From NCBI RefSeq assembly GCF_024385575.1, contig NZ_JANFMV010000001.1, forward strand, positions 186,001 to 250,000: 64,000 nucleotides of DNA. Direction: 5' to 3'. The DNA is from Rhizobium sp. NRK18. Its GTDB lineage: Bacteria; Pseudomonadota; Alphaproteobacteria; Rhizobiales; Rhizobiaceae. Positions within the stretch are counted from its first letter, which is position 1. The number at the start of each line of letters is the position of its first letter. A program made the translations under genes and the position numbers. Of this stretch, positions 1 to 64,000 are shown one piece after another. The notes under the pieces are model-generated. The model did not search any database and was not told the origin of the DNA. It was given only the letters and a program-made list of their open reading frames with translations.

Positions 1-362
1 GCGCCATCGACCGTGAAACCGGCGCTGCCGTGGGTGCGGAGGCTGTCAGCGAGCTTCGGCGGCTGCGGCCGGACCTCTGCATACTCGGTGCTTGCGGCAT
101 CGACCGGGATGCAGGCGTCACGAGCTTCGGTTACGAGGACTCGATCTTCAAGCGCCATGCCGTCGAGCAAAGCCGCTCCGTCATGGCCGCCGTCACCTCC
201 GAGAAGCTTGGCACGGCGGCGCCCTTTGCCGTCGCTCCGCTCGCCGCATGTGGCCTAGCGGCTTTCGAAAGCGATGCCGATCCGGACTTCCTGAAACATT
301 GCCGCGGGCTAGGCCTCAAGGTGCTGCAGCCCTCCCGCGCCTCTCTGCCTGAAAAGGTCTGA
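1..362 (+). CDS. DeoR-family transcriptional regulator, C-terminal part (5' end outside window)
   Basis: The reading frame is open from the window edge and ends at a TGA at 360-362, so only about 119 C-terminal residues are present and the N-terminal helix-turn-helix is missing. What remains resembles the DeoR-type sugar-phosphate sensing domain, with an ILGACGID segment, then GVTSFGYED and a following helix. Members of this family usually repress sugar-uptake or catabolic genes and are released by a phosphorylated sugar. Three bases separate the stop codon from the start of the next gene, an MFS permease, so the two are probably co-transcribed and the regulator may control that permease. The ligand cannot be inferred. 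The family call is fairly secure. Confidence 0.75.
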   Translation, partial: AIDRETGAAVGAEAVSELRRLRPDLCILGACGIDRDAGVTSFGYEDSIFKRHAVEQSRSVMAAVTSEKLGTAAPFAVAPLAACGLAAFESDADPDFLKHCRGLGLKVLQPSRASLPEKV

Positions 363-365
363 CCC

Positions 366-1541
366 ATGAACCAGATGTCCCCCGGCGTGCCGGTCCGCGC
401 GCCCTTCATGCCCAAGCAGCGTATCGCCGTCAGCCTGCTGTTTCTCATCAACGGTTACATGACGGGCAACTGGGCGCCAAAGATCCCGGAATTCATCGAT
501 CGCCTGGGCCTGACCAGCGGCGAGATGGGCCTGATGATCATGGCATTCGGCATCGGTTCGCTCGTGCTGATGCCATTTGCCGGCGCTGCGATCGCCCATC
601 GCGGCTCGCGCGTGGTTTCGCGGGTCACGGCGCTTCTGCTGCTGCCTGGCATGCTGATGCTGACCTTTGCCCCGAACTGGTGGCTCGCCGCGACGGCGCT
701 CTTCTATTTCGGTGGCATGATTGGCGCGATGGACGTGGCGATGAACGCCAATGCTGTCGTCGTCGAGAAAAGCATGGGGCGGGCGATCATGTCCTCCTGC
801 CATGGCTTCTGGAGCCTTGGCGGCCTGATCGGCGCGGCGACCGGCGGCTATCTCATCGTTCACCTCGGGGTCGTGGGACATGCGCTCGTCTTGACCGCTC
901 TGGCCGCAATCCTGCTCCTTGTTGCGTGGGCGGAAATCGAAACCGATGCGCCGCATCCCGAAGACGAAAAGCAGAAGGTCAGCCTGCCGCTGACGCCGCT
1001 TCCGTGGCTGATCGGCATGATGGCGCTGTTCTCGATGATCCCGGAAGGTTCGGTGCTCGACTGGGGCGCGCTCTATCTGCGCAACGAACTTGGAACGACG
1101 CTCACCCATTCCGGCTTCGCTTTTGCCGGCTTTTCGTTGACGATGGCGGTCATGCGTTTCGCCGGCGATCTCGTGCGCGACCGCTTCGGCGCTGTGATGA
1201 CCTTGCGCATCTGCGCGCTCGCCGCGATGACGGGTCTGTTGATTGCCGGATTTGCGCCGAACGCGACCGTCGCGATCCTCGGATTCACCATCTGCGGCAT
1301 CGGCATATCCAACATGGTGCCGATCGCCTTTTCGGCGGCCGGCAACCTGCCGGGCCTGCCGCCGGGCGTCGGCATCTCGGTCGCCACCTTCCTCGGCTAT
1401 TCCGGCCTGTTGTTCGCGCCGTCGATTATCGGTTTCATCGCCGAGCATACCGGCTTCGCGCCGGTCTATGCGGGGCTGAGCATCCTGATCATGGTGGTTC
1501 TGGGGCTCTCCAGGCTGGCGCGGCATGCTGACGCCGCGTGA
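366..1541 (+). CDS. MFS transporter, YbjJ/fucose-permease-like
   Basis: This 391-residue protein is strongly hydrophobic with about 12 predicted membrane segments, as expected for a major facilitator permease. An INGYMTGNWAPKIPEF stretch lies just after the first helix and an SCHGFWSLGGLIGA segment lies in the first half. Both are typical of the YbjJ-like branch, which is related to fucose and sugar permeases. A charged loop near residues 195-208 separates the two six-helix halves. The ATG at 366 lies three bases after the stop of the DeoR-type regulator, so the two genes form an operon. Transport of a sugar or a sugar-like metabolite across the inner membrane is an inference from that neighbour, and the substrate is unknown. 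Confidence 0.85.
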   Translation: MNQMSPGVPVRAPFMPKQRIAVSLLFLINGYMTGNWAPKIPEFIDRLGLTSGEMGLMIMAFGIGSLVLMPFAGAAIAHRGSRVVSRVTALLLLPGMLMLTFAPNWWLAATALFYFGGMIGAMDVAMNANAVVVEKSMGRAIMSSCHGFWSLGGLIGAATGGYLIVHLGVVGHALVLTALAAILLLVAWAEIETDAPHPEDEKQKVSLPLTPLPWLIGMMALFSMIPEGSVLDWGALYLRNELGTTLTHSGFAFAGFSLTMAVMRFAGDLVRDRFGAVMTLRICALAAMTGLLIAGFAPNATVAILGFTICGIGISNMVPIAFSAAGNLPGLPPGVGISVATFLGYSGLLFAPSIIGFIAEHTGFAPVYAGLSILIMVVLGLSRLARHADAA

Positions 1542-1614
1542 ACGGGTGTTGACAATGACAGGGGCATGATCCACCTGAATGGCATAGTCTCCAGCTTTCC
1601 GGGAAGCCCGAACC

Positions 1615-2868
1615 ATGTCCTCGATCCGCGACTTTGATCCGAAACCGCGCCGCGCCTCGGTTGCCGTCGATGTCGGCGGTGTGATCGTCGGCGGCGGAGC
1701 GCCGGTGGTCGTTCAGTCGATGACGAACACCGACACCGCCGACGTGGATGGCACCGTTGCGCAGGTCGCGGCGCTGTTCAAGGCCGGCTCGGAAATCGTC
1801 CGCATCACCGTCGACCGCGACGAAAGTGCGGCTGCCGTGCCAAAGATCCGCGAGCGGCTGGAGCGGCTGGGGCTCGACGTGCCGCTTGTCGGCGACTTCC
1901 ACTATATCGGCCACAAGCTGCTCGCCGATCACCCGGCCTGCGCCGAAGCGCTGGCGAAATACCGCATCAATCCCGGCAATGTCGGATTCAAGGACAAGAA
2001 GGACAAGCAGTTCGCCGATATCGTCGAGATGGCGATCCGCTACGACAAGCCGGTGCGCATCGGCGTCAACTGGGGTTCGCTCGACCAGGAACTCCTGACC
2101 CGGCTGATGGACGAGAACCAGAAGAACGGTTCGCCGTTGTCGGCGCGCGATGTCACACGTGAATCCATCGTCCAGTCGGCGCTGCTGTCGGCGGAACTCG
2201 CCGAAGAGATCGGCCTGCCGCGCAACCGCATCATTCTGTCCGCCAAGGTGTCGCAGGTTCAGGACCTGATCGCCGTCTATTCCATGCTCGCCGAGCGCTC
2301 CGACCATGCCCTGCATCTCGGTCTCACCGAAGCCGGCATGGGATCGAAGGGCATCGTCGCCTCGTCGGCGGCCATGGGTTACGTCCTGCAGCAGGGCATC
2401 GGCGATACGATCCGCGTGTCGCTGACGCCGGAGCCGAACGGCGATCGCACTCGCGAGGTGCAGGTGGCGCAGGAAATCCTGCAGGTCATGGGTTTTCGCC
2501 AGTTCGTGCCCGTTGTCGCGGCTTGTCCCGGCTGCGGCCGTACGACCTCGACCGTCTTCCAGGAACTGGCGCAGCGCATCCAGAGCGACATCCGCAAGAA
2601 CATGCCGGTCTGGCGCGAGAAGTATCCGGGCGTCGAGGCGCTGAACGTTGCCGTCATGGGCTGCATCGTCAACGGACCGGGCGAATCCAAGCACGCCGAC
2701 ATCGGCATATCGCTTCCCGGTACGGGTGAAAGCCCGGCAGCGCCGGTGTTCATCGACGGCAAGAAGGCGATGACGCTGCGCGGCCCGAAGATCGCCGAAG
2801 ACTTCGAGGCGATGGTGATCGACTATATCGAGAAGCGCTTCGGTTCCGGGTCGCAGGCGGCCGAATAG
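1615..2868 (+). CDS. ispG: 4-hydroxy-3-methylbut-2-enyl diphosphate synthase (flavodoxin-type), IspG
   Basis: IspG (GcpE) converts methylerythritol cyclodiphosphate to HMBPP, the penultimate step of the MEP isoprenoid pathway, and needs a [4Fe-4S] cluster. The 417-residue protein has the bacterial two-domain length. The cluster ligands are visible: Cys304 and Cys307 in CPGCGRT, Cys350 in [10 protein letters not shown], and Glu357 as the usual fourth ligand. The N-terminal TIM-barrel part carries VQSMTNTDT. The gene stands alone on the plus strand, its stop abuts the end of the convergent lysE-like gene, and it is not in an operon with other MEP genes. The isoprenoid chain-elongating enzyme ispA lies about 6 kb away on the other strand. 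Confidence 0.97.
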
Positions 2869-3507
2869 TCAGATCCGGCTGGTCAGCAGCTTCAATCCGG
2901 CCAGGCCGAAGAACAGCCCCATGGCCCCTTCGATGACGCGGCGCGCCTTCGCATAACCCCGGACCATGGGTTCGGTGGAAAAGAGCACCGCGAGCATGTT
3001 GAAGGAAGTGACGCCGATGATCATCGCGCCGCCGATGAAGATGTAGAGGACTTCAGGCGGCGCGTGCGCCGGCAGGCCGAGCGATACCAGGGAAATCCAG
3101 ACAAAGATCGCCTTCGGATTGGTCAGGTGGATACCGAGGCCGCGCAGATAGAAGACCTTCAGGGGCAGGTCTTCATGGCTCATCCTTTCAACGGACCCGT
3201 AGTTCGCCTTGACGGCCGAGCGAAGGTTCTTCCAGCCGAGCCACAACAGGTAGCATCCCCCGGCAATCTTCAATCCTGTCAGCGCGTAGGCGAACTGGGT
3301 GAGCAGGGCCGACAGGCCGAGTGCCGCCAGTATCGCCCAGATGAAAGAACCGGTGATGACGCCCGTTGCCAGCGCCATGCCGCGGCTGCGGCCATTGGCC
3401 ATGGCTGTTCCGGCGATGGCTAGCGTCGCCGGGCCGGGGCTGATGACGGCAAGGAAGTAAACGCTCCAGGCGACCGCGAGATGCGGCAGGATAGTCGGCA
3501 GGTCCAT
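2869..3507 (-). CDS. LysE/RhtB-family amino-acid exporter
   Basis: This 212-residue membrane protein has about six hydrophobic segments and the family signature ISPGPATL near residue 25, followed by GMALATGVITGSF. LysE/RhtB proteins export amino acids or their analogues across the inner membrane. I chose the ATG at 3507, which gives the usual length; upstream codons in the frame run into the neighbouring proC region and lack family similarity. The gene lies downstream of the ProC-type reductase on the same strand with an 89-base gap, so co-transcription is possible. The substrate cannot be read from the sequence. Its 3' end abuts the end of ispG, which is convergent. Confidence 0.87.
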   Translation of the reverse strand: MDLPTILPHLAVAWSVYFLAVISPGPATLAIAGTAMANGRSRGMALATGVITGSFIWAILAALGLSALLTQFAYALTGLKIAGGCYLLWLGWKNLRSAVKANYGSVERMSHEDLPLKVFYLRGLGIHLTNPKAIFVWISLVSLGLPAHAPPEVLYIFIGGAMIIGVTSFNMLAVLFSTEPMVRGYAKARRVIEGAMGLFFGLAGLKLLTSRI

Positions 3508-3596
3508 GGGGTCCTCATCGGCAGGGATAGCCGATTGTTGATGCGACCTTGCCGCGCAGGCAAGCCCGCACTTGTCACGGCTGCAATTTGGGTCGA

Positions 3597-4373
3597 TCAG
3601 CCGGCTGCATCCTTGAAGCGTTTGAGCACCGCGTCCAGTCCCTCCGATAGCTGATGGAAGGCGCCCTTGTCCTGCAGGTGTTTGACAACCTGCTCGTTGA
3701 TGCCGCCCGCCGTCGTGTGTTCGTCGGCCAGCTCTGCGAAACTCGCCTCCGCATTCAGCATGGCCGTGTTGGTCAGGCCGCGCATCATGGTGGCGACGAA
3801 GCGCCGGGCGTCGGGGTAGGCGATGCCCTGGCCGGCCAGCCAATGCGCGATCGTCTCCGCGAAGGTGAAGACGGATGCCATGCTGGCGGTCGCGGCCGAC
3901 AGCGCATCGAATTCGGCGGCGGTCTCCACCTCGATTGCCACACCGAGGCGGTTGAACAGGGCCGCGGCCTCCTTGTCCGGCGGGAAGACGGGCGTCGGTC
4001 CCATGCGCTGCGCCGTCGATGGCAGGGGGATGACGCGCGTCACCCTTTCTGCGGGCGAGGCCATGGCCTTCACCTCATCGAGCCCGATGATCGCCATGAG
4101 GCTGACGACGTGATGGTCGGCTCGGAATGCCAGGTCCTTGAGCACATCTGCCGCGACCTGAGGGCGGACGGCAATCAGCACCATCCCGGAACCGTCGAGC
4201 ACGGCCTGGTTGGAGGCCGCAACGGAGACATTGGCAAAGCGGGCGGCAAGCGAGGCGGCGATCTCCGCATTGCGGGGGGAGAGGAGGATGTCGGGCGCGC
4301 TTTTGTCGTCCGTGCTCAGCCCTTCCACGATGGCCGCCGCAATGGCGCCCGTTCCGATAACTCCAATGGTCAT
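3597..4373 (-). CDS. pyrroline-5-carboxylate reductase family protein (ProC-like)
   Basis: This 258-residue protein starts with the Rossmann dinucleotide motif VIGTGAIAAA (residues 5-14) and has the ProC-type second half, including MMRGLTNTAML and DEHTTAGGINEQVVKHL. ProC enzymes reduce 1-pyrroline-5-carboxylate to proline with NAD(P)H. The protein is slightly shorter than typical ProC (about 270 residues). Its first glycine motif reads GTGAIA rather than GGGNMA, and the C-terminal signature DEHTTAGG departs from the canonical DEVTSPGGTT. It may therefore be a paralogue rather than the housekeeping enzyme, so I give no gene symbol. The family is clear and the substrate is less certain. Confidence 0.8.
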   Translation of the reverse strand: MTIGVIGTGAIAAAIVEGLSTDDKSAPDILLSPRNAEIAASLAARFANVSVAASNQAVLDGSGMVLIAVRPQVAADVLKDLAFRADHHVVSLMAIIGLDEVKAMASPAERVTRVIPLPSTAQRMGPTPVFPPDKEAAALFNRLGVAIEVETAAEFDALSAATASMASVFTFAETIAHWLAGQGIAYPDARRFVATMMRGLTNTAMLNAEASFAELADEHTTAGGINEQVVKHLQDKGAFHQLSEGLDAVLKRFKDAAG

Positions 4374-4475
4374 ATTCTGCCTGCCCGTTTGCTATTCATG
4401 TGCCTGAAGACCATAGGAAACATGACGGGCAAACGCCACCTCTGCCCTGATCCTGAGCGCTCGGACGAATAAATT

Positions 4476-4508
4476 GCTCCCGCCTCTCAAGGGGAGAAAG
4501 GCGGGAGC
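4476..4508. repeat. hairpin downstream of the flavin reductase gene
   Basis: Perfect 9-base arms GCTCCCGCC (4476-4484) and GGCGGGAGC (4500-4508) enclose a 15-base loop. On the minus strand the hairpin follows the end of the flavin reductase gene and is followed by AATTTATT, so it could be a weak terminator. A dispersed extragenic palindrome is an alternative. Confidence 0.45.
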
Positions 4509-4589
4509 GGTGTTGCCGCCTCGGGTCTGCACCTCGCCAGAAGGTCACGGGTGGCAGGCGGCAATCTGCAACTGGCTGTCAGACCGGCC

Positions 4590-5168
4590 TCAGGCGGCGA
4601 TCTCGTCGTAGGGCGCCCTGGCGCGGGCGTCGCGCAGCACCGATCCCCACCAGTCGAGATGCGCGAGAAGGTGGGCCATCTTGGCCGCTTCGCCGGCACC
4701 GTCCGACAGATGTCCGGTCGGGTTGAAGCGCCCCGAGGGGTTTGCAAAGCTGACGACGTCGCGGATCGTCACCGCATGCAGTTCGGCGAAGACGAGGCGG
4801 AGCTGTTCGACCGCGCGCAGGCCTCCGGAAATACCGCCATAGGAAACAAAGGCGACCGGCTTTGCGCGCCATTGATCCTTTCCGCTGTCGATCAGTTGTT
4901 TCAGCGGCGCGGTGAAGGAGTGGTTGTATTCCGGCGTGACGATGAGGAAGGCGTCGGCCGCGTCGAGCCGGCGCCAGAGATCGAACAGGCCCTCGCTATG
5001 GCCGCCGTGGCGTGCGGGAAGCGCCAGGTCCAGCGGATCGATGATGTCGATCGCATAGCGGTCCTGGCGTTCGATCTCGCCCACGGCCCAGCGGACGATG
5101 CGGTCGCAGAGCCGCCCCTCGCGGGTGCTGCCGTAAATGACCGCGATCCTCAGTCTCTTCTCTTGCAT
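4590..5168 (-). CDS. NADPH-dependent FMN reductase (SoxR-linked)
   Basis: This 192-residue flavodoxin-fold protein belongs to the NADPH-dependent FMN reductase family. The phosphate-binding loop IYGSTREGR is at residues 11-19 and the conserved PEYNHS is at residues 79-84, followed by SYGGISGG. The start at 5168 (MQEKRLR) places the loop at the usual distance. The gene is divergent from soxR, with 78 bases between the two start codons, and a near-perfect SoxR box lies in that gap. It is thus very likely a SoxR target induced by redox-cycling compounds. Small flavin or quinone reductases of this kind are known SoxR targets in bacteria lacking soxS. The exact electron acceptor is unknown. Confidence 0.88.
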   Translation of the reverse strand: MQEKRLRIAVIYGSTREGRLCDRIVRWAVGEIERQDRYAIDIIDPLDLALPARHGGHSEGLFDLWRRLDAADAFLIVTPEYNHSFTAPLKQLIDSGKDQWRAKPVAFVSYGGISGGLRAVEQLRLVFAELHAVTIRDVVSFANPSGRFNPTGHLSDGAGEAAKMAHLLAHLDWWGSVLRDARARAPYDEIAA

Positions 5169-5209
5169 GCTTTCTTTCCCATTGCTGTGATCATTGCGGC
5201 ACGCTACAA

Positions 5210-5227
5210 CCTCAACATTACTTGAGG
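5210..5227. promoter_or_regulatory. SoxR operator (SoxR box)
   Basis: The 18-base site CCTCAACATTACTTGAGG matches the known SoxR box layout (CCTCAAG, four bases, CTTGAGG) at 17 of the 18 symmetric positions allowed by the consensus arms. It lies between soxR (start 5247) and the divergent flavin reductase (start 5168). One dimer could therefore control both promoters. Confidence 0.88.
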
Positions 5228-5246
5228 TCAACAGGAAAAATTGCGC

Positions 5247-5702
5247 ATGGGCGAAACAACCGACATCCGCCGCGAATTGACTGTCGGAGAGGTGGCGGCG
5301 CGCAGCGGCGTGGCGGTCTCCGCGGTTCATTTCTACGAGGCGGAAGGCCTGATCCGAAGCTGGCGGAATGCCGGAAATCACCGGCGCTATAGTCGCGATG
5401 TGCTGCGCCGGATCGCGATCATCAAGGTGGCGCAGCGCGCCGGAATCACGCTGAAGGAGATTGCCGGCGCGTTTTCGACCCTGCCGGAAGGCAGAACTCC
5501 GAACCGGCAGGACTGGGAGCGCCTGTCCGCTGCCTGGCATGCGGACCTCGAGGATCGCATCGCGCGTTTGACGCGACTGCGCGACCGGTTGTCCGGCTGC
5601 ATCGGCTGCGGCTGCCTTTCCGTCGATCGCTGCCCGCTTCATAACCCCCGGGATGCGCTCGGCCGGAACGGATCCGGTCCGCGCCTTCTGGAGCAGGACT
5701 GA
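5247..5702 (+). CDS. soxR: redox-sensitive transcriptional activator SoxR
   Basis: SoxR is a MerR-family activator whose [2Fe-2S] cluster senses redox-active compounds. The 151-residue protein has the MerR winged helix at the N-terminus ([20 protein letters not shown], residues 11-30), a dimerisation helix, and the diagnostic cluster motif [12 protein letters not shown] with Cys118, Cys121, Cys123 and Cys129. The ATG at 5247 is used here; a TTG six bases upstream would add two residues. An autoregulatory SoxR box ends 19 bases before the start. There is no SoxS homologue beside it, so it probably acts directly on the divergent flavin reductase, as in most non-enteric bacteria. It converges with the MocR-type gene. 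Confidence 0.96.
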
Positions 5703-5709
5703 AGGCTGG

Positions 5710-7134
5710 TCAGAGGCGGAAGTCGCGCAGGCAGCCGGCAAGATGGTGTACGGCGGTGGTGATTTCCTCGGGCGAATAGGCGGCAAATCCGAGCACGAGG
5801 CCCGACTTGGGGCGGCTGCCGGCATAATGCGGCGACAGCGGCAGGAGCGACAGGCCCTGCCGGCGCGCCTGTTCGCAGATCGCGCGGTCGTCCGTATCCG
5901 CCGGCAACAGCACGGTCACCTGCATGCCGGCATGGTGATTGTCGAAACAACAGGATGGCGGCAGCTGCATCGTCAGTGCCTCGATCAACACCTGATGACG
6001 CTCGGCGTAGATGCGCCGCATGCGCCGTATATGGCGCAGGAACTCGCCGTCCTCGATGAAATGCGCCAGCGGTCGCTGGGCAGAGATGGAGGCGCGGGCG
6101 CCGAAATGGGTGACGCATCTTGCGAAGGTTTCGATCAGGTTTTCGGGCACGACGAGATAGCCAAGCCGCACTCCCGCCGTGAACACCTTGGAGAAACTGC
6201 CGACGTAGAGGACATGGCCTGAGGTATCGACGCTTGCCAGCGCCGGGATCGGCCGTCCGGCATAACGGAACTCGCTGTCGTAATCGTCCTCTATGACGTA
6301 GCTGTCATTGCGGGTCGCCCAGTTAAGGTATTCAACGCGGCGGTTGGCCGACATGACGCCTCCCATCGGGAACTGGTGAGAGGGCGTCAGCACGGCGAGA
6401 CGCGGCTGCGCTGGCGATGGGCTCGGAAGCCGGGCACCGTCAGCGTCAACGTCCAGCCAGACGGTTTCCAGACCCAGGCTGTCGGTGAAATGGCGCAGGC
6501 GCTCAAAGCCCGGATCTTCAAGGGCGATGCAATCCTCATTGCGCATGAACGCTCTCACGCAGATTTCAAGCGCGTCGGCCGAGCCCGCGGTCACGACGAT
6601 CTGCTCCTCGGTCGCCGACACGCCGCGCCAGTCATGGATATGGGCGGCGATCGCCCGTCTCAGGCGTCGGTCCCCAAACAGACCGTCGCCGATCACCATG
6701 GCCTCCGGCTCGGTTCGGGCCACGCGGGCGATCGCCCGGTTCCATTGCCGGAACGGGAAGAGCCGCATGTCGGGCAGGCCGGGATAAAGGGGGAGGGCGC
6801 GGCCGGGCCTGCCGGGATGGCGCGGCACTGTTCCCGGTGCCGGCCGTTTCGGGAGGTCGGCTTCTGCAAGTCGGCTCGGATAGTAGCCGGAGCCCTGCCG
6901 GCCGGTGATGTAGCCTTCGGCCGACAACTGTTCGTAGGCCGCGACGGTGGTCGAGCGCGAGACGCCAAGCTCGATCGCCAGAGCCCGGCTCGGCGGCAGC
7001 CGGTCTTCGGCTTTCAGGTCGCCGGCGGCGATGCGGTCGCGCAGCTGGGCGTAGATCTGCTGAAAGAGAGGCTGGGCCGCGTGGCGGTCGAGGCTGAGGG
7101 AGAGCAACGGGATTTCCGAAATTGGTATGATCAA
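5710..7134 (-). CDS. MocR/PdxR-type GntR regulator with aminotransferase domain
   Basis: The protein is a fusion of an N-terminal GntR winged helix (PLFQQIYAQLRDRI ... LPPSRALAIELGVSRSTT) and a fold-type I aminotransferase domain, the MocR architecture. The PLP-binding lysine is visible in YVGSFSKVF, the helper segment DDYDSEFRY lies upstream of it, and TPSHQFPMG is present. The start is uncertain: the frame has no ATG near the domain. I used the TTG at 7134 (about 474 residues); a GTG at 7143 or a TTG at 7107 are alternatives. It is divergent from a pyridoxamine-phosphate-oxidase-like gene, so regulation of vitamin B6 metabolism (PdxR-like) is plausible but not shown. Confidence 0.87.
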   Translation of the reverse strand: MIIPISEIPLLSLSLDRHAAQPLFQQIYAQLRDRIAAGDLKAEDRLPPSRALAIELGVSRSTTVAAYEQLSAEGYITGRQGSGYYPSRLAEADLPKRPAPGTVPRHPGRPGRALPLYPGLPDMRLFPFRQWNRAIARVARTEPEAMVIGDGLFGDRRLRRAIAAHIHDWRGVSATEEQIVVTAGSADALEICVRAFMRNEDCIALEDPGFERLRHFTDSLGLETVWLDVDADGARLPSPSPAQPRLAVLTPSHQFPMGGVMSANRRVEYLNWATRNDSYVIEDDYDSEFRYAGRPIPALASVDTSGHVLYVGSFSKVFTAGVRLGYLVVPENLIETFARCVTHFGARASISAQRPLAHFIEDGEFLRHIRRMRRIYAERHQVLIEALTMQLPPSCCFDNHHAGMQVTVLLPADTDDRAICEQARRQGLSLLPLSPHYAGSRPKSGLVLGFAAYSPEEITTAVHHLAGCLRDFRL

Positions 7135-7204
7135 AAGGTACACTATTGGATATTTTTGACAAACCAAAATTGTCCTATCTCCGGGCCGGCAAAGGAGTTG
7201 GCTT

Positions 7205-7858
7205 ATGAGCGATGTGATGGACAAGACGGAACGCACGCGGCTGCGGCGGATGCATGAGCGGGGACATTTCGACCGGGAAACGGTCAACGGGATCCTCGAT
7301 GCGATGCCGCTCTGCCACGTCGGCTACATACTGGATGGCCGGCCGGCAGTGACGCCGACGCTGCAGTGGCGCGAGGGCAATCATGTCTATTGGCATTCCT
7401 CGAGCGCCAGCCGTGCGGGCCGGCTTTCGGCGGGGATGGATGTCTGCCTGACGGTCTCGATGCTTGATGGCATGGTGATGGCGCGCTCGGCTATGCATCA
7501 CTCGGTCAACTTTCGTTCGGTGATGATTTACGGCAAGGCGACCAAGATCGACGATCCGGAGATCAAGCTCACCAAGTTCCGCAACATGATCGAGGCTTAT
7601 TTCCCGGGCCGCTGGGACCTGTTGCGTCCGGTTTCGGCGCAGGAGACGAAGGCCACCATGGTGTTGTCGCTGCCAATCGAGGAAGCGTCCGCAAAGGTCC
7701 GCACCGGCGGTCCCAAGGACGACGAGGAGGATTATGCCCTGCCGATCTGGGCAGGCGTCGTTCCGATCTCGTTTTCCGTCGGCGCGCCGATTTCCGATCC
7801 GCTCAACCTGCCGGGTGTCGAAACACCCGACCATGCGACGAATTTCAGGATCGGCTAG
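7205..7858 (+). CDS. pyridoxamine 5'-phosphate oxidase family (FMN-binding split barrel) protein
   Basis: This 217-residue protein looks like the FMN-binding split-barrel family related to pyridoxamine 5'-phosphate oxidase. Family-like stretches include [32 protein letters not shown] and SVMIYGKAT. Members bind flavin or deazaflavin and may oxidise B6 vitamers or reduce other compounds; this one lacks the full canonical PdxH C-terminus. The ATG at 7205 follows an AGGAG-like site. It is divergent from a MocR-type regulator that itself binds PLP, which is the main reason to suspect a B6-linked role. Its end nearly abuts the end of hisC, which is convergent. Confidence 0.82.
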
Positions 7859-8910
7859 AGGATGGCATCGAGCGCCGCGATGAGGCGCTCGCATTCCTCT
7901 GCGGTGCCGATGGTGATGCGCAGGTGGTCGGAAATCCGCGGCTTGTTGAAATGGCGGACGAGCACCGCCTTTTCGCGAAGGCCGGCGGCGATCTCGGCGC
8001 CGGATTTCGCGGCGTGACGGGCAAAGACGAAGTTGGCTGCCGATGGCAGCACGTCGAAGCCGCGTTCGCCAAGCGCCTGTGTCACCATTTGCCGGTTGGT
8101 GATGATCTGCGTCCGGCAGGTCTCGAACCAGTCCTCGTCCTCGATCGCCGCAATGGCGCCGAGCTGGGCCAGACGGTCCAGCGGATAGGAATTGAAGCTG
8201 TCCTTGACGCGCTCCAGCGCATCGATCAGCGGACGCTGGCCGATGGCGAAGCCGACGCGCAGGCCGGCAAGCGAGCGGGACTTGGAGAAGGTCTGTACGA
8301 CGAGCAGATTGGGGTAGGTCTTCGTCAGCGGAACGGCGCTCTCGGCACCGAAATCGACATAGGCCTCGTCGATGACCACCGGCTGGCCCGGGTGATTGCG
8401 CAGCAGCGTCTCGATGGCGGACAAGGGCAAAGCCATGCCGGTGGGCGCATTCGGATTGGGCAGGATGATCGCGCCGCAAGGACGATCATAGTCGGCTATG
8501 GAGATGCTGTAGTCCGCATCCAGCGGAACGGTCTCGGCGGTGATCCCGTATAGTCGGCTATAGGTCGGGTAGAAACTGTAGCTGATATCCGGATAGAGGA
8601 GCGGCAGGTCATGCTTCAGCAGGGCCTGAAAGGTGTGCGCCAGCACCTCGTCGGACCCGTTGCCGACAAAAACTTCCTCTGCCGAGACGCCATAATGGCG
8701 GGCGATCGTCTGGCGCAGGTCCAGAGCCGAGGGGTCCGGATACAGGCGTAATCCGTCTTCGGCCGCGGCGCGAATGGCGGCCAGCACCTTCGGCGACGGA
8801 CCAAAGGGGTTCTCGTTGGTGTTGAGCTTGACGAGATCGGCTATGCGCGGCTGTTCGCCCGGCACATAGGGCTGGAGATCATGGACGACCCGCGACCAGA
8901 ACTTGCTCAC
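7855..8910 (-). CDS. hisC: histidinol-phosphate aminotransferase
   Basis: HisC is a PLP enzyme that transaminates imidazole acetol phosphate in histidine biosynthesis. The 351-residue frame starts at a GTG (8910) and shows [11 protein letters not shown] (residues 30-40), [22 protein letters not shown] (151-158), DEAYVDF with Asp181, and the PLP lysine Lys210 in [12 protein letters not shown]. The C-terminal LRITIGT segment binds phosphate. The gene lies 13 bases downstream of ispA, so the two are probably one transcript although the pathways differ. HisC-like enzymes also act on aromatic amino acids, and a paralogue with that role cannot be excluded. Its last four bases overlap the end of the convergent oxidase-like gene. 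Confidence 0.9.
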
Positions 8911-8923
8911 AATACTTGCCTTT

Positions 8924-9838
8924 CTAGCTCTTGCGGTTGGCGACGAAATGCGCCGTCTCGATGAGAATGCGGGCCGCAGCGCCATAAGGTGCCATCAGGT
9001 CTTCGGCTTGGGCGACGAGATGGGAAAGCCGTGCTTCCGCCCAGTCGGCGCCGTGCAGGGACACCAGCGTGCCCTTGCCGCGTGCTGCATCCTTACCTGT
9101 CGCCTTGCCCATCGTTGCGGCATCCGATGTCAGATCCAGAAGGTCATCTGCAAGCTGGAAGGCGAGGCCGAGCGTTTCGCCGTATCGGCGCATGCGCTGC
9201 CGGTCCTCGGATGAGGCACCGGCAATGACCGCCCCCGCCTCGCAGGCAAAGCGGATCAGCGCGCCGGTCTTCATCGCCTGCAGCATGACGATGCCATCTT
9301 CGTCGGGCGCCTCTCTCTCGGCTGCGAGATCCAGGGCCTGGCCGCCGGCCATGCCGCCGATGCCGGAAGAGCGCGCCAGCATGCGCAGGAGCTCCACCCG
9401 GGCAGAGGCGGAAAGCGGCGTTTCTTCCGCGGCGACGACATCGAAGGCATAGGTCAGCAGGCTGTCGCCGGCGAGAATGGCGGTCGCTTCGTCAAAGGCG
9501 ATATGAACCGTCGGCTTGCCGCGGCGCAGGTCGTCGTCGTCCATGGCCGGCAGATCGTCATGGACGAGGGAATAGCAGTGAACAAGCTCCAGCGCCGCCC
9601 CGACCCTAAGCGCCGCCTGCGGATTGCCGCCGAAGAGGCGGGCACCTTCGAGAACCAGAAACGGACGCAGGCGTTTGCCGCCGTTCAGAACGGCGTGGCG
9701 CATGGCGGCGAGCAGGGTCGCAGGCCGCGAAATCTCGTCATCCAGAAGGCCATCGCCAAGCAGGTCCGCAAGGAACATCTCCACACTGCGGGCGTTGTCG
9801 GCAAGGCGGTCTGCGAGGTTGGTGGCGTTCGTCGTCAT
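8924..9838 (-). CDS. ispA: polyprenyl synthetase, probable farnesyl diphosphate synthase
   Basis: This 304-residue trans-prenyltransferase has both aspartate-rich motifs: [12 protein letters not shown] at residues 92-103 and DDLLD at 231-235, plus GGKRLRPF at 53-60. The two-residue insertion in the first motif and the length are typical of bacterial type II farnesyl diphosphate synthases, which condense IPP with DMAPP and GPP. A geranylgeranyl-producing variant is possible. The ATG at 9838 gives the usual N-terminus. It leads a minus-strand pair with hisC and is divergent from mtgA, with about 150 bases between the starts that must hold both promoters. It would use precursors from the MEP pathway, of which ispG is also in this window. 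Confidence 0.9.
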
Positions 9839-9988
9839 GCTCGCTCTTTGGCATGGCGGCGGCGAACTGGCAATGGATTTCAAACATCGCCGGCAGGGCT
9901 GGTCATCGGCTACGGGCCATGTTTTAAGTGACGTCCGCAAGGCAAGTTGACCGGGACCACCACAAGAAACCGGCAGGGGGAAAGATCA

Positions 9989-10696
9989 GTGGCGGCCAGA
10001 TGGCGTTTTTTGTCGGGGACCCGCACGCGTTCCACACTTCGGCGGATTGTACGTGTCGTCGTCTTCCTTCTGATCCTGCCCTATATCCTGATCTTCGCAT
10101 ACCTGTTGCCGGTGCATCCCGTTTCGACGCTGATGATCGCTGATCTCGCCACCTTCCAGGGCTATTCCCGCCAATGGGTGAAGCTCGATGACGTCGCGCC
10201 GGTGCTGGTTCAGTCCGTGATGATGTCGGAAGACGGCCAGTTCTGTTTTCACGACGGTGTCGACTGGGAGCAGATGCGCGGCGTCGTCGATGATGCGCTG
10301 GACGGCGAGGCCACCCGCGGCGCCAGCACCATCCCCATGCAGACGGTGAAGAACCTGTTTCTCTGGAACGGTCGCTCCTTCCTGCGCAAGGCGTTGGAAC
10401 TGCCGCTGGCACTCGCCGCGGACGCCGTCTGGTCGAAGCGGCGGATCATGGAGCTTTACCTCAACATCGCCGAGTGGGGCCCCGGAATTTACGGCATCGA
10501 GGCGGCGAGCCAGCATTACTTCAACATACCGGCCTCCAAGCTGTCGCGCCGCGAGGCCGCCTACCTGGCCGTTTCGCTGCCAAATCCCATCGAGCGCAAT
10601 GCCGCAAAGCCGAGTTCCGGCATGAGGCGTCTGGCCTCGATCGTCGAGCGGCGGGCGCGGGCCTCAGGCGAATACATCAAATGCATTTATGATTGA
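9989..10696 (+). CDS. mtgA: monofunctional biosynthetic peptidoglycan transglycosylase
   Basis: MtgA is a membrane-anchored GT51 glycosyltransferase that polymerises lipid II into glycan strands at the outer face of the inner membrane. The 235-residue protein has one transmembrane anchor (about residues 19-40), the catalytic glutamate Glu81 in [33 protein letters not shown], and [16 protein letters not shown] chose the GTG at 9989 because an AGGGGGA Shine-Dalgarno sequence lies about nine bases upstream; a TTG at 9947 in the same frame would add 14 residues. There is no transpeptidase domain, as expected for MtgA. Confidence 0.95.
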
Positions 10697-10771
10697 TCGC
10701 AAACCTATTCATTTGTCTGCAAGTCGCTGACAAGGCTAACGTCAGCCCGATGGTAATCTTTGGAGACAGGC

Positions 10772-11419
10772 GTGAGCGAACTTCTTCTTTATGTCGGCAA
10801 CAAGAACTATTCCTCATGGTCCATGCGACCCTGGTTAGCGCTGAAGGCAGCGGACATTCCCTTCCGAGATGAAGTCATCCCGTTCGATTTTCCGGGTGGA
10901 AACACGGCCATCAAGGCTGTCTCCGAAACCGGCAAGGTGCCGCTTCTCGTCCACGGGGGTTTCAAGGTCTGGGAATCCCTGGCGATCATCGAATACGCCG
11001 CGGAGCTTTATCCCGATGCCGGCATCTGGCCCGGCGACCGCAAGGCGCGTGCCCGGGCGCGCTCGGTATCGATGGAGATGGCCACCGGCTTCCAAGCGCT
11101 GCGCAATGCCTGCCCGATGAACCTGCGCCATACGCCGCAGCAGCTGGAGGTCGGAAGCGACGTCCTGGCCAACCTCGCCCGGATCACGACGATCTGGAAG
11201 GAATGCCTCGCGGATTCCGGCGGACCCTTCCTGTTCGGCGCCTTTTCGGCCGCCGATGCCATGTATGCGCCGGTCGTCAGCCGGTTCATGAGCTACATGC
11301 TGCCGGTCGACGATGTCTCGGCCGCGTATATGAGCGCCGTGGCCGGGCATGCCGCCTTCCAGGCGTGGGCTGCCGACGCGGCGAAGGAGACCTGGGTGGT
11401 GCCGGAGGACGAAGTCTGA
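10772..11419 (+). CDS. glutathione S-transferase family protein
   Basis: This 215-residue protein has the two-domain GST layout. The N-terminal thioredoxin-like domain shows LYVGNKNYSSWSMRPWLAL, the GKVPLLVHGG segment with the cis-proline, and WESLAIIEYAAE with the glutathione-binding E-S pair. The second half is helical and contains PFLFGAFSAADAMYAPV, the usual domain II hydrophobic staple. The GTG at 10772 follows a GGAGACAGG site; a TTG at 10760 is an alternative. No neighbouring gene indicates the electrophile or substrate. The gene is probably monocistronic, with about 75 bases after mtgA and a separate ribosomal protein gene downstream. Confidence 0.88.
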   Translation: MSELLLYVGNKNYSSWSMRPWLALKAADIPFRDEVIPFDFPGGNTAIKAVSETGKVPLLVHGGFKVWESLAIIEYAAELYPDAGIWPGDRKARARARSVSMEMATGFQALRNACPMNLRHTPQQLEVGSDVLANLARITTIWKECLADSGGPFLFGAFSAADAMYAPVVSRFMSYMLPVDDVSAAYMSAVAGHAAFQAWAADAAKETWVVPEDEV

Positions 11420-11577
11420 ACGAGAGTCTCCCCCGACGCTAAAAAAATCCCTGTGGGGTATGGCCAAACGTCGCTTGCGCATGTATAAGCCGGCCCAATT
11501 TCCGAAATAGGGGCATGTCCATTTCGGCCAACAAGGCGGCTGAAGGCATATGCCGTCAGTCCAGTGGAGTAAGTCAA

Positions 11578-11763
11578 ATGGCTGTACCGAAAAGAAAAAC
11601 GACCCCGTCCAAGCGCGGCATGCGCCGTTCGGCCGACGCCATCAAGGCATCGGCATATGTTGAAGACAAGAACTCCGGCGAACTGCGCCGCCCGCACCAT
11701 ATCGATCTGAAGACCGGTATGTATCGCGGCCGCCAGGTTCTGACGCCGAAGGAAAGCGCATAA
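11578..11763 (+). CDS. rpmF: 50S ribosomal protein L32
   Basis: The 61-residue basic protein starts with [18 protein letters not shown], the invariant N-terminus of L32, and ends in a short alphaproteobacterial tail. It lacks the zinc-binding cysteines of some L32 paralogues, so it is the zinc-independent form. The ATG at 11578 is the only start that gives the conserved N-terminus. The gene is followed closely by a rho-independent terminator, so it is transcribed alone and not with plsX as in enterics. Confidence 0.98.
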
Positions 11764-11795
11764 CTTAAAGCGCCTTCGCTTCACTGCGATTTTGA

Positions 11796-11826
11796 AAAGG
11801 CTGGCCGTTCGCGCCGGCCTTTTTGT
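11796..11826 (+). terminator. rho-independent terminator after rpmF
   Basis: A GC-rich stem with arms GGCTGGC and GCCGGCC encloses a seven-base loop and is followed by TTTTTGT. It ends the rpmF transcript. Confidence 0.8.
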
Positions 11827-11944
11827 ATTTGTCTCGCCATCCGCATAAAGTATTGTGCGTTGCGGCGAGATTCGCGAATGGCTGCATGTGCAAAGCCTTT
11901 CCATCCGATCCGCCTGACATGACACTCCGGATGAGGTTTCCGCA

Positions 11945-12352
11945 ATGCTTGCAGCACTGCCACTGATGATCGTGCCGTTCCTGCTCTACAATGCCGTGAT
12001 GATGGGGCTTGTCGGTGCAGATGGCGTCAATGCACTTGGCAACGTCATCACCTCGGTGCAGATGCTCTCGGGCGCCGACTGGACGCTCAGCCTCGGTGAC
12101 ATCCTGATCGTCGTGTCGCTGGTGGCGCTGTTCTTCGAGATCCTCAAGGCGACGCTGCACAATTCCGCCTCGCTGCTCAATCACATGCTGTCGATGCTGG
12201 TCTTCATCGCGTTTCTGGTCGAGTTCCTGCTCGTGCGCGACGCGGCAACACAGATCTTCTTCATCCTGATGGCGATGTCGCTGATCGATGTGGTGGCAGG
12301 GTTCACCATCTCCATCCGCTCGGCCGGGCGCGACGTGTCGATCGGGCTCTGA
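11945..12352 (+). CDS. small integral membrane protein, unknown function
   Basis: I do not recognise this 135-residue protein. It has about four hydrophobic segments: residues 1-20 (LAALPLMIVPFLLYNAVMM), about 50-66, about 79-97 and about 103-122, with short polar loops and no enzyme motif. The codon pattern and GC content match the neighbouring genes, and the frame is closed by a TGA at 12350-12352, so it is probably real. It lies between rpmF and phaR, which are unrelated. Proteins of this size and layout occur as conserved hypotheticals in Rhizobiales. Confidence 0.72.
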   Translation: MLAALPLMIVPFLLYNAVMMGLVGADGVNALGNVITSVQMLSGADWTLSLGDILIVVSLVALFFEILKATLHNSASLLNHMLSMLVFIAFLVEFLLVRDAATQIFFILMAMSLIDVVAGFTISIRSAGRDVSIGL

Positions 12353-12388
12353 GCGAGCCACGACCGGCATCCTTCGCGTTGCGGTGTT

Positions 12389-12964
12389 TCAGAGACTGTC
12401 GAGCTTGGTCTGAAGAGCCTTCAGCTGGGCCTTGAGCTCGTCAATGTCCTTGCTCTCGGTCTTCTTTTCCTCGGCCGCCGATGGCGGGGTCATGAAGGGC
12501 GAGAACATCTGCATGGCCTGGTGGAACATCTCGGTGTTCCGCTTGACCTGCTCTTCCATCAGTTGCATCGGCATCTGCAGGTTCTTGGCGAGCGGGGCGT
12601 CACCAAAGGCCTTGCCGATCTGCTCGCGCATTTCCGTCTGCTGCTGGCCAAAGGCCTTCATCGAATGCTCGAGAAAGCTCGGGACGACCATCTGCATCTG
12701 GTCACCGTAATAGGTGATCAGCTGGCGCAGGAAGGAAATCGGCAGGAGGGTATTCCCGGTCTTGGATTCCTGCTCGAAGATGATCTGGGTGAGCACGGAG
12801 TGGGTCAGGTCTTCGCCCGACTTGGCGTCCTGGACGGTGAACTCTTCCCCCTTCTTGACCATCTCGGCCAAGTCCTCGAGGGTCACATAGGTGCTGGTGC
12901 CGGTATTATAGAGACGACGATTGGCATATTTTTTTATGATGATCTGGTCGCCATTCTTGGCCAT
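12389..12964 (-). CDS. phaR: polyhydroxyalkanoate synthesis regulator PhaR (AniA-like)
   Basis: PhaR is a repressor that binds both DNA upstream of PHB genes and PHB granules, linking granule surface to phasin expression. The 191-residue protein has the PHB/PHA accumulation regulator DNA-binding domain at the N-terminus (IIIKKYANRRLYNTGTSTYV, about residues 8-27), followed by the accumulation domain with LLPISFLRQLITYYGDQMQ. A glutamine- and methionine-rich helical part and a short C-terminal coiled coil follow. The ATG at 12964 begins the MAKNG start common in rhizobia. It is divergent from phaA-phaB, so the 224-base gap probably contains its operator. In Sinorhizobium and Rhizobium such regulators (AniA/PhaR) also affect exopolysaccharide output. 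Confidence 0.95.
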   Translation of the reverse strand: MAKNGDQIIIKKYANRRLYNTGTSTYVTLEDLAEMVKKGEEFTVQDAKSGEDLTHSVLTQIIFEQESKTGNTLLPISFLRQLITYYGDQMQMVVPSFLEHSMKAFGQQQTEMREQIGKAFGDAPLAKNLQMPMQLMEEQVKRNTEMFHQAMQMFSPFMTPPSAAEEKKTESKDIDELKAQLKALQTKLDSL

Positions 12965-13116
12965 TGCTAACTCCTGCTCCCAAAACGTCCAGCGTTTCCT
13001 CTTAGATAGGAACTGTAAGCGCAAATTGCCGGTCGTTACAATCGATTTGTGCATTGCAGGAATTCAAGATCCGGCAGCGCGGGATACCGCCGCAATGTCC
13101 TCCTTCATCTCATTGA

Positions 13117-14370
<1,254 letters not shown>

Positions 14371-14491
14371 TCACGACTGACATTCATTAGGGGAACTGGC
14401 CTGCCGTGACATGCCGGGCGGCGGGCCTCACAAAACCAGACTGAAGGCCGGCTTAGAGTTCCAGTCACAAGCATCTCGGGAGGACTATATC

Positions 14492-15217
14492 ATGAGCAGG
14501 GTGGCCATCGTTACGGGTGGGTCGCGTGGTATCGGCGCGGCGATCTCGATCGCATTGAGGGATGCAGGCTACAAGGTTGCCGCAAACTATGCCGGCAATG
14601 ACGAGGCGGCAGCGAAGTTCAAGGACGAAACCGGCATTCCGGTGTTCAAGTGGGACGTCTCGTCCTACGATAGCTGCGTCGAGGGTGTCGCCAAGGTGGA
14701 AGCCGAGCTCGGGCCGGTCGACATTCTGGTCAACAATGCCGGCATCACGCGCGACGCGATGTTCCACAAGATGACGCCGGACCAGTGGAACGCCGTCATC
14801 AACACCAACCTGACGGGCCTGTTCAACATGACCCATCCGGTGTGGAGCGGCATGCGTGACCGCGGCTTCGGCCGGGTCATCAACATTTCCTCGATCAACG
14901 GCCAGAAGGGCCAGGCCGGACAGGCCAATTATTCCGCGGCAAAGGCCGGCGATCTCGGCTTCACCAAGGCGCTTGCCCAGGAAGGCGCGATGAAGGGGAT
15001 CACCGTCAATGCGATCTGCCCTGGCTATATCGGCACGGAGATGGTGCGCGCCATTCCGGAAAAGGTGCTCAATGAGCGCATCCTGCCGCTGATCCCGGTC
15101 GGACGCCTCGGCGAACCGGAAGAGATCGCGCGCTGCGTGCTGTTCCTTGCCTCCGACGATTCCGGCTTCATCACCGGGTCGACGATTTCGGCCAACGGCG
15201 GACAGTTCTTCGTCTGA
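14492..15217 (+). CDS. phaB: acetoacetyl-CoA reductase (NADPH)
   Basis: PhaB reduces acetoacetyl-CoA to (R)-3-hydroxybutyryl-CoA, the monomer for PHB synthase. The 241-residue short-chain dehydrogenase has the cofactor loop TGGSRGIG (residues 8-15), NNAG at 81-84, and the catalytic set Ser134, Tyr147 and Lys151 (NISSINGQ and YSAAK). The ATG at 14492 follows a GGGAGGA site. It lies downstream of phaA on the same strand and is closed by a GGCGCC hairpin terminator. Length and motifs agree with bona fide PhaB rather than FabG, and the phaA neighbour supports this. Confidence 0.96.
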   Translation: MSRVAIVTGGSRGIGAAISIALRDAGYKVAANYAGNDEAAAKFKDETGIPVFKWDVSSYDSCVEGVAKVEAELGPVDILVNNAGITRDAMFHKMTPDQWNAVINTNLTGLFNMTHPVWSGMRDRGFGRVINISSINGQKGQAGQANYSAAKAGDLGFTKALAQEGAMKGITVNAICPGYIGTEMVRAIPEKVLNERILPLIPVGRLGEPEEIARCVLFLASDDSGFITGSTISANGGQFFV

Positions 15218-15245
15218 TGAGATCGGATTTCACGCTCTTCGAAAT

Positions 15246-15268
15246 GGCGCCTGCGGGCGCCGTTTCTG
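15246..15268 (+). terminator. terminator after phaB
   Basis: A perfect GGCGCC / GGCGCC stem with a TGCG loop is followed by GTTTCTGTTT, 28 bases after the phaB stop. Confidence 0.7.
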
Positions 15269-15332
15269 TTTCCGGCAAAGGTTAAAATCCGGATCAAAAG
15301 CGCCCCAAGTTGCGCGATCGGCAACTGAAAAT

Positions 15333-15440
15333 ATGGTTAAAATATTGTAAATCAACAATATTTAGTGATGAACAAACCGGGAAATCTTCCATGTCAGCGA
15401 TTCGTCGCCGATTCGTTCCGGCTTTGACCTGAAGGTTAAT
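15333..15440 (+). repeat. direct repeat R1 of the LytTR-flanking family
   Basis: This is one of two ungapped 108-base copies (the other is R2 at 16951-17058), identical at about 94 of 108 positions. It contains an AAATATTGT / ACAATATTT hairpin (9-base arms, 6-base loop), the block GTGATGAACAAACCGGG, and the tandem 11-base unit GATTCGTCGCCGATTCGT. The tandem unit holds two GANTC sites at 15399 and 15410. It lies beyond the 3' end of the minus-strand membrane protein gene. Confidence 0.9.
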
Positions 15441-15472
15441 GGCGGTGCGTCTTGCGGCCGGATACTCGCTGC

Positions 15473-15979
15473 TCAGGCGGACATCGCCGGGCTGTTTTTT
15501 CCAGCCCGGAGATGCATGATCGAGCGTCCCACCATGAAGCAGATCGACAGGCCGTTGACGAAGCTCCAGGTGGCCTGCATCGGCCCGCTTGCAGCGGCGG
15601 CGGGATTGATCACCGTCAGGACGCCATCGACGTAGTTGACCGTGAAGATGACCATGAGCAGTCCAAGGGAAAGCCATTCGCCCTGCAGGAGCAGCTTGCC
15701 GTTTGCCAGACGTCGGGTCTGTCTGGCCGGCTTCAGTGTCAGAAGGGCGGAGAAGGCTGCGATGATGCCCGCGGAAGTCGAGGCGAGAACGTCGGCATCC
15801 AGGCCAGCCATGAGCAGCCTGCGGAGAGCGAGCAGGGTCAGGATCGAGGGCAGCAGGATGAGCGAGTTCGGAGAGACCTCACGTGTCCGGGTCCGTTTCA
15901 GCCCGCGATAGATGAGCAGCGCCAGGATGAGCCATACCCAGGCGGGTGTGTGGGCGAGAATGTCGATCGGCATTTGCAT
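15473..15979 (-). CDS. small polytopic membrane protein paired with LytTR regulator
   Basis: This 168-residue protein has about five hydrophobic segments: residues 10-27 (TPAWVWLILALLIY), 36-54, 62-80, 104-122 and 135-152. I see no catalytic motif. It resembles short uncharacterised membrane proteins often left as domains of unknown function (possibly the DUF6622 type; I cannot verify this). It is divergent from a membrane-anchored LytTR regulator, with 95 bases between the starts, which suggests co-regulation. In described LytTR regulatory systems a small membrane protein inhibits the regulator, and that role is a hypothesis here. MPIDIL at 15973 is an alternative start. A repeat copy (R1) lies just past its 3' end. 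Confidence 0.78.
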   Translation of the reverse strand: MQMPIDILAHTPAWVWLILALLIYRGLKRTRTREVSPNSLILLPSILTLLALRRLLMAGLDADVLASTSAGIIAAFSALLTLKPARQTRRLANGKLLLQGEWLSLGLLMVIFTVNYVDGVLTVINPAAAASGPMQATWSFVNGLSICFMVGRSIMHLRAGKNSPAMSA

Positions 15980-16074
15980 GATGTCCTATGCTCCAGTACT
16001 CAGGATGAAAGATGTGGCGAAGGGACGCTTGGCATGTCGCCAGCGGAGAACGAGGGCAATGACGGGTTCGTATA

Positions 16075-16881
16075 ATGCGTGAGGGCTACGTGGACGGCTC
16101 GTCCTTGCATTTGGCGCTACGCGAAATGCAGGCGGAATTTTCTAGCTGGCGAACCTGGGTCGCACTCGCCGTCGTCATCGCGCTGCTAATCGTTTCCGGC
16201 CCTTTCCAGACCATGACCACGCTGTCGCTGCCACAGCGCAGCCTGTATTGGTGCGCGCTGGTCGTCACCACATTCGTCGCCGGCAATTTCGCAGGTACAT
16301 GGTGCAATTACGCCATACGCGCCCGCGAATGGCGACAGCCCTGGCGATTCATGACGGTCGGGGTCAGCGCCGGCGTTCCGGCCGCCATAGCGGTCACAGC
16401 CATCAATGGTACCGCCTTCGGATGGCAGATGCTTGCGCTGGCAGAGATCGTTGAGCTTGCCGCTTACAGCATCTTCATCAGCGTTTTGGTTGCCGGACTG
16501 TTCGCGCTCTACAGCAGGTCGGCGGCCGAGGCGCCGGTCGCCGTTGATGCGGGTGCGGAAGATGATCTGCCGGCCATCCTGCGCCGCCTGCCGTTTCCGA
16601 AACGCGGGCGGCTCGTGTCGATCTCCGTCAGCGATCATTACGTCGAAGTCACGACGCTGAAAGGGCGGGAAATGCTGTTGATGCGCCTGCGCGATGCGGT
16701 GGCGGAGTGTCCTCCGGAAAAGGGTCTGCAGATTCACCGCTCACACTGGGTGGCTCTTGCGGGTGTGAAAGGCGTCTATCGCAGCGGCGGCAAGGTGATG
16801 GTGGAGACGGTGGCCGGCGATCACTTTCCGGTCAGCCGGTCCTATCTCGCCGATGCGCGGGCAGCGGGCCTGAACGCCTGA
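16075..16881 (+). CDS. membrane-anchored LytTR DNA-binding regulator
   Basis: The 268-residue protein has four predicted membrane segments (about residues 25-44, 56-76, 90-110 and 117-140), a short acidic linker, and a C-terminal LytTR domain (about 170-265). That domain contains RGRLVSISVSDHYVEV, the IHRSHWVAL segment and VSRSYL, all typical of LytTR. It lacks a receiver domain, so it is not a classical two-component regulator; a signal would have to come through the membrane part or a partner protein. It is divergent from a small membrane protein, and 108-base direct repeats flank the pair. Those repeats carry tandem ATTCGTC/ATTCGTT units similar to sites bound by the LytTR protein AlgR. 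Targets are unknown. Confidence 0.88.
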   Translation: MREGYVDGSSLHLALREMQAEFSSWRTWVALAVVIALLIVSGPFQTMTTLSLPQRSLYWCALVVTTFVAGNFAGTWCNYAIRAREWRQPWRFMTVGVSAGVPAAIAVTAINGTAFGWQMLALAEIVELAAYSIFISVLVAGLFALYSRSAAEAPVAVDAGAEDDLPAILRRLPFPKRGRLVSISVSDHYVEVTTLKGREMLLMRLRDAVAECPPEKGLQIHRSHWVALAGVKGVYRSGGKVMVETVAGDHFPVSRSYLADARAAGLNA

Positions 16882-16950
16882 TCCGGCCTCGCAAAGGTTA
16901 ACAACGATCGCCAAACTGCTGTCCGGAAACGGCCCATAGGTCGCAAATTT

Positions 16951-17058
16951 ATGGTTAAAATATTGTAAATCCACAATATTTAGCGGTGAACAAACCGGGA
17001 AATGACGGAAGTCAGTGATTCGTCGCCGATTCGTTCCAGCTTTGGACCGAAGGTTAAT
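16951..17058 (+). repeat. direct repeat R2 of the LytTR-flanking family
   Basis: This copy matches R1 over 108 bases without gaps and has the same orientation. It keeps the AAATATTGT / ACAATATTT hairpin, GTGAACAAACCGGG, and GATTCGTCGCCGATTCGT with GANTC sites at 17017 and 17028. It lies 69 bases after the LytTR gene. The variable part is mainly a 12-base stretch between the two conserved blocks. Confidence 0.9.
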
Positions 17059-17182
17059 CGAGGCGTTGTTTTGGCGGTGCAAAGGTCGTCTTCGCGGCAG
17101 GTCGCTGTTGGGCCCTGATATCAGGAATTCGGCAGGAAGTCTTAACGCCGGACAGTCGAACTTGCGTCGATGAGGATTTCCT

Positions 17183-17317
17183 GATTCACTATCTGGTGTG
17201 ACGGCGATATTCGGGTGGAAGATGTAGCGGTGAACAAAGCCTGAATCTGCGCGAGTCAGCGATTCGTCGCCGATTCGTTCCTTTGCTGTTCCGAATCTTA
17301 ACCGTTTGGTTTGACTC
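17183..17317. promoter_or_regulatory. cluster of seven GANTC (CcrM-type) methylation sites
   Basis: GANTC occurs at 17183, 17243, 17253, 17261, 17272, 17293 and 17313, seven sites in 135 bases, where about one per 250-290 bases is expected by chance. GANTC is the target of the alphaproteobacterial cell-cycle methylase CcrM. The cluster overlaps repeat copy R3 and lies directly upstream of the SUV3-like helicase, so methylation-dependent transcription is possible. Confidence 0.6.
17225..17303 (+). repeat. partial repeat R3 of the LytTR-flanking family
   Basis: The 79 bases align without gaps to 16981-17059 of R2 at about three quarters identity. TAGCGGTGAACAAA and GATTCGTCGCCGATTCGT are preserved exactly. 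The hairpin half of the element is missing. It lies about 140 bases before the helicase start, so it may be part of that gene's promoter. Confidence 0.82.
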
Positions 17318-17440
17318 TCGAATTTCGGCCACCACCGAAGTTGGGGCTTGCCTTGTCTGCCCTTAGTCGCCATGTGTCTGGCGGTGGTCCAGCCTTCTTC
17401 GCCGGGGGCGGTCACCCTCTCGTTTTTGCGTGGTGTGATA

Positions 17441-20400
17441 GTGACGATCCAACCCATGATCCTGAGCGGCCGCGGCGTGACCGCGATGCTCGGTCCGACC
17501 AATACCGGCAAGACCCACTATGCCATCGAGCGGATGCTGGCCTACGGGACGGGCGTCATCGGCCTGCCGCTGCGCCTGCTTGCGCGCGAGGTCTACAACA
17601 GGCTGGTGGAGCGGGCAGGCGTCGCCAATGTCGCGCTGGTGACGGGAGAGGAAAAGATCTCGCCGCCAAGAGCGCGCTATTCCGTCTGCACCGTCGAGGC
17701 CATGCCGAGGGAAACCAGCGCCGCTTTCGTGGCGATCGACGAGGTGCAGCTTGCCGGCGACCTGGAACGCGGGCACATCTTCACCGACCGCATCCTGCAT
17801 CTGAGAGGCCGCGAGGAAACGCTGCTGCTCGGCGCCGACACGATGCGGCCGATCCTGAGGCAGATGCTTCCCGGCATTACCCTTGTCGAGCGGCCGCGCA
17901 TGTCGCAGCTCTTCTACGCGGGCCAGAAGAAGATCACGCGACTGCCGCAGCGAAGCGCGATCGTCGCCTTCTCGGCCGAAGAGGTCTATGCGATCGCCGA
18001 ACTCATCCGCCGCCAGCGCGGCGGCGCGGCGGTCGTGCTCGGCGCGCTGTCGCCCCGGACCCGCAACGCCCAGGTCGGCCTCTATCAGGCCGGCGACGTC
18101 GAATATCTGGTCGCGACCGATGCGATCGGCATGGGCCTGAACCTCGATGTCGATCACGTCGCCTTCGCGCAGGACCGCAAGTTCGACGGGTTCCAGTACC
18201 GCAATCTCAATCCGGGCGAACTCGGCCAGATCGCCGGCCGCGCCGGACGCCATGTCCGCGATGGCACGTTCGGGGTCACCGGACGGGCGGAGCCGTTCGA
18301 CGAGGAACTGGTCGAGCGTCTGCAAAATCATGAATTCGATCCGGTGAAGGTGCTGCAGTGGCGCACAAAGGCGCTCGATTTCTCCTCGCTGAACGCCTTG
18401 CGCCGGAGTCTCGAAACACCGCCGCAGGTGCCGGGCCTGACCAAGGCGCTGCCGGCGATCGATCACGAGGCTTTGGAACTGCTCGCTCGCTATCCGGAGA
18501 TCATCGATCTCGCCACCACGCCCGAGCGCGTCGAGAAGCTCTGGGAAGCCTGTGCGCTGCCCGATTATCGCCGCATCACCCACGCACAACACGCCGACCT
18601 GATTTCGACCCTCTATTCGGATCTCGTTCGCCATGGCGTCGTCAACGAGACTTTCATGGCCGAACAGGTCAGGCGGTCGGACCGGACGGACGGGGAAATC
18701 GATACTTTGTCGGCGCGCATTGCGCAAATTCGAACTTGGACTTATGTGTCCAATCGCCCAGGGTGGCTAACCGATCCGACACACTGGCAAGAAAAGACGC
18801 GTGAAATCGAGGACCGGCTGTCCGACGCGTTACATGAGAGGTTGACGAAACGCTTTGTTGATCGCAGGACTTCTGTGCTCATGAAGCGGCTTAGAGAGAA
18901 TGCGATGCTGGAAGCAGAAATCAGTGTGAATGGCGATGTCTTCGTGGAAGGACATCACGTCGGTCAGTTGGCCGGTTTCCGGTTTTCGCCGGTCTCCGGG
19001 GGCAGCGGACCTGACCAGAAGGCGGTCGAGGCTGCGGCCCAGAAGGCGTTGTCGCTGGAATACGAAGCGCGCGCCGCGCGGCTTTACGCGTCCGGCAACA
19101 GCGATCTCGTCATCGGTTCGGACGGGTATGTGCGTTGGCGGGGCGAACCCGTCGCGCGGCTTTCGTCCGGCGATCACATTCTTCATCCGCGCGTGATCCT
19201 GCTCGCCGACGACCCGCTGAGCAGCAATGCGCGCGAGCATGCGACCGCGCGCGTCGAGCGCTTCGTCAATCATCACATCGCGACCGTCCTGAAGCCGCTT
19301 GACGATCTGTCGCGCGCCGAAGACCTGCAGGGTCTCGCCAAGGGCCTGGCCTTCCAGCTGGTCGAAAATCTCGGCGTCCTGTTCCGCCGCGACGTCGCCG
19401 ACGACGTGAAGTCGCTCGATCAGGATGCGCGCAGCTCGATGCGCAAGTACGGCGTACGTTTCGGCGCATACCACGTCTTCATGCCGCTTCTCCTGAAGCC
19501 GGCTCCGGCGGAACTGATCACGCTTCTCTGGGCGCTGGCCAATGACGGCCTGGACAAGCCCGGCTACGGCGACCTGATCCCGGTTCTGGCCGCCGGCCGC
19601 ACGTCGATCGTGACCGACAACACGTTCGAACGCGCCTTCTACAAGCTCGCCGGCTTCCGCTTCCTCGGCAAGCGCGCGGTGCGCATCGACATTCTCGAGC
19701 GCCTGGCCGACCTGATCCGTCCGCTCCTGCAGTGGAAGCCAGGTTCCGGCGCACGTCCGGACGGCGCCTATGACGGCCGCCGCTTCACGGCGACGACGGG
19801 CATGCTGTCTATCCTGGGGGCGACGCCGGACGACATCGAGGAAATCCTCAAGGGTCTCGGCTACCGTGCCGACCAGGTTTCCGCGGAAGAAGCCGCAGCA
19901 TTCCTGGCGAGCCAGGGCGGCGAGGCGCCTGCCGCTGAAGGTGACGCCGCCAAGGCCGATGCCGCGGCGGAAAGCACCGAGCAGGATGACGCCGCTGACG
20001 ATGCCGACGTTGAGGAAAGCACGACTCCGGCTGAAAGCACCGCCGCAACCCAAGAGGTGAGCGCCGCCGCAACCGAGACGGCCGATGCGCCGGCCGCTGA
20101 AAAGGCCGAGACGGACGCCGCCGCGGCCGACGCTGCCGTGGCCGAAGAACCGAAGCCGGTTCTGCTCTGGCGCATGGGTGGCCGCAGCGACAACCAGCAA
20201 CGCCGCCCGCACGGCCAGCAGAAGCAGGCCCGCTCCAATCGCGGCGAGGACGGCCGCAGGGATCAGCCGCGCGAAAATCGCGAGAACCGCGACAATCGCG
20301 GCAAGGGCGGCAAGCCCAGCCGCAATCAGCGGCACGACGGTCCGCGGCCCGAGAAGGGGCAGCGCAACGATCGTCACCAGCAGGCCAAGCCGGTGCGCAA

Positions 20401-20470
20401 GGAAAAGCCGATCGATCCGGATTCACCTTTCGCAAAGCTTGCTGCGCTGAAGGAACAGATGAAGAAGTAA
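17441..20470 (+). CDS. SUV3-like DExH RNA/DNA helicase with low-complexity tail
   Basis: This protein of about 1009 residues starts with a superfamily 2 helicase core of the mitochondrial SUV3 type. It has Walker A GPTNTGKT (residues 18-25), DEVQ in the Walker B position (100-103), LGADTMRPIL, then ATDAIGMGLNLD and QIAGRAGR in the second RecA domain. Family members unwind RNA or RNA:DNA duplexes, and the mitochondrial protein works with a degradosome. From about residue 820 the sequence becomes an Ala/Glu/Asp-rich stretch and then a Arg/Asn/Gln/Lys-rich stretch, ending in SPFAKLAALKEQMKK. The start is uncertain: I used the GTG at 17441, and ATG 17456 or GTG 17435 are alternatives. An S4 RNA-binding protein follows after three bases. 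Confidence 0.9.
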   Translation: MTIQPMILSGRGVTAMLGPTNTGKTHYAIERMLAYGTGVIGLPLRLLAREVYNRLVERAGVANVALVTGEEKISPPRARYSVCTVEAMPRETSAAFVAIDEVQLAGDLERGHIFTDRILHLRGREETLLLGADTMRPILRQMLPGITLVERPRMSQLFYAGQKKITRLPQRSAIVAFSAEEVYAIAELIRRQRGGAAVVLGALSPRTRNAQVGLYQAGDVEYLVATDAIGMGLNLDVDHVAFAQDRKFDGFQYRNLNPGELGQIAGRAGRHVRDGTFGVTGRAEPFDEELVERLQNHEFDPVKVLQWRTKALDFSSLNALRRSLETPPQVPGLTKALPAIDHEALELLARYPEIIDLATTPERVEKLWEACALPDYRRITHAQHADLISTLYSDLVRHGVVNETFMAEQVRRSDRTDGEIDTLSARIAQIRTWTYVSNRPGWLTDPTHWQEKTREIEDRLSDALHERLTKRFVDRRTSVLMKRLRENAMLEAEISVNGDVFVEGHHVGQLAGFRFSPVSGGSGPDQKAVEAAAQKALSLEYEARAARLYASGNSDLVIGSDGYVRWRGEPVARLSSGDHILHPRVILLADDPLSSNAREHATARVERFVNHHIATVLKPLDDLSRAEDLQGLAKGLAFQLVENLGVLFRRDVADDVKSLDQDARSSMRKYGVRFGAYHVFMPLLLKPAPAELITLLWALANDGLDKPGYGDLIPVLAAGRTSIVTDNTFERAFYKLAGFRFLGKRAVRIDILERLADLIRPLLQWKPGSGARPDGAYDGRRFTATTGMLSILGATPDDIEEILKGLGYRADQVSAEEAAAFLASQGGEAPAAEGDAAKADAAAESTEQDDAADDADVEESTTPAESTAATQEVSAAATETADAPAAEKAETDAAAADAAVAEEPKPVLLWRMGGRSDNQQRRPHGQQKQARSNRGEDGRRDQPRENRENRDNRGKGGKPSRNQRHDGPRPEKGQRNDRHQQAKPVRKEKPIDPDSPFAKLAALKEQMKK

Positions 20471-20473
20471 GCG

Positions 20474-20878
20474 ATGGCGGAGGAAGAGCATCCGGTTGCA
20501 GCGGCGCGACAGCGCCTCGACAAGTGGCTGTTCTTCACCCGCCTCGTCAAATCGCGCACGCTGGCGCAGGATTACATCCGCTCGGGCCAGATCCGGGTCA
20601 ACGGCGAGCGGGTCAACGCCTCAAGCGTGCAGATCAAGATCGGTGACCGCATCGAGGGCACGCTTTCCAGCCGCGACATCGTCGTGGTCATGCGGGATGG
20701 CGGCATGCGTCGCGGGCCGGCCGAAGAGGCCCGACGGCTCTATGATGACTTCTCTCCGCTGCCGGGTGAGACAAAACGCCTCAGCCCCCTCGAGCAGGCC
20801 GTGCGCACACCGGGAACAGGGCGTCCAACCAAGAAAGAGCGTCGGGCGGTCGATCGGCTGAAGTCGGAAGACGATTAG
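20474..20878 (+). CDS. S4-domain RNA-binding protein, Hsp15 (HslR)-like
   Basis: This 134-residue basic protein has an S4 RNA-binding domain at residues 12-60 (RQRLDKWLFFTRLVKSRTLAQDYI, IRVNGERVN, and so on) and a charged tail. The layout matches HslR/Hsp15, which in E. coli binds 50S subunits carrying a stalled nascent chain. It starts three bases after the SUV3-like helicase stop, so the two are translationally close and probably act on RNA together. Rhizobial genomes commonly keep this pair. Whether it has the Hsp15 role is inferred only from domain architecture. Confidence 0.88.
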   Translation: MAEEEHPVAAARQRLDKWLFFTRLVKSRTLAQDYIRSGQIRVNGERVNASSVQIKIGDRIEGTLSSRDIVVVMRDGGMRRGPAEEARRLYDDFSPLPGETKRLSPLEQAVRTPGTGRPTKKERRAVDRLKSEDD

Positions 20879-21061
20879 AAAACTCTGCCTCAAGCCGGCC
20901 GAAATCGGAAACGGAATGCCCTTGCCATCAGGGATCAAAGCCGTTACCTCACAAATGAAATGAGCGTATTGGATTCTCCGGACGAACCCCGGAAAGCCGC
21001 GCTGCCCGGTATATCAGGACGTCAGGGCTGATCGTCCAAATTAGCATAGCTGGAGTGTCTC

Positions 21062-21400
21062 GTGACTTATGTCGTGACGGATAACTGCATTCGCTGCAAA
21101 TACACAGACTGCGTCGAAGTCTGCCCCGTGGATTGCTTCTACGAAGGCGAGAATTTCCTGGTCATCCATCCCGACGAATGCATCGATTGCGGCGTTTGCG
21201 AGCCGGAATGTCCTGCCGAGGCGATCAAGCCGGATACCGAGCCGGGCCTCGACAAGTGGCTGAAAATCAATACGGAATATGCCTCAATCTGGCCAAACAT
21301 CACGACCAAACGTGATCCGCTTCCCGAAGCGACCGAGATGGATGGCGTCGAAGGCAAGTTTGAAAAGTTCTTCTCCGAAAAGCCCGGTTCGGGCGATTGA
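21062..21400 (+). CDS. fdxA: seven-iron ferredoxin FdxA
   Basis: This 112-residue ferredoxin has the cysteine pattern of the 7Fe [3Fe-4S][4Fe-4S] type. By comparison with Azotobacter ferredoxin I (offset by one), Cys9, Cys17 and Cys50 would bind the 3Fe cluster and Cys21, Cys40, Cys43 and Cys46 the 4Fe cluster; Cys12 and Cys25 correspond to the non-ligand cysteines. The sequence ends in the long C-terminal extension typical of alphaproteobacterial FdxA. The start is a GTG at 21062 preceded by GGAGTG. It is a soluble electron carrier, and its partner is unknown. A hairpin terminator follows, separating it from carD. Confidence 0.96.
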
Positions 21401-21779
21401 TCGGAGTGCATATCCTTCCGTTACGGAAGGTTTCGTTTGAAGGATTCCGTTGCATGCCGGCGGTGAACCGTCGGGCATGCCCGGTGGGCATGTATTGATT
21501 GATTTTATCATATTTTTGTGGTAGACATTCTCCATCTGGTCCACCACGCGGCAGCTATGTGCCTCAATAATCACGAAAGCTACAAAACAATTCGCGCGCG
21601 AAATCGGCATCGTCGTTGATGTCATCTACTGATTTCGATCTTCGGAGCGTTTTGTTCTCTGCATGCATTCGACCAGAGCAGAGGAAATGTACCCGTCCGT
21701 GCATTTCATTTATCCGGGCCTCACTGACCCGACTCCGGCCTTGTTGGGCCGGCAGTGTAACAGGGAGTTTTTGAATCGA
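21401..21779 (+). other. 379-base fdxA-carD intergenic region: terminator and long carD leader
   Basis: The first part holds the fdxA terminator (CCTTCCG / CGGAAGG, 21414-21430). Around 21450-21490 there is an imperfect GCATGCC / GGGCATGC hairpin. An A/T-rich stretch at 21494-21530 is the likely carD promoter area. Near the carD start, CACTG (21722-21726) and CCGGCC (21735-21740) can pair with GGCCGG (21747-21752) and CAGTG (21753-21757), a structured leader. I see no gene here. Confidence 0.55.
21414..21440 (+). terminator. terminator after fdxA
   Basis: Perfect seven-base arms CCTTCCG and CGGAAGG with a TTA loop are followed by TTTCGTTT. Confidence 0.7.
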
Positions 21780-22355
21780 ATGACGACCCAGCAGAAAAAA
21801 TCTTCCACGCGCCACGGCTTCAAGACCGGTGAATCCATTGTGTATCCGGCTCATGGCGTCGGCATGATCTCCGCTATCGAAGAGCAGGAAGTGGCGGGCA
21901 TGACGCTCGAACTTTTCGTGATTGATTTCGAAAAGGACAAGATGCGCCTCAAGGTTCCGGTCGCGAAGGCCGTGAGCATCGGCATGCGCAAGCTGTCCGA
22001 GACCGACTTCGTCGATCGCGCCCTCAAGGTCGTCCAGGGCAAGGCCCGCATCAAGCGCACCATGTGGTCGCGCCGTGCGCAGGAATATGATGCCAAGATC
22101 AATTCCGGCGATCTGATCTCGATTTCCGAAGTCGTCCGCGACCTCTATCGCGCCGAGAACCAGCCTGAGCAGTCCTATTCGGAGCGTCAGCTCTATGAAG
22201 CTGCCCTTGACCGCATGGCGCGCGAAATCGCCGCCGTCAACAAGATGTCCGAGACCGAGGCCGTACGCCTGATCGAGGTCAATCTCGCCAAGGGTCCGAA
22301 GCGTGGCAAGTCTGTCGAAGACGATGCGGCCCAGGAAGAGGAAGAAGCCGCGTAA
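21780..22355 (+). CDS. CarD-family transcriptional regulator
   Basis: CarD proteins bind the beta subunit of RNA polymerase and stabilise open promoter complexes. The 191-residue protein has the N-terminal RNA-polymerase-interacting Tudor-like domain (about residues 12-70, starting GFKTGESIVYPAHGVGMI, with a FVIDFEKDKMRLKVPV strand pair). It also has the helical C-terminal domain with MWSRRAQEYDAKINSGD and a final acidic run. The ATG at 21780 gives the normal rhizobial N-terminus. A leader of more than 300 bases with a hairpin precedes it, and a strong terminator follows. It lies beside rpoH2, so the region encodes two transcription-initiation factors in a row. The name LdtR/CdnL is also used for such proteins, so I give no symbol. 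Confidence 0.93.
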   Translation: MTTQQKKSSTRHGFKTGESIVYPAHGVGMISAIEEQEVAGMTLELFVIDFEKDKMRLKVPVAKAVSIGMRKLSETDFVDRALKVVQGKARIKRTMWSRRAQEYDAKINSGDLISISEVVRDLYRAENQPEQSYSERQLYEAALDRMAREIAAVNKMSETEAVRLIEVNLAKGPKRGKSVEDDAAQEEEEAA

Positions 22356-22383
22356 GTGCTGGTTTCATTCATTGCGACTTTTC

Positions 22384-22419
22384 GAAACCCGGCCTCAGAG
22401 CCGGGTTTCATTTTTTTTG
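22384..22419 (+). terminator. terminator after carD
   Basis: Perfect nine-base arms AAACCCGGC and GCCGGGTTT with a six-base loop are followed by CA and eight T residues. Confidence 0.92.
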
Positions 22420-22479
22420 AAGAGACGACCCAAACTCTCACATTCGTGTGATTTTTTTCCTCTGCCATTGCATTGCCGC

Positions 22480-22505
22480 GAAACTGGGTTCACATAATAA
22501 TCGTT
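22480..22505 (+). promoter_or_regulatory. candidate general-stress (RpoE2/EcfG-type) promoter of rpoH2
   Basis: GAAAC at 22480-22484 and CGTT at 22502-22505 are 17 bases apart. This matches the GGAAC-N16/17-CGTT pattern of alphaproteobacterial EcfG-type sigma factors at all but one position. In Sinorhizobium, rpoH2 is known to depend on RpoE2. The leader would be about 160 bases. Confidence 0.4.
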
Positions 22506-22673
22506 CGCCTGACTTATTAATTGTTTTCTCGCTGGCGGGTAGTGAACAATTTCGCCGTTGGATCGTTGTACCAACGTAGGTTGCGCGGACGCATACAGAT
22601 GAAGCGACCTGAATCCCTTGGGTTCCGGCGCCTTTCATAGATTTAAGACTTTATTTGCCCCAGGAGAAGTCTG

Positions 22674-23534
<861 letters not shown>

Positions 23535-23560
23535 GGTCTGATCCTTTTAGCTATTCTGTG

Positions 23561-23590
23561 AAAACGGCCCCGTTCGGGGCCGTTTTCAGT
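23561..23590. terminator. bidirectional terminator between rpoH2 and galM
   Basis: Eleven-base perfect arms AAAACGGCCCC and GGGGCCGTTTT with a GTTC loop lie between the convergent ends of rpoH2 and galM. The A and T runs on both sides allow termination in both directions. Confidence 0.9.
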
Positions 23591-23603
23591 TTCGGGTATG
23601 GGT

Positions 23604-24629
23604 TCAACCCTTGGTGAAGAGGTAGTCGGTTTCCTGGCGCAGAACCTCGCCCGGACGTAGGACGGGGCTTGGAAAATTCTCGTGGTTGATCGCGTCCGGC
23701 CAGACCTGCGTTTCCATGCAAAGTCCTGAAAATGCACCATAGTTGCGGCCTTCGAGGCCCGGAACCGGTGTCGCGAGCTTGACGGCGGCATAGAACTGCA
23801 CGCCCGGCTCCGTGGTGCGCACCTCCATGGAGACGCCCGAACTGCTGCTCTTGACCAGTGCCACGGCGCGCTTGGCGCCACGCTCCGTTGACAGGCAGAA
23901 ATTGTGGTCGTAGCCCACCTGCTTGCCGTCTTCCATCATGCGGATCGGCCGCATTTGGCGGAAGTCGAACGGGGTGCCACCGACCGGCCGAAGTTCGCCG
24001 GTCGGGATCAGGTTCGCGTCCGTCGGCAGATAGTAATCGGCGGCTATCAGCATGTCGTGGTCGAGGATATCGGCCTTGCCGTCCAGATTGAAGTAGCTGT
24101 GCTGGCAAAGGTTGGCGAGCGTCGGCTGATCCGTCGTTGCCTCGTAGGCGACCGAGAGAACGCCATCGTCATGCACGGTATAGGTCGCCGAAATCGAGCA
24201 GTTGCCGGCATAGCCGCAGCGGCCGTCCGGATCGACGATCTCGAGGCGAACGCTGTTTTCCGTCAGGTCAGCGATCACCCAGTTCTGCTTGCCGATATTG
24301 GTGGCGCCGCCATGCAGGTGGTTGACGCCCCTCTCGTTGAGATCCAGCTGGTAGGCCTTGCCGTCGAGCGTGAACTTGCCTCCGGCGATGCGATTGGCGC
24401 AGCGTCCCGGCGTGGCGCCGAAGTTGGAGGAGTATTTCGGGTAGCTGTCGAAATCTTCAAAGCCGAGCACGAGCGGCGGCTGGTGGCCTTCGAGACGCAG
24501 ATCCTGAATGACGGAGCCCCAGGTGATGACGTTGGCTGTCAGGCCGCCGCCGCGGATCGTCACGCGATAGACCGGTTCGCCGGCGTCCGTGTGGCCGAAA
24601 ATTTCACGCTCCAACGGTTTGACCGTCAT
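23604..24629 (-). CDS. galM: aldose 1-epimerase (galactose mutarotase)
   Basis: GalM interconverts alpha and beta anomers of aldoses. The 341-residue beta-sandwich protein shows the family landmarks RCANRIAGGKF, NHLHGG with a catalytic-region histidine, QHSYFNL with the second histidine, and the glutamate in GLCMETQVWPDA. These are the expected acid and base residues. It stands alone on the minus strand between rpoH2 and the VWA protein gene, with no sugar operon nearby, so its physiological sugar is not indicated. The ATG at 24629 gives full family length. Confidence 0.93.
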   Translation of the reverse strand: MTVKPLEREIFGHTDAGEPVYRVTIRGGGLTANVITWGSVIQDLRLEGHQPPLVLGFEDFDSYPKYSSNFGATPGRCANRIAGGKFTLDGKAYQLDLNERGVNHLHGGATNIGKQNWVIADLTENSVRLEIVDPDGRCGYAGNCSISATYTVHDDGVLSVAYEATTDQPTLANLCQHSYFNLDGKADILDHDMLIAADYYLPTDANLIPTGELRPVGGTPFDFRQMRPIRMMEDGKQVGYDHNFCLSTERGAKRAVALVKSSSSGVSMEVRTTEPGVQFYAAVKLATPVPGLEGRNYGAFSGLCMETQVWPDAINHENFPSPVLRPGEVLRQETDYLFTKG

Positions 24630-24715
24630 CTCCCATTCCTCTCGTCATTTCGGTTGATTGTATTCCGTGCCGCCTGCCAGAGGCAGGCAATTCGTTACAT
24701 GGTGCGGTGCAGACT

Positions 24716-25900
24716 TCAAGACAATTCCCGCGTCGCCTTTTCCAGTCCGCCAAGCGTCAGCGGAAACATGCGGCCGTCCATAAGGCCGCTCAGCAGGCCG
24801 ATGGATCTGGTGTAGTGCCAATAGGATTCCTTCACCGGATTGAGCCAGACTGATTTCCGGAAATGGTCGGTGATCCGTCTCAGCCAGACCGCGCCGGCCT
24901 CGGCATTCCAGTGTTCGACGGAACCGCCGGGATGGGTGATCTCATAGGGCGCCATGGAGGCGTCGCCGACGAAGACAACCTTATAGTCGGGTCCGTAGGT
25001 GTGGAGGAGGTCCATCGTCGCCGTCCGCTCGCCATAGCGGCGATTGTTGTCCTTCCAGACGTCCTCATAGATGCAGTTGTGGAAGTAGAAGTACTCCATC
25101 TGGCGGAATTCCGCCTTGGCCGCGGAGAACAGCTCCTCGACGGCGCGAACATGATCGTCCATTGAGCCGCCGATATCGAAGAACATCAGCAGCTTGACCG
25201 CGTTGCGCCGTTCGGGCCGCGTCCGGACGTCGAGATAGCCATGTTCTGCGGTAGCGCGGATGGTGCCGTTGAGGTCCAGCTCGTCCGGGGCGCCCTGGCG
25301 CACCCATTGCCGCAGCCGCTTCAGCGCGACCTTGATATTGCGGGTGCCGAGCTCGACCGTGTCGTCGAGATTGGCGAAGTCACGCCGGTCCCAGACCTTA
25401 ACCGCCCGGCGGTGGCGCGAAGTCTCTTGGCCGATACGCACGCCTTCCGGGTTGTAGCCATAGGCGCCGAAGGGGGAGGTGCCGGCGGTGCCGATCCACT
25501 TGCTGCCGCCCTGATGGCGTTCCTTCTGCTCGGCGAGCCGCTCTTTCAGCGTTTCCATCAGCTTCTCGAAGCCGCCGAGGCTTTCGACAAGCTTCTTTTC
25601 TTCCTCGGTCAGATGCCTTTCGGCGAGCCGGCGAAGCCATTCCTTGGGTATGGTGGCCTCCGCCGGGTCGGCTTCCGCTCCCGAAATGGCTTCGACGCCG
25701 CGGAAATATTCGGAAAAGGTCCGGTCGAAACGGTCGATGAAGCGCTCGTCCTTCACCAGTGCGGTGCGGGCGAGGTAGTAGAAGGCCTCGACATCATAGT
25801 CTGCCAGTCCGTCCTCCATGCCGGAAAGAAGCGTCAGAAACTCCTTCAGCGTCACGGGGACGCCGGCTTGCTTCAGGCTCAGGAAGAACGGGATGAACAT
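24716..25900 (-). CDS. VWA-domain CoxE-like protein (partner of MoxR ATPase)
   Basis: This 394-residue protein resembles the CoxE-like VWA proteins that pair with MoxR AAA+ ATPases in metal-cofactor or complex assembly. The N-terminal part is helical and basic-acidic, and the C-terminal VWA-like domain begins near residue 230 with LLMFFDIGGSMDDHV. The metal-site motif reads DIGGS instead of the usual DxSxS, so the first serine is replaced by glycine. VFVGDASMAPYEI lies later in the domain. The MoxR gene lies two genes upstream on the same strand, separated from it by metA. The client protein is unknown. Confidence 0.85.
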   Translation of the reverse strand: MFIPFFLSLKQAGVPVTLKEFLTLLSGMEDGLADYDVEAFYYLARTALVKDERFIDRFDRTFSEYFRGVEAISGAEADPAEATIPKEWLRRLAERHLTEEEKKLVESLGGFEKLMETLKERLAEQKERHQGGSKWIGTAGTSPFGAYGYNPEGVRIGQETSRHRRAVKVWDRRDFANLDDTVELGTRNIKVALKRLRQWVRQGAPDELDLNGTIRATAEHGYLDVRTRPERRNAVKLLMFFDIGGSMDDHVRAVEELFSAAKAEFRQMEYFYFHNCIYEDVWKDNNRRYGERTATMDLLHTYGPDYKVVFVGDASMAPYEITHPGGSVEHWNAEAGAVWLRRITDHFRKSVWLNPVKESYWHYTRSIGLLSGLMDGRMFPLTLGGLEKATRELS

Positions 25901-25924
25901 GCCAACGACTATAGGCCGGCGCGG

Positions 25925-26869
25925 TCAGCCTGTCAGCCGCTGATCCATCCGGTCGAGGCCGATCTCGGCAAGATCGTAGGGCGTCGTCTGGTAAACCTCG
26001 TTGATCCAGTTGCCGAACAAGAGGAAGGCGTGGCTGCGCCAGCGATTGAGCGGCTGCTTCTTCGGATCGTCGTCCGGGAAATAATTGTGCGGCGGCTTGA
26101 TCGGCGCGCCGGCCTCGACATCGCGGAAATACTCTTCCGCAAGCGTCGTCGAGTCATATTCGACGTGGTTGAAGATGTAGAGCCGGTTGCACTTTTCCTC
26201 GGAGATCAGGCAGACGCCGGTGTCCTTCGATTCCATCAGCAGTTCCAGCCCCGAACCGGCGCGCAGATCTTCCTTGCGCACCTCGGTCCAGCGGGAGACG
26301 GAAATCTGGAAATCGTCGGAGAAGCCGGTGAGATACGGCGAGGCGGGCTTCAGGTTCTGGTGCCGGTACACGCCGAAGGCCTTTGCCGGCAGGGTGTATT
26401 TCGGAACCTTGTGGAAGTGCCAGATCGCCGCCATCGCGCCCCAGCAGATGAAGAAGCTCGAATGGACGTTGGTCTCGGTCCAGTCGAGGATCTGCTTCAA
26501 TTCATCCCAATAGGTGACGTCCTCGAAGGGCAGCGTTTCGATCGGCGCGCCGGTGATGATGAAGCCGTCGAACTTGCGATCCTTCACCTCGTCCCAGGTG
26601 TTGTAGAAGGAGATCAGATGGTCCTCGGGCGTGTTCTTGGCCTTGTGGCCACCGATGCGCACCAGCGTCAGCTCCACCTGCAACGGCGAGGCGCCGACGA
26701 GGCGGGCAATCTGCGTCTCCGTCTTGATCTTGTTGGGCATGAGGTTGAGGAGACCGATCTGCAGCGGGCGAATGTCCTGCCGGAGCGCCGTCTTCTCATC
26801 CATGACCTTAACGCCTTCACGCACGAGAATGTCGCGGGCGGGGAGTTCGTCTGGAATTCTGATCGGCAT
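25925..26869 (-). CDS. metA: homoserine O-acyltransferase MetA, probably acetyl-CoA specific
   Basis: MetA activates homoserine in methionine synthesis. The 314-residue protein has the nucleophile Cys142 in [10 protein letters not shown], plus HVEYD and the [15 protein letters not shown] C-terminus. Position 111 is glutamate ([10 protein letters not shown]). In the MetA family Glu111 is associated with acetyl-CoA use, whereas Gly111 in E. coli gives succinyl-CoA use, so an acetyltransferase is more likely despite the traditional name. I chose the ATG at 26869 because AAGG lies nine bases upstream; the ATG at 26878 sits directly on that site. A SAM-II riboswitch and a terminator precede the gene, giving repression when S-adenosylmethionine is plentiful. 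Confidence 0.95.
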
Positions 26870-26907
26870 CGTAGTCATCCTTCATGCGGTCGGGCGCAAG
26901 CCCGAAG

Positions 26908-26939
26908 ACAAAAAAACCGGCGGCGAAATCGCAACCGGT
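26908..26939 (-). terminator. attenuator terminator between SAM-II riboswitch and metA
   Basis: Read on the minus strand, arms ACCGG and CCGGT enclose an inner GCG/CGC stem with an ATTT loop. A run of seven T residues follows. It lies about 25 bases after the SAM-II aptamer and about 40 bases before metA, so it is the likely expression platform. Confidence 0.75.
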
Positions 26940-26964
26940 CCTTGGAACATTCGTTTGTCCGCGG

Positions 26965-27020
26965 CCCTTTTTAGCGACTTCTTTAACGTGGCTGCAAGCC
27001 GGCCGGCCAAATCACCACGG
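26965..27020 (-). promoter_or_regulatory. SAM-II riboswitch controlling metA
   Basis: On the minus strand the segment contains GTGGTGATTTGGCCGG, then CGGCTTGCAGCCAC and AAAGAAGT, and ends GCTAAAAAGG. This is the conserved core of the SAM-II aptamer: GTGG pairs with CCAC, and the GATTTGG region forms the pseudoknot with the 3' GCTAAA. SAM-II elements are characteristic of alphaproteobacterial metA and metZ leaders. Confidence 0.95.
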
Positions 27021-27096
27021 AACGCCTATGAAATAGCGCCAAGTTGAATGAGAATCAAGAAAAAGCGCACTCAGGGGAATGTGGGCATGCCCCACG

Positions 27097-27254
27097 CCCC
27101 TCCCCCCAACCCCTCCCCACAAGGGGGAGGGGCATTGCCGCCGAACCCGCAGCTTCTACTTTCCATAAGTTGGCCACGATGAGGCGACGTGAGGTGAATT
27201 AGGGGCATTGCCAGTGATAGCCCCTCCCCCTTGTGGGGAGGGGTTGGGGAGGGG
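27097..27254. repeat. long inverted repeat of C/G-run sequence
   Basis: The 36-base C-rich arm at 27097-27133 (CCCCTCCCCC, AACCCCTCCCC, ACAAGGGGGAGGGG) is repeated in inverted orientation at 27220-27254. Each arm can also fold on itself (CCCCTCCCC / GGGGGAGGGG around ACAA). The pair lies between the metA leader and the 3' end of the MoxR gene. It has the look of a dispersed extragenic palindrome. Confidence 0.85.
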
Positions 27255-27278
27255 ACTTCCTGCTATTGAGCGAAAACT

Positions 27279-28118
27279 TCAGCCGTCTCGCCGCGCCATG
27301 AAAGCCAGGCGTTCGAACAGGTGGACGTCCTGCTCGTTCTTCAGCAGCGCACCGTGCAGCTTCGGAAGGGCGTTCTTCGCCTCGCCGCGCAGGCTTGCCG
27401 GATCGACGTCGTCGGCGACGAGGAGCCGGATCCAGTCGAGCGCCTCGGAGGTGGACGGACGCTTCTTCAGCCCCGGTGTCTCGCGGATCTCGTAGAACTG
27501 CGTGAGCGCTGCGCGCACCAGCGACTGCTTGATGCCGGGATAGTGGACCTCGACGATCCGCTCCAGCGTCTCGGCATCCGGGAAGCGGATATAGTGGAAG
27601 AAGCAGCGACGCAGGAAGGCGTCCGGCAGCTCCTTCTCATTGTTGGAGGTGATGATGACGATCGGTCGATGGACGGCCGTTATGGTCTCGCCCGTCTCGT
27701 AGACGTGGAACTCCATGCGGTCGAGTTCCTGCAGCAGGTCGTTCGGGAATTCGATGTCGGCCTTGTCGACCTCGTCGATCAGCAGCACGACCTTGCGGTC
27801 GGCCTCGAAGGCCTGCCAGAGCCTGCCCTTGCGGATGTAATTCTTCACGTCGTGGACGCGTTCGTCGCCGAGCTGGCTGTCGCGCAGGCGCGAGACTGCA
27901 TCGTATTCGTAGAGGCCCTGCTGCGCCTTGGTGGTCGACTTGACGTTCCATTCGAGGAGATCGAGGCCGAGTGCGCTCGCCACCTGGCGGGCAAGCTCCG
28001 TCTTGCCGGTGCCGGGCTCGCCCTTGACCAGCAGCGGCCGCTCCAGCCGGATCGCCGCATTGACCGCGGTCATCAGGTCCTTGCCGGCGACGTATTCTTC
28101 GGTTCCTTCAAAGCGCAT
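27279..28118 (-). CDS. MoxR-family AAA+ ATPase
   Basis: This 279-residue AAA+ ATPase has Walker A GEPGTGKT (residues 33-40), Walker B VLLIDEVDKAD, a sensor segment VIITSNNEKELPDAFLRRCFF and a small helical lid domain. MoxR proteins work as chaperones with VWA partners to insert cofactors or assemble complexes. Its likely partner is the CoxE-like VWA protein at 24716-25900, although metA lies between them. There is no carbon-monoxide or methanol dehydrogenase nearby, so the substrate is unknown. The gene is preceded by a 176-base gap holding the terminator of the upstream ABC operon, so it has its own promoter. Confidence 0.92.
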   Translation of the reverse strand: MRFEGTEEYVAGKDLMTAVNAAIRLERPLLVKGEPGTGKTELARQVASALGLDLLEWNVKSTTKAQQGLYEYDAVSRLRDSQLGDERVHDVKNYIRKGRLWQAFEADRKVVLLIDEVDKADIEFPNDLLQELDRMEFHVYETGETITAVHRPIVIITSNNEKELPDAFLRRCFFHYIRFPDAETLERIVEVHYPGIKQSLVRAALTQFYEIRETPGLKKRPSTSEALDWIRLLVADDVDPASLRGEAKNALPKLHGALLKNEQDVHLFERLAFMARRDG

Positions 28119-28181
28119 CGTCCATCATTCCTGCTGTTTGATGCCCTAGACCTATTGCCTGAGCGGGACACGGGCAACAGA

Positions 28182-28212
28182 AAACCCGGCGGAAACGAGT
28201 TCCGCCGGGTTC
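28182..28212 (-). terminator. terminator of the NEW3-ABC exporter operon
   Basis: Twelve-base perfect arms AACCCGGCGGAA and TTCCGCCGGGTT with a five-base loop lie downstream of the ABC permease. On the minus strand the stem runs into TTTTCTG. Confidence 0.85.
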
Positions 28213-28294
28213 TGCAGAGCGAAAGCGGAGACCGGCCTGCCTAAGGAGAACACCGCTACTCCAAAACCAGCCTCCGCCTTTCGGGCGGCACGCC

Positions 28295-29251
28295 CTACGC
28301 TCTGATCTCCTGACGCTGGAAGGAGACATATGCGATCGTGTAGACCACGACCATGGCTGCGATCAGGCCGGAAAGCTGGGGCCAGATCAGAAGTGCGCTT
28401 TGATCGAAGGGCAGCGGCATGCCCATGAGTGCTCCCTGCAGCTGGCTCATGAAGACGAGGCCGAGCGAGCGGGTAGCGGGATTGAGGATGGCCATCGTCG
28501 CCTCACCGAAGAGCGTGTTCGGCGAGATGCGCGACAGCGCCTGGCCGATTTCCGCCTGGTGGACGATGGTGACCGGGTTGAAGGGATCGGCCGGCGCGAT
28601 GGCGCTGGCGATCAGCGGCGCGATCATGCCCCAGAAGATCGTGAAGATCAGCCACAGCGTCAGGCCGGCCAGCGCCGAGGTCGCGGGCGAGCGGAAGAGC
28701 GTGGAGAACAGGAGCGAGATCGCCAGCCAGACGCCGGAATAGGCAAGCGAGATCAGGAGGAATGTCAGGCCCCTCAAGATTTCCTCGCCGGAGGGCGGCA
28801 GGCCGAGCATGATGATGCCCATGCCGGTGACCAGCAGCCAGAGGGTGATGAGGCAGATGCCGATCACCATCAGCCCGCCGAGGAATTTGCCGGCAAGCAG
28901 GGCGTCTCGGTAGATGGGCTGCGACAGGATGCGGCTCATGGTGCGGCGGTTATATTCGCCGTTGATGGCATCGAAGCCGAGCGAGATGCCGACCAGCGGC
29001 AGGAGGAAGCCGAGGAAGGCGATGAACGACGGCAAGGGCTCCTGCGCTGTGGTGAAGATGCGCAGGAACAGGAAGGGATCCTCCCCGACCGTATTCTTGA
29101 TCTGGCCGATGGCGCCGTAGATGGAGCCGATCGCCGTCAGGATGACCAGCAGCATGACGAGGTGCATGCGCGGGCTGCCCATGTGGTCTGCCGCCTCCTT
29201 CATGGCGACGGTGGCGAGACCCTTGAAAGGTGATCCTTCACGCTGCTTCAT
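28295..29251 (-). CDS. ABC-2-type transporter permease (NosY/GldF-like)
   Basis: This 318-residue membrane protein has about six hydrophobic segments, an N-terminal amphipathic part and the ABC-2 permease segment [27 protein letters not shown], typical of NosY-like permeases. The ATG at 29251 overlaps the 3' end of the ATPase gene by 14 bases, so the two are translationally coupled. It forms the membrane part of an exporter or lipid- or protein-processing complex with the upstream ATPase and a NEW3-domain periplasmic protein. The substrate is unknown; NosFY-type transporters serve copper-cluster assembly, but no nos genes are present here. Confidence 0.88.
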
Positions 29252-30182
29252 CGCGGTCGCCCTCCTCGAAATAGCGGACATAGACCTCGTCGAGGCTCGA
29301 ACGGTCCATCGACATGCTCTTCAGCCTGCCGCCGGACTGCACGATCTTCGCAGCCAGCTCGTCGCGGACATCGCGGGCCGCATCGATGCGGTGGCGGCCG
29401 GTGCCGATGGTGGTGACGTTGCTGACGCCGTCGATGGCGCCGCCGACGGTAGCGACATCGCAGTCCTCGGCCTCGATCTCGATGACATAGGCGCCGCCGA
29501 GCACCTGGCTTGCGAGATCGCTGACCTTGCCGATCAGGCCGACCTTGCCCTTCCTGAACAGCGCGACCCGCGAGCAGATCGACTGCACCATGGAGAGAAG
29601 GTGCGAGGAGAGCACGATGGTCATGCCTTCGCCGGCGAGCTTGACGATCAGGTCGAGCAGTTCCTGGGTTGACTGCGGATCGAGACCCGAGGTCGGCTCG
29701 TCGAGGATCGCTACTTCGCAGGCCTTTACGAGCAGGTCGGCGATGCCGAGCCTCTGGCGCATGCCGCGCGAGAAGGTGGCGACGCGGCGGTCGATGACAT
29801 GGCCGAGACGCACCCGGTCCATCGCGGCGACAATGCGCCTTGCCGCCTCGTCGCCGGGAATGCCGGCGAGCCGCGCGGTGTAGGCCAGATTTTCCCGCGC
29901 CGTCATGGAATCGTAGAAACCGACGGCATCGGGCAGGTAGCCCACCCGCCGCTTGACGGCGAGTGGATCGCGGTAGGGGTCGTGTCCGAGGACGCGGACC
30001 TCGCCGCCGGAGGGTTCGGTGAGGCCGAGCAGGAGCAGGATGGTCGTCGTCTTGCCCGCTCCGTTCGGTCCGAGCAGGCCGAAGACCTCGCCCCGCTCGA
30101 CTGTCAGATCAAGGCCATCCACCGCAACGTGGTGGCCATAGGCTTTCCGGAGGCCTTTCGCCTCTATGACCGGCGTGCTCAT
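29238..30182 (-). CDS. ABC transporter ATP-binding protein (NosF-like)
   Basis: This 314-residue single ABC domain has Walker A GPNGAGKT, a signature that reads [10 protein letters not shown] instead of LSGGQ, Walker [13 protein letters not shown] and a C-terminal extension of about 90 residues typical of ABC-2 ATPases. The ATG overlaps the stop of the NEW3 protein gene (ATGA arrangement at 30179-30182), and its own end overlaps the permease start by 14 bases. The three genes therefore form a tightly coupled operon. It supplies energy for export or extrusion by the partner permease. Confidence 0.92.
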
Positions 30183-31360
30183 CTGCGGCCATACCGGGCA
30201 ACCGCGAAGGCGAGGACGATCACGGCGGAGCCGATGACGCCGAGGCCGGCGAGGCCCCACATGGTGGAGGTGGTGACGGTGACGCGGAAGTCGGAGCTAT
30301 CCGACACGCCGTCGCCGCGGGCCGATACGGTGACCATGTAGTCGCCGGCAATCGCCTTGTCGGAGGGCGTCATGTGGACGGCGAACTTCTGGTCGCTGCC
30401 GGGTGCCAGTTCGGGAACGGTCTTCGGGTCGACTTCCATCTTCCAGCCCTGCGGCGCGCTGGCATTCAAAGCGACGTTGGCGGCCGGTGCGGAACCGGAG
30501 TTGGAGACGGTGAAGTCGAAGGTTTCTTCCTTGCCGGCCTCCGCGCGTCCGGACAGGCGGCCTTCGGGGGCGGCGAGTGCGACCTTCGGCTGGCCGGTGA
30601 TGTCCAGCATCAGCGTGGTCGCGGCCTTGACCTTGTCGTTGGAAGCGCCGGCGGCGACGGGATACTGACCGGCGGAAATATCACGCGGCGGGGTGACCGA
30701 AAGCTTCACGGTCTTCGTCTCGCCGGGCTTGAAGGGCAGGCTGGTCAGCTCCTGGCTGCCATACTGTTCCTTGAAGGTGGTCTGGAAGCCGGCCGGGGCG
30801 TCGGCGAGCAGGTTGAAGGTCTGGTCTTCGGCGCTGTCGTTCTTGATCGTCAGGTCGAAGTCGAAATTGGAGCGCGGCGTGCCGCGGAGCGCCGGAAGCT
30901 TCGGCTCGATCGTCACCTTGTCCGGGTCGGCGGCGGCGAGCGTCATGGTGATCGGCAGTTTCAGCGACTGGCCGTCGGCGGTCTGGCCGATGACGGTGAA
31001 GTCGTAGGTGCCGGCCTTGACGTCCTTCGGTGCGCTGACCTTCAGCTGCAGGCTGCGGTTCTCGTCGGGGGTGACCATGGCGGCCTTGACCGGTTTGCCC
31101 CCGCCGTCAAGCTCCCATTTCCAACCGTCCGGCAGGCCGTTGACGTTGAACTCGACGCGGGCGGGCGGTTCGTTGGAATTGGCAAGACTGAGGGAAAGGG
31201 TCGCATCCTCCCCGATGCGTTCCGTAATGGCCGGATAATCGGTGGTGAGCCAGAGGCCCGAGGGTTTCATGTCGGCCTGCTGGGCCATGGCCGGAATTGA
31301 GCACAGCAAGGCGGCACCGGTAACCATGGTCACCGATGAAATGCGGCGTAAGCGATTCAT
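30179..31360 (-). CDS. secreted NEW3-domain (alpha-galactosidase-associated) protein, membrane-tethered
   Basis: This 393-residue protein begins with a signal peptide (residues 1-26, ending PAMAQQ) and ends in a single transmembrane helix (about 365-388) followed by RYGRR. The body consists of three repeated Ig-like modules with the pattern [10 protein letters not shown] / APAGFQTTF / APQGWKMEV and sets of strands [15 protein letters not shown], that is, NEW3-type domains. The topology is periplasmic domains anchored at the C-terminus. It is the first gene of the operon with the NosF/NosY-like ATPase and permease. Similar trios occur in other alphaproteobacteria, with unknown substrate. Confidence 0.87.
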
Positions 31361-31526
31361 CGCGTCACTCCCGAATCTGATTTCTTAGAGGCTTGTTTTT
31401 GACTTCGTTGTGGTGGCGTGTCCGCTCCCCGGCCGGTCGGACCGTGGCGCGAACAAGGAAACGCTTTGCCCGAAATGTGACCAAAGTCGGGCAGGAAAAT
31501 TACAACCCTGTAATGTCAGAAAAGCC

Positions 31527-32744
31527 TTAAGCAGCGGCAGGCGTGCCGAAAACAAGCACAAGGACGGCAAGTGCTATTCCCGCGATGAACACAATTCTCT
31601 GCGGCAATATATCGCGCTTCTTTACTTCGAATGTTGCCAAAAGTGCCTGAACGCACTGGATTCCGTAGTAGAGGACGAAGGCCTTCGAAGCATAGGCAAT
31701 GATCTCGAAAATGTCGGCCGACCATGTGACGGCAATGGCCACCAGCGCGGTCGCGAAATAGCCGCCGCGGACAGGAATGCGTCCGCGTGTCGCACCGCTG
31801 ACAAGCCCGGCGGCGCCGTTCAAATCGGCCATGGCGGCTGAAAGTTGCGAGGCGAGCGCCGTCAGGATCACCAGCGGCGCTGCCGCGCTGCCGAGCGACG
31901 CAATCATGTCGATGATCTGCGTCTCGCCGCCGACGGCCGGCAGGTCCCGTGGAAAGAGCGGCGTGACGAGCAGGATGAAGGCGAGATAGATCGCCGTGGC
32001 GATCGCCTGGGCGTAGATCATCGTACGGATGCGCGTCCGGCGGTCATAGGTGTTGCCGAGATAGCGGGAGGTCTCGAAGCCTTGGACGAGGATGATCAGG
32101 CCGAGAAGGACGCTCAGCTCTTCGCCGCCGGTGTCGTGGTTGATCTCCGCCAGATGAAACGTGCCACCGTTGAAGGCAAGGAATGCAGCGTAGGCAAGCG
32201 CGGTGATCAGGCCGGCGATCAGCGCCAGCTTGGTGGCGACGGCGGCGACCTCGACATGTTCGAGCGCCCGCAGACCGCGCAGCGTGCCGATCAGCCCGAG
32301 TGCGGCGATGACGACGGTCGCGATGATCCGGCCCGTCCATTGATCGACGATGCCGTCGGCCTTCAGGGCGAAGGACGCGAAGAGGTTGATGTAGTAGCAG
32401 ACCGAAATGAAATAGGCGAAGGCGAGCGCGAGGTCGGAGGCGCGCTCGAGGAACAGGAGCGGCCCCTTTTCGCCCTGCTCGATCATCTCTTCCACATGCG
32501 CGATGTTGTAGCGGATCGCCGCGCCGAACATGTAGGCGGCGACGCAGAGGAACAGCATGGCCGCCCAGGCCCAGTTGCCGGCCACATGGGCGAGAACGGG
32601 GCCCGCCACGAGGAAGCCCGATCCGATGATCGACGCCAGCGGCGTGACCGTGGCCCGCCATGTGGGCGAGGCAAGCAGTGCCGGTCGGAAGAGGACAAGC
32701 GCGGCGATCGTCGCGGTGAGGATCATGATGATATTGGTCGACAT
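31527..32744 (-). CDS. APC-superfamily-like transporter, unknown substrate
   Basis: This 405-residue membrane protein has about 11-12 hydrophobic helices. The first half contains the GSGFLVAGPVLAHVAGNWAW segment typical of APC-type permeases with an unwound first helix, and helix 6 has ILVQGFETSRYLG. I can place it in the APC superfamily only by overall layout. It stands alone, divergent from nothing, and follows the gamma-glutamylcyclotransferase gene with a 61-base gap on the same strand. Export or uptake of an amino acid or its derivative is a guess based on fold. Confidence 0.7.
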   Translation of the reverse strand: MSTNIIMILTATIAALVLFRPALLASPTWRATVTPLASIIGSGFLVAGPVLAHVAGNWAWAAMLFLCVAAYMFGAAIRYNIAHVEEMIEQGEKGPLLFLERASDLALAFAYFISVCYYINLFASFALKADGIVDQWTGRIIATVVIAALGLIGTLRGLRALEHVEVAAVATKLALIAGLITALAYAAFLAFNGGTFHLAEINHDTGGEELSVLLGLIILVQGFETSRYLGNTYDRRTRIRTMIYAQAIATAIYLAFILLVTPLFPRDLPAVGGETQIIDMIASLGSAAAPLVILTALASQLSAAMADLNGAAGLVSGATRGRIPVRGGYFATALVAIAVTWSADIFEIIAYASKAFVLYYGIQCVQALLATFEVKKRDILPQRIVFIAGIALAVLVLVFGTPAAA

Positions 32745-32805
32745 GATCCGATGCTTAGCCCCTCGGGCCGGCGATGGATAGCCGCCAAATTTGGTCGGGG
32801 ACGAT

Positions 32806-33435
32806 CTAACCGCGCAGGTGCGCTGCGGCGAAGTGCGTTGCCGAGAGCGGTTCCAGAAAGCGGGAATGGCCGCCGTCCTTCAACAGGCGGAGCGCTTCGA
32901 TCTGTGTCTGTCTCCGTTCGTTGAGGTCCGCGACGGCTGTGACGGCCAGTGTGCCTTCGACATACGGAAAGGGCAGGCCGTTTTCGATCGCGCCGGCGAC
33001 GACGAGTGCGCGGTACCAGTCGAAGGGCTGCAACTCGCCGTCGCGGGCATCATCCTCGGCGATATAAGTACAGGCCTTAGACGTGCTGTCGGCGCCGGCC
33101 TGCTCGACCGGGACATCGTCCAGCCGGTCATAGCCGCGGCGGTATCCTTCGAACTCGTCCAGCAGCGCAATCTCGTCGGCCAGAAGCCGGTACAGCACGC
33201 CATGCACGCGCTTCTCCGGGCTGGCTGGAACGATCGTCGCCTTGCCCGATCCGTCCCGGCCACGCTTGGAATAATCCAGCGCATAGCCGGCTATCGAGCC
33301 GATGCCGACGACCCGGGCGCTGGGGCAGCGCGCCGAAAGCCGCGCCGCCAGCATGTTCGACCCGTAGGCGAGATAAAGGCGGAAGCTCGTGCTCAGCCTT
33401 CCATCTCCTCGCGCAGCATTTCCAGTTCCAGCCAC
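32806..33435 (-). CDS. gamma-glutamylcyclotransferase-like protein
   Basis: This protein of about 200 residues has the GGCT/AIG2 signature LAYGSNM near the N-terminus (after FRLY), VHGVLYRLL, a catalytic-type glutamate in LDEFEGY and YIAEDD. Such enzymes cyclise gamma-glutamyl groups to 5-oxoproline, for example in glutathione turnover. The start is not settled: the GTG at 33435 lies inside the end of the upstream uup-like gene (43-base overlap). A CTG just after that gene's stop would give LSTSFRLYLAYGSN with a GGAAGG site upstream. The gene is the fourth in a run on the minus strand (thiN, uup, GGCT, transporter). Confidence 0.8.
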   Translation of the reverse strand: MAGTGNAARGDGRLSTSFRLYLAYGSNMLAARLSARCPSARVVGIGSIAGYALDYSKRGRDGSGKATIVPASPEKRVHGVLYRLLADEIALLDEFEGYRRGYDRLDDVPVEQAGADSTSKACTYIAEDDARDGELQPFDWYRALVVAGAIENGLPFPYVEGTLAVTAVADLNERRQTQIEALRLLKDGGHSRFLEPLSATHFAAAHLRG

Positions 33436-35216
33436 TCTTCCTCCATGGCCGTGATCTTCCCCCGAAGCGCTTCGAGTTCGGCGGCGAGCTTGTTGAAGCC
33501 GGCGGGATCCTTCGTGAAGAGATTGGGATCGGCCATCTTTTCCTCGATCTTGGCGGCCTTGGCTTCGGCCTCCTCCATCTGTTTCGGCAGGTTTTCCAGC
33601 GCGAACTTCTGCTTGTAGGAGAGCTTGCCCTTGCTCTTGTCGGCGGCGGGCTTTGCCTGTTGCTCGCTCTTCGGCTTTTCGGCTGCCTTTTCCGCCTTCT
33701 TCCGCTCCTGTTCGGCGCCGCGGCGCTGCGCCAGCATGTCGGAATAGCCGCCGGCATATTCGATCCAGCGTCCGTCCGGCGCCTCGATATTGGCGGGAAC
33801 GATGGTCGAGGTCACGGTCCGGTCGAGGAAGTCGCGGTCGTGGCTGACGAGGATGACGGTGCCGGCAAAACCGGAAACGATCTCCTGCAACAGATCGAGC
33901 GTCTCGATGTCGAGATCGTTGGTCGGCTCATCGAGGATCAGCAGGTTGGACGGCCGCGCCAGGATGCGGGCGAGCATCAGTCGCGCGCGCTCGCCGCCCG
34001 ACAGGTTGCGGATCGGTGTTCTCGCCTGTTCCGGCTGGAACAGGAAATCCTTCATGTAGCCGGTCACGTGCTTCTGCTCGCCGTTGACGAGCAGGTTTTC
34101 GCCGCGGCCGTCGGTGAGATAATGCGCCAGCGTATCCTCGAGGTTCAGATCCTCGCGCTTCTGGTCGAGGGTGGCGATTTGCAGATTGGTGCCGAGCTTG
34201 ATGGTGCCGCTGTCGGGCGCGAGCTGTCCGGTCAGCATCTTCAGCAATGTCGTCTTGCCGGCGCCGTTCGGACCGACGAGGCCGATGCGGTCGCCGCGAT
34301 GGATGCGGGTCGAAAACGGCTGGACGACGGTCCGCTCGCCAAAGCTCTTGGTGATCTTTTCGGCTTCGACCACCAGCTTGCCGGATTCGCGCGCGTCGAC
34401 TGCCGTGGCCTGCACCGTGCCCTGAGGGCCTTTATGCGAGCGATATTCGGCGCGCATGGCGTGCAGTTCGCCCAGGCGGCGGACGTTGCGCTTGCGCCTT
34501 GCGGTCACGCCATAGCGCAGCCAGTGTTCCTCGCGCTCGATGGCGCGGCCGAGCTTGTGCTGTTCGATCTCTTCTTCTTCCAGCACCTTGTCGCGCCATT
34601 CCTCGAAGAAGGCGAAGCCGCGGTCGAGGCGGCGCGAGGTGCCGCGGTCGAGCCAGACCGTTGCGTTGGAGACCTTTTCCAGGAAGCGCCGGTCGTGGGA
34701 AATGACGACGAGCGCGCTGCGGCTGCCGTTCAGCTCGCCTTCCAGCCATTCGATGGTGGTAAGGTCGAGATGGTTGGTCGGTTCGTCCAGGAGCAGGATG
34801 TCGGGTTCCGGGGCCATGACGCGGGCAAGCGCCGCACGGCGGGCCTCGCCACCCGATAGCGTCGAGGGATGCTCCTCGCCGGTCAATCCGAGATGCGACA
34901 GCAGGTAGGTCACCCGGTAGGGATCGTCGCCCGGTCCGAGGCCGGCCTCGGCATAGGCCTGCACGGTGGAAAACTCGCCGAAATCGGGCGACTGCTCCAG
35001 ATAGCGGATGGTGGCGGACGGGTGGCGGAAGACCTCGCCCGACTGCGCCTCGGCAAGGCCGGCGGCGATCTTCAAGAGCGTAGACTTGCCCGAGCCGTTG
35101 CGGCCGACGAGGCAGATGCGCTCGCCGGGCTCGACCTGCAGGCCGGCGCCGTCGAGAAGCGGCGCGCCGCCGAAGCTCAAGTGAATGTCGTCGAGTTTGA
35201 GAATGGGGGGCGCCAA
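33393..35216 (-). CDS. uup: ABC-F ATPase, Uup type
   Basis: This 607-residue soluble protein has two ABC domains in tandem without membrane segments. Walker A motifs are GRNGSGKST and GPNGAGKTT, signatures are LSGGEARRAALA and LSGGERARLMLA, and Walker B segments are DILLLDEPTNHLDL and LLILDEPTNDLDI. A charged linker joins the halves, and a C-terminal coiled coil (FALENLPKQMEEAEAKAAKIEEKM) completes the Uup layout. Uup/ABC-F proteins act on ribosomes or on branched DNA intermediates and do not transport. The start is a TTG at 35216, three bases after the thiN stop, so it is translationally coupled with thiN. An ABC-F of a different subgroup is possible. Confidence 0.85.
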   Translation of the reverse strand: MAPPILKLDDIHLSFGGAPLLDGAGLQVEPGERICLVGRNGSGKSTLLKIAAGLAEAQSGEVFRHPSATIRYLEQSPDFGEFSTVQAYAEAGLGPGDDPYRVTYLLSHLGLTGEEHPSTLSGGEARRAALARVMAPEPDILLLDEPTNHLDLTTIEWLEGELNGSRSALVVISHDRRFLEKVSNATVWLDRGTSRRLDRGFAFFEEWRDKVLEEEEIEQHKLGRAIEREEHWLRYGVTARRKRNVRRLGELHAMRAEYRSHKGPQGTVQATAVDARESGKLVVEAEKITKSFGERTVVQPFSTRIHRGDRIGLVGPNGAGKTTLLKMLTGQLAPDSGTIKLGTNLQIATLDQKREDLNLEDTLAHYLTDGRGENLLVNGEQKHVTGYMKDFLFQPEQARTPIRNLSGGERARLMLARILARPSNLLILDEPTNDLDIETLDLLQEIVSGFAGTVILVSHDRDFLDRTVTSTIVPANIEAPDGRWIEYAGGYSDMLAQRRGAEQERKKAEKAAEKPKSEQQAKPAADKSKGKLSYKQKFALENLPKQMEEAEAKAAKIEEKMADPNLFTKDPAGFNKLAAELEALRGKITAMEEEWLELEMLREEMEG

Positions 35217-35219
35217 AGG

Positions 35220-35864
35220 TCAGGCTCCTGTCATGTCATAGGGGCGGGCAAGGAGAATGCCGCGGCCCGATTGCAGCGAAAGGCGAATCGGGCCTTCCGC
35301 GACGTTGGATATGGTTCGCGTGGAACCGAACGCAAGGTCGAAAGTTTGCAAGGGGTAGCGGACATTGGCCAGCGTCAGCCCGGTGAGCGCCGACAGGCCG
35401 AGCACGGAGAAGAGGCTACCGCCTGGCAGATCGAGATCGCGTTCTCCGGGCAACAGCGGATAGGCTTCCTCGGTCCCGGAGGTCAGCCGCACGTCGAGAC
35501 CGGTCTCGGCCAGGTGGCAGGCGTGCAGAAGATGCATCAGCGCATGATCCGACCGCTCGCCGCCCAGGGCTCCGGCGAGGATCAGCGAGGTCGCACCGCG
35601 TTCAAGCGCCACCTGGACGGCGAGTTCGCCATCGGTTGCCGCCTTTGCCGGCGGAAAGTCGAGACGTTCGACGTCCGGCCAATCGTTTTTCAGGCTGTCG
35701 GTGGACGAATCGAAGTCACCGACCCAGAGCTCCGGTGTGACGCCCAGTGCCTGGGCATGCCGCATCCCGCCGTCGGCAGCGATATAGCGCGCGCCGGCCG
35801 TTGCCGCCTCAAGCCGCGGGGTTACGGCGAGGTCGCCGCCGAGAAGAATTGTGAAGAGCGTCAT
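35220..35864 (-). CDS. thiN: thiamine pyrophosphokinase
   Basis: ThiN (TPK) transfers pyrophosphate from ATP to thiamine to make TPP. The 214-residue protein has the family blocks ARYIAADGGMRHA (ADGG), ELWVGDFDS (GDFDS with the metal-binding aspartates) and LAGALGGERSDHAL (GGRxDH), and a C-terminal SLFSVLG beta domain. The ATG at 35864 gives normal length. It is divergent from the TPP-riboswitch-controlled thiBPQ operon, so the region combines thiamine uptake with conversion to the riboswitch ligand. It leads the minus-strand set with uup. Confidence 0.93.
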   Translation of the reverse strand: MTLFTILLGGDLAVTPRLEAATAGARYIAADGGMRHAQALGVTPELWVGDFDSSTDSLKNDWPDVERLDFPPAKAATDGELAVQVALERGATSLILAGALGGERSDHALMHLLHACHLAETGLDVRLTSGTEEAYPLLPGERDLDLPGGSLFSVLGLSALTGLTLANVRYPLQTFDLAFGSTRTISNVAEGPIRLSLQSGRGILLARPYDMTGA

Positions 35865-35972
35865 GGGACAAGCGCAATAGCGCAAAACCGGGGGCGAGGG
35901 AAAGGGAAACCAGAGGCGGCAATTGCCGAATGTCCTTGTCATATAGCCGAGGGCGAAGTAAATCTCGCGGCA

Positions 35973-36074
35973 GATCTAACGGGGTGCACCTTCCGCAATC
36001 GCGGGACGACGCTGAGAGGCCTGAAGCCAACCCGCAGAACCTGATCCGGCTAACACCGGCGGAGGGATTAGACG
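35973..36074 (+). promoter_or_regulatory. TPP riboswitch controlling thiBPQ
   Basis: The segment contains ACGGGGTGC (35979-35987), the conserved GCTGAGAGG (36011-36019), and AACCTGATCCGGCTAACACC with GGCGGAGGGA at the 3' end (to about 36070). These are the thi-box elements binding the pyrimidine and pyrophosphate of TPP. It ends about 50 bases before thiB. No T-run terminator is visible, so control by hiding the Shine-Dalgarno (GGAGGCGCGGG) is likely. Confidence 0.97.
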
Positions 36075-36122
36075 CATCTCATCAGCGCGCTATCCCAACC
36101 AGCTAAACAGAGGAGGCGCGGG

Positions 36123-37133
36123 ATGCGCAGACTGACACTTTCACTCACCATGGCCGTTGCGGCCCTGTCATTTGTTCTGCCGGCATCAGCCGCGGACAAG
36201 GTGCTGACCGTTTACACCTATGAAAGCTTCATCGCCGACTGGGGACCGGGACCGAAGGTGAAGGAAGCCTTCGAGAAAACCTGTGGCTGCACGGTCAACT
36301 TCGTCGGTGTCGAGGACGGTGTGGCGCTGCTGACGCGTCTGAAGCTGGAGGGCGAGGGCACCAAGGCCGACGTCGTGCTGGGACTCGACACGAACCTGAT
36401 CGCCGAGGCGAAATCGACCGGGCTATTCGTGCCCGCCGAGGTCGACACCTCCAAGGTTTCCGTCCCGGGCGGCTTCTCCGACGACGTCTTCGTGCCCTAT
36501 GACTATGGGCATTTCGCCGTCGTCTACGACACCAAGTCGATGGCCGAGCCGCCGAAGAGCATGAAGGAGCTGGTCGAGGGCGATCCGTCGCAGAAGATCG
36601 TCATCGAGGATCCGCGCACGTCGACGCCGGGTCTCGGCCTTTTGCTGTGGGTGAAGTCGATCTATGGCGACAAGGCGCCGGAGGCATGGGCCAAGCTCAA
36701 GGACCGCGTGCTGACGGTGACGCCGGGCTGGTCGGAGGCCTATAGCCTGTTCACCAAGGGCGAGGCGCCGATGGTGCTATCCTACACGACCTCTCCCGCC
36801 TATCACATGATCGCCGAAAACGAGAACCGCTACCAGGCGGCAAGCTTCTCCGAAGGCCATTACATCCAGATCGAGGTGGCGGGTGTGACCAAGACCGCAG
36901 CCGACAAGGACCTCGCCCGCCAGTTCCTGACCTTCATGGTCAGCCCGGCCTTCCAGGATATCATTCCGGAAACCAACTGGATGATGCCGGCCGCCCCGAC
37001 CTCCACGCCGCTTCCGGCTGCGTTCGATACACTCGTTCATCCGGACAAAACCTTCCTGATGGACCCCGACACTGTCGAGAAGAACCGCAAGGCCTGGATC
37101 GACGAGTGGCTGACGGCGATGTCCGTCAACTGA
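36123..37133 (+). CDS. thiB: thiamine ABC transporter substrate-binding protein
   Basis: ThiB is the periplasmic binding protein for thiamine, thiamine phosphate and TPP. The 336-residue protein has a signal peptide (residues 1-23, ending PASA before ADKVL), [43 protein letters not shown] and SYTTSPAYH, all typical of ThiB. The ATG at 36123 follows GGAGGCGCGGG. It is first in the operon thiB-thiP-thiQ behind a TPP riboswitch, with seven bases to thiP. Expression should fall when TPP is abundant. Confidence 0.96.
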
Positions 37134-37140
37134 CGCTTCG

Positions 37141-38769
37141 ATGCAGATTGCCGGCCGGGACAGACGAGGCGCGATTGTCGGCGGGGCCATTGGCCTCGCC
37201 TGCCTCTGCCTGTTCGTCGGCGTGGCGATCGGATCGCTCCTGAGCTATGGCGGATCGGGCCTGTCGATCTCGCCGCTCGGCGATCCGTATATCCGGCGCG
37301 TGCTGGTCTTCACGCTGTGGCAGGCCGGCCTCTCGACGGCTCTCTCCATCCTGTTCGCCATTCCCGTGGCGCGCGCGCTTGCCCGCCAGCGGCGCTTTCC
37401 CGGCCGGGTCTGGGTGCTGCGGCTGATGGCCGTGCCGATGGGGCTGCCCGTGCTGATCGGGGCGCTGGGACTGCTCGGTCTCTGGGGCCGGCAGGGGATG
37501 CTGAACAAGGCTCTCCTCGGCCTTGGCCTCGACAGTCCCGTGAACATCTACGGACTGTCCGGTATCCTGCTCGCCCATGTCTTCTTCAACATGCCGCTTG
37601 CGGTGCGCTATCTGGTGGCCGGTCTCGATCGCGTGCCGAACGAATACTGGCTCCTGTCGGCGCAGCTCGGTATGCGCTCCACCAATATTTTCCGCTTCGT
37701 CGAATGGCCGGTCATGCGCCGGCACCTGCCCGGTGTCGCGGGTCTGATCTTCATGCTCTGCGCCACCTCCTTCACGCTGGTCCTTGTGCTCGGCGGCGGT
37801 CCCGCATCGACAACGGTGGAGGTGGCGATCTATCAGGCGCTGCGTTTCGATTTCGATCCCGGCCGCGCCGTCTCATTGGCCGTCATCCAGATCGTCATTA
37901 CCGCCATTCTCCTGTCGTTGATCGCGTTCCTGCCGGTGCCGGAGGATCACGGAACGACGACCGGTCGAACCGCCCGCCGGCCGGATGCCCGGCCGCTTGC
38001 TGCAAAAGCTGTCGACGGTGCGATCATCGCTGTCGCGACCGCTTTCGTATTGTCGCCGCTGGCCATGGTCGCCGCTGCCGGCATTCGTGCCGATCTCTTA
38101 CGGCTCCTGAGCGAACCCGTCTTTTGGCAGGCAACGGCGACCAGCCTGACGATCGCCTTCTTTTCCGGACTCATCGCAGTGCTCCTCGGTCTGGCATTTG
38201 TGCGCGCGCAGCTGGAGACCGGTGGCGGCGGACCGCTTGCCGCCAGGGCATTCTCCACGGCTATCGGATCTTCCTCGTCGCTGGTCCTCCTCGTGCCGCC
38301 GGTCGTTCTCGGCACCGGCTGGTTCCTCGTGCTGCGGTCGGTGGGCGTCACCACGTCGGCGGCGCCCTATCTCGTGCTCCTCATCAACACGGTGATGGCC
38401 TTGCCGTTCGTGGTGCGCATTCTCCATCCGGCCGTCGAGGTTCACCGCCAGCGCACCCTGCGGCTCAGCACCAGCCTCGGCATGTCCGGCCTGTCGAAAA
38501 TCTGGCTCGTCGACTGGCCGCTCCTGCGCCGGGCGCTTCTGATGGCGCTTTCCTTCGCGATGGCGCTGTCGCTCGGCGATCTCGGCGCGGTGGCGCTGTT
38601 CGGCTCGGATGGCTTCATGACGCTGCCCTGGCTCCTGTTCAGCCGGCTTGGCAGCTATCGTACTGCGGATGCCGATGGGCTGGCGCTGCTGCTCGGCGTC
38701 GTCTGCCTGGCATTGACGATTGCCGGAACTGTCGGCCAGGGTGGTGAAAAGGAGAGACGGGATGGATAG
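37141..38769 (+). CDS. thiP: thiamine ABC transporter permease
   Basis: This 542-residue permease has about 12 membrane helices in two homologous halves, each with an EAA-like loop: [24 protein letters not shown] in the first and [24 protein letters not shown] in the second. These loops contact the ATPase. It follows thiB after seven bases, and its last eight bases overlap the thiQ start (ATGGATAG). Length and fused-half layout match ThiP. The low-complexity region between the halves is short. Confidence 0.95.
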
Positions 38770-39436
38770 GCCGGACGGCAACGATATCCGCCTCGAGGAC
38801 GTGCGGCTCAGGCTTGGAGAGCGTGACTTCCTGTTCGACGGCGTGTTTCCCGCCGGCAGGATCACGGCGGTCACCGGCGCCTCGGGTGCCGGCAAATCGA
38901 CCCTGTTCAACCTGATCTCCGGTTTCGAGACACCGCAGGCGGGCCGCATCTGGCTCGGTGGTCGCGATGTCACCGATCTGGCGCCGGCCGAGCGACCGGT
39001 CTCGCTGATCTTCCAGGACAACAACCTGTTCGCCCACCTCGATCTCTTCACCAATGTCGGTCTCGGCATCAGCCCGTCGATGCGGCTGACGGCGGCCGAC
39101 AGGGCGCGGGTCGGCGATGCCCTTGCGCGGGTGGGGCTTTCCGGCTTCGAGAAAAGACGGCCGGGGTCGCTGTCGGGCGGGGAACGCCAGCGTGTGGCAT
39201 TTGCCCGGGCGCTGGTGCGTGACAGACCCTATCTGCTGCTCGATGAACCCTTTGCCGCGCTCGATCCGGACCTGCGTCGCGCCATGGCAGACCTTCTGAA
39301 GGACCTCCAGGCGGAAACCGGCAAGACCGTGCTGATGATCAGTCATGATCGTGCGGAGGTGGAACTGATCGCACACGCAATCGTTCCTATTGTTGATGGC
39401 CGGTTGGGTCGCATGAAATCCGCCGTACCGGTATAA
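38762..39436 (+). CDS. thiQ: thiamine ABC transporter ATP-binding protein
   Basis: This 224-residue ATPase has Walker [10 protein letters not shown], the Q-loop QDNNLFAHL, signature [15 protein letters not shown] and Walker [12 protein letters not shown]. It completes the thiBPQ importer. The ATG at 38762 overlaps the end of thiP and follows AAAGGAGAG, so translation is coupled. Length and the short C-terminus match ThiQ, which lacks the regulatory domain found in some ABC importers. Confidence 0.95.
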
Positions 39437-39689
39437 TTGCGGCTGAAACCTGCGCTGCCACAATTTGGACGCCACCCGATGGCAAGCCCTTCCGATCCCT
39501 GACGCTTGCAGCTTTGCAACGGTTGAGCGGAATGATTGCGATCCCCTAGGCAAATCGCCGGGAAATCGGATAGAGGGAGGGCGATCGGACCTGTAAAGGC
39601 TGACGGGTTTTGAGATATTCGCCAAGGCGTGGTCGCGCGGCGTGAACAGGGAGACTGCGGAACTGCTTACGAGGGAACGTCAGCCGAGG

Positions 39690-41198
39690 TTGAAAACCTT
39701 CGCTGCTCGGGCGATGGAACCTGCGCTTGCGAAGAGCAAGCGTGCGGGCCTGTTGTCCGTGCTCGTGGCGACGCTTGCCCTGTCGGGCTGCCAGTCGCTT
39801 CTCGACCAGACCTACGAAGCCAACGTCTCCCCGTCTTCCAGCCCGCAGATCGTCGAGGAAGTCCAGAAGGATGACCCGCGTGCACAGATGGGCGCGCGCG
39901 AACATCCCCGCATCGTCGCGAGCTACGGCGGCGAATACAAGGACGAGAAGACCGAACGGCTGGTCGCCCGCATCGCCGGATCGCTGACCGCCGTTTCCGA
40001 GAACCCGCAGCAGTCTTACCGGATCACCATTCTGGATTCGCCGGCGATCAACGCCTTTGCGCTGCCTGGCGGGTATCTTTATGTCACCCGCGGCCTGCTG
40101 GCGCTTGCCGACGATGCGTCGGAGGTGGCCGCGGTGCTCGCCCATGAAATGGCGCATGTGACCGCCAATCACGGCATCGAGCGGCAGAAGCGCGAAGAGG
40201 CCGAGGTGATCGCCAGCAAGGTCGTCGCCGAGGTGCTCTCCAGCGATCTCGCCGGCAAGCAGGCGCTTGCCCGCGGCAAGCTGCGTCTCGCCGCCTTCTC
40301 GCGAAACCAGGAGCTGCAGGCCGACCTCATCGGCGTTCGCACGCTCGGCGAAGCCGGATACGATCCCTATGCCGCCGCCCGCTTCCTCAATGCGATGGAA
40401 GCCTATGCCCGCTTCCAGTCGAGCGATCCGGATTCCGATCCGAGCCTCGACTTCCTGTCGAGCCATCCGAGCGCCCCGCAGCGCATCGAGCTCGCGCGCC
40501 GCCATGCCCGCGCCTTCGGCCCGGAGGGCAGCGTCGGCGATGTCGGCCAAGGCTATTATCTCGACGGTATCGACGGACTGCTGTTCGGCGACAGCCCGCA
40601 GGAGGGATATGTCCGCGGCCAGACCTTCATGCATGGAAAGCTCGGCATCCGCTTCACCGTGCCGGAAGGTTTCCATATCGACAACAAGGTCGAGGCGGTG
40701 CTGTCCACCGGCCCCGGCGATGTGGCAATCCGCTTCGACGGCGTGACGGACAACCGCCGCCAGAGCCTGTCGAACTACATTTCCAGCGGCTGGGTCGCTG
40801 GTCTCGACCCCGCCAGCATCACGACGCTGAGGATCAACGGTCTGGAAGCGGCCAACGCCAAGGCATCCGCCGACAAGTGGGACTTCGACGTTACCGTCAT
40901 CCGCGACGGCAAGCAGATCTATCGCATCCTGACTGCCGTGCCGAAGGGCGACACCCGGCTGCAGCAGGTTGCCGACACGGTGCGGTCGAGCTTCCGCCGC
41001 ATGACGCCTGCGGAAGTCGACAGCCTGAAGCCGCTGCGCATCCGCGTCGTGACCGTCGCACCGGGCGATACGATCGGCAGTCTCGCTGCCCGCATGATGG
41101 GTACCGAGCGCAAGCTCGAACTCTTCAAGCTGATCAACGGCTTCCCGTCCGGCAAGGTCCTGTCTCCGGGCGAACGCGTAAAGATCGTCTCCGAATAA
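39690..41198 (+). CDS. M48-family metalloprotease lipoprotein with C-terminal LysM-like segment
   Basis: This protein of about 500 residues has the zinc-protease motif HEMAH (in VLAHEMAHVTANH), the downstream third zinc ligand in NQELQADLIG, and SFLSSHPSAPQRIE-type sequences of periplasmic M48 proteases such as BepA/LoiP. A lipoprotein signal lies near the N-terminus (LLSVLVATLALSGC), so it is lipid-anchored in the periplasm. Near the C-terminus VAPGDTIGSLAARMMG ... LSPGERVKIV looks like one LysM-type unit. The start is uncertain: I used the TTG at 39690; ATG 39714 and GTG 39642 are alternatives. It stands alone between thiQ and lspL. BepA-like quality control of outer membrane proteins is an inference. 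Confidence 0.87.
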   Translation: MKTFAARAMEPALAKSKRAGLLSVLVATLALSGCQSLLDQTYEANVSPSSSPQIVEEVQKDDPRAQMGAREHPRIVASYGGEYKDEKTERLVARIAGSLTAVSENPQQSYRITILDSPAINAFALPGGYLYVTRGLLALADDASEVAAVLAHEMAHVTANHGIERQKREEAEVIASKVVAEVLSSDLAGKQALARGKLRLAAFSRNQELQADLIGVRTLGEAGYDPYAAARFLNAMEAYARFQSSDPDSDPSLDFLSSHPSAPQRIELARRHARAFGPEGSVGDVGQGYYLDGIDGLLFGDSPQEGYVRGQTFMHGKLGIRFTVPEGFHIDNKVEAVLSTGPGDVAIRFDGVTDNRRQSLSNYISSGWVAGLDPASITTLRINGLEAANAKASADKWDFDVTVIRDGKQIYRILTAVPKGDTRLQQVADTVRSSFRRMTPAEVDSLKPLRIRVVTVAPGDTIGSLAARMMGTERKLELFKLINGFPSGKVLSPGERVKIVSE

Positions 41199-41324
41199 TC
41201 CCGCCTCCTTCTGCGCGACATCGCGCCGCCGTCCGTGCGTGCGGGTTTTCATCCGTGCCGCAATGCGCTAGACCGCGCTCACGCCCTGCAGCACAGGGGC
41301 TTTCGAGCGAACGAGGAATCGGGC

Positions 41325-42341
41325 ATGCGTTATTTCATCACCGGTACGGCCGGGTTCATCGGCTTTCATCTCGCGCGGCGCCTGCTGGAGGACGGCCACG
41401 AGGTGTTCGGCATCGACGGGATGACGCAGTACTACAATCTCAAGCTCAAGGAAGCGCGCAACGCCGCGCTTGCCCAGTTCCCCTCCTTCACCGGTCGGAT
41501 TGGCATGCTCGAGGACAACGGCTTCCTGCGCGAAGCGGTGATGGCGGCCAAGCCGGATGTGATGATCCATCTCGCCGCCCAGGCCGGGGTGCGCTACAGC
41601 CTCGAAAATCCGAAGGCCTATCTCGATTCCAACCTGGTCGGCACCTGGAACATTCTGGAGCTCGCCAAGGAGCTGCAGATCGGCCATCTGATGCTGGCGT
41701 CGACCTCTTCCGTCTACGGCGCCAATCCGGAGGTGCCCTTCCGCGAGAGCGACAAGACGGACGAGCCCCTGACCTTCTATGCCGCCACCAAGAAGGCGAC
41801 GGAGCTGATGGCGCACAGCTACGCCCATCTCTACAAGTTCCCGATCACGGCATTCCGTTTCTTCACGGTCTACGGCCCCTGGGGGCGGCCCGACATGGCG
41901 CTCTTCAAGTTTGCCAAGGCGATGCTCGACGGCCAGCCGATCGAGATTTACGGCGAAGGCAAGATGAGCCGCGACTTCACCTATATCGAAGATCTGGTCG
42001 AGGCGATCGTGCGGCTTTCCGCCGTGGCGCCGGCCGAGGCGAACCGCGTTACCAAGCCGGGCGTGAGCGATACGCTGTCGCATCAGGCACCGTTCCGGGT
42101 CGTCAATCTCGGCGGCGGCCAGCCGGTCGGGCTGATGGAATTCGTGGAAACGATCGAGAAGGCGATGGGACAGCCGGCGATCCGCAAGATGCTGCCAATG
42201 CAGAAGGGCGACGTGCCGCGGACGTTCGCCGCGCCCGATCTTCTGCAGGCGCTGACGGGTTACACGCCGTCGACCACGGTCGAAGAGGGCGTGAAGGCCT
42301 TCGTGGAGTGGTATCTCGATCAGGGCCGGGCGCTGGAATAG
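41325..42341 (+). CDS. lspL: NAD-dependent epimerase, UDP-glucuronate 4-epimerase type (LspL)
   Basis: This 338-residue extended short-chain dehydrogenase has the NAD motif GTAGFIG (residues 7-13), STSSVYG with the catalytic serine/threonine, and YAATKKA with the tyrosine and lysine. [10 protein letters not shown] early on and [12 protein letters not shown] later are typical of UDP-glucuronate 4-epimerases (LspL), which provide UDP-galacturonate for lipopolysaccharide in rhizobia. The ATG at 41325 starts the conserved MRYFITG. A bidirectional terminator separates it from the convergent doxX-like gene. No LPS gene cluster is adjacent. Confidence 0.9.
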
Positions 42342-42368
42342 AAAGCGGTTCTAGCCTTCCAAAACGGA

Positions 42369-42404
42369 GAACGCCGTAGCCAAAACCTGGCTGCGGCGTT
42401 TCCT
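42369..42404. terminator. terminator between lspL and the DoxX gene
   Basis: Twelve-base arms AACGCCGTAGCC and GGCTGCGGCGTT (one mismatch) with a seven-base loop lie between the convergent ends. TTTCC and TTTT follow on the plus strand. Confidence 0.75.
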
Positions 42405-42410
42405 TTTGCA

Positions 42411-42821
42411 TCAACTGCGATTGAAGAGCTTGCGGTCGAGGCTCAGAGAACCGCCGCCTGCAAAGACGAAATAGAGGAAGATGAAGCAGAACAGGATGGC
42501 CGCATCGCCGCCATTGTTGGCGGGGAAGAAGCTGTTTGGAAAATGGGCCATGAAATAGGCGACCGCCATCATGCCGGAGAGGATGAAGGCGGAGAAGCGG
42601 GTGAAAAGGCCGAGAATGATGGCGGCACCGAACACCAGTTCCAGCGTGCCGGCAAAGCCGAAAAAGGAGAAAAGCTCCACGGCGCCGCGTTCCGATGCCG
42701 GGAAATTGAAAAGCTTTTGCGTGCCGTGCTCCATGAAGGTCAGGCCCGTGACGATCCTCAGGATCGACAGGACGAGGGGCGACCTTGCGGTGAGTGCGGC
42801 GGAAAAATTCGAACTGCTCAT
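42411..42821 (-). CDS. DoxX family membrane protein
   Basis: This 136-residue protein has four predicted membrane segments and the DoxX-type stretch ILRIVTGLTFMEHGTQKLFNF, followed by FGFAGTLELVFGAAIILGLFTR. Members of the DoxX family are small inner-membrane proteins linked to sulphur or oxidative metabolism. Which redox partner this one uses is unknown. The ATG at 42821 gives a normal family length; the same frame continues open upstream as antisense of gcdH and is not part of the gene. It ends near the terminator shared with lspL. Confidence 0.85.
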   Translation of the reverse strand: MSSSNFSAALTARSPLVLSILRIVTGLTFMEHGTQKLFNFPASERGAVELFSFFGFAGTLELVFGAAIILGLFTRFSAFILSGMMAVAYFMAHFPNSFFPANNGGDAAILFCFIFLYFVFAGGGSLSLDRKLFNRS

Positions 42822-43094
42822 GAAATCCTCATCAATGTGACTGTGGCTTAGTTGGACGAAACCGTGTCCTGCGGCGGTCGATAGCAGAAAATATGAGCAG
42901 AAATATCGTGTTTTTGGTCGCCTCACGCCAATGTGAAACTTCGCGATCACGGTTGGCTCGGCGATCTCCAGCCTATGCATGGCATGCATCATCCAACGAC
43001 AAATCAGCGTTGTTGCTTCGCCGCTCCGATGGCTATGTACATCATCATCCGAGCCGCTAAGCTGATGATCGCAATTATTGGAAGGACAATGCCG

Positions 43095-44303
43095 ATGGCC
43101 ACCCATTCCGCCCATTCTCACAAAGGTGAATCGTTTGCCTGGGAGGATCCTTTTCTCCTCGACGACCAGCTGACGGACGAGGAGCGGATGATCCGCGATG
43201 CCGCCGCCGGCTTTGCCGCTGACAGGCTTCTGCCGCGTGTCGAGGACGCCTATCTCAACGAGACGACAGATCCGGAGATCTTTCGCGAAATGGGCGAAGC
43301 CGGCCTGCTCGGCGTCACCGTTCCGGATGAATATGGCGGGGCGGGCGCCTCCTACGTGTCTTATGGCCTGGTGGCGCGCGAGGTCGAGCGGATCGATAGC
43401 GGTTATCGCTCGATGATGAGCGTGCAGTCCTCGCTGGTCATGTATCCGATATATGCCTACGGCTCGGAAGAACAGCGCAAGAGGTACCTGCCGAAGCTCG
43501 CGTCCGGCGAGTTCATCGGCTGCTTCGGCCTGACCGAACCCAACGCCGGCTCCGATCCGGGCGGCATGAAGACCCGCGCCATCAAGACCGACGGCGGCTA
43601 CCGCCTGATCGGCTCGAAGATGTGGATTTCCAATGCCCCGATCGCCGACGTCTTCGTCGTCTGGGCGAAGTCGGAAGCGCATGGCGGCAAGATCCGCGGC
43701 TTCGTGCTGGAAAAGGGCATGAAGGGTCTTTCGGCCCCGAAGATCGGCGGCAAGCTGTCGCTGCGCGCCTCGATCACCGGCGAGATCGTGCTCGACAATG
43801 TCGAGGTGGGCGAGGAGGCGATGCTGCCGAATATCGAAGGTCTGGGTGGCCCGTTCGGCTGCCTCAACCGGGCCCGCTATGGCATTTCCTGGGGCGTCAT
43901 GGGCGCTGCCGAGGATTGCTGGCTGCGCGCCCGCCAGTACGGCCTCGACCGGCACCAGTTCGGCAAGCCGCTGGCCGGCACGCAGCTCTTCCAGAAGAAG
44001 CTCGCCGACATGCAGACGGAAATCGCGCTCGGTCTTCAGGGATCGCTGCGGGTCGGGCGGCTGATGGACGAGGGCCGCTTCGCGCCGGAGATGATCTCGA
44101 TCGTCAAGCGCAACAATTGCGGCAAGGCGCTCGATATCGCCCGCCAGGCCCGCGACATGCATGGCGGCAACGGCATCCAGATCGAGTACCACGTCATGCG
44201 CCACGCGCAGAACCTGGAGACGGTCAACACCTATGAGGGTACGCACGACGTTCATGCGCTGATCCTCGGCCGCGCCCAGACCGGCATCCAGGCATTCTTC
44301 TGA
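43095..44303 (+). CDS. gcdH: glutaryl-CoA dehydrogenase
   Basis: GcdH oxidises and decarboxylates glutaryl-CoA to crotonyl-CoA in lysine and tryptophan breakdown. The 402-residue acyl-CoA dehydrogenase has [19 protein letters not shown] (the flavin-binding stretch), [11 protein letters not shown], and the catalytic glutamate Glu381 in [16 protein letters not shown]. That C-terminal string is characteristic of glutaryl-CoA dehydrogenases including the human one. The ATG at 43095 is favoured by GGAAGG at nine bases spacing over an ATG six bases upstream. Its stop overlaps by one base (TGATG) the start of a class III CoA-transferase, so the two are coupled. Confidence 0.94.
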
Positions 44304-45472
44304 TGACGGAGACGCGTGCAGCGCCGCTTGCGGGCCTTAAGGTCGTCGAGCTTGCCCGCATTCTGGCCGGTCCCTGGACGGGCCAGACGCTCGCCGACCT
44401 CGGTGCCGAGGTCATTAAGGTGGAAAGCCCCGAGGGCGACGACACCCGCACCTGGGGGCCGCCCTTCATCGAACGGCCGGACGGCAAGGGCGGCACGGAA
44501 AAGGTCGCCGCCTATTTCCATGCCGCCAATCGCGGCAAGTCCTCCGTCACCTGCGATTTCGCCAATCCGGACGATCTCGCCCGGGTCAAGGCGCTGATCG
44601 CCGATGCCGACGTGCTGATTGAGAATTTCAAGGTCGGCGGCTTGAAGAAGTTCGGGCTGGACTACGAGGCCGTGTCGAAGCTCAATCCGCGTCTCGTCTA
44701 TGCCTCCGTCACCGGCTTCGGCCAGGACGGGCCACGCGCCGCGACGGCCGGCTACGATTTCCTCATCCAGGGCATGTGCGGAATCATGGACCTGACCGGC
44801 GAGCCCTCCGGCGAGCCGCAGAAGGTGGGCGTCGCCTGGATCGACATCTTCACCGGGCTTTACGGCGTGATCGGCATTCAGGCGGCCCTGGCCGAGCGCG
44901 AGCGCTCCGGCCTCGGGCAGCACGTCGACCTGTCGTTGCTCGACGTCGGTGTGGCCGTTCTCGCCAATCAGGCGATGAACTTCCTTGCCGCCGGCAAGAT
45001 ACCGCACCGCATGGGCAACGCGCATCCCAACATCGTGCCATATCAGGTGTTCCCGACCTCGGACGGCCATCTGATCATCGCCTGCGGCAATGACCGGCAG
45101 TTTGCCGCGCTGTGCAAGATGCTGGGGCTCGACGGCCTCGCCGCCGACCCCGCCTATGCGACCAATCCGGCGCGCGTGGAAAACCGTGTGGCGCTTGCCG
45201 CCATGATCTCGGAAAAGACGTCGGCCCGCACCAAGGAGGATCTGATCGCTGCGCTGGAGGCGTCCGGCGTACCCGGCGGGCCGATCAACACGGTCGCCGA
45301 AGCGCTTGGCGACAAGCAGATCGCCGCCCGCGGCCTGAAGATCGAATCCGAAGGCCTGCCGGGCCTCAGGACGCCCATCCAGCTCTCACGCAGCCCGATG
45401 GCGCTCGACAAGGCCGCTCCGGCCCTCGGTGCGGGAGAATGGGGGTTTGCTTCGGACAAGGACAAACGCTGA
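44303..45472 (+). CDS. class III (CaiB/BaiF) CoA-transferase, probable succinyl-CoA:glutarate CoA-transferase
   Basis: This 389-residue CaiB/BaiF-family protein has GLKVVELARILAGPWTGQTLADLGAEVIKVE at the N-terminus, ADVLIENFKVGGLKKFGLDYE, the segment with the family catalytic aspartate (GYDFLIQGMCGIMDLTG) and QHVDLSLLD. It overlaps gcdH by one base. By that linkage its likely role is to make glutaryl-CoA from glutarate with succinyl-CoA as donor (the SUGCT role), giving the substrate for GcdH. The specificity cannot be proved from motifs alone. There is no regulator beside the pair. Confidence 0.85.
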   Translation: MTETRAAPLAGLKVVELARILAGPWTGQTLADLGAEVIKVESPEGDDTRTWGPPFIERPDGKGGTEKVAAYFHAANRGKSSVTCDFANPDDLARVKALIADADVLIENFKVGGLKKFGLDYEAVSKLNPRLVYASVTGFGQDGPRAATAGYDFLIQGMCGIMDLTGEPSGEPQKVGVAWIDIFTGLYGVIGIQAALAERERSGLGQHVDLSLLDVGVAVLANQAMNFLAAGKIPHRMGNAHPNIVPYQVFPTSDGHLIIACGNDRQFAALCKMLGLDGLAADPAYATNPARVENRVALAAMISEKTSARTKEDLIAALEASGVPGGPINTVAEALGDKQIAARGLKIESEGLPGLRTPIQLSRSPMALDKAAPALGAGEWGFASDKDKR

Positions 45473-45611
45473 GAAATTGAATTGGAGCGCGGCCGTCAGA
45501 GGGCCGCGCAAAATCTGTGCGTCGGCATGCGACGTATGGATAAGGCGTGCCAAAACGACGATATATGCGCGCTAACGCACTCGTCTATCAGTCTCGATTT
45601 TTTGGAGAAAC

Positions 45612-45686
45612 TGGAGCGGGCGAAGGGATTCGAACCCTCGACCCCAACCTTGGCAAGGTTGTGCTCTACCCCTGAGCTACACCCGC
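45612..45686 (-). tRNA. tRNA-Gly(GCC), CCA encoded
   Basis: Read on the minus strand the sequence folds as a full cloverleaf: acceptor GCGGGTG / CGCCCGC (one G-T pair), D arm TAGCTCAGGGGTAGAGC, anticodon loop CTTGCCAA (GCC), and T arm GAGGGTTCGAATCCCTT. The discriminator is T and CCA is encoded. It reads GGC and GGT codons. No integrase or attachment duplication lies beside it. Confidence 0.98.
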
Positions 45687-45934
45687 TCATCGTTCGCAGC
45701 CGGGGTAAGTCGTTGGCTGCGAGGTGTGTCGCTTGCGGCGACGGGCGCTATATGGCTCAACCAATTTCCAAATGCAACAGGGAAAAGACAAATTGGCGAA
45801 GAAATTTTCTGCGGTCGGCGTGAGCCGTTGAGCGGCAGGGGTTTTGGGGTTTGCCGCAAAGTGCGATTGCCAAATACCGGCGGGGCTCGTATCAGAGAAC
45901 GACGAGCCGGAAGACCGGCGCGAACCAAGAGCGA

Positions 45935-46456
45935 ATGAACGAACGCATGCCGAAAACAGCCAACGACCTTTTCCGCTTCCTCGACGATCTGGGGATAAAA
46001 CATTCGACCAAGACGCACGAGCCGGTGTTCACCGTGTCCGAGTCCGTCTCGCTGCGCGACGAGATCCCCGGCGGCCACACCAAGAACCTGTTCGTCAAGG
46101 ACAAGAAGGATCAGTATTTCCTTCTGACGGTAGAAGAGAATGCAGTTGTCGACCTGAAGGCCGTGCACAAGGTGATCGGCGCCTCGAGCCGCGTGTCGTT
46201 CGGCAAGCCGGAAAAGCTGATGGAATATCTCGGCGTGGTGCCGGGTTCGGTCACGGCCTTTGGTGCGATCAACGACGAGGGCAAGAATGTCACCTTCATT
46301 CTCGATGAAGAGTTGATGGAGCATGATATCATCAACTGCCATCCGCTTTCGAACGATGCCACGACGTCGATAGGGCGCGATGACCTCATGGCCTTCATGC
46401 GGGCGACGGGACACGAGCCGCTCGTCTTGAAAGTGACCGGCGAGATCAACATCTAA
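45935..46456 (+). CDS. prolyl-tRNA editing protein (YbaK/ProX family)
   Basis: This 173-residue free-standing editing domain has the INS/YbaK-type sequence: THEPVFTVSES, GGHTKNLFVKDKKDQYFLL (K in the tRNA-acceptor pocket), GASSRVSFGKPEKLMEYLGV and VTFILDEELME. Such proteins hydrolyse mischarged tRNA-Pro (ProX removes Ala-tRNA-Pro) or related tRNAs. The start ATG at 45935 follows AAGAG; ATG 45947 is possible. It lies after the tRNA-Gly gene but on the opposite strand; the two are unrelated in function. It is followed by the thioredoxin-TPR gene with a 46-base gap. Confidence 0.88.
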   Translation: MNERMPKTANDLFRFLDDLGIKHSTKTHEPVFTVSESVSLRDEIPGGHTKNLFVKDKKDQYFLLTVEENAVVDLKAVHKVIGASSRVSFGKPEKLMEYLGVVPGSVTAFGAINDEGKNVTFILDEELMEHDIINCHPLSNDATTSIGRDDLMAFMRATGHEPLVLKVTGEINI

Positions 46457-46502
46457 AGGCCAAGTTTAAAGCGGCCCAGATGGGTCGGTACGGGAGATTC
46501 CA

Positions 46503-47462
46503 ATGAGCGGCTTCGACAATCCCTATGGCGGGTACGGCAATGGCGTGATGCGCGGACAGGTCAACAGCGGCACGGCGCCGGCGGGCGGTCACGTCAAGGA
46601 CACGACGACGGCCGGCTTCATGAAGGACGTCGTCGAGGAATCGCGCAACCAGCCGGTTCTGGTCGACTTCTGGGCGCCCTGGTGCGGCCCATGCAAGCAG
46701 CTGGCGCCGGTCATCGAGAAGGTCGTCGCCGAAGCCGGCGGCCGGGTCAAGCTCGTCAAGCTCAACATTGACGACCACCCCGCCATTCCCGGGCAGCTCG
46801 GCGTGCAGTCCATCCCGGCCGTGATTGCCTTCGTCGACGGTCGGCCGGTGGATGGCTTTATGGGTGCCGTTCCGGAAAGCCAGGTCCGCCAGTTTATCGA
46901 CAAGATCGCCGGACCGGAGGGCGCCGATCAGGCTGCCGAGATCGCCGGCGTGCTGGAAGAGGCCGACCAGCTTCTCGCGGATGGCGACTTCAACTCGGCC
47001 GGCCAGCTCTATGGCGCCGTCATGCAGGCCGATCCGGAGAATGCCAAGGCGATTGCCGGCATTGCTCGCTGCATGATTGCCTCCGGGCAGCAGGAGCGCG
47101 CCAGGGAGCTGCTTGACCAGATCGGCGACGAGCTTAAGGCCGATGCGGACATCCAGTCGGTGATCAAGAAGCTCGAACAGTTCGAAGAAGCGCGTAAGCT
47201 CGGCAATCCGGCGGAACTCGAGCACAAGCTGGCGCTCGATCCAGACGACCACGAATCGCGCATGAAGCTTGCCAAGATCCTGAATGTGCAGGGCAATCGC
47301 GACGAGGCAGCCGATCACCTGCTGCTGATCATGCGCAAGGACCGCACCTTCGGCGATGACGCCGCGCGCCGCCAGCTCCTGGAATTCTTCGATGCCTGGG
47401 GCATCAAGGATCCGGCGACCATCGCCGCCCGGCGCAAGCTTTCGACGATGCTGTTCTCCTGA
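46503..47462 (+). CDS. thioredoxin-TPR co-chaperone (CnoX/YbbN-like)
   Basis: This 319-residue protein has an N-terminal thioredoxin domain with the intact redox motif WCGPC (Cys61, Cys64) and a C-terminal helical TPR-like part (about residues 140-319). This is the YbbN/CnoX architecture. In E. coli the protein has SxxC and works as a chaperedoxin, whereas alphaproteobacterial forms keep CxxC and can be active thioredoxins. A glycine- and asparagine-rich 30-residue tail precedes the domain. It probably protects proteins from oxidative aggregation and hands them to GroEL. A hairpin terminator follows. Confidence 0.9.
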   Translation: MSGFDNPYGGYGNGVMRGQVNSGTAPAGGHVKDTTTAGFMKDVVEESRNQPVLVDFWAPWCGPCKQLAPVIEKVVAEAGGRVKLVKLNIDDHPAIPGQLGVQSIPAVIAFVDGRPVDGFMGAVPESQVRQFIDKIAGPEGADQAAEIAGVLEEADQLLADGDFNSAGQLYGAVMQADPENAKAIAGIARCMIASGQQERARELLDQIGDELKADADIQSVIKKLEQFEEARKLGNPAELEHKLALDPDDHESRMKLAKILNVQGNRDEAADHLLLIMRKDRTFGDDAARRQLLEFFDAWGIKDPATIAARRKLSTMLFS

Positions 47463-47474
47463 CAATGGGCGAAC

Positions 47475-47502
47475 GGGCCTGATCCGGCGGCCCTTGTTTT
47501 TT
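47475..47502 (+). terminator. terminator after the thioredoxin-TPR gene
   Basis: GGGCC and GGCCC arms around a nine-base loop are followed by TTGTTTTTT. Confidence 0.65.
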
Positions 47503-47587
47503 CATCGGCAAGGGCCATCTTTGCAGTGACACGCTGCAACGACAACAGCGTCGAGATCACACGAGGAACAGTACAGGACGTCATGCA

Positions 47588-48271
47588 ATGCATGCGGGCA
47601 ACGCACGGTATATAAAGCGCGAAGACCTTCCCGAGACGGTTCCGGTCTTCCCCCTTTCCGGCGCATTGCTATTGCCGATGGGGCAGATGCCGCTCAACAT
47701 CTTCGAGCCGCGCTATCTGTCGATGTTCGACGATGCGCTCGCCGGCTCCCGGCTGATCGGCATGGTCCAGCCGGCGCTTTGCGGCGAAGAGATCAAGGAC
47801 AAGAACAGCGACAAGCCGGACCTCTGTTCGGTCGGTTGCCTCGGCCGCATCACATCGTTTGCGGAGACGGGCGACGGGCGCTACATCGTATCGCTGACCG
47901 GCATCTGCCGCTTTCGGGTGATGGATGAAATCCAGGGCGGCCGGCCTTACCGGCGCGTCCACTGCATGCCGTTCGTTTCGGACCTTTCGATGTCGGATGA
48001 CGAGGACAAGCTGGTCGACCGCAAGGGGCTGCTGGCTGCCTTCCGCGCCTATCTCGACGCCAACAAGCTTGATGCGGATTGGGACAGCATCTCGCATGCG
48101 AGCAATCGCAGCCTCGTCAATTCCCTGTCGATGATGTCGCCGTTCGGCCCGGCGGAAAAGCAGGCGCTTCTGGAAGCGCCGGACCTGAAGACGCGGGCCG
48201 AAACCCTGATCGCCATCACCGAAATCCTGCTCGCCCGCACATGCGGCGGCGGCGATCCCCTGCTTCAATAG
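47588..48271 (+). CDS. Lon N-terminal (LAN) domain protein
   Basis: This 227-residue protein consists almost only of a LON substrate-binding domain: [34 protein letters not shown] at residues 17-50, [10 protein letters not shown], and a helical second half. There is no ATPase or protease domain, so it is not Lon itself. Proteins of this type may bind unfolded peptides or be adaptors. Seven bases separate its stop from the Trm112-like gene, and the two are probably one transcript. The exact function is unknown. Confidence 0.87.
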
Positions 48272-48278
48272 GATCGAC

Positions 48279-48467
48279 ATGGCCGACAAGCTTTCCAACG
48301 TCGATCCGAAAATGCTGGAGCTTCTGGTCTGCCCGCTGACCAAGGGCAGGCTGACGTTCGACCGCCAGGCCAACGAGCTGATTTCCGAAAAGGCGAGACT
48401 TGCCTATCCTGTCCGCGATGGCATTCCGATCATGCTGGTATCGGAAGCCCGGACGATCGAGGACTAG
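48279..48467 (+). CDS. Trm112-family protein (YcaR-like)
   Basis: This 62-residue protein matches the small Trm112/YcaR family: [17 protein letters not shown], followed by [26 protein letters not shown]. Eukaryotic Trm112 activates methyltransferases. Bacterial members are poorly characterised and often lie next to lpxK or kdsB; here the neighbour is the Lon-N protein. Only one cysteine is present, so zinc binding like that of yeast Trm112 is unlikely. It is full length for the bacterial family. It converges with the UbiH-type gene, with five bases between the ends. Confidence 0.9.
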
Positions 48468-48472
48468 CGACC

Positions 48473-49687
48473 TCAGATGGGCTCGCCGACCAGGAGGCGG
48501 GGATTGCCCTTCTCGTTGACGCCGGCGGCCTGGCCGATCAAATAGTTTTTGACCATAGGCATGCGTTCGACCAGTCCGAGACCGAAGTCGCGGGCGATGC
48601 GCACCGGGGCTATGTCGTTGGAGAACAGGCGGTTCAGGACGTCGGTGGTAACTCCCATGCGGAACGTGTCGAAACGGCGCCACGTCTGATAGCGCTCCAG
48701 CACGTTAACCGAGCCAATATCGAGACCCAGCCTCGAGGCTTCGACAACGGTTTCCGCCAGCGCTGCGACGTCCTTGAAGCCGAGATTCAGGCCCTGGCCG
48801 GAAATCGGATGGATGCCATGAGCGGCGTCGCCGGCAAGTGCCAGACGCGGTGCGATGAACGAACGGGCGAGCGTCAGTCCAAGAGGAAAGGCCTTCTTGT
48901 CGCCGACGACCTTGAGCGCGCCGAGCTTGTGGCCGAAGCGGCGCTCCAGTTCTTCTTCGAAAAGGAAATCATCCGACGCCACCAGCCGGTTGGCGTCATC
49001 CGTCCGCTCGGTCCAGACCAATGAGGAGCGGTTGTTCTTCAGCGGCAGGATGGCGAAGGGGCCGGCGGGCAGGAAATGCTCCTCCGCGCATCCATTGTGC
49101 GGACGCTCGTGCTCGACCGTGGTGACGATGCCGGACTGGCCGTAATCCCAGCGCACGATCTTGATACCGGCCATGTCCCGGAGCTTCGAACGGGCGCCGT
49201 CGCAGGCGACCAGAAGCCGACTTTTGAGCTCCTGCCCATCGCTCAACTGAACCGTGATGTCGGCATCGCCGTTCTGGAACGAGGCGACGGTGGTGCCGTA
49301 GATGACGGAAATGTCCAGCCGCTCGCAGGCTTTCAGCAGCGCGCCGACCATCACCTTGTTGGGGATCATGTGTGCGAACGGGCGACCCTTCTCGACGTCG
49401 CCGTCAAAGGTGAGAAATACCGGGCGCACCGGATCGCCGGTCTTCGAATCGGTGACGATCATCTTCTCGATCGGCTGGGCTTCCGGCTCGATATCGCCCC
49501 AGACGCCGAACACTTCCAGCATGTGCGATGCCGCGGCGATGATGGCCGAGGCGCGCTCTTCCTTCTGCCAGACGCCGGGCGGCGCCGCCTCGATGACCTT
49601 GATCGCGAGGTTGGGGGCCGCCTGCTTGATTGCCACAGCAACGGAAAGCCCTACATAGCCACCACCTGCGATCACGATATCCAGCAT
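48473..49687 (-). CDS. UbiH/UbiF-family FAD-dependent monooxygenase
   Basis: This 404-residue flavoprotein has the N-terminal dinucleotide motif IVIAGGGYVGLSVAVAI, VACDGARSKLRD (DG motif), and the FAD-binding GDAAHGIHPISGQGLNLGFKD typical of ubiquinone-biosynthesis hydroxylases. It probably adds one hydroxyl group to the ubiquinone ring precursor. Which position is not decidable: UbiH, UbiF, UbiI and UbiL are close relatives, and alphaproteobacteria often use UbiL. The ATG at 49687 gives normal length. It is divergent from tesB. Confidence 0.88.
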   Translation of the reverse strand: MLDIVIAGGGYVGLSVAVAIKQAAPNLAIKVIEAAPPGVWQKEERASAIIAAASHMLEVFGVWGDIEPEAQPIEKMIVTDSKTGDPVRPVFLTFDGDVEKGRPFAHMIPNKVMVGALLKACERLDISVIYGTTVASFQNGDADITVQLSDGQELKSRLLVACDGARSKLRDMAGIKIVRWDYGQSGIVTTVEHERPHNGCAEEHFLPAGPFAILPLKNNRSSLVWTERTDDANRLVASDDFLFEEELERRFGHKLGALKVVGDKKAFPLGLTLARSFIAPRLALAGDAAHGIHPISGQGLNLGFKDVAALAETVVEASRLGLDIGSVNVLERYQTWRRFDTFRMGVTTDVLNRLFSNDIAPVRIARDFGLGLVERMPMVKNYLIGQAAGVNEKGNPRLLVGEPI

Positions 49688-49769
49688 CGGTCTGCTCCTC
49701 TTGAGAATGCGTTGCTGTCTTATATAGATGAAACCCGTAGAAGTTCCTATTGCATGGAGACGATCCAAA

Positions 49770-50654
49770 ATGTCGCGAGATGACGAGAAACCCACGGCGA
49801 TGGAAACCCTGATCGCGACGCTGGATCTCGAAAAGCTCGAGGAAAACCTGTTTCGCGGCAGCAGCCCCCAGGTCGGCTGGCAAAGGGTGTTCGGCGGCCA
49901 AGTGATCGGCCAGGCGCTGATGGCGGCGCAGCGCACGGTGCCGGACAACCGGTTCGTTCACTCGCTGCACGCCTATTTCATGCGCCCCGGCGATCCGTCG
50001 GTGCCGATAGTCTACCAGGTGGAGCGGCCGCTCGACGGCGCAAGCTTCGTCAACCGCCGGGTGCTGGCGGTCCAGCACGGCAAGCCGATCTTCTCCATGT
50101 CGGCCTCGTTCCACATCGATGAGCCGGGATTCGATCACCAGTTCCACATGCCCCAGGTCACGCAGCCGGAAGACCTCATCGCCGAACAGCAGTTCAAGGA
50201 ACTCTATCTCGATCAGGCGCCGGAGCCGGTGCGGCGCTACTGGGCGCGCGAACGGCCGATCGAACTGAGGCCGGTGTCGCTCAAGCACTACATTTCCAAG
50301 GAGAAGCTGTCGCCTTTCCAGGATGTCTGGGTCCGGGCCACCGGACCGGTGCCGAACAAGCGGCATTTCCAGGCGGCGGTGCTCGCCTATCTTTCCGACA
50401 TGACGCTGCTCGATACGTCGCTGTTTCCCTACGGCGTTTCGGTCTTCGATCCGTCCGTGCAGGCCGCGAGCCTCGATCATGCCATGTGGTTTCACCGCCC
50501 GTGCACACTCGACGACTGGCTTCTCTATGTCGAAGACAGTCCTTCGGCCTTCGGCGCCCGCGGCATGACGCGGGGCAGTCTCTATAGCCGCGACGGAACT
50601 CTGATCGCTTCCGTCGCCCAGGAAGGTCTCATTCGCCGCAGGGCACAGGCCTGA
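49770..50654 (+). CDS. tesB: acyl-CoA thioesterase II
   Basis: TesB hydrolyses a broad range of acyl-CoAs and has a double hot-dog fold. The 294-residue protein has LEENLFRGSSPQVGWQRVFGGQVIGQAL at the N-terminus, VHSLHAYFMRPGD, and SLDHAMWFHRP and SPSAFGARGMTRGSLYSRDGTLIASVAQEGL at the C-terminus, the family hallmark segments. The ATG at 49770 follows GGAGA at nine bases. It is divergent from the UbiH-type gene with 82 bases between the starts. It may supply 3-hydroxy acids or prevent CoA sequestration. Confidence 0.95.
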   Translation: MSRDDEKPTAMETLIATLDLEKLEENLFRGSSPQVGWQRVFGGQVIGQALMAAQRTVPDNRFVHSLHAYFMRPGDPSVPIVYQVERPLDGASFVNRRVLAVQHGKPIFSMSASFHIDEPGFDHQFHMPQVTQPEDLIAEQQFKELYLDQAPEPVRRYWARERPIELRPVSLKHYISKEKLSPFQDVWVRATGPVPNKRHFQAAVLAYLSDMTLLDTSLFPYGVSVFDPSVQAASLDHAMWFHRPCTLDDWLLYVEDSPSAFGARGMTRGSLYSRDGTLIASVAQEGLIRRRAQA

Positions 50655-51415
<761 letters not shown>

Positions 51416-51443
51416 GTTACGGCCACAAGGGGGTTTTCTCACT

Positions 51444-52784
51444 ATGTCGTTTTCCAAAATTTCTTCCATTCTCGGCCGTGTAAGCCTTGCTTCCGCCGCC
51501 CTTCTTGCGCCCGTCGTAGCCGTTGCCCAGGATGCCGCAGCCGCCGCTCCCGTTCCGGACAAGGGCGACACCGCCTTCATGTTCCTCAGCACCCTGCTCG
51601 TGCTGTTCATGATCATTCCGGGCCTCGCCCTGTTCTATGGCGGCCTGCTGCGCACCAAGAACATGCTGTCCATGCTCATGCAGTGCACGGTCGTCGCCTG
51701 CACGGTCATGATCATCTGGGTTCTCTACGGCTATTCGTTCGCTTTCGGCGGCGGCACCAGCGCCTTCTGGGGCGGCACCGCCAAGATGTTCCTCGCCGGC
51801 GTGACGCCGGAGACGACGTCTGCGACCTTCTCGGACGCGGTCATTCCGGAATACATCTTCATGCTGTTCCAGATGACCTTCGCAGCCATCACCCCGGCCC
51901 TGATCCTCGGCGCCTTTGCTGAGCGCATTAAGTTCGGCGCTGCCGTTCTGTTCTGCGCCCTGTGGGTCACCTTCGTATACTTCCCGGTCGCCCACATGGT
52001 CTGGGACGGCTCGGGCCTGATCTTCAACGTCGGCGCTCTCGACTTCGCCGGCGGTACGGTCGTTCACATCAACGCCGGCGTTGCCGGTCTGATCGGCGCC
52101 CTGATGATCGGCAAGCGCGAAGGCCTCGGCCGCGACATGATGGCTCCGCACTCGCTGACGATGACCTTCATCGGCGCTGCCATGCTGTGGTTCGGCTGGT
52201 TCGGCTTCAACGCCGGCTCCAACCTCGAAGCTTCGGGCGGTGCGATGCTCGCTGCCGTCAACACCTTCGTCGCCACGGCAACCGCAACGCTCTCCTGGTC
52301 GCTCGTCGAAAAGATGACCCGCGGCAAGGCTTCGATGCTGGGCGCAGCGTCCGGCATGATCGCCGGCCTCGTTGCCGTCACCCCGGCTTGCGGCACCATC
52401 GGCCCGATGGGTGCGATCGTCCTCGGCGCGCTGGTTTCTCCGCTCTGCTACTTCTTCGTATCGGTTGTGAAGAACAAGTTCGGCTATGACGACACCGCAG
52501 ACGTCTTCGGCGTCCACGGCGTTGGCGGCATGTTCGGTGCGCTTGCAACCGGCGTCCTGACCTCGTCGGCTCTCGGCGGCGTTGGTTATGCCGACGGCGT
52601 CACCATGGGCGGCCAGCTTTACTCCCAGGCGTTCGGCGTCGTCGTCACGATCCTGTGGACGGGTATCGGCTCTGCCGTCCTGTTCAAGATCACCGATATC
52701 GTAATCGGCCTGCGCGTAGCACCGGAAGCAGAGCGCGAAGGTCTCGACCTCTCGTCGCACGGCGAAGCAGCCTATCACTCCTAA
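51444..52784 (+). CDS. amtB: ammonium transporter AmtB
   Basis: This 446-residue protein starts with a cleavable signal peptide (to about residue 28, VVAVAQDA) and has 11 membrane helices. The Amt signatures are present: DFAGGTVVHINAGVAGL, FNAGSNLEASGG, and the pore histidines in AHMVWDGSG and DVFGVHGVGGMFGAL. It conducts ammonium or ammonia and is gated by GlnK encoded 28 bases upstream. Two terminator-like hairpins follow at 52792-52818 and 52862-52895. It is full length and intact. Confidence 0.97.
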   Translation: MSFSKISSILGRVSLASAALLAPVVAVAQDAAAAAPVPDKGDTAFMFLSTLLVLFMIIPGLALFYGGLLRTKNMLSMLMQCTVVACTVMIIWVLYGYSFAFGGGTSAFWGGTAKMFLAGVTPETTSATFSDAVIPEYIFMLFQMTFAAITPALILGAFAERIKFGAAVLFCALWVTFVYFPVAHMVWDGSGLIFNVGALDFAGGTVVHINAGVAGLIGALMIGKREGLGRDMMAPHSLTMTFIGAAMLWFGWFGFNAGSNLEASGGAMLAAVNTFVATATATLSWSLVEKMTRGKASMLGAASGMIAGLVAVTPACGTIGPMGAIVLGALVSPLCYFFVSVVKNKFGYDDTADVFGVHGVGGMFGALATGVLTSSALGGVGYADGVTMGGQLYSQAFGVVVTILWTGIGSAVLFKITDIVIGLRVAPEAEREGLDLSSHGEAAYHS

Positions 52785-52861
52785 TGCCTGGACGGCGCGG
52801 CCTTGGCCGCGCCGTCTGCACATCTGCAATAAGCGGTTCCGGTTCACCCGGAGCTTCCTTG

Positions 52862-52895
52862 CCCGGGCCTCTAATAAAGGTCCGGGTCTTTTTTT
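52862..52895 (+). terminator. terminator after amtB
   Basis: Arms CCCGGGCCT and AGGTCCGGG (one mismatch) with an eight-base loop are followed by TCTTTTTTT. A second hairpin without a T-run (ACGGCGCGGCC / CCGCGCCGT, 52796-52816) lies just upstream. Confidence 0.85.
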
Positions 52896-52922
52896 GCCCT
52901 CCGGCTCGCCTCGCATGCATGG

Positions 52923-52937
52923 TTAATGTCGCATTAA
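52923..52937. promoter_or_regulatory. CtrA-type binding site upstream of ftsK
   Basis: TTAATGTCGCATTAA is a perfect TTAA-N7-TTAA, the CtrA consensus, followed by C (TTAAC). It sits in a GGTTAAT / ATTAACC inverted repeat and lies 142 bases upstream of ftsK. Confidence 0.65.
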
Positions 52938-53079
52938 CCGCCGTGGTTTACGGTCCCTATCATATCCCGGAATCCGGGCTGGGGTCTCGAGATCGTGCCG
53001 TCGCCGCCGCAACCATGCGGACCGCCATAGGCATGCTCGCCCCCACCCGACCGTTTTTGAGTAAAAGTGGATTGTAGGT

Positions 53080-55788
53080 ATGGGCAGAAGCACTTCGGCA
53101 GCAATGGACAGTCGCGCGGATCGGTTTTCCCTCTCCGGGTTCGCCCTGCGGCAGGTGAAGACCTTTGCCGGGCTCGGCATCTTCATCGCGCTGGCACTGG
53201 CGGTCGCCGCGCTGGCGACATGGAACGTGGACGATCCAAGCCTGTCCTATGCGACTGATAACCGGCCGACGAATATTCTCGGTTCCATGGGTGCGGTGTT
53301 CGCCGATCTGGTCATGCAGTCCCTCGGCCTTGCCAGCGTCTTCGCCCTGCTGCCGGTACTCTCCTGGTCGCTGGCGCTGATCGCCGGCCGTCCGGTCAAT
53401 CGCGTTCCGGCTCGCGTCATCGCCTGGATTGTCGGCTCCATTCTGGTTGCCGCAGTCGTCGGCTGCTTCCCGGCGCCGGTCACCTGGCCCATTCCCAACG
53501 GAACCGGCGGCTTCCTCGGCGACATGATCCTGCGTTTCCCTGCCTTGTTCGTTGGAAGCTATCCGACCGGCACCTTCGCCATGGTGCTCGCCACCATCTT
53601 TGCGGTACCGGCCCTGTGGCTCTATGCCTTTGCCGCCGGCTTCGTCGGCAAGGAAGCCCCGGTCCGCGAAGAGCGTGTCGAAATGCCGAGCGCCAAGCCG
53701 CAGGCACGGACCATCGCCCAGAGCAGCCTCGACGACGACGAGGATGAAGACGACGACCGCGAAGGAACGGGTCTTCTGGCGCTCGGAGCGCTCGCCCACT
53801 ATGCCTACACCGTCCGCGCCTGGTTCTCCCGCCGCCTTGGCATGAAGTTCCGCCGCGGCGGCTCCACCTTCGATCCGGGTGAGCCCTACGACTTCAACGA
53901 CGAGGAATTCGCGACGCTGAACGCGCCGCCGGTCGTCGAGCCCGAAGTGCGCGGCGGCTTCGACCGCCGCGAACCGGAACTCGACGCTGGATATGTCCCA
54001 GCAGCACGCCAGGTGGTGTCCGCGCCGTCGATCTCGGTCGATGACGAGGACGAGTATGACGACGATCCGCCGTTCGATGTGGAGCCGCAGCGGGTGGCGC
54101 CGCGCATCCAGTCCCAGCCGGCGCCTTCGCCCGCCCGCGTTGCTCCGGCGACACCTGCCGCCGCCGCTCCCTCCGTTGCCCGTGTTGTTGCGCCTGCCGC
54201 CGCACCGAAGCCCGGCAACCGCCTGGTGCGCGAGGCACAGCGTTCCTTCATCGATGCGGACGGCTTCCAGCTGCCGAGCGTCCATCTTCTGGCCGAGCCG
54301 AAGAGCATAGCGCGCGATGTGACGCTTTCTCCCGAAGCGCTGGAACAGAATGCCCGCATGCTGGAAGGCGTGCTGGAAGACTTCGGCGTCAAGGGCGAGA
54401 TCATCCACGTTCGCCCCGGCCCCGTCGTCACGCTCTATGAACTGGAGCCGGCGCCCGGCATCAAGTCGTCGCGCGTCATCGGCCTCGCCGACGACATTGC
54501 CCGCTCGATGAGCGCGATCTCGGCCCGTGTCGCCGTCGTTCCGGGCCGCAATGCGATCGGCATCGAACTGCCGAACCAGAAGCGCGAAACGGTGTATCTG
54601 CGTGAACTGATCGCCAGCCGCGATTTCGAAAGCAGCAAGGCGAAGCTCGCCATGGCGCTCGGCAAGACGATCGGCGGCGAAAGTGTCATCGCCGACCTCG
54701 CAAAGATGCCGCACCTGCTCGTTGCCGGTACCACCGGCTCCGGCAAGTCCGTTGCCATCAACACCATGATCCTGTCGCTGCTCTACCGCATGTCGCCGGA
54801 ACAGTGCCGGTTGATCATGATCGACCCGAAGATGCTGGAACTCTCCGTCTATGACGGCATTCCGCATCTGCTGTCGCCGGTGGTTACCGATCCGAAGAAG
54901 GCGGTCGTCGCGCTGAAATGGACCGTGCGGGAGATGGAAGACCGCTACAAGAAGATGTCCAAGATCGGCGTGCGCAATATCGATGGCTTCAACAGCCGCG
55001 TCGAGCAGGCGCTGGCCAAGGGCGAGCAGATTACCCGCACCGTGCAGACCGGCTTCGATCGCGAAACGGGCGAGGCGATCTATGAGACGGAAGAGTTCGA
55101 CCTGCAGCCCATGCCCTATATCGTGGTTATCATCGACGAAATGGCCGACCTGATGATGGTCGCCGGCAAGGATATCGAAGGCGCGGTGCAGCGTCTGGCG
55201 CAGATGGCGCGTGCCGCCGGCATTCACGTCGTCATGGCGACGCAGCGTCCGTCGGTCGACGTCATCACCGGTACGATCAAGGCGAACTTCCCGACCCGCA
55301 TCTCCTTCCAGGTGACGTCGAAGATCGACAGTCGCACCATTCTCGGAGAACAGGGTGCCGAACAGCTGCTCGGCATGGGCGACATGCTCTACATGGCCGG
55401 CGGCGGCCGCATCCAGCGTGTCCACGGCCCGTTCGTCTCGGACACCGAAGTCGAGGAGATCGTCGGCTATCTGAAGACGCAGGGCGCTCCGGAATACCTC
55501 GATGCCATCACTGCCGACGACGAAGATGACGATCAGGGTGGCGGTCCGTCCGGTACGTCCAACCTCGCCGATTCGGACGATCCCTACGATCAGGCGGTCG
55601 CCATCGTTCTCCGCGACGGCAAGGCCTCGACGTCCTACGTCCAGCGGCGACTGGGCATCGGCTACAACCGCGCCGCATCGCTGATCGAGCGCATGGAGCA
55701 GGAGGGCATCATCGGTCCGGCGAACCACGCCGGCAAGCGTGAGATCCTGGTGCCGACGGAGCGGGATATCATCGAAGGCCACAACTGA
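53080..55788 (+). CDS. ftsK: DNA translocase FtsK
   Basis: FtsK is an inner-membrane septal protein that pumps chromosomal DNA and activates XerCD at dif. The 902-residue protein has about four N-terminal membrane helices (residues 28-190), a proline- and acid-rich linker (to about 410) and the C-terminal motor. The motor carries Walker [12 protein letters not shown] (GTTGSGKS, 550-557), Walker [16 protein letters not shown], and the winged-helix gamma domain ([22 protein letters not shown]). The ATG at 53080 follows GTAGGT. A CtrA-type site lies upstream, consistent with cell-cycle control. It is full length for alphaproteobacteria, where the linker is short. Confidence 0.97.
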
Positions 55789-55882
55789 TCGCGGACACGA
55801 AAAGGTGAGGCGGGCGCCTTGCCGATGTCACGAAGAAGCCTAGTTTCGTTGGCAAACGGTGGGTCTGTGCAAGGAAAACGAT

Positions 55883-56521
55883 ATGAAAAACACAAAAAGT
55901 CTTCCGGATTATAGTCTTACCCGGCGTCAGTTCGCAGGAAGCCTGGCCGCTGCTGCCGTGCTGGCGTCTGTCCGTCCGACCTTCGCTGCGACGGCGGACG
56001 AAGCCTCCGCCCAGAAGATCGCCGATCATTTTTCTTCCGTCAAAACTATGATGGGCGAATTCGTGCAGTTCGGCCCGCGCGGCGACCAGACCGGCGGCAA
56101 GTTCTATATCGAGCGTCCGGGCAAGCTCAGGTTCAACTATGCCGACCCGTCGCCGATGCGCGTCATTTCCGATGGCAAGGCAGTTGTCATAGGCAACATG
56201 AAGCTTGGCACATGGGAGCTCTATCCGCTCTCGAAGACCCCGCTCAGCCTGCTGCTCGCCGATCACATCGACCTGTCCGACGACATGGTCCGAGGTGTGA
56301 AGACGGAAAAGGACCTGACGACGATCGTCATGGGCAACAAGACCGTCTTCGGCGATTCGACGATCACCATGATGTTCGATCCCAAGACCTACGACCTGCG
56401 TCAGTGGACGATCCGCGACGCGCAGGGCAAGGACACGACGGTGATGATCATCAATGTCCAGACCGGTGTCGATTTCGGCCGGCGGGTATTCGAGATTCCC
56501 TATGACGAGGTTCGTCGCTGA
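55883..56521 (+). CDS. lolA: outer-membrane lipoprotein carrier protein LolA
   Basis: LolA shuttles lipoproteins across the periplasm. The 212-residue protein has FYIERPGKLRFNYADPSPMRVISDGKAVVIGN and the beta-sheet repeat TITMMFDPKTYDLRQWTIRDAQGKDTTV typical of LolA. Its signal sequence begins with LTRRQFAGSLAAAAVLA, a twin-arginine-like RRxF motif, so export could be by Tat rather than Sec. The ATG at 55883 is preferred; a TTG at 55859 is possible. It lies between ftsK and xth, the usual alphaproteobacterial neighbourhood. Confidence 0.9.
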   Translation: MKNTKSLPDYSLTRRQFAGSLAAAAVLASVRPTFAATADEASAQKIADHFSSVKTMMGEFVQFGPRGDQTGGKFYIERPGKLRFNYADPSPMRVISDGKAVVIGNMKLGTWELYPLSKTPLSLLLADHIDLSDDMVRGVKTEKDLTTIVMGNKTVFGDSTITMMFDPKTYDLRQWTIRDAQGKDTTVMIINVQTGVDFGRRVFEIPYDEVRR

Positions 56522-56558
56522 TCGCTGCGCGGTTTCGACGACGCCCCTGTGGATAAGA

Positions 56559-56590
56559 GGCGGTGCGCCACATGGCTGCACCGCCTTTTC
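56559..56590 (+). terminator. terminator after lolA
   Basis: Perfect arms GGCGGTGC and GCACCGCC around an 11-base loop are followed by TTTTCTG. Confidence 0.85.
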
Positions 56591-56646
56591 TGTTCAAGGC
56601 CGGCAAATTTGCCTAAACCGTTGGGACAATCCGACGAGGCCTGCCC

Positions 56647-57450
56647 ATGACACTTTCGATCACCACCTGGAACATCAATTCCGTACGGCTGCGCATGCCG
56701 ATCGTCGAGCAGTTCCTCAATGCCTATCAGCCGGATATCATCTGCCTGCAGGAGACGAAGTGCTCCAATGACCAGTTTCCGTCCAAGCCGCTGAAGGCAC
56801 TCGGCTATCAGCATCTCGCGATCCACGGCCAGAAGGGCTATCACGGCGTGGCGATCGCCTCCCGCATACCGATCACCGAAATCGTCAGCCGCGATTACTG
56901 CCAGGTCGGCGATGCGCGGCACGTGTCCGTCATTTTCGAGAAGGCGGGCCGCAAGATCCGCCTGCACAATTTTTATGTGCCGGCCGGCGGCGACGAGCCG
57001 GACCGGTCGATCAATCCGAAGTTTGGTCACAAGCTCGATTTCGTCGAGGAGATGAAGCTGCTGCACGCGGAGGCGGATGAAGGCGTCTCGTCCATTCTCG
57101 TCGGCGATCTCAACATTGCGCCGTTTGAGGAAGACGTCTGGTCGCACAAGCAGCTTCTGAAGATCGTCAGCCACACGCCGGTCGAGACCGAAGGCCTTCT
57201 GGAAGTCATGCGGAAGGGCGCCTGGGTCGACCTGATGCGCCAGCACGTGCCGATGACGGAGAAGCTCTACACCTGGTGGAGCTACCGGGCCAAGGACTGG
57301 GAGGCGGCCAATCGCGGCCGGCGGCTCGATCACATCTGGTCATCGGCGGATCTGGCGCCGGCACTGGCGCGGGTCGATGTGTTGAAGGAAGCGCGGGGCT
57401 GGGACCGGCCGTCCGACCACGTGCCGGTTACGGCGCACTTCGATATGTGA
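56647..57450 (+). CDS. xth: exodeoxyribonuclease III
   Basis: Exonuclease III is an AP endonuclease and 3'-5' exonuclease of base-excision repair. The 267-residue protein has NINSVRLR at the start, the metal-binding Glu36 in CLQETK, GVAIASR, VGDLNIAP, DLMRQHVP and YTWWSYR, and the catalytic SDHVPV at the end. All catalytic motifs are intact. The ATG at 56647 gives the conserved start. It converges with the cNMP-binding gene with 12 bases between the ends. Confidence 0.96.
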   Translation: MTLSITTWNINSVRLRMPIVEQFLNAYQPDIICLQETKCSNDQFPSKPLKALGYQHLAIHGQKGYHGVAIASRIPITEIVSRDYCQVGDARHVSVIFEKAGRKIRLHNFYVPAGGDEPDRSINPKFGHKLDFVEEMKLLHAEADEGVSSILVGDLNIAPFEEDVWSHKQLLKIVSHTPVETEGLLEVMRKGAWVDLMRQHVPMTEKLYTWWSYRAKDWEAANRGRRLDHIWSSADLAPALARVDVLKEARGWDRPSDHVPVTAHFDM

Positions 57451-57462
57451 GCGGATAGACCG

Positions 57463-57918
57463 TTACTGGAAGCGATGCCGCATCGAGGCGATGCGGCCGA
57501 TCAGGGCGCTGAAGTTTTCCCGGAGGCGCTGCTCGACGATGGCGCCGATATCCGGATATTCCTCGACCAGCCGATAGAAGAGGGCGCGGGATATCTTCAG
57601 GAGCTCGCAGTCCTCCCGCGCCACGGCGGTCAGCTTACGGCTGACCGCTGATATCAGCGCCAGTTCCGAAATCAGCGATCCCGGCAGCGCGACGGCCTGT
57701 TCTTCCTGATTTCCGGCGCGGTCGACCGCAATCATCTGCAGGCTGCCGTGGACGATCACATAGGCGCAGTCGGCCGGTTCATTCTGTCGGAAAAGAACGC
57801 CGCCGGCGCTTAACTGCAGGTGTTCGGCGCCGAACGCGATCAGCCGCAGCTGGTCGCCGTTCAGGCCCTTGAACAGCGGCACTTTCGACAGAATGTTGAT
57901 ATCGGTGTTGAGCGCCAT
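57463..57918 (-). CDS. stand-alone cyclic-nucleotide-binding (CRP-like) domain protein
   Basis: This 151-residue protein is essentially a single cyclic nucleotide-binding beta-roll: VPLFKGLNGDQLRLIAFGAE, VLFRQNEPADCAYVIVHGSLQ, ELALISAVSRKLTAVAREDCELL, and a final helix bundle. The phosphate-binding cassette differs from classical CRP (SELALISAVSRKLTA), so cAMP binding is not certain. There is no helix-turn-helix, so it is a signalling domain without DNA binding. It lies 12 bases downstream of the response regulator gene on the same strand and may be part of its output or an independent regulator. Confidence 0.85.
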   Translation of the reverse strand: MALNTDINILSKVPLFKGLNGDQLRLIAFGAEHLQLSAGGVLFRQNEPADCAYVIVHGSLQMIAVDRAGNQEEQAVALPGSLISELALISAVSRKLTAVAREDCELLKISRALFYRLVEEYPDIGAIVEQRLRENFSALIGRIASMRHRFQ

Positions 57919-57930
57919 TCAGCGGGGATC

Positions 57931-58614
57931 CTACGGTACGATCTTGTAACCGCCGTTTTCGGTTACGAGAATTTCCGCATTGGAAGGATCGCGCTCGATT
58001 TTCTGGCGCAGGCGATAGACGTGGGTCTCCAGCGTATGGGTGGTGACGCCGGAGTTGTAGCCCCAGACCTCTTCCAGCAGCACATCGCGGGTGACGACCT
58101 TCTGTTCCGCCCGATAGAGGAAGCGGATGATCGCCGCTTCCTTTTCCGTCAGCCGGATCTTCTTGCCGGCTTCGTCGGTCAGGAGTTTCTGGCTCGGCTT
58201 GAAGAGATAGGGCCCGATGTTGAAGGTCGCGTCCTCGCTCTGCTCGTGCTGGCGCAATTGGGCGCGGATGCGGGCCAGCAGGACGGCAAAGCGGAACGGC
58301 TTGGTGACGTAGTCGTTGGCGCCGGCTTCCAGGCCGAGGATGGTGTCTGCGTCGGTGTCATGGCCGGTCAGCATGATGATCGGCGCCTTGAAACCACCCT
58401 TGCGCAAGAGCTTGACCGCCTCGCGGCCATCCATGTCCGGCAGGCCGACATCCATGACAAGGAGATCGACCGGATTGGCGCGTGCAGTCTGGATGCACTT
58501 CGTTGCCGTTGCTTCCTGAAGGATGTTGAACTCGTCATAAAGGGAGAGCTGTTCCGTCAGCGTCTCCCTGAGATCGTCATCGTCATCGACCAGCAAGATG
58601 GTACGGGCTGTCAT
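57931..58614 (-). CDS. OmpR/PhoB-type two-component response regulator
   Basis: This 227-residue regulator has a receiver domain with the acidic pocket around Asp10 (VDDDDD), the phosphoacceptor Asp55 (LLVMDVGLPDMDG) and Lys105 (VTKPF). A winged-helix DNA-binding domain occupies residues 130-225 (LTEKEAAIIRFLYR, VWGYNSGVTTHTLETHVYRLRQKIE). The cognate kinase is not adjacent. It is transcribed with the cNMP-binding protein and is divergent from an L,D-transpeptidase gene. It may correspond to the rhizobial CenR-like envelope regulator, but I cannot confirm this. Confidence 0.92.
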   Translation of the reverse strand: MTARTILLVDDDDDLRETLTEQLSLYDEFNILQEATATKCIQTARANPVDLLVMDVGLPDMDGREAVKLLRKGGFKAPIIMLTGHDTDADTILGLEAGANDYVTKPFRFAVLLARIRAQLRQHEQSEDATFNIGPYLFKPSQKLLTDEAGKKIRLTEKEAAIIRFLYRAEQKVVTRDVLLEEVWGYNSGVTTHTLETHVYRLRQKIERDPSNAEILVTENGGYKIVP

Positions 58615-58780
58615 GCGTGCGCCTTTTCTCGAGCAATGGCTGACCGCCGGACGAAAAGTCGTTCTGGCAAATCAGGGAATGGTGTACCGGTTTTTGCGGG
58701 ATAAGGCAAAATGCCTGTCCCAATTGAGGAGCCAGCAAGGGCGAAAGTCTGTGAACAAACGGGTCAATACAGCCGGCGGA

Positions 58781-59314
58781 ATGATAAAGCCAAGACAAAA
58801 CAGCGTGATCACCGTCCGTCGCAGTCCGCTCGATGCGCGCCGCGGTCTCCTTAGACTGGAGCATTTGACTGTCCCAACGGCCCTTGGACGATCCGGGATC
58901 GGCAGCGGCAAGCGCGAGGGCGATGGCAAGACGCCTCGGTCGGCGATGCGGCTTCTCTACGGCTTTTATCGCGTCGACCGTATCGCGCGGCCTGCAACCC
59001 GACTGCCGATGCTGGCGCTGAAGCCGGGCATGCTATGGTGCGACGCGCCGAACCATCCGGCTTATAACAGCATGGTGACTGGCCCGCTTTCGGCAAGCCA
59101 CGAGACGCTGATGCGCGACGATCATCTATACGATGTCTGCCTCGTCATGGACTGGAACATCCAGTGCCGCAAGCGCGGCGGCGGCTCGGCGATCTTCCTA
59201 CATCTCGCGCGCCCCGGATACAGCCCGACGGAAGGCTGCGTCGCCGTCAGCCTTCCGGACATGCGCCGACTGTTGTCCATTGCCCGCTATGGAACTGTCG
59301 TGAAGGTGTTATGA
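58781..59314 (+). CDS. L,D-transpeptidase family (YkuD) protein
   Basis: This protein of about 177 residues has the YkuD catalytic motif: histidine in SAIFLHLARPGYSPTEGCVAVS, then the cysteine of EGCVAVS. Other family sequences are GDGKTPRS and CLVMDWN. YkuD domains make 3-3 peptidoglycan cross-links or act on related substrates. It has no signal peptide or anchor, which is unusual for a wall enzyme, so it may be a YafK-like or cytoplasmic variant; the start could also be the GTG at 58751 with a longer N-terminus. It is divergent from the response regulator gene. Confidence 0.82.
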   Translation: MIKPRQNSVITVRRSPLDARRGLLRLEHLTVPTALGRSGIGSGKREGDGKTPRSAMRLLYGFYRVDRIARPATRLPMLALKPGMLWCDAPNHPAYNSMVTGPLSASHETLMRDDHLYDVCLVMDWNIQCRKRGGGSAIFLHLARPGYSPTEGCVAVSLPDMRRLLSIARYGTVVKVL

Positions 59315-59320
59315 GGCTCG

Positions 59321-59827
59321 CTAGGGCAGGCCGCGGGGCGTGACAAAGCGTTCCAGCCGGCCCGTACCAGCCGCCAGGTTCAGCCAGTCCGAATCGACGA
59401 AATCGATGACGGCCAGGCCCGCGGTCGGGAATTTCCGGGTGAGATCTTCCGTCGCCTCGCCATCACCAAGCAGCGCCAGCGCGAGATCCTGAAGTCCCGG
59501 ATTGTGCCCGATCACCAGCAGGCACGCGCAGCGCGGTGTCTGGCTTCGGATGACATTGGCGACGCGCTCTGCCGGGGCTTCGTAGAGATCGCGTGCATAT
59601 CCGGCGTCAGGCTCTCCTGCGATATGCGGCTGAAGCAGCGACCACGTCTGACGAGTGCGCACGGCCGTCGAGACGATCACCCGATCCGGCATCAGGGCTT
59701 CCCGGGCCATATATGCGCCCATTGCCGGCGCGGCCTTTTGACCGCGCGGTGCGAGCGGTCGCTCGTGGTCGTCGATCCCTTCGGGCCATGCGGATTTGGC
59801 GTGGCGCAACAGCATCAGTCGTGGCAT
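59321..59827 (-). CDS. SixA-type phosphohistidine phosphatase
   Basis: This 168-residue histidine phosphatase has the catalytic RHA segment (LLRHAKSAW, with Arg8 and His9), RPLAPRGQ, STAVRTRQTW and VIGHNPGLQ with the second histidine. This small branch of the histidine-phosphatase superfamily includes SixA, which dephosphorylates HPt proteins in E. coli. The ATG at 59827 follows GAGAGG. The substrate here is unknown. It converges with the L,D-transpeptidase gene, with six bases between the ends. Confidence 0.9.
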   Translation of the reverse strand: MPRLMLLRHAKSAWPEGIDDHERPLAPRGQKAAPAMGAYMAREALMPDRVIVSTAVRTRQTWSLLQPHIAGEPDAGYARDLYEAPAERVANVIRSQTPRCACLLVIGHNPGLQDLALALLGDGEATEDLTRKFPTAGLAVIDFVDSDWLNLAAGTGRLERFVTPRGLP

Positions 59828-59990
59828 TGAATACCTCTCGTTCCAACCTTGATCAGGATTTGCGCCAGGGGTTACCAAATTCCTGTCTTGCCCTAGGTAT
59901 AGGGTCGATCTGAAATCCCTGCCGGCGTCAATCCGACTGCCGGTGCCACCATTCCGGTGGAAAACTCAAGAGACAATCTGGAGGATCAGC

Positions 59991-60821
59991 ATGAGCAGTC
60001 AACCAACAATCGCGCTCAATGACGGCAATTCCATTCCGCAGGTGGGCCTCGGCGTCTGGCAGACGCCGGACGAGACGGCAGCACCTGCCGTGCGTGCGGC
60101 AATCGAAGCGGGTTATCGCCATGTCGATACGGCGGCGGTCTATGAAAACGAGCGCGGCGTGGGTGAAGGTCTCAAGACATCCGGCATCGCACGGTCGGAA
60201 ATCTTCCTGACGACCAAGCTCTGGAATGATCGTCAGGGCTATGATTCGACGATGAAGGCCTTCGATGAAAGCCTGCAGCGGCTCGGGACCGACTATGTCG
60301 ACCTCTATCTCATTCATTGGCCGTCGCCGCATCGCGGTCTCTTCGGCGACACATGGAAGGCTTTCGTCAAGCTCAAGGAAGAAGGTCGTGTCCGTTCGAT
60401 CGGCGTGTCGAATTTCGGGGCCGAGCATCTGAAGCAGATCATTTCGGAAACCGGTGTCACGCCGGTGCTCAATCAGGTCGAACTGCATCCGGATTTCCAG
60501 CAGCGCGCCCTTCGCAACGTGCATTCCGCGCTCGGCATCGCCACCGAATCCTGGAGCCCGCTGGGGCAGGGCAAGCTCTTGTCGCATGACACGATTGCCG
60601 GCATCGCCGAGAAGCATGGCCGCACAGCGGCGCAGATCATCATCCGCTGGCATATCGAGAACGGCCTGGTGGTCATTCCGAAGTCGGTCAATCCGGACAG
60701 AATCGCCGAGAATTTCAAGGTATTCGATTTCTCGCTGGATGCCGACGACATGGCGACGCTGGACGGTCTCGATTCGGCGTCCGCCCGCATCGGACCGGAC
60801 CCGGTAACCGCCACGTTCTGA
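59991..60821 (+). CDS. aldo/keto reductase
   Basis: This 276-residue (beta/alpha)8 NADPH-dependent reductase has the catalytic tetrad: Asp46 and Tyr51 (GYRHVDTAAVYENE), Lys76 (LTTKLWN) and His109 (LIHWPSP). The C-terminal IPKSVNPDRIAEN segment binds NADPH phosphate. It resembles the DkgA/DkgB-like branch, which reduces 2,5-diketo-D-gluconate and methylglyoxal among others. The ATG at 59991 follows GGAGGATC. It is a single gene divergent from sixA. Confidence 0.92.
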   Translation: MSSQPTIALNDGNSIPQVGLGVWQTPDETAAPAVRAAIEAGYRHVDTAAVYENERGVGEGLKTSGIARSEIFLTTKLWNDRQGYDSTMKAFDESLQRLGTDYVDLYLIHWPSPHRGLFGDTWKAFVKLKEEGRVRSIGVSNFGAEHLKQIISETGVTPVLNQVELHPDFQQRALRNVHSALGIATESWSPLGQGKLLSHDTIAGIAEKHGRTAAQIIIRWHIENGLVVIPKSVNPDRIAENFKVFDFSLDADDMATLDGLDSASARIGPDPVTATF

Positions 60822-60835
60822 TCGCCGGGAAAGGC

Positions 60836-61234
60836 CTACTTGTCGACGAGCTTCAGGACCTTGTCGAAGACTTTCAGAACCTGCTGCAATTCATGGCCGC
60901 GTTTGAGGATGCGGCCATCGGTGTTGATCACCGAATACGCGCCCTGCTTGGCTGCAAGCTTCGGGTTCTTCTCGACGCGGTAGAGCGGCAGTTCGCCGGA
61001 CCGCTTGAAGATCGAAAAGACGGCGCGGTCCTTCAGGTGATCGATTGCGTAATCGCGCCACTCGCCTTCACCGACCATGCGGCCGTAGATCCGGAGGATC
61101 AGATCGAGTTCGCGGCGGTGGAAGGTAACAGGGAGCGGGTCCTTGGCCTTGCGGTACTCCTGGAGATCGACAACGATCGACGCATCGCCCGACATGGTCT
61201 GTGAGCGGTAAGGCCCTTCTGTCGAATCAGTCAT
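60836..61234 (-). CDS. DUF2794 domain protein
   Basis: This 132-residue protein matches the alphaproteobacterial family DUF2794: VTFHRRELDLILRIYGRMVGEGEWRDYAIDHLKDRAVFSIFKR followed by PLYRVEKNPKLAAKQGAYSVINTDGRILKRG. The role is unknown. It has no signal peptide or membrane segment, so it is probably cytoplasmic. The ATG at 61234 gives the family length; a longer frame upstream has no similarity. It is converging with the aldo/keto reductase gene, with 14 bases between the ends. Confidence 0.88.
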   Translation of the reverse strand: MTDSTEGPYRSQTMSGDASIVVDLQEYRKAKDPLPVTFHRRELDLILRIYGRMVGEGEWRDYAIDHLKDRAVFSIFKRSGELPLYRVEKNPKLAAKQGAYSVINTDGRILKRGHELQQVLKVFDKVLKLVDK

Positions 61235-61532
61235 ATCTCTCCCGCGGCGTGAACATGACAACGTCATGTCAGTTTGCCCCAGATGCTGCAAAATGCAAGG
61301 GGAGCGATCATTGCCGCAACGGCGGGGCGGGTGAGGCCGATTAATCGCTGACACGCCGCATTTCAGTCAAAACTCAGCCGCATTTCGGGGTGACAGTATC
61401 CATGTTGCCTGGCGCCCTAGCGCCAATCATGGTCCGGTCCTGGTTCATTGCCCCCAACCCCAGCCCCAAAATGAGCCAAGGCCGGACCACTTCATTTCAG
61501 GTCCGCGGCAATACCTTCAGTGACAATCAGCT
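61235..61532. other. 298-base gap without a recognisable gene
   Basis: I see no open frame with protein similarity here. The first part carries the promoter and leader of the DUF2794 gene (minus). An imperfect CCCCAACCCCAGCCCC run is at 61451-61466. Nothing else is recognisable. Confidence 0.4.
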
Positions 61533-62261
61533 TCAGTTTTTCGCCATCACGGTGGTCGCGCCGAGAATGGCGCGTGGCGTGCCGTCGTCGGCATATTTCT
61601 GCAGCAGCACAGCGCAGCCATTGCCCTTGACGTTCTTGAACACGCTTTTCGGCAGGCTGATCTTCAGGTCGCTGCCATTCCACATGCCGACCGTCTGCAC
61701 GTCGGTGACGCTGTGCCAGTAGGTGATCGACTGGCCGCTGTTTTCGCCGGCCTTGATCTCGACGGTGTTCCTGTCGTTGAAATAGACGACGACGACATCG
61801 GCCTTGCCGGAGCCGGCTCCGATCTCGATGTCGAGCTCATCCCCGTTCATGACAGCGCGAACCGGAACGGTCATGCCTTTGCCATCGGCCTTCTGCTCCG
61901 CCAGCTTGGCGTTTATGCCCGGTACGTCCGAGCCGATGATGTGGTCGCGGCCGTTGAGGATCGCCTGCGGCGTGTAGACGCCGCTGCGACCGAGCATCTT
62001 GGCGTAGCCGTATTGGCGTGCCGTGAAGGCGGGAGCGCTCATCGTGTCGGGCCAGCCGAGCGAGTTCCAGTAGTCGACGTGATAGGAGAGCCCGACCACG
62101 TCGCCCTGCTGGATCAGCTTGCCGAGCGCCGCATCGGCAGGCGGACAGGAAGAGCACCCCTGAGAGGTAAACAGCTCCACCACACCCTTTGGTGCGCTCT
62201 CGGCATTTGCCAATCCGCCCGACAGCAGAATCGCCGCCAGTGCAGTCCAAATCGTCTTCAT
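61533..62261 (-). CDS. DUF1223 (thioredoxin-like) secreted protein
   Basis: This 242-residue protein starts with a signal peptide (cleavage near residue 20, LANA-ES). The DUF1223 domain follows, with VVELFTSQGCSSCPPAD (Cys36, Cys39), a CxxC motif that resembles a thioredoxin fold. YHVDYWNSLGWPDTMS and PQAILNGRDH follow. It is probably a periplasmic redox protein, but no substrate is known. The ATG at 62261 gives the full signal peptide. It is divergent from the cupin gene. Confidence 0.9.
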   Translation of the reverse strand: MKTIWTALAAILLSGGLANAESAPKGVVELFTSQGCSSCPPADAALGKLIQQGDVVGLSYHVDYWNSLGWPDTMSAPAFTARQYGYAKMLGRSGVYTPQAILNGRDHIIGSDVPGINAKLAEQKADGKGMTVPVRAVMNGDELDIEIGAGSGKADVVVVYFNDRNTVEIKAGENSGQSITYWHSVTDVQTVGMWNGSDLKISLPKSVFKNVKGNGCAVLLQKYADDGTPRAILGATTVMAKN

Positions 62262-62463
62262 GTCTATTCCCTGCGAGGCGCGTCCGGCGCTGCCTCTTCT
62301 GTCTAGATGATTATCCTGAACATAGTGAAGCCGGGCTTCAACAGGAATTCACTTTGGGGTGAGCAGGACGCGATAAATGCTGGATTCCGCTGCCTTGCAC
62401 GCGGCGCGTCGATCGTCCACCTTCGGCGAAAGTCCGAAACCCCGTGATAAAGGCCGAGCCGCC

Positions 62464-62922
62464 ATGCCCGTCATCCGTCTTGCCGATGCCATTGTTGAAC
62501 GCTCCGATCCCGCCAGACCCGATCCGGAGCTCGGGACCTATTGGGCGGCGCTCTTCAGCGACACCGGTGGTCTCACGCAGTTCGGGGCGTTTCTGGAAGT
62601 GCTGGCGCCCGGTTCCAAGTCGTCGCACCAGCACTGGCACGAATGCGAGGACGAGTTCGTTTACATGCTGGACGGTGAAGTCACTCTGGTCGAGGGTGAT
62701 GGCGAGGTGGCGATGCGGCCCGGCGATGCCGCGACCTTCAAGGCCGGCGTGGCGCTGGGCCACCGGCTGGAAAACCGTTCGGCCGCCGAAGCGCGGTATC
62801 TGGTGGTCGGCACCCGCTCGCCGGACGACGTGGTGCATTATTCAACCAAGGACCTGCTGCTGACAAAAACCGCCGGCAAAAAGGTCCTGACCGACCGCGC
62901 CGGAAATCCGGTGAAGCGATAG
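62464..62922 (+). CDS. cupin-domain protein
   Basis: This 152-residue protein has a cupin beta-barrel: SSHQHWHECEDEFVYMLDGEVTLVEGDG carries the HxH...E metal-binding first motif, and GVALGHRLENRSAAEARYLVVGTR the second motif histidine. A short extension follows. Single-domain cupins can be isomerases, dioxygenases or binding proteins; neighbours give no hint. The ATG at 62464 is the first in a good context. It converges with the GGDEF gene, with three bases between the ends. Confidence 0.87.
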   Translation: MPVIRLADAIVERSDPARPDPELGTYWAALFSDTGGLTQFGAFLEVLAPGSKSSHQHWHECEDEFVYMLDGEVTLVEGDGEVAMRPGDAATFKAGVALGHRLENRSAAEARYLVVGTRSPDDVVHYSTKDLLLTKTAGKKVLTDRAGNPVKR

Positions 62923-62925
62923 TCG

Positions 62926-63840
62926 TCAGTCTTCGACATTGGTTTCGCAGTGCTCTTCCGGCAGGCTTCCCGGCATGCGCGCCCGGATTGTCCGGTTTCG
63001 CCCGGCCGCCTTGGCGGCATAGAGCGCCTCGTCGGCGCGCTTGAAGATGTCGTGTATCTGTTCCTCGCCTGACGTCTCGCACACTCCGAAACTTGCCGTG
63101 ATGCCGCCGCGCGGCAAGGGCTCCATCCGCACGTCTTCGAGCGCCTTCCTCACCCGCTCGGCAATTCGCCAGCCCTCTTCCAGCGATGTCTCCGGCAGGA
63201 CCAGGCAGAATTCCTCGCCGCCAAAGCGGGCGGCGATGTCGAAGCTGCGCAGGCTGCCTTTGAGTACCTCTCCTGTGGCGGTCAGCGCGCCGTCGCCGGC
63301 ATCATGACCGTGGCGATCGTTGATCGTCTTGAAATTGTCGAGGTCGAGCAGAACGACCGACAAGGGCTTGCCGCTTCTTGCGGCCTTGGCGATCTCCTCC
63401 TGCAATCTTTCCGTCAGCCAGCGGCGGTTGCCGAGGCCGGTGAGGTCGTCGGAGAGCGCCTGCTGGCTCAATTTCCTGACCGTCGACCCGATTTCGAGGG
63501 TCATGGATGTGATCGCGTCGGACAGAATGCCGATTTCGTCCCGCCTGCCGCCGTGCATGCCTTTCCATCCGGGACCGCCGGCCTGGTGGGCGCTGAGCGC
63601 CGATGCCATGGCGCGCAAGGGGCGAAGATAGAGGTTGAGGATGACGAGGCAGCAGACCGTACCGAGCAGTGTCGCCCCGGTCAGCAATACGAGGATGCCT
63701 TTTGCCCTGGGTTCGTCGTCGAACGACAGATAGGCGATGGTGGCAATCAGGGGCAGATGAATGCAGACGAAACAGGTGGCGAATATCTTCAGTGTCAGTG
63801 ACATGCGAAGGATGCGCGTGGCCGGACTCAAAACTGGCAT
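62926..63840 (-). CDS. membrane-bound diguanylate cyclase (GGDEF)
   Basis: This 304-residue protein has two membrane helices (about 18-39 and 49-71), a HAMP-like linker (about 72-125) and a C-terminal GGDEF domain with GGEEF (207-211). The residues RSFD (198-201), five positions upstream, form an RxxD inhibitory site, so product feedback by c-di-GMP is expected. There is no phosphodiesterase domain. With its periplasmic loop of only about 9 residues it may sense within the membrane. I chose the ATG at 63840; an ATG at 63804 is possible. Upstream of the gene (63841-64000) I see no other feature. Confidence 0.93.
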   Translation of the reverse strand: MPVLSPATRILRMSLTLKIFATCFVCIHLPLIATIAYLSFDDEPRAKGILVLLTGATLLGTVCCLVILNLYLRPLRAMASALSAHQAGGPGWKGMHGGRRDEIGILSDAITSMTLEIGSTVRKLSQQALSDDLTGLGNRRWLTERLQEEIAKAARSGKPLSVVLLDLDNFKTINDRHGHDAGDGALTATGEVLKGSLRSFDIAARFGGEEFCLVLPETSLEEGWRIAERVRKALEDVRMEPLPRGGITASFGVCETSGEEQIHDIFKRADEALYAAKAAGRNRTIRARMPGSLPEEHCETNVED

Positions 63841-64000
63841 GCTATGCTCGTGACCTTCCCGTGTTCTCTTTCGTCCCAATCCCTGCCGCCGCTGCAACCT
63901 AGGCACGGGTATTTACCGAAATGCTAATGTAGTACGGGCAGTTTTAGCGATCGGTTCATTGTTTTCATCTCTCCCCAGTCATCCTCCGGCGAGCCATCGT

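Follow-up and report, generated by a model that had tools for sequence, protein, structure and literature searches.

Direct repeats at a helicase locus of Rhizobium sp. NRK18 belong to an old DNA element, a possible docking site for control proteins

Introduction

Several described systems resemble parts of the element discussed here. Direct repeats with a 7-4-7 arrangement are the geometry of OmpR/PhoB-type regulators. LexA operators of Rhizobiaceae have the form GTTC-N7-GTTC, and TTAACC is presumably a CtrA half-site. RIME is a dispersed intergenic repeat with a length near 108 bp, and hemE is a neighbour of the replication origin. A regulatory locus called mgpS has reportedly been the subject of a paper on Rhodobacter sphaeroides; the gene name is the same as that of the Sinorhizobium meliloti helicase discussed below.

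The CcrM/GcrA promoters of alphaproteobacteria are similar in that GANTC lies upstream of the gene; in Caulobacter, 11 of 96 such start sites have more than one GANTC within 50 bp (PMC4287350). Other papers describe GANTC as 99% methylated in S. meliloti (PMC11711589), GANTC sites of the same species as occluded by MucR (PMC5172544), and GANTC as enriched 4.4-4.7-fold in GcrA peaks of B. abortus, some of them at repair genes (PMC6813329). In contrast to these promoters, the present element is much denser (up to 8 GANTC within 120 bp), has a fixed spacing and is duplicated.

Results and Discussion

The repeats and their locus

The window, i.e. the whole stretch of 64,000 nucleotides that was analysed, contains two direct repeats, R1 (15333-15440) and R2 (16951-17058). 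As the sequence-only reading had proposed, they align over 108 bases without a gap, with exactly 14 mismatches. When the two intergenic stretches are compared without gaps over 108 bases, the best match reaches 94 identities, compared with at most 49 in 200 shuffles. A repeat finder lengthened both copies to 114 nt (15332-15445 and 16950-17063, plus strand, 86% identity) and placed the partial third copy R3, also proposed earlier, in register with them at 17219-17304 (86 nt, plus strand), 192 bp 5' of the helicase start used here. Over its shorter extent (17225-17303, 79 bases) R3 has 54 bases in common with R1 and 59 with R2. Conserved blocks around a variable interior were likewise found as described: the core string GATTCGTCGCCGATTCGT is unchanged across R1, R2 and R3, and the interior varies. 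In the repeat alignment the core GATTCGT-N4-GATTCGT of R1 is located at 15399-15416, that of R2 at 17017-17034 and that of R3 at 17261-17278, all on the plus strand. A palindrome, AATATTGT-N6-ACAATATT, is present in R1 (15341-15362), near-identical in R2 and absent from R3.

phbB and DUF6622 converge, and R1 is located in the gap that separates them; it is therefore the promoter of neither. R2 follows the LytTR gene and R3 precedes the gene of a Suv3-like helicase. The upstream neighbour (14492-15217, plus strand; Pfam adh_short_C2, E 1.2e-60) encodes an acetoacetyl-CoA reductase for which the name phbB is our reading. The genes for a DUF6622 membrane protein (15473-15979, minus strand; Pfam E 2.9e-07) and a LytTR-domain protein (16075-16881, plus strand; Pfam E 1.2e-10) are divergent, as had been noted, and are probably bystanders. 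The gene that accompanies the element encodes the DEXQ helicase (17453-20470, plus strand; Pfam DEXQc_Suv3, E 5.2e-26, and Helicase_C), with 17453 as our choice of start codon. Beyond the helicase and S4 genes, translations of 21062-23534 include ferredoxin-, CarD- and RpoH-like reading frames. Further features of the window are a SAM_alpha riboswitch (26949-27028), a TPP riboswitch (35970-36084) and a tRNA gene (45615-45686).

From the product and the neighbouring locus numbers we infer that SMc03877 (mgpS) of S. meliloti is the helicase of the element locus. SMc03877 is among the RNA helicases raised under acid stress (PMC4941405).

Distribution across genomes

In the genome of origin (4.5 Mb, 5 contigs) the 17-mer core with up to two mismatches occurs solely at R1, R2 and R3. 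When the linker was left free and as many as three mismatches were allowed, 21 places were found (3 exact, 1 with two mismatches and 17 with three) versus 6 for a reversed-pattern control, an excess of weak matches. A search of the same genome for a wider regulon with GAACAAANNNNGAA gave 8 places, three of which are R1-R3, and 4 for the reversed control. The element thus appears locus-specific, with one locus per genome.

In the family, a search for the 17-mer that fixed the linker and tolerated a single mismatch was positive in at least 174 of 297 genomes, and 26 of the 30 family loci fetched adjoin the helicase gene. A set of 80 helicase loci, the closest ones from named genomes, was picked on the helicase alone, ignoring the element. 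The element is present upstream of the helicase in 78 of these non-independent samples, with 1-5 copies each and an exact copy in 68, where a copy was accepted with up to two mismatches over 14 fixed core bases. At 74 of the 80 loci a copy lies 130-260 bp ahead of the helicase gene. The other six (L058, L077, L090, L106, L121 and L131) lack one within 300 bp, and L058 and L077 have none whatever. All these copies run in the same direction as the helicase gene; one minus-strand match lies elsewhere in L068. The proximal copy remains with the helicase where the stretch has no phb gene (e.g. L056, L057 and L061). A glycine-zipper lipoprotein gene, missing from the window, is found upstream of the helicase in 66 of the 80 relatives.

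In an even draw from the order outside the family, 16 of 284 genomes contain the exact pattern GATTCGTNNNNGATTCGTTC. Fifteen such loci were fetched: 8, from four families, lie upstream of the helicase, 3 between exonuclease III and secreted-protein genes, and 4, all from one family, elsewhere. In the second group (L139-L141) the core pattern occupies a convergent gap, the gene names being our reading of the translations. The third group (L143-L146) has the exact core away from the helicase and might belong to a wider regulon of the same reader; in L143 the exact core pattern is flanked by the inverted half-sites GAACGAATC and GATTCGTTC. Beyond the order, the pattern was found in 1 of 333 genomes, where it occurs three times, with one copy about 250 bp before a helicase gene (59% identical); two copies of this genome contain a third GATTCG at the 11-bp period. 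R1, R2 and R3 thus represent an old DNA element which many rhizobia and related bacteria have in front of one and the same RNA-helicase gene.

Two classes of copies

Two classes of copies can be distinguished, helicase-proximal ones (n=75, including R3) and extra ones (n=70, including R1 and R2). Both have AATATNTNG-like bases, GTGAACAAA, a GTC and GATTCGT-N4-GATTCGTTC in common. The core GATTCGT-N4-GATTCGT, with half-sites 11 bp apart, stands behind GAACAAA. Its conservation is partly built in, since the copies were chosen by the core pattern itself; GAAC, in contrast, lies outside the selection bases and is nevertheless invariant in the 74 aligned proximal copies. The proximal alignment comprises 74 of 75 copies; L128 was left out, where a weaker match (4869) was taken as proximal and a better one (4807) was placed among the extra copies. 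The alignment of extra copies comprises 50 of 70.

The copies bracketing the DUF6622/LytTR pair are 85% alike in the window and 61% alike in G316, a genome of another genus, and 30 pairs of extra copies have a median identity of 55%. R1 and R2 thus look as if they had been duplicated late or had undergone gene conversion. L054 likewise has close copies: five are present at one locus (3188-4810), three of them 80-88% alike, which reads as recent local multiplication.

A dense GANTC cluster and a phased core

The proximal copies contain on average 4.84 GANTC sites per 132-bp window and the extra copies 2.14, compared with 0.36 in noncoding background windows, which were defined by stops in all six frames and not by annotation. 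None of the 1793 background windows has more than three sites, so that GANTC is in clear excess. In R3 the cluster spans 17183-17317, with sites at 17183, 17243, 17253, 17261, 17272, 17293 and 17313. Relative to the core, the proximal copies have GAATC at -18, GAGTC at -8 and GATTC at 0 and +11, and often further sites at about -78, -53, +32 and +58. Within 1.1 Mb from 81 loci, all 72 clusters (at least 5 GANTC per 120 bp) start upstream of the helicase, at a distance of no more than about 500 bp. In other families the cluster is absent, and 2-3 sites are present.

The N of GANTC is nearly fixed around the core and at -78; therefore a sequence-specific reader must act too. At the outer sites (about -90, -53 and +58) the N varies, which points to GANTC itself. 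We propose, with belief and doubt about equal, that the repeats are copies of a conserved composite DNA module that binds proteins and controls the Suv3-like helicase locus; R1 and R2 would be tandem duplicates. A candidate protein would read the direct repeats of the core on one face of the helix, and R3, as a dense CcrM target, would couple transcription of the helicase gene to replication by methylation, probably via GcrA. One point against this composite module is the fixed N at the core GANTC sites, which may be due to a sequence-specific reader and not to methylation.

A rival reading is the operator of a single OmpR/PhoB-type regulator alone, with the GANTC and LexA-form sites as by-products, which we consider unlikely. 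The copies have 7-bp half-sites in one orientation at an 11-bp period, as OmpR/PhoB-type operators do, bearing in mind that they were selected by the same pattern; the linker is free, a third repeat at the same period is seen in L218-L219, and the N at the core GANTC sites is fixed. The outer GANTC sites with their differing N, however, are improbable by-products. Moreover, the element stands at one locus and not in a regulon, and GATTCGT matches no operator known to us.

LexA-form boxes and TTAACC half-sites

GTTC-N7-GTTC is present in 56 of 75 proximal copies and 2 of 70 extra copies (background 0.5%). As in the lexA promoters of Rhizobiaceae, a T precedes and a C follows the second half. 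The element differs from these LexA operators by a spacer of 6 in 16 of the 75 proximal copies, which is unfit for LexA, by mostly low scores and by its junction to another core. Scores were obtained with a position weight matrix (PWM) built from 30 lexA promoters, all of which contain GAAC-N7-GAAC. The box in R3 (17277-17291, plus strand) scores 16.1, inside the leave-one-out range of the 30 lexA-promoter boxes (14.7-30.6); R1 and R2 fall short of this range. Above the 99.99th percentile are 33 of the 75 proximal copies, with a proximal median of 4.9 versus 28.9 for lexA boxes, and 21 of the 70 extra copies, the latter at a different place on the GAACAAA side. Five loci of a single family, not Rhizobiaceae, have a perfect GAAC-N7-GAAC as their upstream pair. 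The central GATTCGT pair was also considered as a LexA site and rejected, since 0 of 75 proximal and 0 of 70 extra copies exceed the 99.99th percentile there.

TTAACC is found in 51 of 70 extra copies and in 4 of 75 proximal ones, R3 being one of the four (background 4.2%). In the window, GGTTAA/TTAACC half-sites are located at 15335-15340, at 15434, 16953 and 17052, and in R3 at 17298. The extra copies thus share TTAA-containing half-sites with CtrA sites, but the full motif TTAA-N7-TTAA occurs in none of the 145 copies (0/75 proximal, 0/70 extra).

For the composite module these sites would add two inputs. The LexA-form box in R3 could couple helicase transcription to DNA damage via LexA. 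R1 and R2 would be duplicates that keep the core and, through their CtrA-like TTAACC half-sites, may receive CtrA input; they would serve as auxiliary sites (looping or titration) and not as promoters of the adjoining genes. The 6-base spacers, the low LexA scores of many proximal copies, the high-scoring extra copies, the TTAACC in R3 and the lack of the GANTC cluster in other families all speak against the module.

DNA or RNA

The conserved blocks could also be target-pairing stretches of transcripts from tandem small-RNA genes. Tandem copies at one locus fit small-RNA families, and the proximal copies can fold (z is -2.55 in R3 and -3.45 in L094), with 88.9% of the cells of the proximal alignment paired in the named hairpin. 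On the other hand, among the proximal copies (73 distinct rows) not one pair is altered in both of its bases, and the extra copies, despite the shared core, have no consensus fold (z -0.09 for R1 and 0.58 for R2). Forward terminators follow just 3 of 75 proximal and 4 of 70 extra copies. Between 15100 and 17600 there are 7 consensus terminators against 2.3 expected, none of them right behind a copy core in a manner that recurs in relatives. Rfam gave no match at the locus. Hence the element has neither the covarying structure nor the terminator of a small RNA, and we regard this explanation as quite improbable. A promoter scan of the region found 1 match (0.8 expected), which does not favour the composite module either. 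The conserved blocks, the free 4-base linker and the lack of RNA covariation are in line with the earlier suggestion of selected protein-binding sites in a duplicated element.

Origin proximity, LytTR and dispersed repeats

In 13 of 13 genomes the distance between the element and hemE is 73-495 kb. Together with the position of R1 in a convergent gap and the CcrM- and CtrA-like sites, this would fit a site for chromosome maintenance (replication or segregation control) retained near the origin. DnaA boxes, however, are not enriched (4/75 proximal and 3/70 extra copies versus 1.8% background), the proximal copy stays with the helicase gene, and shared synteny by itself could preserve the distance to hemE. 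Such a role is therefore very improbable.

The sequence-only reading had connected the repeats with the LytTR gene, as operators of its product in an exchangeable cassette bounded by repeats. Here the pair stands between R1 and R2, and G316 has a similar arrangement: copy, DUF6622, LytTR, two copies and helicase, plus a further copy, the two proteins being 43% and 47% identical. The link did not survive the comparison with the 80 relatives' loci, where the LytTR gene is found at none, DUF6622 at 1 and the element at 78. LytTR domains are encoded in 123 of 294 family genomes, with two in the genome of origin; among 20 listed family genomes that lack them (there are 151 more), 11 contain the element pattern, the match of G017 lying off the locus. 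Conversely, L006 and L015 have the DUF6622-LytTR pair and no element in the stretch fetched. Nor is the cassette a fixed feature: in relatives the copies surround other genes or stand in tandem, and in four congeners of G316 (L154-L157) three copies are present at the locus and the LytTR gene is missing from it. LytTR-type repeats common to the DUF6622/LytTR gaps of the window and G316 are limited to a few 7-mers, some of them over coding ends. Consequently, LytTR operators in such a cassette have only a slight chance of being the right explanation, and the element probably has nothing to do with the pair of membrane-protein genes that it flanks here. The divergent pair itself recurs in L006, L015, L152 and the window (15473-16881) and is possibly a sensor pair of its own.

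An ordinary dispersed repeat of the RIME kind, the outcome that the earlier reading had named as its own refutation, shares the intergenic position and the length near 108 bp, yet has next to no chance of being correct, because the genome holds three close copies at one locus and not copies at many unrelated places.

The earlier statement that the element belongs to no described family agrees with the empty Rfam search and with the literature covered. In open full-text literature, which excludes most subscription papers, the core strings had no match; a LexA consensus string had none either, and intergenic mosaic elements as a topic yielded nothing on this element.

Conclusions

To judge from its sequence, the element has the appearance of a site where control proteins dock. 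It is noncoding, has hardly changed in sequence throughout a bacterial order, stands at a single locus per genome, and holds the densest cluster of CcrM sites in the 1.1 Mb examined. It offers an entry point to a putative core-binding regulator and to the action of methylation clusters, and a testable hypothesis for the control of the helicase called mgpS in the S. meliloti literature. On a more speculative and doubtful level, the array might be a dedicated origin-proximal sensor of cell cycle and damage, in which the proximal copies would register CcrM remethylation and LexA, the extra copies CtrA, and a protein bound to the phased GATTCGT would link all of this to the helicase or else to replication. 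If true, such a sensor array would be a multi-input regulatory locus of the Hyphomicrobiales not described before.
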